This document shows positions 1 to 29,596 of a DNA stretch of 29,596 nt, in pieces. The notes under the pieces were generated by a model that saw only the letters and a list, made by a program, of their open reading frames with translations, had not been told where the DNA came from and searched no databases. The stretch is from positions 1-29,596 of the IMG/VR virus record IMGVR_UViG_3300050821_005308; one strand, written 5' to 3'. This stretch comes from a virus. The position numbers were made by a program, and so were the translations under genes. Each line of letters begins with the position of its first letter. Position 1 is the stretch's first letter.

Positions 1-25
1 TTTTTAACAAGAAGCCTTTAACCCC

Positions 26-49
26 TCACCCCTCACCAAAAGGGGGTGA
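26..49. repeat. Hairpin at left edge of window
   Basis: TCACCCC at 26-32 can pair with GGGGTGA at 43-49 around a 10-nt loop. No T-run follows on either strand, so it is not a standard terminator. It lies just upstream of the first gene. The 64 bases before that gene show no coding region that can be supported. Confidence 0.4.
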
Positions 50-64
50 ATAAAGAGAAAGAAG

Positions 65-232
65 ATGAAAAAATCAGACATAATAATATTGGTAATGTGG
101 GCTAACGGACTTGGAGTCTGTATGCTTTCTAAGGACATAAGAACAGGCGTAATAAATACACTTCTTTATTACTTATTCTATGCGACAGGATTAGGATTAT
201 GGTATTTGATAGGAAAAATAACTAAAGATTAA
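65..232 (+). CDS. Small membrane protein, 55 aa
   Basis: The ATG is preceded by an A/G-rich ribosome site (AAAGAGAAAGAAG). The product has two hydrophobic stretches, about residues 5-20 and 30-50, separated by a short charged turn (SKDIRTG), so a two-helix hairpin in the inner membrane is likely. No family is recognised. It is the first gene of a plus-strand run of small genes that ends with lysis genes, so a lysis or superinfection role is possible but not shown. Confidence 0.65.
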   Translation: MKKSDIIILVMWANGLGVCMLSKDIRTGVINTLLYYLFYATGLGLWYLIGKITKD

Positions 233-244
233 CCCCCACTCAAA

Positions 245-499
245 ATGACACAACATCCAACAACAGTAAAGGCGAAACAGGAAGTTTCAATAAAGGGCTA
301 TAATTATACCGTTATAGACCAGCGTCCAAAATTGAACGAATATTATATTAATATGTTCGCAGTAGATCACGCTCGTTCTGTTCAAACACACACTGAAAAA
401 CGGCATATAATTAACCACAAAAAAGATTATAGATGGCGGTATTGTTTTAAGATTATTGAAACCAACGACCCTGCCATTGAATCGCAAATAACTGGATAA
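245..499 (+). CDS. Hypothetical protein, 84 aa
   Basis: Open frame 12 bases after the previous stop and 15 bases before the next start, in the same orientation. The protein is basic and polar with many Tyr and His residues and no membrane segment or signal peptide. No known motif is visible. Spacing and strand agree with a gene of the same operon. An antisense frame exists over most of it (287-487) but has no operon context. Confidence 0.65.
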   Translation: MTQHPTTVKAKQEVSIKGYNYTVIDQRPKLNEYYINMFAVDHARSVQTHTEKRHIINHKKDYRWRYCFKIIETNDPAIESQITG

Positions 500-514
500 A
501 AATTAAGTAAGATT

Positions 515-712
515 ATGATTACAGAAAAAGAATTTACCAACTTCATTAATCAAATGAGCGACAGTTACGAAAAGATTAAAGATTTCGTACATGAATCGGA
601 TTTAGGCTTTAAAGACCAAGATAGAATACTATCAGAGGTGCGAAACTTTAGGGATATAGCGTGTAGTGGCCTTAGAGCTTCATTTACGACCCGAAATCCA
701 CAGGATAATTAA
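515..712 (+). CDS. Hypothetical protein, 65 aa
   Basis: Small soluble protein that looks mostly helical and carries acidic and basic residues in alternation (about residues 10-50). No motif is recognised. The next gene begins 32 bases later after an AAGGAGAT ribosome site. Confidence 0.65.
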   Translation: MITEKEFTNFINQMSDSYEKIKDFVHESDLGFKDQDRILSEVRNFRDIACSGLRASFTTRNPQDN

Positions 713-744
713 CCCACAGGCAGATCATTAAAGGAGATAGAATT

Positions 745-918
745 ATGAAAATAACTATTGAAACAGACCTTGAATTAGAAGACTTAAAAAACTGCTATCG
801 TAATTATTACGGGTATCCAAAATCACACAAGGTAACAAAAGCAGATTTAAGCGCATTTATCGGCAATCTTGCTAATGCAGATTTACAGGATTTAGATTTT
901 GAACCCGAACAAGATTAA
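745..918 (+). CDS. Hypothetical acidic protein, 57 aa
   Basis: The start is set by a strong ribosome site, AAGGAGAT at 731-738. The product is acidic (its last 15 residues hold six Asp/Glu), starts with a likely short beta strand (MKITIETD) and has no cysteine pair, membrane segment or known motif. It fits the gap between 515-712 and 947-1180 in the same orientation. Confidence 0.65.
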   Translation: MKITIETDLELEDLKNCYRNYYGYPKSHKVTKADLSAFIGNLANADLQDLDFEPEQD

Positions 919-946
919 CCTCTTCACACAAAATAAAGGATAAGAT

Positions 947-1180
947 ATGAAAAAATTATCATCCCCTCAAGCGCAATTAATCGACCATCTTTTGGATGAG
1001 CGAAATAGCGTAAAGTTAAATAAAAACCATAGTATGTTGTGCCCACTATTTAAAGATGGGTTACTGTCTGCGTATTGTCATAGAAGTACAATTCAGTCAT
1101 TAGATAGGAAAGGGATGATTGTGCAGATTAATGCCGACACCTATGTTTTATCACCCAATTGGAAGGAAGCACAGCCATGA
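947..1180 (+). CDS. Small winged-helix-like protein, 77 aa
   Basis: An AAAGGATAAG ribosome site precedes the ATG. The C-terminal half (STIQSLDRKGMIVQ, then a beta pair around ADTYVLSP) has the pattern of a recognition helix followed by a wing, as in short winged-helix DNA-binding proteins. This is a fold-level impression from sequence pattern only. Its TGA overlaps the next ATG (ATGA), so translation is probably coupled. Confidence 0.65.
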   Translation: MKKLSSPQAQLIDHLLDERNSVKLNKNHSMLCPLFKDGLLSAYCHRSTIQSLDRKGMIVQINADTYVLSPNWKEAQP

Positions 1181-1848
1181 ACATACAAGTCAAAAACGGA
1201 AAATTCAACGACATTTTGTGCCTCGACACAGCCGGTAATGCTGTAGGGGATGGGGAATATGAGGGGGAGTTGGTTTCGGTCGCTTCTGTAATAAATGAAT
1301 GGAATGAACATACGTGGGGTGTTTCTATTAACGATTTATCTAAGTTTGAGAGTATTTACCGCGTCCATCCCATCAAACAAGGACTTGACCTCGAAAAACT
1401 GGAAGCCGATACCGATAAGTTTATAAGTGAACAAACAGGGGAAAGCTACGGTAAAATGTTTAAAGAAACGGATGATGGAAACGAGCGGGGTGAACATCTA
1501 ACAAGCGAAAATCACAAACAATTAAAGCGACCTGAATTTATTATTTGTTCAGCAATCCATTACGATGACGGTATTGAATATCCACATCAGGCTAAAAATA
1601 TTCATACAGGCTTAGTTATTTGTGGACGCAGGCATCATAACTGCATCACCAATGCTTCATTAATGCTCGGTGATAAGTATAATAAGAATTTAGCTAATCG
1701 TGCAGCCCAGGGCTTTATGACAAGCGAGGATAGGTACGTTAACCGTAAAGAAGCCTTTCGGATAGCTTTGGCTCAAAAACAAATCATTCATAATTTTTAC
1801 GACGAAAACAATGCCGATCAGATTTTATGCAGCGAGGACTTATATTAA
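1177..1848 (+). CDS. Conserved-type phage protein, 223 aa
   Basis: I chose the ATG at 1177, not the upstream TTG at 1159, because it overlaps the previous stop as ATGA and has GGAAGGA at 1161-1167 in front. The N-terminal 110 residues are polar and of unknown function. The C-terminal part (about 122-223) resembles a domain common in phage hypothetical proteins: an IICSAIHYDDG start, a GLVICGRRHHNCI segment with conserved Cys/His, an AQGFMTSEDRYVNRKEA segment and a final CSEDLY. The Cys/His spacing could bind metal. The function of that domain is not known to me. Confidence 0.8.
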   Translation: MNIQVKNGKFNDILCLDTAGNAVGDGEYEGELVSVASVINEWNEHTWGVSINDLSKFESIYRVHPIKQGLDLEKLEADTDKFISEQTGESYGKMFKETDDGNERGEHLTSENHKQLKRPEFIICSAIHYDDGIEYPHQAKNIHTGLVICGRRHHNCITNASLMLGDKYNKNLANRAAQGFMTSEDRYVNRKEAFRIALAQKQIIHNFYDENNADQILCSEDLY

Positions 1849-2219
1849 TGATTACCACTATGAGCGAAGAAAAGAAAGCCGGAAATATCGCTATTGATAT
1901 TTTTATGACAAGTAGACAACTTTTTGATGATTGTACCCAATTAGGTCATCTTCGGGGTTCAGGGCCACGCTACTACAATTACTATGATACCGTAGAGGTT
2001 AAAAATCTTAAATATCACAAAGACTGGAACGCTTTAATGCCCGTTGTAGAGAAGATAGAGGCGATGGGGTATACAGTAGTTATGCTTGCAAATACCTGCC
2101 GTATAAACTTCGACGGAAGCGATGATATTAAAGCCGACACCAAAATCGAAACCACATACCAAGCCGTCCTTTCATTCATAGAATACTATAACACAACAAT
2201 TAAAAACCAAAAGCAATGA
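1848..2219 (+). CDS. Hypothetical phage protein, 123 aa
   Basis: The start at 1848 overlaps the previous TAA (TAATG). An earlier in-frame ATG at 1827 would run 22 bases into the upstream gene and is less likely; a third ATG lies at 1860. The middle part, DWNALMPVVEKIEAMGY (about residues 63-79), followed by a short strand, a CRI segment and a C-terminal helix ending FIEYYN, is a pattern I have seen in small proteins of Bacteroidota phages. Function unknown. Its TGA overlaps the next ATG. Confidence 0.75.
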   Translation: MITTMSEEKKAGNIAIDIFMTSRQLFDDCTQLGHLRGSGPRYYNYYDTVEVKNLKYHKDWNALMPVVEKIEAMGYTVVMLANTCRINFDGSDDIKADTKIETTYQAVLSFIEYYNTTIKNQKQ

Positions 2220-2470
2220 GCGAGATTAAATTTACTCCTGAAGAAGTTCTTGAACAGTTAAATAAATCATGGGATGAAAACAGGTATTGGGTGGGCACAA
2301 ATCACGAAAGGTATTTCAATCGTGGTTTTATGGCATCTGCTGAAATATTCAAACCACAACGCGATGAATTGTACGAAGCGCTGAAAGCCCTATTTGAGGC
2401 GCGTGAAGATGAAGAATTTATAGCAGCACGTGAACAAGCCGAACAAGCACTTAAAAAAGCAACACTATGA
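2216..2470 (+). CDS. Hypothetical helical protein, 84 aa
   Basis: Coupled to the previous gene by an ATGA overlap. The C-terminal half (residues 48-82) is a long charged Ala/Glu/Lys helix that could form a coiled coil. The N-terminal half has several Trp and Tyr. No known motif. The opposite strand has an open frame here, but without ribosome site or neighbours. Confidence 0.7.
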   Translation: MSEIKFTPEEVLEQLNKSWDENRYWVGTNHERYFNRGFMASAEIFKPQRDELYEALKALFEAREDEEFIAAREQAEQALKKATL

Positions 2471-2534
2471 CAAACACAAAACCTAAAATAACAAACCACC
2501 CTATTTTACTTTAAGGGTAAAAACTAAAATAACC

Positions 2535-2765
2535 ATGACCGAAGAAGAATTAAGGCTCGACAAATTATTAGCCCGTGTCGCTGATGATATTTATGCCTAC
2601 GATAGTATTCAAACTATGATGAGTAAAGAGGATTGGGCTGAAATAAAACAAGGACTAAATGATGTTATGAAACATACATTTGGTTCAATTCACAACAATT
2701 TTATGCCTTACATTAAGCACCAAAAAAGAATTGACGATTACGAAAAAAGCGGATTAATTTTTTAA
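2535..2765 (+). CDS. Hypothetical protein, 76 aa
   Basis: Starts 64 bases after the previous stop; that gap holds a CCCT...AGGG dyad but no clear promoter. The product is a soluble, probably helical protein of mixed charge with a Met-rich middle. The next gene starts two bases after its TAA. Confidence 0.7.
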   Translation: MTEEELRLDKLLARVADDIYAYDSIQTMMSKEDWAEIKQGLNDVMKHTFGSIHNNFMPYIKHQKRIDDYEKSGLIF

Positions 2766-2767
2766 CC

Positions 2768-3136
2768 ATGACAGATAAACTTACACAAGTGGCAGAGGAA
2801 AAATTCAATACACACATGATTAAAACCGCCACCCCCGAGTTGCGAAAATACGCTATTGATTGGGCATTAGAATGTCTTGGCTATCCAGACATAGACGATG
2901 AGAAAAATATAGAATCTCATTGGCACATGCTAAACGTTTACGCTGACTTAATCTGTATGGGTGCCAATTGGCAGCAAGAGAACGGCGAACAAAAATGGCA
3001 ACTATGCCCCAAATGCAACGGCGAGGGCTATTTGCCAAATATCAAGCCATATACAACCACGGCTCCAATGACTATTGTTTGCGATGTTTGCAATGGTGCC
3101 AAAATATTACCCACTCCACCCACAGAACAAAAATAG
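2768..3136 (+). CDS. Small protein with DnaJ-type zinc finger, 122 aa
   Basis: Residues 1-72 are polar and helical. Residues 80-87 read CPKCNGEG, which matches the CxxCxGxG repeat of the DnaJ cysteine-rich region, and residues 105-112 read CDVCNGAK, a degenerate second repeat. Four cysteines in two pairs about 25 residues apart should bind one zinc. No J domain is present, so this is not a DnaJ; similar single-finger proteins are frequent in phages with unknown role. Confidence 0.8.
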   Translation: MTDKLTQVAEEKFNTHMIKTATPELRKYAIDWALECLGYPDIDDEKNIESHWHMLNVYADLICMGANWQQENGEQKWQLCPKCNGEGYLPNIKPYTTTAPMTIVCDVCNGAKILPTPPTEQK

Positions 3137-3175
3137 CCTCTTGCAAATCCCCCAAATATAACATACCTTTAATAC

Positions 3176-3259
3176 ATGCAACCCGACGCAGGACTTATCA
3201 TAGCCGTGTTTTTGACCGTTATATTGACGGGGTTGGTTGTTTTGAACAGGAATAGATGA
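3176..3259 (+). CDS. Single-span membrane peptide, 27 aa
   Basis: Too short for most gene callers. The peptide starts MQPDAGL, has one hydrophobic helix (about residues 6-23) and a basic end (NRNR). Its TGA overlaps the next ATG as ATGA, the same coupling used throughout this unit. Position shortly before the endolysin suggests a lysis accessory or antiholin-like peptide, but this is inference. Confidence 0.5.
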   Translation: MQPDAGLIIAVFLTVILTGLVVLNRNR

Positions 3260-3513
3260 AGATTCCAAACACAACAAGGGCGGCTTACGGAATTAAATAT
3301 GATAATCCTGTTTGTTTACAAAAAGGGGCTTTAAAGCGGCATTTTCGTAAAAAGTTTATACGCGACTATTTTCACAATGAGATGAAATCCCAAATGACAG
3401 ACCATATTAACAGATTTTCTGAATTAGATGATATTGTTTTTAATGGATGCAATAGCTTTAAGTCCTATCAAAGACAATTGCATAAATTTGAAGATATATT
3501 AATGTACGCATGA
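3256..3513 (+). CDS. Hypothetical basic protein, 85 aa
   Basis: Starts with an ATGA overlap and ends with an ATGA overlap into the next gene. The product is rich in Lys, Arg, Phe and Tyr, with a basic patch around KRHFRKKFIRDYF (about residues 28-40), consistent with nucleic-acid binding but not diagnostic. No cysteine motif or membrane span. Confidence 0.7.
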   Translation: MKIPNTTRAAYGIKYDNPVCLQKGALKRHFRKKFIRDYFHNEMKSQMTDHINRFSELDDIVFNGCNSFKSYQRQLHKFEDILMYA

Positions 3514-3644
3514 GAACCTTAAACGAAATAGTTCAGGACAAGTGTCTACGCCCCGGCAGATACATCCCGAAAACCAAATGGCTTTGGGTCATGTTTGTGG
3601 TTTGTGTATTATTGATTATATTTGAGGTGAGGTATTATTTATGA
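3510..3644 (+). CDS. Single-span membrane protein before endolysin, 44 aa
   Basis: The 44-residue product has a polar basic N-terminus (about 1-22), one hydrophobic helix (about 24-39) and a short tail. It is coupled at both ends by 4-base overlaps, the downstream one with the endolysin start at 3641. An N-in single-span protein directly ahead of an endolysin fits a holin, pinholin or spanin-like part, but no family signature is seen. A complete promoter overlaps its last 17 codons. Confidence 0.6.
   Translation: MRTLNEIVQDKCLRPGRYIPKTKWLWVMFVVCVLLIIFEVRYYL
3594..3624 (+). promoter_or_regulatory. Bacteroidota-type promoter inside gene, for endolysin
   Basis: TTTG at 3594-3597 and TATATTTG at 3617-3624 match the -33 and -7 elements of Bacteroidota sigma-ABfr promoters, with a 19-base spacer. 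Transcription would start near 3630, about ten bases before the endolysin ATG at 3641. The same 19-base spacing is seen at the two other best promoters of this window. Confidence 0.55.
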
Positions 3645-4093
3645 TAACCCAATTAGATCAAGCCGGATTTGACTTCTTAGCCCAACATGAGGGGTGTGTA
3701 CTGCATCCGTATCAAGATATTGCCGGCGTTTGGACAATTGGATATGGATCGACGTTCTACGCGGACGGGACACCTGTAAAGATGGGCGACCCGGATATTA
3801 CGCAGGAACAGGCGCAACAGCTTTTAAGTGCCACTTCACCGCAATACGCCAACGCTGTACATTACTGGACTGTACCCATTTTAAATCAGAACCAGTTTAA
3901 CGCCTTGTTCTCTTTCGTGTACAATATAGGTACTGGCGGTTTTAAAGGCTCTACGGTACTGAAATTGGTTAATCAGAATGATTTTGGCGATGATTTAAAG
4001 AACGCTTTTTTGATGTGGTCGCACGTGAATGGGGTTGTTAACTCCGACCTGCATCAAAGGAGATTGGATGAGTATAATTTATTTGTAAGCTGA
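3641..4093 (+). CDS. Endolysin, GH24 T4-type lysozyme (muramidase)
   Basis: Hydrolyses the beta-1,4 bond between N-acetylmuramic acid and N-acetylglucosamine in peptidoglycan during host lysis. The product of 150 aa is close to T4 lysozyme in size. The catalytic triad is visible as Glu17 (in HEGC), Asp26 (in YQD) and Thr32 (in GVWTIGYG); the spacing 9 and 6 equals that of Glu11, Asp20 and Thr26 in T4 lysozyme. A C-terminal QFNALFSFVYNIG segment is typical of the family. No signal peptide is seen, so export probably needs a holin; candidates are 4298-4588 and 3510-3644. ATGA overlap with the upstream gene; next gene overlaps by one base. Confidence 0.95.
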   Translation: MITQLDQAGFDFLAQHEGCVLHPYQDIAGVWTIGYGSTFYADGTPVKMGDPDITQEQAQQLLSATSPQYANAVHYWTVPILNQNQFNALFSFVYNIGTGGFKGSTVLKLVNQNDFGDDLKNAFLMWSHVNGVVNSDLHQRRLDEYNLFVS

Positions 4094-4296
4094 TGGGATT
4101 TGTTTACATTAACGGCAAAAGAGTTCATACATCGGCATTAAATCCTAATCCGATTGTTGATACAAAAGTATTGCGTAAATACATGCAAAACATTAACGAA
4201 GTAACCGAATATGAGCATACCTTTAGAAATGGAGAAAAGCAGGTAGTTACTCAAACTTGTTGTGCTAATACAAGAACGAATATTCACGGACATTAA
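4093..4296 (+). CDS. Hypothetical protein, 67 aa
   Basis: Its ATG shares one base with the endolysin TGA. Soluble basic protein with a CC pair at residues 56-57 and His at the end (NIHGH); no known motif. It sits between the endolysin and a holin-like protein, so a lysis link is possible only by position. Confidence 0.65.
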   Translation: MGFVYINGKRVHTSALNPNPIVDTKVLRKYMQNINEVTEYEHTFRNGEKQVVTQTCCANTRTNIHGH

Positions 4297-4297
4297 T

Positions 4298-4588
4298 ATG
4301 GAAGATCGCAAATTTTTACTCATCTACTGGTTCTGTGTTTTCAGCACTCTTTCGGGTCTTTTGCTGTTAACTGCAATCATATTCGTTCCGATACCACAAT
4401 CTAACCAACAGACCGCTAACGTTGCTTTGGGCTTCCTGACAGGTACTTTAATCACCGGGGCTATTGGTTATCTGCTTGGGGGTAATCCGAGCGTTAAGAA
4501 ACCAGATACCACCGTAAGTCAACCCGGAAACAACCCGACTACTATTGTTAATCCACCCCCGACCGGAGAGCCGACTGTTACGGGTTAA
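4298..4588 (+). CDS. Holin-like membrane protein, 96 aa
   Basis: I chose ATG 4298, one base after the previous stop, over a GTG at 4262 that would overlap the upstream gene. Two hydrophobic helices (about residues 6-30 and 42-61) are separated by a polar loop (PQSNQQTAN), then a 35-residue Pro/Thr/Asn-rich tail without membrane segments. Two spans plus a polar tail next to an endolysin match class II holins in layout, but the tail is neither basic nor like a known family. The TAA overlaps the stop codon of the convergent gene 4585-4782. Confidence 0.65.
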   Translation: MEDRKFLLIYWFCVFSTLSGLLLLTAIIFVPIPQSNQQTANVALGFLTGTLITGAIGYLLGGNPSVKKPDTTVSQPGNNPTTIVNPPPTGEPTVTG

Positions 4589-4782
4589 TAAATAACTTTC
4601 CCATCTCTGTCCTCTCGTTCTGTCGGAACTAACTTTTCTTTCAGGCATTTATGACAGTCATAAATAGTGAGTCGGACACGACCCTTAAACTCTTTGCCAT
4701 CATTTGAAAAGATGCTATATTTTTGACTGTGAACCATAGTCCATTTGTGTTTACAGAATAATTGGGTAAGGAATCTTTTCAT
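4585..4782 (-). CDS. Small zinc-finger-like protein, 65 aa
   Basis: Last gene of the long minus-strand unit. The residues FCKHKW (9-14) and a later CHKC (43-46) give a C-x-H ... CxxC set that could bind one zinc, as in many small phage proteins. The rest is basic and polar. Its stop overlaps that of the convergent plus-strand gene, so the two units meet with no spacer and no terminator hairpin. Confidence 0.65.
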   Translation of the reverse strand: MKRFLTQLFCKHKWTMVHSQKYSIFSNDGKEFKGRVRLTIYDCHKCLKEKLVPTEREDRDGKVIY

Positions 4783-4801
4783 CTCACTTTCTTAATCATC
4801 C

Positions 4802-4942
4802 CTACCACAGACTCGACTCCGACTCCTTAATTTCTTCATCGAAAAAGCTGACCAAAACACATAGTACCATAACGCCCAAAATCCATAGCGGTGCCGTTAT
4901 ACCTATGAGTAACCCGACTAATATTGATTTTAAATACTTCAT
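4802..4942 (-). CDS. Single-span membrane protein, 46 aa
   Basis: Open frame between 4585-4782 and 4954-5151 on the same strand. The product starts MKYLKS, then has a hydrophobic stretch of about 27 residues (7-33), then an acidic tail (FFDEEIKESESS). The pattern K-rich start, one span, acidic end suggests an inner-membrane peptide. No family known. Confidence 0.55.
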   Translation of the reverse strand: MKYLKSILVGLLIGITAPLWILGVMVLCVLVSFFDEEIKESESSLW

Positions 4943-4953
4943 TGTGATAAGAA

Positions 4954-5151
4954 TTACATTCTAAATCTTCTTACTGTAAATCCCTGTTTAATCCAATTAG
5001 ATACACCCTCTCCGTTATCCATCCAGCATTCATTAAAAGGCGACCAAAAGAACCATTTATATTTTTTCTTATTGATGGTAATGGTTACAGATATTGGTGT
5101 TTGGCTAACTTTTACTTGCCCATCCTCGTAATAATAGTATTCGTTTTTCAT
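4954..5151 (-). CDS. Hypothetical protein, 65 aa
   Basis: Start chosen at 5151 because GGAGG lies seven bases upstream, inside the end of the preceding gene; an upstream in-frame ATG at 5187 lacks a ribosome site. The protein is rich in aromatic residues (YYYY near the start, KWFFWSPF in the middle) and probably beta-stranded. No known motif. Confidence 0.7.
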   Translation of the reverse strand: MKNEYYYYEDGQVKVSQTPISVTITINKKKYKWFFWSPFNECWMDNGEGVSNWIKQGFTVRRFRM

Positions 5152-5153
5152 GT

Positions 5154-5363
5154 CTATCCTCCAATCCCGTCTACGTGGTCTTTCCAATTCATACTAACGG
5201 TGGTTTTTTCATTCGCCTTTATTTCGTCCAATACATATTTAATCCCATCGGAAACTCCGCTCCAATATTTGGACTCGTCTTGGTAAAATACAGATATTGA
5301 TTTATCGACAACTCTCCGATGTTCTTTCTCAAGCTCCGATATTAACTCTTCAAGCGTTTTCAT
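5154..5363 (-). CDS. Hypothetical helical protein, 69 aa
   Basis: Start at 5363 is set by an ATGA overlap with the upstream gene; ATG 5372 is possible but less likely. Residues 2-20 form a charged heptad-like helix (LEELISELEKEH). Its 3' end supplies the GGAGG ribosome site of the next gene. Function unknown. Confidence 0.7.
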   Translation of the reverse strand: MKTLEELISELEKEHRRVVDKSISVFYQDESKYWSGVSDGIKYVLDEIKANEKTTVSMNWKDHVDGIGG

Positions 5364-5545
5364 ACCGGACATCTTACTATGTTATTTTGTATCAATTCAA
5401 GCATTTCGGATTTTTCAATCCATTCACTACAATCGTCACCGCTTCGTGTTGTCATTTTACAAAGCGCAAGAAGTCTGCGGCCTTTGTCTATTGTCCATTC
5501 GATACCGTTTTCTTCAAATATTTTTACTGCTTCAAGTTTTGTCAT
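5360..5545 (-). CDS. Hypothetical protein, 61 aa
   Basis: Small soluble protein with several helices and three Cys residues that are not in a CxxC pair. It shares an ATGA overlap with the next gene and starts 11 bases after the previous stop. Confidence 0.65.
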   Translation of the reverse strand: MTKLEAVKIFEENGIEWTIDKGRRLLALCKMTTRSGDDCSEWIEKSEMLELIQNNIVRCPV

Positions 5546-5556
5546 GGTTTTAAGAT

Positions 5557-5838
5557 TTATTGGTGGTCATATAAATAATTATCACAGATTGGGCAAAGGT
5601 CATCCATGTTAAGCGGCTCACCGCATGTTTTACATGGCTTTATATAAATATTGGTATTGCCAAAAATCTCGGGTGAGCCATTAATATCAACATAGGACAT
5701 TCCTTCGGATGCACCAAACTGTACTGCTGATATATGTCCAAGTCTTTTGCCGTGGATATTATAGACACTGATGTTAGAAACGAGGCTCAATCCATCATCA
5801 ATTGCATCTTCCACACTTATTAAACCATATTCTTCCAT
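5557..5838 (-). CDS. Zinc-ribbon protein, 93 aa
   Basis: The N-terminal 65 residues form a probable beta-rich domain. The C-terminal part has CKTCGEP (69-75) and CPICDNY (82-88), two CxxC knuckles ten residues apart, as in short zinc ribbons. It follows a 349-base gap without genes, so its translation is not coupled to an upstream gene, unlike most of its neighbours. Role unknown. Confidence 0.75.
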   Translation of the reverse strand: MEEYGLISVEDAIDDGLSLVSNISVYNIHGKRLGHISAVQFGASEGMSYVDINGSPEIFGNTNIYIKPCKTCGEPLNMDDLCPICDNYLYDHQ

Positions 5839-6187
5839 AGTAATATTTTAATCATTAAAATAAGCCCGTATCGCCGGGACTATGCGCAAACCGCGACCTC
5901 CTGCATAACATGGTATTCAAGCGCAGTTCCTGTCCGTTTAAAGGTTATTGTCCAATTTAAGGCGAGGCTGTCACCCCTCGCCTAACAGTTTGAATCTAAA
6001 TTGCCTCGTCGTAGGCAGGTGTCGCGCCCTTTAAAGTAAAGAAGTGACTGCCAATCACTGGACGGCGTTCCTAAAGCCAACTCGTGACTTGTGCCGCAAA
6101 CAGTCCCGTTGACGTTGCTTCCGTGGTTCCTTGTCGGTTTTAACTTCTTATATCTTTTTCACCACTTCCAAAACTCCCACCAATGTA
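5839..6187 (-). ncRNA. Gene-free 349-base stretch; possible structured RNA
   Basis: No frame here looks coding, while genes around it overlap or nearly touch. On the minus strand it can form several local hairpins: GGCGAGG/CCTCGCC at 5961-5982, GCCT/AGGC at 6003-6016, AGTGA/TCACT at 6043-6059 and CCCG/GGGC near 5865-5879 followed by TTATTTT, which could end a transcript. A 7-base long-range pairing (6102-6108 with 5875-5881) is possible but expected by chance in this length. It does not show the conserved parts of tmRNA, RNase P RNA or 6S RNA. It could also be an untranslated leader of the zinc-ribbon gene. Confidence 0.35.
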
Positions 6188-6757
6188 CTACGGGTTCGGG
6201 ACGGTTGCGGTTTGTGTACCCCCGGACACAGCTGAACCTATTGGTGGGGTAGGTATAAACGTCGCACTCGCAGCCACAATAGCGGCAGTCTTAGGGGCTA
6301 TAAACGTTTGGTAAACCCATTCGCCCAAACCTAATGCGATATGAACATAATTCAATGTACCGCCCGATAATAGCGTTGCCCCGGCGTTTAGTATGATGTT
6401 TAATATACCGTTCCACTCCGCATCCGACGACGCATTTTGGAGCTTTCCTTGCAAGAAAGTAACCGCCGCGTTAATATCCGTGGTAGTTAGCCCGAAAGTG
6501 CCTGCAAGCCCTATTAAAGTATTTGTAACGACCGATGGGTCAAGTCCTGTGTCTTTCGCTATCAGGTTAACCAAATCCGTACCCAAAATGGTAAGATTGT
6601 TTTTAAGGTATTGCCCGATAGTGCCTGAATTGATAAGGGCTTGCTGCTGCGTAGTGCTTAAATTGTTCCACGCCTCTTTTAATGCGCTGAATAAAAATGG
6701 GAAGATGCTCTCTAAGAGTTTTCCGATACCGCCTAAGATGTTTGAGATAAATGACAT
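6188..6757 (-). CDS. Unknown Ala/Thr/Leu-rich protein, 189 aa
   Basis: Largest product of this minus unit. The first 32 residues (starting MSFISNILGGIGKLLES) are an amphipathic to hydrophobic helix with several Gly and Phe, similar in composition to membrane-active peptides; there is no Sec cleavage site. The middle is helical with few charges and another hydrophobic part (about 115-150); the end is Pro/Thr/Val-rich and low in charge. It could be a virion, membrane-active or adhesion protein; no family is recognised. The long opposite frame at 6393-6785 is a shadow. Confidence 0.75.
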   Translation of the reverse strand: MSFISNILGGIGKLLESIFPFLFSALKEAWNNLSTTQQQALINSGTIGQYLKNNLTILGTDLVNLIAKDTGLDPSVVTNTLIGLAGTFGLTTTDINAAVTFLQGKLQNASSDAEWNGILNIILNAGATLLSGGTLNYVHIALGLGEWVYQTFIAPKTAAIVAASATFIPTPPIGSAVSGGTQTATVPNP

Positions 6758-6795
6758 GATGTTTTTGTTGTTTTTATGTTGTTAAAGTTAGTTAA

Positions 6796-7044
6796 TTATG
6801 TTAATTGATTGAGAAAAGTTAATTCTTTAGCCTTTTCATGCTGAACCTTTTTAAGTGCTTCGTCTAACGATGAAACAAATACCAACACTTTATCTAAGCT
6901 AACCTTAGATTCTATCGGTATGGACATATTCAAATTAAGGTCATGGAATTTGCCGGATATATTCCAATTTTGATGATTTACATCGGAAACGTTCGACGAA
7001 CATTTATAGGTTGTTGCACCTAATTTTAACTCAAATTCTTTCAT
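6796..7044 (-). CDS. Hypothetical protein, 82 aa
   Basis: Likely two layers of beta strands in residues 1-50 and a C-terminal charged helix (about 53-77). Its ATG overlaps the TGA of the 32-aa gene upstream. No known motif; located just before 6188-6757 in the same operon. Confidence 0.7.
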   Translation of the reverse strand: MKEFELKLGATTYKCSSNVSDVNHQNWNISGKFHDLNLNMSIPIESKVSLDKVLVFVSSLDEALKKVQHEKAKELTFLNQLT

Positions 7045-7139
7045 ATCTTCAATTTACTAAAATACTCTTTAATCCCCTCCAAAACCATCATTGTGCGGTG
7101 GTGGGATATGATGCGGCGTTGGCGGGTTATAAGTTTCAT
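7041..7139 (-). CDS. Very small basic protein, 32 aa
   Basis: Found by reading the gap between two genes. It begins with an ATGA overlap with the gene at 7136-7636 and ends with an ATGA overlap with the gene at 6796-7044; such double coupling is unlikely by chance. The peptide is strongly basic (MKLITRQRRIISHHR start) with a C-terminal amphipathic helix. It could bind nucleic acid or act as a leader for coupling. Confidence 0.55.
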   Translation of the reverse strand: MKLITRQRRIISHHRTMMVLEGIKEYFSKLKI

Positions 7140-7636
7140 TTGCTATGTTTTGCCATCCATTTTATAAAATCCTGTTCGGTAGGTTTACGCGGCACAAGAA
7201 AGCCTATAAATTCCTGCTCGGTCGTATCGGGAACATTAACTATTTTGGTATAATCTTTTGAATGCCCGCTCCCGCCAGTTCCAAACCACATATCTTTCCA
7301 TTCCGTATCAATATGCGCCTTGTAATGAACCGATTTATACGCCTTACCAATAGCGGCATGATGCAAATTCCCGTTAAATTCATTTACCATGTTTTTTATC
7401 TGCTGTCCTTGTTCAAAAGTTTCAGGGTCGGCATATCCCGAAGTATGGTCTGCGTTCCAATGTATGGTTCGGTAATCATCTTCGCTTTTTTCACTAACCG
7501 TATCGGGATGCTGATATAGGTATAGGAAGTACCGTTGTGCCAAACTATCCGAAATAGTGATGTTGCCGATCTTCGTTTGCGCCACTCCTGCCGAAGCTAC
7601 TAAGGCAAGTGCGATGGTTATGTAGAGTGCTTTCAT
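7136..7636 (-). CDS. Exported protein with Sec signal peptide, 166 aa
   Basis: Residues 1-19 form a Sec signal peptide: Lys3, a hydrophobic core (LYITIALALVASAG) and a likely cleavage after VAQ or before QTK, the form usual in Bacteroidota. No lipobox cysteine. The mature part of about 146 residues is soluble with many His, Asp and Lys, including a GTGGSGHS loop. The protein should act in the periplasm or outside; superinfection exclusion or lysis control are options. No family recognised. One base separates it from the next exported gene upstream. Confidence 0.75.
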   Translation of the reverse strand: MKALYITIALALVASAGVAQTKIGNITISDSLAQRYFLYLYQHPDTVSEKSEDDYRTIHWNADHTSGYADPETFEQGQQIKNMVNEFNGNLHHAAIGKAYKSVHYKAHIDTEWKDMWFGTGGSGHSKDYTKIVNVPDTTEQEFIGFLVPRKPTEQDFIKWMAKHSK

Positions 7637-7637
7637 T

Positions 7638-7976
7638 CTAATTTAAGTGTAAATCCGTTAATTCAAATGGTTTTTTAAAGTAAGTAAAAGCCCCAATCTT
7701 TTTATCTCGTTTATAAATAATAATAGCGTGTTGGTGCTTAACAACGGTAAACGGAGTATCACAAATCAGTTTGCCATTTTTATAATTAACGCAAACCATA
7801 TCATTACCAATCGAAACCACTAATTGGCATATATGCGATTCATTTGTGAATAATTGCCATTCAATTTCAGGTGGGGTTCCGTGTTCTATCTTAAACATAC
7901 GGGTATCCTTTTTCGTCTGCCCCAACCCCACCAAAGAGGTTAGTAGGAGGGCGGTTAAGAGGGTTAAAGATTTCAT
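7638..7976 (-). CDS. Exported protein with Sec signal peptide, 112 aa
   Basis: The N-terminus (Lys2, hydrophobic core LTLLTALLLTSLVG, then LGQTKK) is a clear Sec signal peptide and ends like that of the neighbour 7136-7636 (AQTK versus GQTK). The mature part is about 92 residues, likely beta-rich, with three Cys that could form a disulfide in the periplasm. The overlap with the upstream gene is ATGA. Function unknown. Confidence 0.75.
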   Translation of the reverse strand: MKSLTLLTALLLTSLVGLGQTKKDTRMFKIEHGTPPEIEWQLFTNESHICQLVVSIGNDMVCVNYKNGKLICDTPFTVVKHQHAIIIYKRDKKIGAFTYFKKPFELTDLHLN

Positions 7977-8320
7977 GCGGATACCCTCCTTGCTTTCCGT
8001 TTACCTGTATTGCCATGTGGTTTTGGCTTTTCATCAACGGGTTTGCACTTCTTTTTTAATTCGTTTAATTCCCGTGAAAGCCTTGTGCTATACTCTGCGT
8101 TCGATTGAATAACCCTGTCCCTTTCCGCAAGTTTACGTTGCATCTCCTCTCGAACTTCCTCCTCTGCTGACTTTACATAAGCCTGCGAATGTCCATTGTA
8201 ACAAAAGAACGACTTCTTGTCCCGCCTGCGTTGTGTGTCAAAGGTATCGGGTACATAAAACACACATCCACAACTAATGCAAATATGTTCGGTAAATTCT
8301 ATTGATAAGCTCACGTTCAT
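7973..8320 (-). CDS. Zinc-finger plus coiled-coil protein, 115 aa
   Basis: Residues 14-19 (CISCGC) and a later C-x-N-G-H set (Cys40, His44) can form a zinc site of the kind found in small phage and HNH-related proteins. Residues 52-92 form a long charged helix with heptad pattern (EEEVREEMQRKLAERDRV), probably a coiled coil. The end is basic and Pro-rich (KRKARR). No nuclease residues are evident. It is followed by the two exported proteins in the operon. Confidence 0.7.
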   Translation of the reverse strand: MNVSLSIEFTEHICISCGCVFYVPDTFDTQRRRDKKSFFCYNGHSQAYVKSAEEEVREEMQRKLAERDRVIQSNAEYSTRLSRELNELKKKCKPVDEKPKPHGNTGKRKARRVSA

Positions 8321-8335
8321 TTCTTTTAAATTTTA

Positions 8336-8434
8336 CTACACCACCTCCAAAGTTTCAGACCTTACAATATCATCGATGTTGATAGCGTCGATAACCTCTT
8401 GCGGCAGGTCGATTTCAAATTCCAGTTCGGGCAT
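8336..8434 (-). CDS. Possible small acidic protein, 32 aa
   Basis: Frame starting MPELEFEIDLPQEVIDAI and ending before the zinc-finger gene. It overlaps the upstream gene by 20 bases and has no clear ribosome site. A longer version from 8530 would overlap by 116 bases and is unlikely. The product is acidic and could be a short helix protein; weak call. Confidence 0.4.
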   Translation of the reverse strand: MPELEFEIDLPQEVIDAINIDDIVRSETLEVV

Positions 8435-8672
8435 TATTTGGCGCAGGCTTGGTGAGTAATATAGTTTTATCAAACTCAAGTATAAAATCACGCGCTTTTT
8501 GCGGTAGGGATATGTAAGGCAATCCCCCAATACGGATTTCCTCGTTCATTACATCTGCAATCGGGAATACATCACATATAGCTACTGATATGGCGCAGTT
8601 TTCCCATGCCCTACCAGTACAATAGGCACTTTTCCTAAGTACTTCTTTGGTGACTTTTATTTTTAATCTCAT
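8415..8672 (-). CDS. Hypothetical protein, 85 aa
   Basis: Start at 8672 chosen for GAGGAGG upstream and the ATGA overlap with the previous stop; an in-frame ATG at 8708 would run into the upstream gene. The first residues are basic (MRLKIKVTKEVLRKS), the remainder mixed, with three Cys that are not paired as a finger. It resembles small phage proteins of unknown function; no motif is named. Confidence 0.65.
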   Translation of the reverse strand: MRLKIKVTKEVLRKSAYCTGRAWENCAISVAICDVFPIADVMNEEIRIGGLPYISLPQKARDFILEFDKTILLTKPAPNNARTGI

Positions 8673-8917
8673 ATAAATTCGTCCTCCTCTATTTCGCCAT
8701 TGAGCCATTGGTACGCCGAGATAGCTGCGTTTTCTACATTATCGTCGTGATTTCCCTCATATATCTCATCTTGGTCAATGTCATTTTTTATGACGTGCAT
8801 TTGTTCGTCAATGGCTTCCCAATTATTATCTCCAAAAAATGAATATTGTGGGAGCGTCTTTTTTAGATCGGATAGCTTTTGTACCATGCTGTCAATCTCG
8901 GTTTGGTTTCTTTTCAT
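8669..8917 (-). CDS. Acidic hypothetical protein, 82 aa
   Basis: About one quarter of the residues are Asp or Glu, concentrated at 45-62 and at the end (EIEEDEFI). The N-terminal half is a helix with Lys/Leu. Acidic small proteins of this type are common in phages, some mimicking DNA, but nothing specific is seen here. Start/stop coupled to the next gene. Confidence 0.7.
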   Translation of the reverse strand: MKRNQTEIDSMVQKLSDLKKTLPQYSFFGDNNWEAIDEQMHVIKNDIDQDEIYEGNHDDNVENAAISAYQWLNGEIEEDEFI

Positions 8918-8918
8918 A

Positions 8919-9107
8919 TCATTTGGTTTTTAAACTCCTTACTATATCCCCACCCTGCAACAACTCCACGTTGTCGCCATGCCTCACTGGTTTCATTACA
9001 GCCCATATCCCCCATCCCGTAAAGGACAGGACGATCAATACGAACAGCCAAAACTGCCACAGGCGGATGATGATGCCGGGGATGGTGGGAGGGGCGAAGG
9101 TTTTCAT
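8919..9107 (-). CDS. Single-span membrane protein, 62 aa
   Basis: One strongly hydrophobic helix (about residues 14-37, with four Trp) follows a short Pro-rich N-terminus; a polar C-terminal part of 25 residues follows (RHGDNVELLQGGDI). It overlaps the upstream gene by four bases. A host-envelope role is likely; no family known. Confidence 0.7.
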   Translation of the reverse strand: MKTFAPPTIPGIIIRLWQFWLFVLIVLSFTGWGIWAVMKPVRHGDNVELLQGGDIVRSLKTK

Positions 9108-9319
9108 GCTATGCGTGTTGCTGTACAGTAGTCGTTTTTGACTCCTGTATATGAAAATAACAATTTACTATCAACGCCCTGATTGCTATTAAGGCGGTTA
9201 AGTGTTGATTTAAAAGAAGCTATCCGGTCAGCATGTATTTGAATTGTACCATTAATAGGTGTTTCCGAAATAACATCCGCAATACTCGGTTTTACTTCTA
9301 CTGGTTCTATTTTGTTCAT
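9104..9319 (-). CDS. Hypothetical protein, 71 aa, first gene of minus unit
   Basis: First coding region after the tRNA-like RNA; its ATG lies 18 bases beyond the end of that RNA. The product is soluble and polar with a likely beta-strand set in residues 20-60. No motif recognised. The leader in front is AT-rich and contains no strong ribosome site, as is usual for Bacteroidota. Confidence 0.65.
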   Translation of the reverse strand: MNKIEPVEVKPSIADVISETPINGTIQIHADRIASFKSTLNRLNSNQGVDSKLLFSYTGVKNDYCTATRIA

Positions 9320-9337
9320 ATCTCATTATATTAATGT

Positions 9338-9449
9338 CGGGGGAACGGGAATCGAACCCGCTCTTCCTTATTGTCACAGAAACCGCTAAGTCGCTGTATT
9401 GACACGCCACCAGCCGTTGTCCGGACTTATAATGCTGGTGAATCCCCCG
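9338..9449 (-). ncRNA. tRNA-like structured RNA, 112 nt
   Basis: Read on the minus strand, positions 1-7 (CGGGGGA, 9449-9443) pair perfectly with 106-112 (TCCCCCG), next to a normal T arm: stem GCGGG/CCCGT and loop TTCGATT. Between them lie a 7-bp arm (10-16 with 36-42, 19-nt loop) and an interrupted 8-bp arm (46-49/75-78 and 53-56/71-74) with a 14-nt loop containing CTTAG. A normal tRNA would have 4-bp D and 5-bp anticodon arms; these arms are larger and no standard anticodon loop can be drawn. CCA is not encoded. It is either an odd or decayed tRNA, or a tRNA mimic acting as leader RNA. Confidence 0.55.
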
Positions 9450-9458
9450 ATAACAATA

Positions 9459-9488
9459 CAAACATACAACAAACATATTATATCACAA
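9459..9488 (-). promoter_or_regulatory. Strong Bacteroidota-type promoter of the minus unit
   Basis: On the minus strand TTG (9488-9486), a 19-base spacer and TATGTTTG (9466-9459) match the -33/-7 consensus exactly. A second TATGTTTG lies 11 bases upstream (9477-9470). The predicted start, about 9450-9454, falls at the 5' end of the tRNA-like RNA. Confidence 0.65.
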
Positions 9489-9615
9489 AATAAACTTATT
9501 AACATTTTGTATTAAACTGTGTTAATAACTTGTTTGAAATAAATTTTCATAAGTCCCAAACATTACTTTACTTTGTTCCGTACAAACCGCCCAACGGCAT
9601 AAATGAAAAGGAAAG

Positions 9616-9834
9616 ATGAAAGTATTTACTGAACAACTTGAAGAACTAAAAAGCGCGGCTCAAAAAATAGTGCTAACGCATTTTAAAGATGGAGAGCTTC
9701 ACTTTAGTGAAAGGACACTTGTAATGGAAAGCGGCGGCTGGCGAAATGATGACAGCATCGACAAAGACGACCTTTACAAACTATCAGCAGAATTTGTTTG
9801 TGACCTTGCCGATGAACTGATTTGCGGATTTTAG
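9616..9834 (+). CDS. Hypothetical protein, 72 aa, first gene of plus unit
   Basis: AAAGGAAAG precedes the ATG. The protein is acidic at the end (DDSIDKDDLYKLSAEF and following) and helical. It opens the rightward unit, divergent from the minus unit. The shared 166-base spacer (9450-9615) has the minus promoter but only a weak plus candidate (TTACTTTG at 9568-9575, no well-placed TTG). Confidence 0.7.
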   Translation: MKVFTEQLEELKSAAQKIVLTHFKDGELHFSERTLVMESGGWRNDDSIDKDDLYKLSAEFVCDLADELICGF

Positions 9835-9862
9835 CCCCCTCACCCTTCATAAACTTAAAACA

Positions 9863-9988
9863 ATGAAAACAGAACCAATGTCAGCCACCGCTCACGAAAG
9901 CATGGTAAAACGTAACAAAATAACACCTGAAAAGATTAAGGCGTTGAGGATGAGTTTGGAAAGAGGAAAGGAGTTGGTGAAGAAATGA
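9863..9988 (+). CDS. Small basic protein, 41 aa
   Basis: Helical basic product with 9 Lys and 3 Arg in 41 residues. ATG starts 28 bases after the previous stop; its TGA overlaps the next ATG (ATGA). No known motif; a nucleic-acid contact is possible from charge only. Confidence 0.55.
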   Translation: MKTEPMSATAHESMVKRNKITPEKIKALRMSLERGKELVKK

Positions 9989-10161
9989 GCTTAAGTAAGA
10001 TATTATCCGGGTTTGAAATGGGTTATATTTCAGCCGATATCGCAGAGGAACAAATACGTGAATTGATAAATTTGGTTAGTGTGAGTAATGAGAATTTGAC
10101 AATTTTTGGCGATGGATACGATCAAGCCATTACAGATGTATTTAAAGCACTTGACCTATGA
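9985..10161 (+). CDS. Small acidic protein, 58 aa
   Basis: Coupled at both ends by ATGA overlaps. Soluble, acidic, probably a helix-strand-helix fold (EEQIRELINLVS, NLTIFGDG, DQAITDVFKAL). No family recognised. Confidence 0.6.
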   Translation: MSLSKILSGFEMGYISADIAEEQIRELINLVSVSNENLTIFGDGYDQAITDVFKALDL

Positions 10162-10352
10162 ATCTTCGCTGCCTCCTCTTCGGCCACGCCTTTATTGATG
10201 GCTTCAAATACCGTCGCTGTCTGCGCTGCGGTCTGACCCAAAAGAAAGTCCTGAAAGGTATGGAGCAAGAACTGGACAACAATGCCAAAATCATATTAGA
10301 ACTGGAAACTGATTATTTAATTCAAAAATCACAAATAGAAAATAAATTATGA
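10158..10352 (+). CDS. Zinc-finger protein of the short prophage type, 64 aa
   Basis: The N-terminus MNLRCLLFGHAF then RRCLRCGLTQ gives Cys5, His10, Cys21 and Cys24, a CxxxxH ... CxxC zinc site also seen in small prophage proteins (the DUF1660 type, from memory). Residues 34-64 form a charged helix, likely coiled coil. Role unknown. ATGA overlaps with both neighbours. Confidence 0.75.
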   Translation: MNLRCLLFGHAFIDGFKYRRCLRCGLTQKKVLKGMEQELDNNAKIILELETDYLIQKSQIENKL

Positions 10353-10615
10353 ACCTACAAGACAGAATATCAGACATCCGCGCTTTAACGCATAACTTAG
10401 TTAAAGAGAACCCGGAAATATCAAGCCTTACATTCAGCCTGTTCGATTGTGAACTGGACGAAATTGAAGCTATGGCACAATCGCCTATAAAGTATAGCAA
10501 CTACCATGAACGGGCGCAAGCTATCGTGGTAAGCGAATCTACTTTAGCCATATTTGCTTATACCAAAAAGTGTAAGCCCGTTTCACCTGTAACCCCTCAA
10601 TTTGAAATGATATGA
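10349..10615 (+). CDS. Hypothetical protein, 88 aa
   Basis: Soluble protein with acidic middle (FDCELDEIEAM) and a Pro-rich end; no known motif. Coupled by 4-base overlaps upstream and downstream, so it is part of the same translational chain as the zinc-finger gene. Confidence 0.65.
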   Translation: MNLQDRISDIRALTHNLVKENPEISSLTFSLFDCELDEIEAMAQSPIKYSNYHERAQAIVVSESTLAIFAYTKKCKPVSPVTPQFEMI

Positions 10616-10797
10616 AAAAGTGTAAAAAACTTAGCTACAAATCCATCCGCAAGATGTGGTCTGACGCTGAATGGGCGCGTGACCTGTATTTTGACTTGGG
10701 GATAGCAGAGGAATATCTGCGCTATCAGAAGATAGCAACAAGGCTGTATAATGCGATGATGAGGTTTGAAAAAATTAACACTTTAAAGGCTGAATAA
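10612..10797 (+). CDS. Hypothetical basic helical protein, 61 aa
   Basis: Mainly helical with Lys/Arg-rich start (MKKCKKLSYKSIRK) and many Tyr, Trp and Met. No known motif. It begins with an ATGA overlap; the next ATG follows one base after its stop. Confidence 0.65.
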   Translation: MKKCKKLSYKSIRKMWSDAEWARDLYFDLGIAEEYLRYQKIATRLYNAMMRFEKINTLKAE

Positions 10798-10798
10798 G

Positions 10799-11038
10799 AT
10801 GAACAATTCAAGATGCCCCGGATGTGGTCATAATTTTTACACAGATAGCCCGGCAAGAAATGGATACTGTAAATGGTGCGTTAATGAACAAGACAATCCT
10901 TCATATTGTTATATATGCGGTTCAACGGCTACATGCTCAAGTCCGCGTGGCTACCTGTGTGATAGCTCCAGGTGTCATGATACAGACGATAGGAGAATGG
11001 AAGACCAATACCGGGAACAATACGACGACGATTATTAA
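10799..11038 (+). CDS. Double zinc-ribbon protein, 79 aa
   Basis: Eight cysteines form pairs: CPGC (6-9), CKWC (23-26), CYIC (37-40) and a C-rich set (CSSPRGYLCDSSRCH). This suggests two zinc-binding units. The C-terminal end is acidic (DTDDRRMEDQYREQYDDDY). A compact double finger in a replication-proximal operon could contact DNA, RNA or a host protein; no name can be given. The overlapping frame at 10824-11078 is a shadow. Confidence 0.75.
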   Translation: MNNSRCPGCGHNFYTDSPARNGYCKWCVNEQDNPSYCYICGSTATCSSPRGYLCDSSRCHDTDDRRMEDQYREQYDDDY

Positions 11039-11074
11039 CCCTCTAACCACCCCGGAAGGAAGGGGGAAAGAATT

Positions 11075-11329
11075 ATGAGCAGAAAAAACAAGTCGAAAGA
11101 CCGCCTGATGCTACCGGGCGCAAGCAAGTTGGAATGGAAGTTAAAAAACTACCTGCACCTGAATGATATTTACAAAGGCAATAACGATATGCAAACGATA
11201 ATTATAAATTCATTTTTGAACCAGTACGGCGGCGATAATGATGCGCCGTGGAAAGAGAAACTATTGGTTATAAATGAAAACTTCGGCAGGTTTGCACAGT
11301 ACGCACAAAATCATTGGAAAACTAAATAG
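11075..11329 (+). CDS. Hypothetical protein, 84 aa
   Basis: AAGGAAGGGGGAAAG lies before the ATG. The product is basic at the start (MSRKNKSKDRLMLPGASK), then soluble with many Asn, Trp and Phe. No motif known. It is separated by four bases from the HTH gene. Confidence 0.65.
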   Translation: MSRKNKSKDRLMLPGASKLEWKLKNYLHLNDIYKGNNDMQTIIINSFLNQYGGDNDAPWKEKLLVINENFGRFAQYAQNHWKTK

Positions 11330-11333
11330 AATT

Positions 11334-11552
11334 ATGGAAACCGAAAACTTTATATATTTCTTTTCAAACAACGTTAAAAAAATAATGAGAAAAGGGAATA
11401 TGCATAAGCAGGATTTCGCAACCAAAACTGGTATTTCTTATTCAATGGTGGGTGCGATCGCAGAGGGTAGAACCTTGAGTATCCTGTCTGTTTATAAGGT
11501 CAGCCGTGCTTTTAATTACACAATTGATGATTTAATAACTAAACTGATATGA
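11334..11552 (+). CDS. XRE-type helix-turn-helix regulator, 72 aa
   Basis: Start at 11334; an earlier in-frame ATG at 11274 would overlap the gene before. The pattern VKKIMRKGNMHKQDFATKTG (14-33), then ISYSMVGAIAEGRTLSILSV and the helix KVSRAFNYTIDDL, matches the five-helix fold of Cro/C1/XRE repressors; residues 25-46 are the HTH. At 72 aa it is a bare DNA-binding domain and may act as dimer. It sits just before the recombination genes, so it may control this unit or the divergent promoter at 9459. Confidence 0.8.
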   Translation: METENFIYFFSNNVKKIMRKGNMHKQDFATKTGISYSMVGAIAEGRTLSILSVYKVSRAFNYTIDDLITKLI

Positions 11553-11734
11553 AAAACACCCTCAAACTAATCAAACCCGACCCCAAAACCACCCGCATCC
11601 TGCCGGATAGCAAGCAGATGCCACTCGTCCCTCCAACCTTTGAAGTGGAGTTGATTGACTTTAGGGTGAAGGGGATTAAGTGGTACACGAGCCTGATGCG
11701 CTACGATACCCGGCAGAATGATAAGATTAAATAA
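11549..11734 (+). CDS. Hypothetical protein, 61 aa
   Basis: ATGA overlap with the HTH gene. Soluble, Pro- and Lys-rich, with a beta-like centre (EVELIDFRVKGIKWY). No motif. The opposite frame 11567-11887 is not supported by context. Confidence 0.6.
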   Translation: MKNTLKLIKPDPKTTRILPDSKQMPLVPPTFEVELIDFRVKGIKWYTSLMRYDTRQNDKIK

Positions 11735-11744
11735 ATAGGAAAAA

Positions 11745-12302
11745 ATGGAAAAACAAAAAAGCACCGGGCTAACGAAATCAGCCCCGAAGGTGCAAATCAC
11801 AACACTTACAAGAGATTTAGGATTAGCCATACAGGTTGATAGCCTAAACACGCTGTTAAACACACAGCCACCTAAGAATTGGTACAAGAATCACAAAGGA
11901 AACGATTACCTGCCTATTGACAGGGTAAAGAACAACCTGATAACCATATTTCAGGATTATGATTGGGAAATTCAATCTGTTCAGGTCATCGCTAATTCTA
12001 TATGCGTAACAGGAAATTTGTACATCATTAACCCGGTAACCGGAAGGCAGCGTAAATTGGCGGGTATCGGCGCATGGCCTATACAATTAAACAAAGGTTC
12101 AGCACCTACAGACTTTAATAACATTATATCTGACGCTATCCAAAAGAACGCCCCGGCTGCCGAAAGCCTTGCACTTAAAAACGCAGCGTCAAAATTAGGA
12201 AAACTATTTGGAGGTGGTAACGAAGAAGTGGAGTTTATGCCAGCGTATTCTAAAGAAGTTCCGCTTGACGAAATCAAACAGTCTTTAGCATCTACTGAAT
12301 AA
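11745..12302 (+). CDS. Rad52-like single-strand annealing protein (probable)
   Basis: The protein of 185 aa has the order of elements seen in phage Rad52/Sak-like annealing proteins: a PKNWYKNHKGNDYLPID segment (about 43-60), an amphipathic helix, a beta sheet with DWEIQSVQV and NLYIINPVTG, a GIGA motif (about 106-109) and a final PAAESLALKNAASKLGKLFG helix (about 136-155). Such proteins anneal single strands and pair with an exonuclease, here the YqaJ gene whose ATG starts on the last base of this stop. The acidic end may be flexible. RecT or Erf families fit less well. Confidence 0.65.
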   Translation: MEKQKSTGLTKSAPKVQITTLTRDLGLAIQVDSLNTLLNTQPPKNWYKNHKGNDYLPIDRVKNNLITIFQDYDWEIQSVQVIANSICVTGNLYIINPVTGRQRKLAGIGAWPIQLNKGSAPTDFNNIISDAIQKNAPAAESLALKNAASKLGKLFGGGNEEVEFMPAYSKEVPLDEIKQSLASTE

Positions 12303-12958
12303 TGGAAACGATCACAGGAACACCAAACGAATTGCAGCGTACGCCGGAATGGATGGCGCAGCGATTGGGCAGGTTCTCATGCAGCCAATTTTCAAGGCTA
12401 ATGACAGAGCCGCGTAAAAAAGAGGATAAAGAAAAAGGCAATTTATCCGATGGTGCAATTACATATGTATACGAGTGTGTTGCAGAAAGGCTAACCGGGA
12501 CAAAAGCAAAGGAGGACTTCACATCTAAATTCACGGATTGGGGTATCCAAAATGAGCCTATTGCAGTAGCTATTTACGATGAGGTCAAGGGCTGTAAATC
12601 CACGGATAGCGATTACATAGAATACGGCGAAAATTCAGGCGGATCGCCTGATAGGTTAGTGGGTGATGAGGGTATCTTGGAAATCAAGTGCCCGTTTACC
12701 ATAACATCGCATTTGGAGCATAAATTAGAGGATTTACGTGATAAGCCCGAGTACTTTTGGCAATGCATGGGCTATTTGCTTATCACGGGGCGCAGGTGGA
12801 TTGATTTCGTTTCTTACCATCCTTTATACCCCGGTAAATTACAGTTCATTTTAAAGCGGTTAAATGCCTCTGATTACGAACCCGAACTAAAGCTACTAAA
12901 ATCAAAATTGGATAAATCAACTGAAATTTTTAACTTAATAACAAATTCACTTATATGA
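12302..12958 (+). CDS. YqaJ-type viral recombinase exonuclease
   Basis: Lambda-exonuclease-like 5'-3' DNA nuclease that makes single strands for the annealing protein. The family start is seen as RTPEWMAQRLGRFSCSQ (13-29). The PD-(D/E)xK site is Glu85 (in NEPIA), Asp117 (in SPDRL) and Glu127-Ile-Lys129, with Gln154 in WQCMGYLL. The product of 218 aa has family length. It is translationally linked at both ends (one-base and 4-base overlaps). Confidence 0.92.
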   Translation: METITGTPNELQRTPEWMAQRLGRFSCSQFSRLMTEPRKKEDKEKGNLSDGAITYVYECVAERLTGTKAKEDFTSKFTDWGIQNEPIAVAIYDEVKGCKSTDSDYIEYGENSGGSPDRLVGDEGILEIKCPFTITSHLEHKLEDLRDKPEYFWQCMGYLLITGRRWIDFVSYHPLYPGKLQFILKRLNASDYEPELKLLKSKLDKSTEIFNLITNSLI

Positions 12959-13239
12959 TTATTATCGATTTATGCCTGTCGGATATACCCGCAGAAGCTC
13001 GCAAGAAAAGCGAGAAAAACCAAAAGGTTTACGCGAAATTCGTTGTTGACGAAAGAAAGTCACCAGACAACTACGGCAACACACACACCGTTTACGTAAA
13101 CCAAACTAAAGAGGAACGCGAAGCTGGTAATGCGAAACAGTATGTAGGAAGCGGAAAGGAAATTGTATTCGGCGCGAAAACAACGGCTAAAAAGCCTGAT
13201 GTTGAGCAACTGCGGGACGAGGACGATTTGCCCTTTTAG
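12955..13239 (+). CDS. Small protein with SSB-type acidic tip, 94 aa
   Basis: The last nine residues, LRDEDDLPF, have the form of the C-terminal tip of bacterial SSB (acidic residues ending in hydrophobic Pro-Phe), which binds replication and repair proteins. The body (1-82) is basic with beta-strand patterns such as KVYAKFVVDE and NTHTVYVN. It could be a short single-strand DNA-binding protein, although the classic OB-fold signature is not obvious to me. It follows the annealing protein and exonuclease with an ATGA overlap. Confidence 0.65.
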   Translation: MIIIDLCLSDIPAEARKKSEKNQKVYAKFVVDERKSPDNYGNTHTVYVNQTKEEREAGNAKQYVGSGKEIVFGAKTTAKKPDVEQLRDEDDLPF

Positions 13240-13243
13240 ACCC

Positions 13244-13459
13244 ATGAAAAAAATCCTGTCAACAATCCTTCGCGAGCGCACCGATACCATAGAGTACCGG
13301 GCGATTCGCAAGGCTCTGATGAACTGCGCCCAAAATGCTAAATTTGAATACCGGGTGCTTAAAATAGATCCTAAAACAATCACAATGCTTCAAAACAATG
13401 GCATCAAAGTCGAAAAGAACCAAGACAACGGATACGAAGTCTATCTCCTTACATGGTGA
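13244..13459 (+). CDS. Hypothetical protein, 71 aa
   Basis: Start ATG 13244 is four bases after the previous stop. Basic soluble product with a beta-rich end (VEKNQDNGYEVYLLTW). Its 3' end overlaps the next gene by 62 bases in another frame if that gene starts at 13398. Function unknown. Confidence 0.65.
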   Translation: MKKILSTILRERTDTIEYRAIRKALMNCAQNAKFEYRVLKIDPKTITMLQNNGIKVEKNQDNGYEVYLLTW

Positions 13460-13859
13460 TGAGTACTGGATAAACGCGGGTAAACAAATTGAGTGGCCCA
13501 TCGATTTAAGGGAGCGTCATATATCCGTTCCTGAAATCGATCTGCAAAGGGCTAAAGATAATTTGATGGTTCAACACTTTATTAACAATGGGTTTTTTAT
13601 TCAGCTTTGTATTGGCGAAGTGAGTAAGAAACCCATTTTTGACCCTGTGATTACCTTAAAGCAAAAGCCTATTGAGCGGAGTGAATTTGCTATCCGTGAC
13701 AGGTTTAGAATAAAGTCCACTCATTGTGAATTAGAGATTGCTTTTTTGGAGGGTAAAAAAATCACCCTGCATTACATTAACCGTATTAAGCCAGACATTA
13801 CCAGCAACGTTGATAATTTGCGCAAGGTTTTATTAATGGAGGTATGGGAGCGAATTTAA
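13398..13859 (+). CDS. Hypothetical protein, 153 aa
   Basis: The longest frame starts at 13398, overlapping the previous gene by 62 bases, with a Lys/Thr-rich leader; the conserved-looking part begins near DEYWINAGKQIEWPIDLRER (residues 21-40). No other ATG lies between 13398 and Met57, so the exact start is uncertain. Mixed alpha/beta, basic, no known motif. Its end overlaps the next gene by 16 bases. Confidence 0.7.
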   Translation: MASKSKRTKTTDTKSISLHGDEYWINAGKQIEWPIDLRERHISVPEIDLQRAKDNLMVQHFINNGFFIQLCIGEVSKKPIFDPVITLKQKPIERSEFAIRDRFRIKSTHCELEIAFLEGKKITLHYINRIKPDITSNVDNLRKVLLMEVWERI

Positions 13860-14161
13860 GCAAATTTGAATGGACTGAATCCGGTCGTGAATTGTTGCTT
13901 CAATTTGAGTGCCTTATTCAGATTAACGGCGGATGCGAAAAACTCGCTGAAATCATAACAGCGGAAGCGGTAAAAACCGCATGGCAACAGAAGCGATTTA
14001 GAAAGAACGGCGCGCGACCTGCGTTTTATCGGGTTTGGAGTCAGCTTGAGTTAGATTACATATTAGCCCATAAAAAGGAAATAACTTACAAGAATATGGG
14101 CAAGTATTTGGGCCGGAGTGAGTCGTCTGTCAGGGATAAACTAAAAGTGTGCAAATGTTGA
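13844..14161 (+). CDS. Small HTH protein, 105 aa
   Basis: Residues 68-102 read as a helix-turn-helix: LELDYILAHKKEITYKNMG, KYLGRSESSVRDKL, a pattern close to Myb/SANT-like or sigma-region-4-like units of phage regulators. The N-terminal half is helical and soluble. It is the last gene before the leader of the replication genes and may regulate them; inference. Confidence 0.7.
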   Translation: MGANLSKFEWTESGRELLLQFECLIQINGGCEKLAEIITAEAVKTAWQQKRFRKNGARPAFYRVWSQLELDYILAHKKEITYKNMGKYLGRSESSVRDKLKVCKC

Positions 14162-14218
14162 TAAAAAAACGCGCTTTTTGCTTTCTATTTTTGCTATATT
14201 ACACAACGGAATTAGGAA

Positions 14219-14251
14219 TTGCATTTTTGCGCAGTGAGACACGTATATTTG
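14219..14251 (+). promoter_or_regulatory. Candidate promoter of primase operon
   Basis: TATATTTG at 14244-14251 is a perfect -7 element; the nearest -33 TTG is at 14219-14221 with a 22-base spacer, longer than the 19 bases of the best promoters. A second -7-like box, TATTTTTG, is at 14186-14193. The octamer GTGAGACA (14234-14241) lies in the spacer. Confidence 0.4.
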
Positions 14252-14278
14252 CAATGGATTTATAATTAAACACAATTT

Positions 14279-14315
14279 CCCGGTTGCTGTCTCACCTTTG
14301 GCACCGGGATTTTTT
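14279..14315 (+). terminator. Leader terminator or attenuator before primase operon
   Basis: CCCGGT (14279-14284) pairs with ACCGGG (14303-14308), extended by GC/GC after one bulged T; TTTTTT follows (14310-14315). The ATG of the next gene is only 10 bases further, so transcripts would be stopped just before coding unless antitermination occurs. The loop contains TGTCTCAC (14288-14295), the exact complement of GTGAGACA upstream at 14234-14241. Confidence 0.6.
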
Positions 14316-14325
14316 ATCCCTAATT

Positions 14326-14964
14326 ATGAATACTATTCAGAATCAGTACGCCTATTTTTTCTCTAAACTTGGCTACACCACGGAATTTTTCCCCGAAAAG
14401 GGATTATTCTATCTCAAAGAAATTGAAACTTATTGCAAATTATGCGATGATCCCGCGCCGCCGGATATAGTTAACCGGGCTATTGAGCAGGCTAAAAAAC
14501 ACACTATCGTTTTGCTGGAGGGCGCATTAACCTACCGGGCGTACATGGTTTATCAGGGAGAGTATGCGGCAGAGGGAATTTTTGTAACCAACGGTGATAA
14601 ATATTCCCCGTTTTATTATAGCGGCGGCGATTTCTATTTAGATAACTTTGAGAAGGAATTAATAAACATGACGCTTGCAATACGCTGCGGCGAAGATGTT
14701 ATCTGCCAGCGTTGCGGCTCTATCAATGATTTCACCATATCTAAACCATCGCTTCATTACAAAGCCACTTGCAAATGCGGTACTTATATAACTAACCTGT
14801 CTGAAAATAAGCCATCGCTACTTCATTTCGGAAAGTACAAAGGTCGTGCTATAAAATCCATGTCAACAAAAGAGGAAATTGACTACCTGAATTGGGGATT
14901 GTCGCAAGGTATATTTAAAGGCAAACTTAAAAAAGATATTCAGGAAAGGATTTCTGAATTATGA
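14326..14964 (+). CDS. Zinc-ribbon protein with FGKYKGR domain, 212 aa
   Basis: Start ATG 14326 follows the leader hairpin; an upstream TTG at 14284 lies inside the hairpin and is rejected. Residues 1-115 are unique. Residues 127-130 (CQRC) and 149-151 (CKC) give a zinc-binding pair. The end, LLHFGKYKGRAIKSM (166-180) with YLNWGL (187-192), matches the small DUF3820/ExoX C-terminal type of domain, which accompanies nucleases and phage replication genes. It overlaps the primase gene by four bases, so a role in replication is likely. Confidence 0.75.
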   Translation: MNTIQNQYAYFFSKLGYTTEFFPEKGLFYLKEIETYCKLCDDPAPPDIVNRAIEQAKKHTIVLLEGALTYRAYMVYQGEYAAEGIFVTNGDKYSPFYYSGGDFYLDNFEKELINMTLAIRCGEDVICQRCGSINDFTISKPSLHYKATCKCGTYITNLSENKPSLLHFGKYKGRAIKSMSTKEEIDYLNWGLSQGIFKGKLKKDIQERISEL

Positions 14965-17276
14965 ACCAATCTGTATACCTTGACCTTTTTAAAATAGGAT
15001 TAAAGCCAATCCCCTTAATATGGAGCGCAACCGAACGAGTAGCAAAGAGCCATGTAATCGAACATAGCACTATAACGGCAGAATCCTATAACGAAAGTAA
15101 TTATCAAACTTTCTTACCTGCCAATCATAAGGAAAAAGAGGTTAACGGGATAGGTTTAAAGCTATTCCCGCCTTTCGGTATGATCGATTTCGACCTTAAA
15201 AATACCTCTAATAAGTCTCTTTATACGCAATGGGTTAAAGCCGTCTCATCGATCGACGATGACATACTAAGCAAGGTTTGCATTGAAAAAACGCGAAACA
15301 ATGGTTTTCACGTATATATCAAATACAAGGGACTTACCTCTAAATCATCGTTGGCACGGGAAGAAAACGGCGAAGAGTGTATAGCTATTTACACAGGCGG
15401 GGTGTTATCTTACTGCGCCCCAACACCGGGGTATGAGATAACGCACAACTCATTTACAGACATCGAGGAGTTGACAGCAGATGAATTTGATATACTCACG
15501 TCCTGCGCTATATCCTTTAATAAATACGAGGAAAAATATACTCAAACATCCAACCTGCTTATTACCTACCCTTTAGAATATGAAACGCAATGCCTTTTGT
15601 TTGACCGTAATATAACAGACGAGGCGTTTACCCAACTTATAAACGACATGGGTTTATACGCCGCAGATAACTACCATTACAAACCAAAGGATAAATTTAC
15701 TGCTTTTTTGCGTAGGGGTTCAAAAGCTGTGTATTCTGCTAAAGTATATTACGGTACAAAAAACCTTCAACTTTTTACATCTTCAATTGCCGGGTATCCG
15801 CATTTTCAGGACAGGGTTAGCAAGGATGATACGGCATGGAATTTAAGCCCGTCCCGTATTATTTACTATAAGAATGACCGCGACTGGACGGCAACATTAG
15901 AGGAAATAAAATTAATTTGTGACAGCATCGGTATAGAGGTTGTGCAAAATCAGCCCATAACCAATCAATCCATCATCCTACCCGAAAGGCTAAAGTTTCC
16001 TTACGATATTTTCCCGGACGAGATACTTAATTTCATTAACGCAAATCATATACAGCATGAATATTTAGCCGGGGCTGCATTGGGCGTTGTTTCCACGATG
16101 ATAGGCAATTCAGCTACATTACTGGCAAATGGCAACTACTTTGTAAAGCCTATCCTATACATGGCTATTGTTGCCCCGCCCGGCGCCTCAAAAACGCCTG
16201 CTTTAAAAGCGATGTTCTCAAATTTAGAGGCTTGTGACGCTCATTATTACGCTGAATTTTTGAAGGAAAAAAAAGAATACCGGGAACAAACGGCAGCTTA
16301 TAAAAACCAACAAAAAGGTGGCAGTCTAAAAGAACCTTTACCGCCTAAATTGCAACAGTTTTTAATAAAGGATAGTACGATTGAAATGGTTATTAAGATA
16401 CTGTCTTACAACCCGGACGGGTGCTGTATCCTTGCTGACGAATTATCCGGTTTTTTAAAACGTTTTAATCGTTACGGCGAAAATGATGAAGTGCAAAAAT
16501 GGCTCGAATTATGGAGCGGCTCACCTGTATTGATGCAGCGTATCAGCCGTGACGAGGATAAAGTGCAAAAGCCTTTTTGTTCTATCATAGGTGGTATTCA
16601 GCCCGGCGTATTAGAGTCACTTAGTTCGCAAGACAATGAGCATAACGGGTTCTATCATCGTTTCCTTTTCGTCTACCCCGAACCTCAAAAAAAGCCCGAC
16701 TGGAATTACTACGAGATACCTGCGCCTATTATTACAGACCTTGAGAATTACTACCAAAAATTGTTTAATGCACGCGCCTATAACCGTACTTACAAATTAA
16801 CTACTGATGCTAATTTAATGTATGCAGAATGGTTCAATTATAAAAACCGGAAATATAATCACGCTACACAGGATAATGTTAAAGGGGTTATCGCAAAATA
16901 TCAGGATTATTGCCTTCGCTTCGCGCTGATTATACAATACATGCATGACGGCGATATTTACAATCTCTGGGTTAGTAAAACCAGTGTTGAGCGCGCGATA
17001 CGTTTGACTGAATACTTTTTAGGCAATATGCATAAATCCATGAAAATTTTAGCTCCGGTCACACCAGTCGATAAATTACAGGATAATAAATTAGAGTACT
17101 ACCGTGCATTACCGGATAGTTTCACCCCGGCAAAAGCGATAAGTATTTCGGAAACATTTGGCATTAAAAGCGATTATTGCCGAGTTTTACTCAATAGATG
17201 GTCACAGGGCAATGATAAGATTTTAACCAAAACAGGCGATACAAAGAACACAATTTATGATAAGATATTTGTTTAA
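14961..17276 (+). CDS. Primase-polymerase and DUF3987-type helicase fusion
   Basis: Replication protein of 771 aa. N-terminal part (about 10-180): archaeo-eukaryotic-primase-like, with metal-binding Asp pair in MIDFDLK (74-80) and GFHVYIKY (115-122), matching the DhD and sxH motifs. C-terminal part (about 345-600): P-loop ATPase of the DUF3987 type, Walker A APPGASKT (405-412), Walker B CCILADE (488-494), then LWSGSP and IIGGIQP motifs. Such proteins prime and unwind DNA at the origin. The last 170 residues are likely helical with a winged-helix end. It follows its partner gene with an ATGA overlap; an AT-rich repeat cluster follows directly. Confidence 0.88.
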   Translation: MNQSVYLDLFKIGLKPIPLIWSATERVAKSHVIEHSTITAESYNESNYQTFLPANHKEKEVNGIGLKLFPPFGMIDFDLKNTSNKSLYTQWVKAVSSIDDDILSKVCIEKTRNNGFHVYIKYKGLTSKSSLAREENGEECIAIYTGGVLSYCAPTPGYEITHNSFTDIEELTADEFDILTSCAISFNKYEEKYTQTSNLLITYPLEYETQCLLFDRNITDEAFTQLINDMGLYAADNYHYKPKDKFTAFLRRGSKAVYSAKVYYGTKNLQLFTSSIAGYPHFQDRVSKDDTAWNLSPSRIIYYKNDRDWTATLEEIKLICDSIGIEVVQNQPITNQSIILPERLKFPYDIFPDEILNFINANHIQHEYLAGAALGVVSTMIGNSATLLANGNYFVKPILYMAIVAPPGASKTPALKAMFSNLEACDAHYYAEFLKEKKEYREQTAAYKNQQKGGSLKEPLPPKLQQFLIKDSTIEMVIKILSYNPDGCCILADELSGFLKRFNRYGENDEVQKWLELWSGSPVLMQRISRDEDKVQKPFCSIIGGIQPGVLESLSSQDNEHNGFYHRFLFVYPEPQKKPDWNYYEIPAPIITDLENYYQKLFNARAYNRTYKLTTDANLMYAEWFNYKNRKYNHATQDNVKGVIAKYQDYCLRFALIIQYMHDGDIYNLWVSKTSVERAIRLTEYFLGNMHKSMKILAPVTPVDKLQDNKLEYYRALPDSFTPAKAISISETFGIKSDYCRVLLNRWSQGNDKILTKTGDTKNTIYDKIFV

Positions 17277-17320
17277 TCCATTATTTATCAGTAACTTAAT
17301 ACCAAAAACATGACATTTCA

Positions 17321-17614
17321 ATATAACAGTAATATAACAAAGGTTGTGTTATATAAAAAACACGGCTCACACTATCAGGAACGCTGTTTTTGGGGCGATA
17401 TAACAATATAACACTGATTTCCCGTGTCTTTAAAAGTTTATTACAATATAACTGGAGCTTAATAGATAATAAATTTTAACTATATATATTACATGTGTAA
17501 TATTTATATAAATGCCGGAAAACGCTGTTATATTGTTATATTGGGTTTAACTTATTGATTTACATTTAGTTACATCGAACACATGGTTTGTTATACGCTG
17601 TTATATTGTTATAT
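17321..17614. repeat. Cluster of ATATAAC repeats; candidate replication origin
   Basis: ATATAAC occurs at 17321, 17332, 17398, 17406 and 17446 and its complement GTTATAT at 17348, 17527, 17535, 17600 and 17608, plus GTTATAC at 17590: ten exact copies in 294 bases. Left copies point one way and right copies the other. Pairs are spaced 8 bases at 17398/17406, 17527/17535 and 17600/17608. A 20-base unit ACGCTGTTATATTGTTATAT is repeated exactly at 17522 and 17595. An 8-base dyad (ATATTACA-TG-TGTAATAT, 17486-17503) sits in the AT-rich centre. Right after a primase-helicase gene this fits an iteron origin; operators are the alternative. Confidence 0.6.
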
Positions 17615-17783
17615 GCCTAAAAAGAGATTTAAAGTTGGTTCAACACACGGATTTATCGGAGATAAAAAGTCAACGGCAAAACCCAAGGTTTATACTCCGG
17701 GCGTTATCGAACAGTATATCCTGGAACGTGAAATATCAATAGGGGATGAAAAAAGCAAGCAATGGTTAAAAGAACATGAATAG
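17613..17783 (+). CDS. Small basic protein, 56 aa
   Basis: Start ATG 17613 lies at the end of the last repeat; a longer frame from 17583 would encode repeat sequence (VCYTLLYCY) and is less likely. The product starts MPKKRFKVGS and is basic, then helical and charged. It overlaps the nuclease gene by eight bases. It may bind the repeats that overlap its start; inference. Confidence 0.6.
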   Translation: MPKKRFKVGSTHGFIGDKKSTAKPKVYTPGVIEQYILEREISIGDEKSKQWLKEHE

Positions 17784-18264
17784 ACAGGAACAAAGTTTAC
17801 AAACCGCAATCTGCACTTACCTTAAGATGCAATACCCTTTAATCCCTTTCAAAGTAGATCACGGAGCTTCACAAAACAAGGTGTCATACATAGAGCGGAA
17901 GATTTACGCGAAGCAGTCATTTAGACGCGGGTTCCCGGACTTTCAGATGATTAAGCCATCTAAGTACTACTTTGGTTTATTCTTTGAACTGAAGGGCTGT
18001 AAAGAGGATTTATTCAATAAGAACGGAACGGCAAAGCGGGGAACTGGTGACCATATAGCGGAGCAGTATGAGTTTTGCCAATTATTGAATCAAAATGGTT
18101 ATTATGCCTGCTTTGTTTGGGATATAGATAACGCAATAGATTTGATTAAGCGGTATATTAATAATGAGGAGTTGGAGACACAGGTTTTAACGTTCAATTC
18201 ATTGACCAGGTTACAGAAAGCAGATATAGAAGCGGATAGGTTTTTTGGTGAAAGGGGTTTATAG
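17776..18264 (+). CDS. VRR-NUC domain nuclease, 162 aa
   Basis: PD-(D/E)xK fold nuclease of the virus-type replication-repair class. Motifs seen: Glu5 in the first helix, RGFPDFQM (51-58) with catalytic Asp55, FFELKG (69-74) with Glu71 and Lys73, Gln97 in AEQYEF and GYYACFVWDIDNAIDLI (108-124), the usual end of the domain. VRR-NUC proteins act on branched DNA or single strands and are often linked to phage replication modules. The last 40 residues are a charged extension. It ends the rightward unit. Confidence 0.88.
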   Translation: MNRQEQSLQTAICTYLKMQYPLIPFKVDHGASQNKVSYIERKIYAKQSFRRGFPDFQMIKPSKYYFGLFFELKGCKEDLFNKNGTAKRGTGDHIAEQYEFCQLLNQNGYYACFVWDIDNAIDLIKRYINNEELETQVLTFNSLTRLQKADIEADRFFGERGL

Positions 18265-18517
18265 CGTCCACCCAACTCCCACTTCTTAATAAGCCCCTAT
18301 AGTACGCTTTTATGGAGAATTATGGTAAAATTGGGGGTTTTGGGCGGTTATAATCCCCTCTATTCGTCAGTAAACGCACTTTTTGAACCGAAAACCAAAA
18401 CGGTCTACGGGTTCTATTGATGTTTTTGAACCAAATAGTAAAACGGTATAAAAACTGTAATTGGAGTGAGTTTGGGCGGTTTATGACATTTGGCATACTT
18501 GGCATAATTTAGGGCAC
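18265..18517. repeat. Convergent spacer with direct repeats
   Basis: Between VRR-NUC and the end of the minus unit. The composite TTTTTGAACC-N7-AAAACGGT occurs twice, at 18380-18404 and 18423-18447, 43 bases apart. TTTGGGCGGTT occurs at 18339-18349 and 18471-18481, flanking that pair. TTGGCATA is repeated in tandem around 18490-18507. No convincing gene is seen. Spaced direct repeats in a place without need for a promoter suggest protein-binding sites, a second origin-like region or a recombination site. Confidence 0.45.
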
Positions 18518-18543
18518 AAAAAAACCGCCTTGTTGGGGCGGTT
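18518..18543 (-). terminator. Rho-independent terminator of minus unit
   Basis: Read on the minus strand: AACCGCC, a 7-base loop, GGCGGTT followed by a run of T (18524-18518). It lies 22 bases after the stop of 18565-18966. A canonical intrinsic terminator. Confidence 0.85.
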
Positions 18544-18564
18544 GGTGGTACTGAAACGAAATTG

Positions 18565-18966
18565 TTAGCTGGATTTACCGTTATCTAATTTAGCTGTAAC
18601 CCATTTTAGCAAATCGATCAGATCGCCTTGAGTTAATTCGCCCTGAATAATTTCGTTGTCAAGGTGGTTTAGTGTGCATACTTCTACGCGGGAGTATGGA
18701 TGCTCCTTTTTTAGATATATCTTTTCGGTTAACATTACTGCATTTTTCATAATTCTTTCTCTTTTTTCATGCCCCGTTAGGGGGGGGGGGTTAATTATTG
18801 GTTTGCGTTTTTTACATCCGAGATTATAGGCTTGTTTCATCGCTTCCCTCATCGCATCAAGGGCGTGTCCATTAAAATTCGCGCGCTGATAATCTCCGGT
18901 TGCCCTTATAACCGTAATGAATAGTATTTTATCAAATTCGTCTTTTAGGTTAATTTCTGCTTTCAT
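18565..18966 (-). CDS. Hypothetical protein with internal C11 tract, 133 aa
   Basis: Residues 1-58 and 73-133 look like two separate small proteins: a helical N-part ending in a basic stretch (CKKRKPIIN) and a C-part that begins MKNAVMLTEKIYLKK with an AGAGAAAGA ribosome site directly upstream (start 18750). They are joined by an 11-base C run (PPP at 60-62). With ten Cs the reading would end at TAA right after the tract, leaving two genes. Thus the fusion may reflect a sequencing error, slippage or phase variation. No known motif. Confidence 0.65.
   Translation of the reverse strand: MKAEINLKDEFDKILFITVIRATGDYQRANFNGHALDAMREAMKQAYNLGCKKRKPIINPPPLTGHEKRERIMKNAVMLTEKIYLKKEHPYSRVEVCTLNHLDNEIIQGELTQGDLIDLLKWVTAKLDNGKSS
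18780..18790. repeat. Eleven-base G/C homopolymer inside a gene
   Basis: Eleven consecutive G on the plus strand (C on the coding strand). It is by far the longest G/C homopolymer I noticed in the window. Loss of one base creates an immediate TAA; gain of one shifts frame. Confidence 0.9.
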
Positions 18967-18986
18967 CTTTCCTGTTTGTTTGGGGG

Positions 18987-19253
18987 TTAAAAATCTATTC
19001 CTTTTTTTAATGATTTAGCATAATTGATAATATCTAAGCAATCCGGACAGGTTACTTTACCTTGCTTAAATTTAGATGGGTCTACATACTCGCCATAAGC
19101 TATACCACATAAACTATAATCATTAACGACTGATATAGCGTGATATTTATTAAGTTCTTTAGGTGTCATATCTAAGTCGTCTAAAACGGATTGAAGCATA
19201 GACTGCCCGTAGTTATCAATTATCGCATCCTTAAATCTAAATACTTGTGCCAT
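18987..19253 (-). CDS. Hypothetical protein, 88 aa
   Basis: Soluble, with one CPDC pair (69-72) and Cys49, too few for a certain zinc site. The start overlaps the preceding stop (TAATG). Twenty bases separate it from the next gene. No function known. Confidence 0.65.
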   Translation of the reverse strand: MAQVFRFKDAIIDNYGQSMLQSVLDDLDMTPKELNKYHAISVVNDYSLCGIAYGEYVDPSKFKQGKVTCPDCLDIINYAKSLKKGIDF

Positions 19254-19444
19254 TATTTCCCCTCCCTCCTTAAAGTAAGCTCTGCCTCTGCGTTTAAGAC
19301 AGTTTCGATAAGCAATTCAAGTTGTTCTCTGTTTAAGAATGTGCCAGTTATTTGATGCCCATCATTAAACATCTGTATTTCAATATCCCCGTCTAAATCG
19401 GGGCCTGATACTTTTAGTTTGTGGTTTATCTCTACGGTTTTCAT
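19253..19444 (-). CDS. Hypothetical acidic protein, 63 aa
   Basis: Start 19444 gives an ATGA overlap with the 38-aa gene; a TTG at 19468 is a less likely start. Beta-rich N-terminus (MKTVEINHKLKVSG) and a C-terminal helix (NREQLELLIETVLNAEAEL). This strand-then-helix form is common in small phage proteins of unknown function. Confidence 0.65.
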   Translation of the reverse strand: MKTVEINHKLKVSGPDLDGDIEIQMFNDGHQITGTFLNREQLELLIETVLNAEAELTLRREGK

Positions 19445-19557
19445 TTGCTTAAATTTAATTCGTTCCAAATATGTTTCCAGTTATTAACTACGGTGTGGAG
19501 AAGTTGGCATAAACCCATAGCTGCTATGGATGCTGCGATTTCTTGAATGAGGGTCAT
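19441..19557 (-). CDS. Very small protein, 38 aa
   Basis: Not long enough for most callers. Both ends show ATGA overlaps (with 19554-19745 and 19253-19444). The first 22 residues are a hydrophobic to amphipathic helix (MTLIQEIAASIAAMG), the rest polar with three Trp/His. It might attach to the membrane. Confidence 0.55.
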   Translation of the reverse strand: MTLIQEIAASIAAMGLCQLLHTVVNNWKHIWNELNLSK

Positions 19558-19745
19558 GCGTCGTCCTCCTCATCCAATTCAAACTCCATATTATTGTAGT
19601 TGTCGGCAATTTCCATACAAAGCCCTATAAGGTGCTTTGCTGCCTTAATTTCAGCGAGGGATAGTTTTTCCTCGTTCTGTAACGCTTCTTCGCAGTCCCT
19701 TAAATCATTTAAGGTGTTTTGAAACCTGCAATAACTCATGTTCAT
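19554..19745 (-). CDS. Hypothetical phage protein, 63 aa
   Basis: The text MSYCRFQNTLNDLRDCEEAL (from residue 3) is of a kind I recall from small conserved phage proteins, so the second ATG at 19739 may be the true start. Two helices, acidic end (ELDEEDDA). Function unknown. Confidence 0.7.
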   Translation of the reverse strand: MNMSYCRFQNTLNDLRDCEEALQNEEKLSLAEIKAAKHLIGLCMEIADNYNNMEFELDEEDDA

Positions 19746-19770
19746 TTTCTGTGATTTTTGAGGGTGAATA

Positions 19771-19983
19771 TTAAATTAGTTCAAATTCGTACTCATAAAG
19801 AGCGCAAGGTATTTGATTACCTTCTTCGTCTTCGAAGTCGCAAAGCATTTCGGGGTAACAGCTATCATCATATCCACGTCCAGAATTAGATGCGTGTGTA
19901 ATTGTCAGAGTCTTATCCCTGAATGAGTCGTAACAATCATTATCGCTTGTTACCCTTGCTTGTTTTCCGATTAATGTTTTCAT
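19771..19983 (-). CDS. Hypothetical phage protein, 70 aa
   Basis: Beta-rich acidic protein with a GKQARVTSDNDCY start, a GRGYDDS loop and an ALYEYEFELI end; resembles small SH3-like proteins of phages. No function assigned. ATGA overlap with the upstream gene. Confidence 0.7.
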   Translation of the reverse strand: MKTLIGKQARVTSDNDCYDSFRDKTLTITHASNSGRGYDDSCYPEMLCDFEDEEGNQIPCALYEYEFELI

Positions 19984-20138
19984 TTCCCTTTACTTTTGTT
20001 AGCTTGTTCAAAATAATACTTAGTGATAATGAGCCTGATTAGCTGGCTCTCATTCATGCCTGTTTCTTTCAGGTCTTTGTCGATGCACAACCTTGTTGCT
20101 TCATCGGGGATAATTACTTGATATTTGTTTGATTTCAT
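19980..20138 (-). CDS. Ribbon-helix-helix-like protein, 52 aa
   Basis: The N-terminal strand KYQVIIP is followed by helix TRLCIDKDLKETG and by ESQLIRLIITKYYFEQ, the strand-helix-helix order of small RHH DNA-binding proteins. It is in the second position of the minus unit and may repress it or host promoters. Fold call is from sequence pattern only. Confidence 0.6.
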   Translation of the reverse strand: MKSNKYQVIIPDEATRLCIDKDLKETGMNESQLIRLIITKYYFEQANKSKGK

Positions 20139-20142
20139 AATA

Positions 20143-20358
20143 CTATTGCTCAATAAACGTGTAAGTTGCGCACTCTGTTAATAAGCCATTAAAACGAAGC
20201 GGAAATGTTTCTTCCGACACATCAATACAGTTATTGAGTTCCATATCTTCTAAGCAAGCGTGTATCTCATGCGCTTCGTTGTGTTCGAGGCCGCTGCAAT
20301 CATCATTGATTAGGTAGCTTGCCCATGCTGCTGGTAGTTCTGCTTTAATTGTTTTCAT
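20143..20358 (-). CDS. Hypothetical phage protein, first gene of minus unit, 71 aa
   Basis: Begins about 20 bases after the predicted transcription start. The segment AAWASYLINDDCSGLEHNEA (9-28) is a pattern I recall from small conserved phage proteins. Acidic, no catalytic motif. As first gene after a strong promoter it may be among the earliest expressed. Confidence 0.7.
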   Translation of the reverse strand: MKTIKAELPAAWASYLINDDCSGLEHNEAHEIHACLEDMELNNCIDVSEETFPLRFNGLLTECATYTFIEQ

Positions 20359-20381
20359 ATTCTTATTGATTAAATAATAAT

Positions 20382-20411
20382 CAAATATACTACTTTATAC
20401 TACAATGTCAA
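20382..20411 (-). promoter_or_regulatory. Strong Bacteroidota-type promoter of early minus unit
   Basis: On the minus strand: TTG (20411-20409), 19-base spacer, TATATTTG (20389-20382). Start would be near 20375 and the first ATG is at 20358. Same layout as 3594-3624 and 9459-9488. Confidence 0.65.
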
Positions 20412-20773
20412 TAGTAATGTTTCAACTATTTCACAACTCACTGATAATCAGGTAGTTTATTTCCACATCGGTTGGGGATGACGCGCTTCCATCGTTCTAT
20501 TCTCTCTCATAACAAGGAGTTTTAAAACGCGCTTCATACTTCCAACACACACTCAAGCAACCAAAACAAAACCCAGCTTTCCACAATCTCAAGCGAAATA
20601 TTTCCGGCATATATTACTCAAGGGTTTTCAAAATAAAAATCGAAGCCACCCCGGTCTGGATTTCATGATCTCTTTCGGTCGACGTGGGGTCGTCGCAGGG
20701 GGTGGTTACCCCCAAACACACACCCCATATAAAATTATTTGGAAATATCAAACCTAATTCACAACTTTACGGT
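20412..20773. other. 362-base gene-poor region with GC-rich hairpins
   Basis: No convincing gene. It holds ACGCGCTTC twice (20481 and 20527) and two adjacent hairpins, CGACG-TGGGGT-CGTCG (20680-20695) and GGGGGT-GGTT-ACCCCC (20698-20713). CCACCCC at 20646-20652 can alternatively pair with GGGGTGG at 20699-20705. No T-run follows on the plus strand. The hairpins could be a packaging or protein-binding site or a processing signal. No clear plus promoter was found for 20774. Confidence 0.4.
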
Positions 20774-20971
20774 ATGGAAGAAATCAACACCGACGAATAC
20801 TACGTGGTACAGCAAGCTGATTTGGATGCCTACCCGGAATTGGTTGAACAGGGTGTAACAGCGGACGCTCAGGTAGCATGGGGTTCATTAACTGTGAGTA
20901 AGCGCGGTCAGTTAGAAGCATGGCCCCGTAAAATTCAAAATTTCGCAAAGGGGATAACATTCGATGGCTAA
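20774..20971 (+). CDS. Hypothetical protein, 65 aa
   Basis: ATG 20774 is preferred to a GTG at 20684 that lies in the hairpin region. The product is acidic, with EYYVVQQADLDAYPELVEQG near its start and LEAWPRK near its end. Unknown function; its stop overlaps the next gene. Confidence 0.65.
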   Translation: MEEINTDEYYVVQQADLDAYPELVEQGVTADAQVAWGSLTVSKRGQLEAWPRKIQNFAKGITFDG

Positions 20972-21122
20972 GAAATCACATCCGGGGTTTGCTAAAGTGC
21001 AAAGTAAGATAGAGAGCGAGGGCTACTCTAAGAAGGCGGCAGGCGCTATACTGGCAGCAAAAACGAGGTCGGCAAGTCCTGCGGCTAAACGTAAGAACCC
21101 AAATCTCAAGAGGGTAAAATGA
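20964..21122 (+). CDS. Small basic protein, 52 aa
   Basis: Highly basic (Lys/Arg about one third). Pattern KKSHPGFAKVQSKIESEGYS, then AGAILAAKTRSAS, is one I recall from small phage proteins near structural genes. Overlaps both neighbours (8 and 4 bases). Possibly DNA-binding; not proven. Confidence 0.7.
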   Translation: MAKKSHPGFAKVQSKIESEGYSKKAAGAILAAKTRSASPAAKRKNPNLKRVK

Positions 21123-21424
21123 CCATATCCGCCAACTCCAAAAGCATACTTGAACACCCGTTCACTAAACGTGCGGTTGAGAAGTTCTTAGCGGGTGATA
21201 TGGCGGACTTCAAACTGATTTTAGACATCCTGCAAATCGATACCTATCAGCAGACAGCCTGTACCTGCGTCAAGGCGTTCAGGGCGGTACGCGGCGAGAA
21301 TACGCCCGTTATTGAAAAGGCGATACGGGAGGTTGAACCGCCGACAAGGCTGAATACAACGCTCCCGATACCAACCCTTTCGGCTGTGAAAGAGATACCT
21401 TTAGTTCTTAGCCAAGCAGTGTAG
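21119..21424 (+). CDS. Hypothetical protein, 101 aa
   Basis: Helical N-terminal 70 residues with paired Cys (TACTCVK) and a Pro-rich end. No motif. Its last 17 bases overlap the end of the convergent gene 21408-21680. Confidence 0.65.
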   Translation: MTISANSKSILEHPFTKRAVEKFLAGDMADFKLILDILQIDTYQQTACTCVKAFRAVRGENTPVIEKAIREVEPPTRLNTTLPIPTLSAVKEIPLVLSQAV

Positions 21425-21680
21425 CGATAGCTGCGCCGTTCTCAACGGTGTAATACTTACCAGTAACCCACTGGTTGTTTTGGTGGAACTGCACGTAGAT
21501 AAACCCTGCCGCTGTTTGTTGCGTAACCGGATTGAACGCACCCGCATAATCACCAAACTCCACAAATGGGTTGTTCGGTATTGGGAAGTAACGGTAGAAC
21601 GACGGCGACTGCGCCGTGAACTGTGTGGGCGAAGCGAAATCGCTGCCGACAATGGTGAGTTTAACTGAATTTGTTGCCAT
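21408..21680 (-). CDS. Unknown beta-rich protein, 90 aa
   Basis: Lone minus-strand gene between two plus-strand groups. The product is rich in Phe, Tyr, Thr and Gln with almost no Lys/Glu, consistent with a small beta-sandwich, such as a virion decoration or adhesion protein. The alternative minus frame at 21401-21652 has a Ser/Arg-rich composition and is rejected. A promoter for it is not evident in 21681-21760. Confidence 0.65.
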   Translation of the reverse strand: MATNSVKLTIVGSDFASPTQFTAQSPSFYRYFPIPNNPFVEFGDYAGAFNPVTQQTAAGFIYVQFHQNNQWVTGKYYTVENGAAIATLLG

Positions 21681-21737
21681 GATTGTTTTTAATTAAGGCA
21701 GATCAATCTCTGCGGGTCTAAGGTATATAAAAAAAGA

Positions 21738-21770
21738 TTTGGTTTTTTGGTAGTTATTTTTGTATGTTTG
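21738..21770 (+). promoter_or_regulatory. Candidate promoter of glycan/chaperonin unit
   Basis: TTTG at 21738-21741, a 21-base spacer and TATGTTTG at 21763-21770. The start would be near 21776, giving a leader of about 110 bases before ATG 21886. Confidence 0.5.
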
Positions 21771-21804
21771 GGCAAGCAAGCACGTCTAAATGAAACAGGT
21801 ATAT

Positions 21805-21880
21805 AAAAGCACACTCACATCCCGTACAATGTTTCTGACTGCTTGCTGCTCTCTTACGCATTTGGGGTGTGAGCTTTTTT
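21805..21880 (+). terminator. Leader hairpin with T-run before glycan unit
   Basis: AAAAGC (21805-21810) pairs with GCTTTT (21873-21878) and, after a 4-base bulge, TCACATCCC (21815-21823) pairs with GGGGTGTGA (21864-21872, one G-U). The loop is 40 bases. TTTTTT at 21875-21880 follows and ATG is five bases later. The loop holds TGCTTGC (21840-21846), complementary to GCAAGCA at 21772-21778. A terminator or attenuator is likely. Confidence 0.55.
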
Positions 21881-21885
21881 AAATT

Positions 21886-22038
21886 ATGGTAAGGAAATCT
21901 TTTCACCAGGCAGACTACGACAGGGGTGACAGGCGCATGACTTCATTGGGCAAGTGGGCTAAAATGATATGGGTTTCCCCTGCCAACTTTGAGAGCCTGC
22001 GCATGTTTGCGGGGCATGAAAGGATGAAGTTGTTATGA
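21886..22038 (+). CDS. Small basic protein, 50 aa
   Basis: First gene after the leader hairpin. Basic, Met-rich, with two Trp; no known motif. TGA overlaps the next ATG. The short antisense frame at 21915-22115 is a shadow. Confidence 0.55.
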   Translation: MVRKSFHQADYDRGDRRMTSLGKWAKMIWVSPANFESLRMFAGHERMKLL

Positions 22039-22217
22039 AATACACTATATTCTACAAACTTTGGAATGATATGTCTGAATACTCGGAGCATGTTGAAGGT
22101 GATGAACCGCACCAAATATTACGCGATTTTGTAGATAAGCACCCAGATATACGGGAAGTGAGCATGATAAGCCATAAAAGGGAGGTGGGACGTGGGAAAA
22201 TTCATCAGTTGGTGTGA
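22035..22217 (+). CDS. Hypothetical protein, 60 aa
   Basis: Mixed alpha/beta product with a strand (MKYTIFYKLW) and a helix (PHQILRDFVDKHP), followed by a basic end. No motif. The end overlaps the GTG-started gene by 26 bases. Confidence 0.6.
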   Translation: MKYTIFYKLWNDMSEYSEHVEGDEPHQILRDFVDKHPDIREVSMISHKREVGRGKIHQLV

Positions 22218-22293
22218 CGAACACGAGGGATTTATTATTTTTTGGCTCGTTTTAATTGAGTTGATATACACTTTAACACATTTTAATAAATGA
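22192..22293 (+). CDS. Single-span membrane peptide with GTG start, 33 aa
   Basis: The GTG at 22192 has GGGAGG directly upstream at ideal distance, which decides the start. One hydrophobic helix (about 13-28: GFIIFWLVLIELIYTL) with acidic N-terminal flank. Its TGA overlaps the next ATG. Role unknown. Confidence 0.55.
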   Translation: MGKFISWCDEHEGFIIFWLVLIELIYTLTHFNK

Positions 22294-23132
22294 AGATAGT
22301 AATTGAGTTGGAGGGTGGGTACAATGAGGCGGCATTTAAGCGAGCTATCGAAAACCTGACTGATGATGTTAAGCGAACCGATTTTTCAACAATGTTAGTA
22401 TTTTCAACGAACTCCACATGCTTTAATACGGTAGATGATAAGGTAAAAGAAAATAACGATGCCTACCATATACAAAATAGAATTTCAATGAAAATATCCA
22501 TCATTCACCCTACCCGCCACCGTTTACGCCAAGCACTCGACACGCAGGCGAAATGGCTATTAAATGCTGATAACTCGGTGGAGTATATTTTCAGTTTCGA
22601 TTCGGATGATACAACCATCCCCTCGTATATAAGCGGTTTACGAAACCCGAATATGACCGCTATAGAGGCTATAAATGTCGCTGCTAAAGAGGCTACTGGC
22701 AACTTGCTGATTGTCGTTTCCGACGACACGGATTGTTTTAAAGGATGGGACACTGAATTGTTACGAGAACTGGACGGAAAGTCGGATTTCTTAGTTAAAA
22801 CGCAGGATGGGATACAAAAAACATTGATTACTATGCCTGTGATGGATAGGAAATATTACGAACGTTTTGGCTATATATATCACCCGGAGTATCTTCACAT
22901 GGCGGCGGATGTTGAACTTACGGCTGTAGGAATGATGTTGGGGCGTGTAATGCAGTCATCGTTACTATTCAGGCACCTGCACTATTCTGCCGGATTATCA
23001 CCAAAAGATGAAATCAACGAAAAGAACGACAGAACTTACGAACAGGGCGATGTGGTATTAGCAAAGCACTTATTGAATAATTTTGGTATTGAAAAGCCCG
23101 TAATGGAGTATCAACAAATACAATGGCACTAA
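22290..23132 (+). CDS. Glycosyltransferase GT-A type with extra N-terminal part, 280 aa
   Basis: The enzyme part begins at Met67 (MKISIIHPTRHRL), a typical GT2-like start, and contains FSFDSDD (101-107) and a second acidic loop VVSDDTDCFKGWD (142-154) that could bind nucleotide-sugar and metal. The first 66 residues are a separate small domain of unknown type. Translation might also start at 22488. The product overlaps the next GT by ten bases. It probably transfers a sugar in a surface- or virion-glycan pathway; substrate unknown. Confidence 0.7.
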   Translation: MKIVIELEGGYNEAAFKRAIENLTDDVKRTDFSTMLVFSTNSTCFNTVDDKVKENNDAYHIQNRISMKISIIHPTRHRLRQALDTQAKWLLNADNSVEYIFSFDSDDTTIPSYISGLRNPNMTAIEAINVAAKEATGNLLIVVSDDTDCFKGWDTELLRELDGKSDFLVKTQDGIQKTLITMPVMDRKYYERFGYIYHPEYLHMAADVELTAVGMMLGRVMQSSLLFRHLHYSAGLSPKDEINEKNDRTYEQGDVVLAKHLLNNFGIEKPVMEYQQIQWH

Positions 23133-23656
23133 AGTTATCAATCTTAATCGCAACTATGCCGAGCCGTCATTGGGTTTTTGCCAAATTATACCATTCGTTA
23201 CTATTACAATATACAGATGAAATGGAGATATTGACCGACAATGGCATGGATTGCAATATTGGGGCAAAACGTAACAGAATGCTACAGTCAGCAAAGGGTG
23301 AATATGTAGTATTCGTAGATGATGACGACCTTGTTACGCCCGATTACGTGAGCAAGATATTTTCAGGCATGGGCGCAGACTGCATCGGAATATCCGGCAT
23401 AATGACGGTAGACGGGCGCGATATGAAACAGTGGCATATCAGTAAGCAGTATGGGTCGTGGAGGGAAGAAAATGGAGTGTATTTGAGAACACCAAACCAT
23501 ATCTCACCCGTGCGCCGGGAAATAGCCTTACGGGTTGGTTTCCCTGAAATCGAACACGGCGAGGATTATGCTTATTCGATGGGTATACTGCCGTTATTGA
23601 AAACGGAGAATATTGTTAAGGGGAATATATATCATTACAAATATGTCAACAAATAA
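23123..23656 (+). CDS. GT2-family-like glycosyltransferase, 177 aa
   Basis: Short GT-A fold: LSILIATMPSRHW (5-17) as first strand, NIGAKRNRML (45-54) as nucleotide part and FVDDDDLV (64-71) as the DxD metal site. At 177 aa it is a minimal catalytic domain, with no membrane span, so it is soluble. Part of a cassette of sugar and methyl transfer enzymes; target unknown. Confidence 0.85.
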   Translation: MALKLSILIATMPSRHWVFAKLYHSLLLQYTDEMEILTDNGMDCNIGAKRNRMLQSAKGEYVVFVDDDDLVTPDYVSKIFSGMGADCIGISGIMTVDGRDMKQWHISKQYGSWREENGVYLRTPNHISPVRREIALRVGFPEIEHGEDYAYSMGILPLLKTENIVKGNIYHYKYVNK

Positions 23657-24293
23657 GTGTATCATATCTTTGGCTAATAATAGAGGGAACTACCGAAAGG
23701 CATTAGAGCGTTTGGAGCAGTCATTAGTTGGCAAGTTCGACGGCGACTTCTTGGGTTTTATCAGCGAGGAAAGTATAGGCGCGCCGCCACATAGCGAAAA
23801 CCCGTACGCCTTTAAGATATACGCTTTTTTGCAAGCTATTGAGGTCGGGTATTCTCAAATATTATGGGTAGACTCCTCCTGCTACGCTATTAATGATGTA
23901 CAACCATGTTTTGAGGTGATCGCCAATGAGGGCTACATCATGCAGGAAGCGGGGCATTTATGCGGAACATGGAGTAATGATGTCTGTTTGGAATATTTCG
24001 GCATCACACGTAATGAAGCCATGAAGATGCCGATGTATGGCAACGCTGGATTTTTGGGGTTAAATACCGAAAGTGATATTGCGATGGAGTTCTTTAAACG
24101 CTGGACTGCGGCAATGGAAACAGGGGTGTTTAAGGGGAGTTGGGATAATCATAGGCACGATATGACATGTGGTAGTATCATAGCAAACCAGTTGGGCATG
24201 AAATATAAAAAAGGTGATGAGTGGTTGCAGTACATGGCTCCGACTGATACACCTGCAAACGAAACAATAATCTGGGGGGCGCAAGGCATGTAA
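23643..24293 (+). CDS. Glycosyltransferase-like protein, 216 aa
   Basis: Start 23643 chosen because the earlier in-frame codon (TTG, 23613) lies deep in the preceding gene. The strand ILWVDSSCY (73-81) is a DxD-like acidic site and the region YGNAGFLGLN resembles GT8-like and related folds. The product lacks membrane spans. Sugar specificity unknown; moderate family certainty. Confidence 0.65.
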   Translation: MSTNKCIISLANNRGNYRKALERLEQSLVGKFDGDFLGFISEESIGAPPHSENPYAFKIYAFLQAIEVGYSQILWVDSSCYAINDVQPCFEVIANEGYIMQEAGHLCGTWSNDVCLEYFGITRNEAMKMPMYGNAGFLGLNTESDIAMEFFKRWTAAMETGVFKGSWDNHRHDMTCGSIIANQLGMKYKKGDEWLQYMAPTDTPANETIIWGAQGM

Positions 24294-24294
24294 T

Positions 24295-24864
24295 ATGGGG
24301 ATTACGCACGATAGTTTAGCACGTATCAACAGATATTTAAAACCGAATGACAGTATCCTGATTATAGGTTGCCAAAACTTGTATAACGCCGAAAATTACG
24401 GTGAAATAGCGCACCTGTATTTTGAGCAGAATGGGCATACGGTTCGCTCGTTAGATATTTTGGGCTGTCAGGGGAGTGAGCAACTGGATTTGCGCGAACC
24501 CATTGAATTAGGACAATTCGATATGGTGAATGACTGCGGCAGTAAAGAGCATATTGACGGTTCACTGTATATTCCGTTTAAAAATATCCACGAGGCTTGT
24601 AAGATTGGCGGAATAATGATACACGAAAATCCCGAAAGTGGTAATTGGCCGGGACATGGGCAGCAGTATTTTACATTAGGTTTCTACCGTGAATTAGCAG
24701 TAAAATGTGAGTATGAAATGCTTGAAATTATTGGCGAAGCAGCTATGGGTAATATTACAGATGGGTGGAATATTTGTGCGGTGCTACGGAAAAATACCGA
24801 TACACCTTTTATTTCCGAAGATATATTTAACGAAATTTATGGAAACCACATATTCGCAGTCTAA
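24295..24864 (+). CDS. SAM-dependent methyltransferase-like protein, 189 aa
   Basis: A Rossmann-like start ILIIGCQ (21-27), a second strand end LDILG, an acidic LDLREP segment and FDMVNDCGSKEHI (75-87) match class I methyltransferases; the later GGIMIHENP part forms the usual fourth/fifth strand. The glycine-rich loop is reduced (GCQN). In this cassette it may methylate a sugar. Its end overlaps the FkbM gene by 26 bases. Confidence 0.65.
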   Translation: MGITHDSLARINRYLKPNDSILIIGCQNLYNAENYGEIAHLYFEQNGHTVRSLDILGCQGSEQLDLREPIELGQFDMVNDCGSKEHIDGSLYIPFKNIHEACKIGGIMIHENPESGNWPGHGQQYFTLGFYRELAVKCEYEMLEIIGEAAMGNITDGWNICAVLRKNTDTPFISEDIFNEIYGNHIFAV

Positions 24865-25459
24865 AGAAGACTTATTCGTCCTGAACTACTTCGGCGATTA
24901 CAGGGGCAGATTACTTGATGTTGGGGCGAATGATGGGACGACTTTCAGTAATTCGAGGTTGTTGATTGAAAATGGATGGGGTGCAAATCTTGTTGAGCCG
25001 GGAAGCGTTTTTAAAGAATTGCATAAATTATATAAAGAAAATCCAAATGTTGAGTTATCGCATTGTGGAATTGGTTTAAAAACAGGATTTGTTAAATTTT
25101 GGGATAGCGGTGCGCATGTTAAAAATGGTAAAGATACCGGATTGGTGAGTACCCTCAACTTTGATGAAACAAAACGGTGGGATGGTGTGGAATTTAATGA
25201 AACTACTGCATCTATAATGTCATTTGATGATTTTTATAAGTGTTCAAGTGAACCAACATTCGATTTTATATCGGTGGATTGCGAAGGGAATGATTGGATA
25301 GTACTACAACAAATCGACCTCGACAAAGTCGCCTGTCGCTGCCTCTGTATCGAACATAACGGTGACGAAAAGCTACTGTTCCTTTATAGGCGATATTGTG
25401 ATAAATTTGATATGAGAGAGGTATTAATAAACGGTGAAAATATAATCTTTGTGAAATGA
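24839..25459 (+). CDS. FkbM-family methyltransferase, 206 aa
   Basis: ATG 24839 gives METTYSQSKEDLFVL, a common FkbM start; an upstream frame to 24707 is a shadow of the previous gene. SAM-binding motif DVGANDG (27-33) and VEPGS (52-56), and later DFISVDCEGNDW (about 142-153) as the FkbM ...D-EG... motif. FkbM enzymes O-methylate sugars or polyketides. No membrane span. The next GT overlaps by four bases. Confidence 0.88.
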   Translation: METTYSQSKEDLFVLNYFGDYRGRLLDVGANDGTTFSNSRLLIENGWGANLVEPGSVFKELHKLYKENPNVELSHCGIGLKTGFVKFWDSGAHVKNGKDTGLVSTLNFDETKRWDGVEFNETTASIMSFDDFYKCSSEPTFDFISVDCEGNDWIVLQQIDLDKVACRCLCIEHNGDEKLLFLYRRYCDKFDMREVLINGENIIFVK

Positions 25460-27005
25460 AAATAGGCGTCGGCATTACTACCACAAATCCTGAAAAATAT
25501 ATGCAGCACTTCCCAAAATGGGATGGCATAATCTTGTTTAATACCGACCAAATTAGTATCGCAAGGGATAAAAATAAATTGATTAAGCAATTATTCAATT
25601 TAGGATGCACCGATATTTTTCTGTTTGACGACGATTGTTTCCCGATTAAAGAAGGATGGGACACGTGGATTACAGATGTTGACCACGCCGTTTTGGGTGA
25701 ACAAATACCGGGCTGTATGCTATACCTAAACCGAAAAACAGTTGAAACCGCAGGCTATATGAATACCACTTATGGCAAATATGGATGGGAGCATTTGGGT
25801 TATTATAACAGGATAGTAAAGTCAGGCTTGGCAGTAAAAAAACTGGAAGGATGGGAAGAATATTTTTACTCATACGACCTGCAAGGCAACGCTCATAATT
25901 TTATAAAAGAGGAATGGCAAACGCTGCTACAAAAAGAAGAACGTAGCTTACAGAACCAGCCGATATTTGAAGCAGAGTGCGCTTCATCGCAAATATATTA
26001 TCCATACGAACAGGTAGCACCAAAACAGGAACACACAGGTAAATTACAGGTGCTTTATATGTACCAATACGATTTTGACCCGACCTTTTATTATAGACTG
26101 GCTGTACTAAAATACATCAATAGCCCGGATATAGAGTTTACACGCAAACCCTATGGCGGCGAAATAACATGGTCAACTCTACAACAGTATGATGTACTTA
26201 TTTTAGAGCGACCGTCCGGCGAGCATGATTTAAACCTGATTAAACTGGCGAAACAGGTTAAATGCAAAATTGTAACTGATTGGGATGACGACTGCTTGTC
26301 GGTAGATATGTACAATCCCATGTATGCGCAATATCAGGCAAGCAGGAATAACGTTATGGAAGCACTATGCCTGTCCGATGAAGTTTGGGTAACGACAGAG
26401 GGCTTGAAAAAGGCGTTTTCGCTGTTTAATAATAACATTACGGTTGTTCCTAACGCGCATAATGACTATTTGCAACCAATATCGCAAAAAAAGGCATTCA
26501 ACCCGGCAGGAAAGGTCGCTCTATGGCGCGGGGGTCAATCGCATGAAGCCGATGTTTATAGCTACCAAAAAGAATTGGTTAGCTTAATCAAAAAGAATAA
26601 AAAGTGGGCATTTGTGTTTTTTGGCGATAGGTTCATGGGTATTCAAATGCAATGTGAAGGAGTTGGAAATTATATCCCGGTAAGCCCAAAGCCGTTAATG
26701 GAATACTTTGATAAGATACACAAACTCAATCCCCAAATCGTATTCCATCCGTTAAGGGATACGGCGTTTAATAGAAGTAAGTCGCCAATCGCTTGGTTAG
26801 AGGCTTCGTATGCAGGTGCGGCATTTTTTGGTAATAGGCAATTGGAGGAGTTCAACAAAACCTGCATATTTAATTTTAATGAAAACATGATTAAGTTTCA
26901 TGCCGATGATTTAAGGATAGCAAATAAGCACTCATGGGAATGTATTTGCGAAAATTATCTACTATCCAAAGTTAATGAATTGAGAAAGGAGCGCCTGTTA
27001 TCACT

Positions 27006-27009
<4 letters not shown>
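25456..27009 (+). CDS. Two-domain glycosyltransferase (GT-A + GT-B/GT4-like), 517 aa
   Basis: Residues 1-180 form a GT-A-like unit, with FLFDDDCF (55-62) as metal site and KYGWEHLGYYN as acceptor-side segment. Residues about 200-517 form a GT-B-like unit: TDWDDD near 275, VVPNAHND near 330 and the GT4-type end PLRDTAFNRSKSPIAWLEAS near 427-446. So two transfer activities may be fused in one chain. It ends the glycan cassette and overlaps the chaperonin gene by four bases. Confidence 0.78.
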
Positions 27010-29185
<2,176 letters not shown>

Positions 29186-29189
29186 GATT

Positions 29190-29357
29190 ATGGAAAACTT
29201 ACAAGACGTACTTGACGCTGCTACTAAAAACTATCAGGAACAATCAAGGGTTGTTGCACTTAAGATGGCAAAAGAACTTAATAATGCAGGTGATGCGGTA
29301 AACTTATTAAAAGAAGCCGACTTGATTTATGAATGGTTAATTAATAAGAAGATATGA
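29190..29357 (+). CDS. Small helical protein between GroEL and GroES, 55 aa
   Basis: ATG follows the GroEL stop by four bases; TGA overlaps the GroES ATG as ATGA. The product is all-helical and soluble with many Ala, Leu, Glu and Lys; no motif. Placement inside the chaperonin block hints at a folding-related role. Confidence 0.65.
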   Translation: MENLQDVLDAATKNYQEQSRVVALKMAKELNNAGDAVNLLKEADLIYEWLINKKI

Positions 29358-29596
29358 GCAAAATAACCCCCATAGAGGATAGAGTCCTTATCGAAGCGCA
29401 TCCAGTACCGACAGACAGTACCGGGTTCTACGAACATGCAAAAGCGACCGAACGCCCAAAATCAGGAACGGTTATAGCGGTAGGTGAGGGACGGTATATT
29501 ATAGAGGACGGCACCTTTATCCTAACACCAATGCCTGTAAAAGTAGGTGATACTATTTTTTTCGGTCGAAATATCGGCACAGAAATAACTATTGAA
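29354..29596 (+). CDS. groES: GroES co-chaperonin, incomplete (cut by window end)
   Basis: 81 residues are visible. ITPIEDRVLIEAHPV (4-18) matches the GroES start PLHDRVIVK; the mobile-loop position has TGFYEHAKATERPK with GFY instead of the usual GIVL; SGTVIAVGEG (37-46) and VKVGDTIFFG (62-71) match the core. The last 15 or so residues of a normal GroES lie beyond the end. It is the ordinary single-domain cap in this genome, besides the double GroES-like protein. Confidence 0.93.
   Translation, partial: MSKITPIEDRVLIEAHPVPTDSTGFYEHAKATERPKSGTVIAVGEGRYIIEDGTFILTPMPVKVGDTIFFGRNIGTEITIE

Follow-up and report, generated by a model that had tools for sequence, protein, structure and literature searches.

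The 29,596-nt viral contig analysed here (IMG/VR record IMGVR_UViG_3300050821_005308; hereafter the window) carries a 112-nt tRNA-like RNA (9338..9449, minus strand) whose acceptor stem and T arm are those of a tRNA but which has no usable anticodon. Our favoured reading of the sequence, which we hold with about even confidence, is that this element is a tRNA-derived, non-decoding RNA forming the 5′ leader of a leftward operon. The features on which it rests can be read from the letters: a promoter, a predicted start 5 nt before the acceptor, intact tRNA-like ends, no anticodon arm, and an ATG 18 nt further on. The host of the phage is probably one of the Bacteroidota bacteria.

Architecture of the tRNA-like element

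From 9449 to 9338 on the minus strand, to which all coordinates in this section refer, the element reads CGGGGGA-TT-CACCAGC(19 nt)GCTGGTG-GCG-TGTC-AAT-ACAG(14 nt)CTGTGACA-(10 nt)-GCGGG-TTCGATT-CCCGT-TCCCCCG, and is followed by A. The acceptor stem, formed by CGGGGGA (9443..9449) and TCCCCCG (9338..9344), has seven Watson-Crick pairs without mismatch and pair probabilities of 0.56-1.0. It begins with C1-G72, the discriminator A73 follows at 9337, opposite T at 9450, and CCA is not encoded after the 3′ strand. The T arm, GCGGG-TTCGATT-CCCGT (9345..9361), is identical to the tmRNA T arm at 15 positions. Its consensus bases are complete, U8 and A73 are also present, and the acceptor/T-arm helix comprises 12 stacked pairs, free of mismatches. 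The sequence-only reading had described an RNA of 112 nt closed by a perfect 7-bp acceptor-like stem, with a normal T arm, and the pairing of 9449-9443 with 9344-9338 and the T arm at 9361-9345 bear this out.

The two inner arms, described earlier as oversized and of 7 and 8 bp, fared unequally. The second ('D') arm, CACCAGC/GCTGGTG (9408..9440; strands 9440-9434 and 9414-9408), does consist of seven perfect pairs and closes a 19-nt loop, but the '8-bp' third arm, TGTC-AAT-ACAG ... CTGT-GACA (9372..9404), is 4+4 bp around a 3-nt AAT bulge, with a 14-nt loop. The element has no 7-nt anticodon loop with U33 on a 5-bp stem. Inside the loop of the second arm lies the self-complementary GTCCGGAC (9419-9426), a palindrome that could support a kissing dimer between two RNA copies or be half of a DNA operator.

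Searches for known RNAs

ARAGORN and Rfam searches assigned no normal cloverleaf; a decayed phage tRNA and a tRNA mimic used for processing are both candidates. ARAGORN called no tRNA in the window, and Rfam at curated cut-offs gave no match there; the element did not reach the RF00005 gathering cut-off and matched no Rfam riboswitch. At relaxed Rfam cut-offs only the T arm was recovered, as part of a tmRNA, along with a match, no better than chance, to the tRNA-like element of a plant virus. Two special cases were tried and rejected. For a tRNA with an intron or an odd architecture, low-threshold ARAGORN with introns allowed returned only mismatched acceptors and invalid anticodons; for a tmRNA, ARAGORN (including low threshold) and Rfam gave no call and no tag reading frame. 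Among the attributes of a functional tRNA, the element thus has the acceptor and the TTCRA T arm and lacks the anticodon stem-loop and the RF00005 score. In having tRNA-like ends without decoding capacity it is like a pseudo-tRNA, and the promoter and the order of the ORFs suggest that it would be transcribed within a longer RNA.

Folding and chance pairing

The nested perfect stems had been taken to make chance pairing unlikely, which holds for the ends of the element and fails for its inner arms. We shuffled the whole window, preserving dinucleotides, and looked for a 5-bp T stem, the adjacent 7-nt strand and a perfect partner for that strand at a tRNA-like distance. An acceptor of seven Watson-Crick pairs, a 5-bp T arm with TTCRA and this spacing coincide at one place in the window and in 4 of 200 shuffled windows. 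The acceptor plus T arm is beyond chance, and this result is solid. The inner arms, taken alone, are within chance (not significant): a 7-bp first stem in that place formed in 1.8% of shuffled interiors, while 13% matched the energy of the two arms and 7% that of the weaker arm.

Folding with ViennaRNA gave −41.6 kcal/mol for the four-way junction and −42.8 kcal/mol, 1.2 better, for a three-way alternative. The lowest-energy fold keeps the acceptor and T arm, makes one long hairpin of the interior and leaves the 'D' region unstructured; the pair probability of the D arm is ~0.19. The element as a whole folds with z = −2.7. A covariance model of the element matches ordinary phage tRNAs end to end, and does so equally with either inner fold: tRNA-type matches numbered 57 for the cloverleaf model (R1), 55 for the three-way model (R2) and 17 for a model without inner pairs (R3). 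Because R1 and R2 match phage tRNAs alike, such matches are no evidence for the inner arms or for a cloverleaf.

Promoter and presumed downstream operon

Upstream of the element, TTTG (9486..9489, minus strand), the −33 element of a Bacteroidota-type promoter (consensus per PMC7366714), lies 19 nt from the −7 box TATGTTTG (TAnnTTTG; 9459..9466, minus strand), giving a TTTG-N19-TATGTTTG promoter that spans 9489-9459. The box ends nine nucleotides before the acceptor, in agreement with the claim that the RNA begins within about ten bases of it. It can fairly be called the best promoter in the window, though it is not unique, as five promoters so spaced occur there, against 1.3 expected. Another well-spaced TTTG-TATGTTTG promoter, at 21738-21770 (plus strand), precedes genes for glycosyltransferase, FkbM-type methyltransferase and GroEL.

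The flavobacterial −7 box occupies −12 to −5 (PMC9723704), which puts the predicted +1 at 9454 and a 5-nt leader ahead of the acceptor. Promoter and predicted start together support the sequence-only reading in placing a tRNA-like RNA at a probable transcription start. The second copy of TATGTTTG, at 9470-9477 (minus strand), is 11 bases from the first, and with the box present twice two starts are possible, near 9465 and 9454.

The first ORF of the leftward operon (9104..9319, minus strand; 71 aa) has no Pfam or PHROG match, and its ATG is the one 18 nt past the acceptor stem. It belongs to a leftward run of small ORFs (4585..9319, minus strand) that, judging from their close spacing and common strand, are presumably co-transcribed as one operon. 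The leftward messenger would have a 5′ UTR of ~135 nt, whereas the median length in Flavobacterium psychrophilum is 24 nt (PMC9723704).

Relatives of the window phage

The only other copy of the element is in a near-identical contig. Across 13.6 kb the two sequences are distinguished by a single substitution and an 18-base indel, both outside the element, so that the two copies are identical. When homologues were sought through the adjacent gene, through D-arm, acceptor and T-arm patterns, and through the exonuclease and helicase, only this contig carried the element; in one of these searches the other matches were unrelated coding DNA. No helicase relatives were found among genome contigs. 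About two dozen helicase-related contigs, covered in part, gave no match to the covariance model and had nothing at the site that compares with this tRNA-like RNA, and a search of 16 whole relative records returned the near-identical contig only. Annotated phages and plasmids, searched with the element and the sister elements described below, gave nothing informative.

Each of the more distant relatives found lacks the element. L018 (62% helicase identity) has TATATTTG ahead of its leftward transcript, whose leader is short and contains no RNA of this kind. In L030 (55% helicase identity), genuine genes for tRNA-Pro and tRNA-Ile lie within 1 kb of non-coding DNA (14925-15922), together with an orphan T arm (GCGGTTCAATTCCGC at 15496).

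Recurrence in other phages

Scanning for TTTG followed by GCGGGTTCGATTCCCG at an element-like distance yielded at least 120 phage contigs, preselected in this way on the T arm and TTTG. Among the matches listed, 113 T arms lay outside ARAGORN tRNAs, and 15 of these had a perfect acceptor closing an RNA of 95-130 nt; the same count was 1.24 (maximum 3) with the upstream sequence shuffled. For these T-arm-selected contigs among the matches listed, oversized tRNA-like RNAs are therefore ~12-fold over shuffles, and the window element is not unique in kind. Some of the oversized cases belong to large arrays and are tRNAs that carry inserts (L142, L106, L127).

A sister set (L183, L184, L189, L191 and L192) has an AGTCAGG...CCTGACT acceptor, a tRNA-like D arm and a replaced anticodon arm. 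In L191 both partners are changed in four acceptor pairs out of seven, with the pairing intact, a pattern seen in one lineage and representing one or few events. Compensatory acceptor changes are thus seen in the sister set; the window element is without a diverged homologue. In L189, L191 and L192 the ATG of a small ORF follows the tRNA-like RNA after 21-27 nt, and in L189 a TATATTTG box precedes it by 12 nt. The layout of these three elements is that of the window, and their sequence is unrelated to the window element. Nearness to an ATG is weak evidence, as phage genes are closely packed.

Several contigs hold further RNAs of unusual build. L060 (IMGVR_UViG_3300047300_000456, minus strand, 4144-4048 and 3834-3746) has two tRNA-like RNAs between small phage genes, with the acceptor AGTCAGG/CCTGACT in common, nearly identical T arms, and interiors that differ and are non-canonical. 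L142 has a tRNA array that packs 30 tRNAs and a tmRNA into 12.5 kb; among them, on the minus strand, are three tRNA-like RNAs that reach 112-139 nt (their T arms lie at 6661, 6480 and 6258). In one of these three the anticodon loop is Tyr-like, with GTA, but position 33 is G rather than U; the RNA at 6258 has a Glu-type anticodon loop and a very long variable region. In L106 (plus strand, T arm 7645) the anticodon loop of a tRNA-Leu(TAA) is extended, immediately 3′ of the anticodon, by an insert of ~26 nt, which is much smaller than a group I intron.

Interpretation and alternatives

A retained leader is favoured by the combination of perfect ends, a rebuilt interior and a recurring layout. 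Also in its support, the promoter and predicted start adjoin the element, the predicted 5′ UTR far exceeds the F. psychrophilum median, and the short leader of L018 is without such an RNA. The compensated acceptor of the sister set and the enrichment among the matches listed point the same way. With its inner arms expanded, the element would be unable to act in decoding. Host tRNA-maturation enzymes would instead recognise the acceptor/T-arm helix and T loop: RNase P would remove the five leader nucleotides, and the 3′ tRNA-processing machinery, by cutting after A73, would release a stable tRNA-like RNA and at the same time give the messenger a new 5′ end just before the first start codon. If uncut, the closed 5′ end might shield the messenger from 5′-end-dependent decay. 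Several points count against such a leader: the window element has no diverged homologue that would show selection on it, its interior can be folded in two ways, the recurring cases are not its sequence homologues and their nearness to an ATG is weak evidence, and the lengthened tRNAs in large arrays show that functionless decay also occurs.

That decay is the basis of the main rival, which we consider rather unlikely: a decaying tRNA gene, most like tRNA-Pro, would have lost its anticodon arm through insertions and would now be without function. C1-G72 and A73, shared with tRNA-Pro, are proline determinants in E. coli (PMC9976931), the related phage L030 has intact tRNA-Pro and tRNA-Ile, and insert-bearing tRNAs do occur in large-phage arrays (for example L142 6258 and L106 7645). 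The acceptor of a freely drifting relic should decay too, however, and all 12 acceptor and T-stem pairs are free of mismatches. The third arm retains no remnant of an anticodon loop, and the G+C content of the element, 0.55, is well above the 0.40 of its surroundings. Descent from tRNA-Pro is a lead suggested by the acceptor end. Proline identity also needs G35 and G36 (PMC9976931); as these other strong determinants are in the anticodon, the window element has no place for them.

The same absence bears on a reading that we consider very unlikely, in which the leader releases a stable decoy that binds tRNA-handling host proteins (ProRS, or tRNA-cleaving defence nucleases) during early host takeover. 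The Pro-type acceptor end and the position as predicted first product of a phage operon would suit a decoy, and in other phages tRNA loci are reported to counter tRNA-cleaving defences (PMC13096335). Yet the anticodon and the normal variable loop, where such nucleases cut, are missing, as are sites for G35 and G36.

Highly improbable, in our judgement, is chance pairing, or a set of inverted repeats serving as DNA operators between divergent operons. CACCAGC/GCTGGTG and GTCCGGAC are indeed inverted repeats in DNA next to a divergent promoter region, and the inner arms are within chance, but an acceptor with a consensus T arm appeared in 2% of shuffled windows even with the promoter placement left uncounted, and an operator would leave the T-loop consensus unexplained. 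It is common for phages to have the 3′ end of a tRNA in attP, but we can hardly credit that the element was copied from the 3′ end of a host tRNA and retained as the phage attachment site, given that its last 23 nt are not found exactly in any of 84,980 species genomes, that the 5′ acceptor strand is present too, and that no integrase is among the ORFs searched.

A broader proposal goes with the retained-leader reading, though we think it unlikely to hold: that anticodon-less tRNA-like leaders, which separate the promoter of an operon from its first start codon and use host tRNA maturation to cut and shape messengers, may form a widespread unannotated phage class, of which the window, L189, L191 and L192 would be independent examples. 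We found no description of such phage leaders in the literature. Phage tRNA counts come from programs that demand a normal anticodon arm, and RNAs with a rebuilt interior and an intact acceptor and T arm are missed by them. If these RNAs are processed, phages shape messengers through tRNA maturation; as relics, they would illustrate the way in which phage tRNAs are lost.

Comparison with known systems

The window element resembles tRNA-Other, a pseudo-tRNA of Bacillus cereus, in being tRNA-like, non-translational and, as predicted here, inside a longer transcript (PMC3399842). tRNA-Other was recruited from an inactivated tRNA (PMC3399842). A Trp anticodon survives in tRNA-Other, and software recognises it as a tRNA; the window element has no anticodon loop and heads a presumed operon.

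With canonical phage tRNAs, such as the tRNA-Pro of L030, the element shares C1-G72, A73, the T arm, an unencoded CCA and possibly a promoter directly upstream. It differs in being 112 rather than 74 nt long, in having longer arms in place of the D and anticodon arms, and in being missed by ARAGORN. The AGTCAGG RNAs of L183, L184, L189, L191 and L192 likewise combine a normal acceptor and T arm with the lack of a normal anticodon arm, but their sequence is unrelated and their D arm is tRNA-like; Rfam recognises at least those of L189 and L192 as tRNA (35.6 and 35.0 bits), whereas it does not so recognise the window element.

The tRNA-like domain of tmRNA is comparable in its 15-base T-arm identity and in the similarity of the lowest-energy fold. 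Unlike tmRNA, the window element has C1-G72, no G3-U70 alanine signal and no coding part. Mimicry of tRNA in a bacterial 5′ UTR has parallels in the thrS operator and the yjdF riboswitch; the thrS operator is without an acceptor arm, whereas the window element has one.
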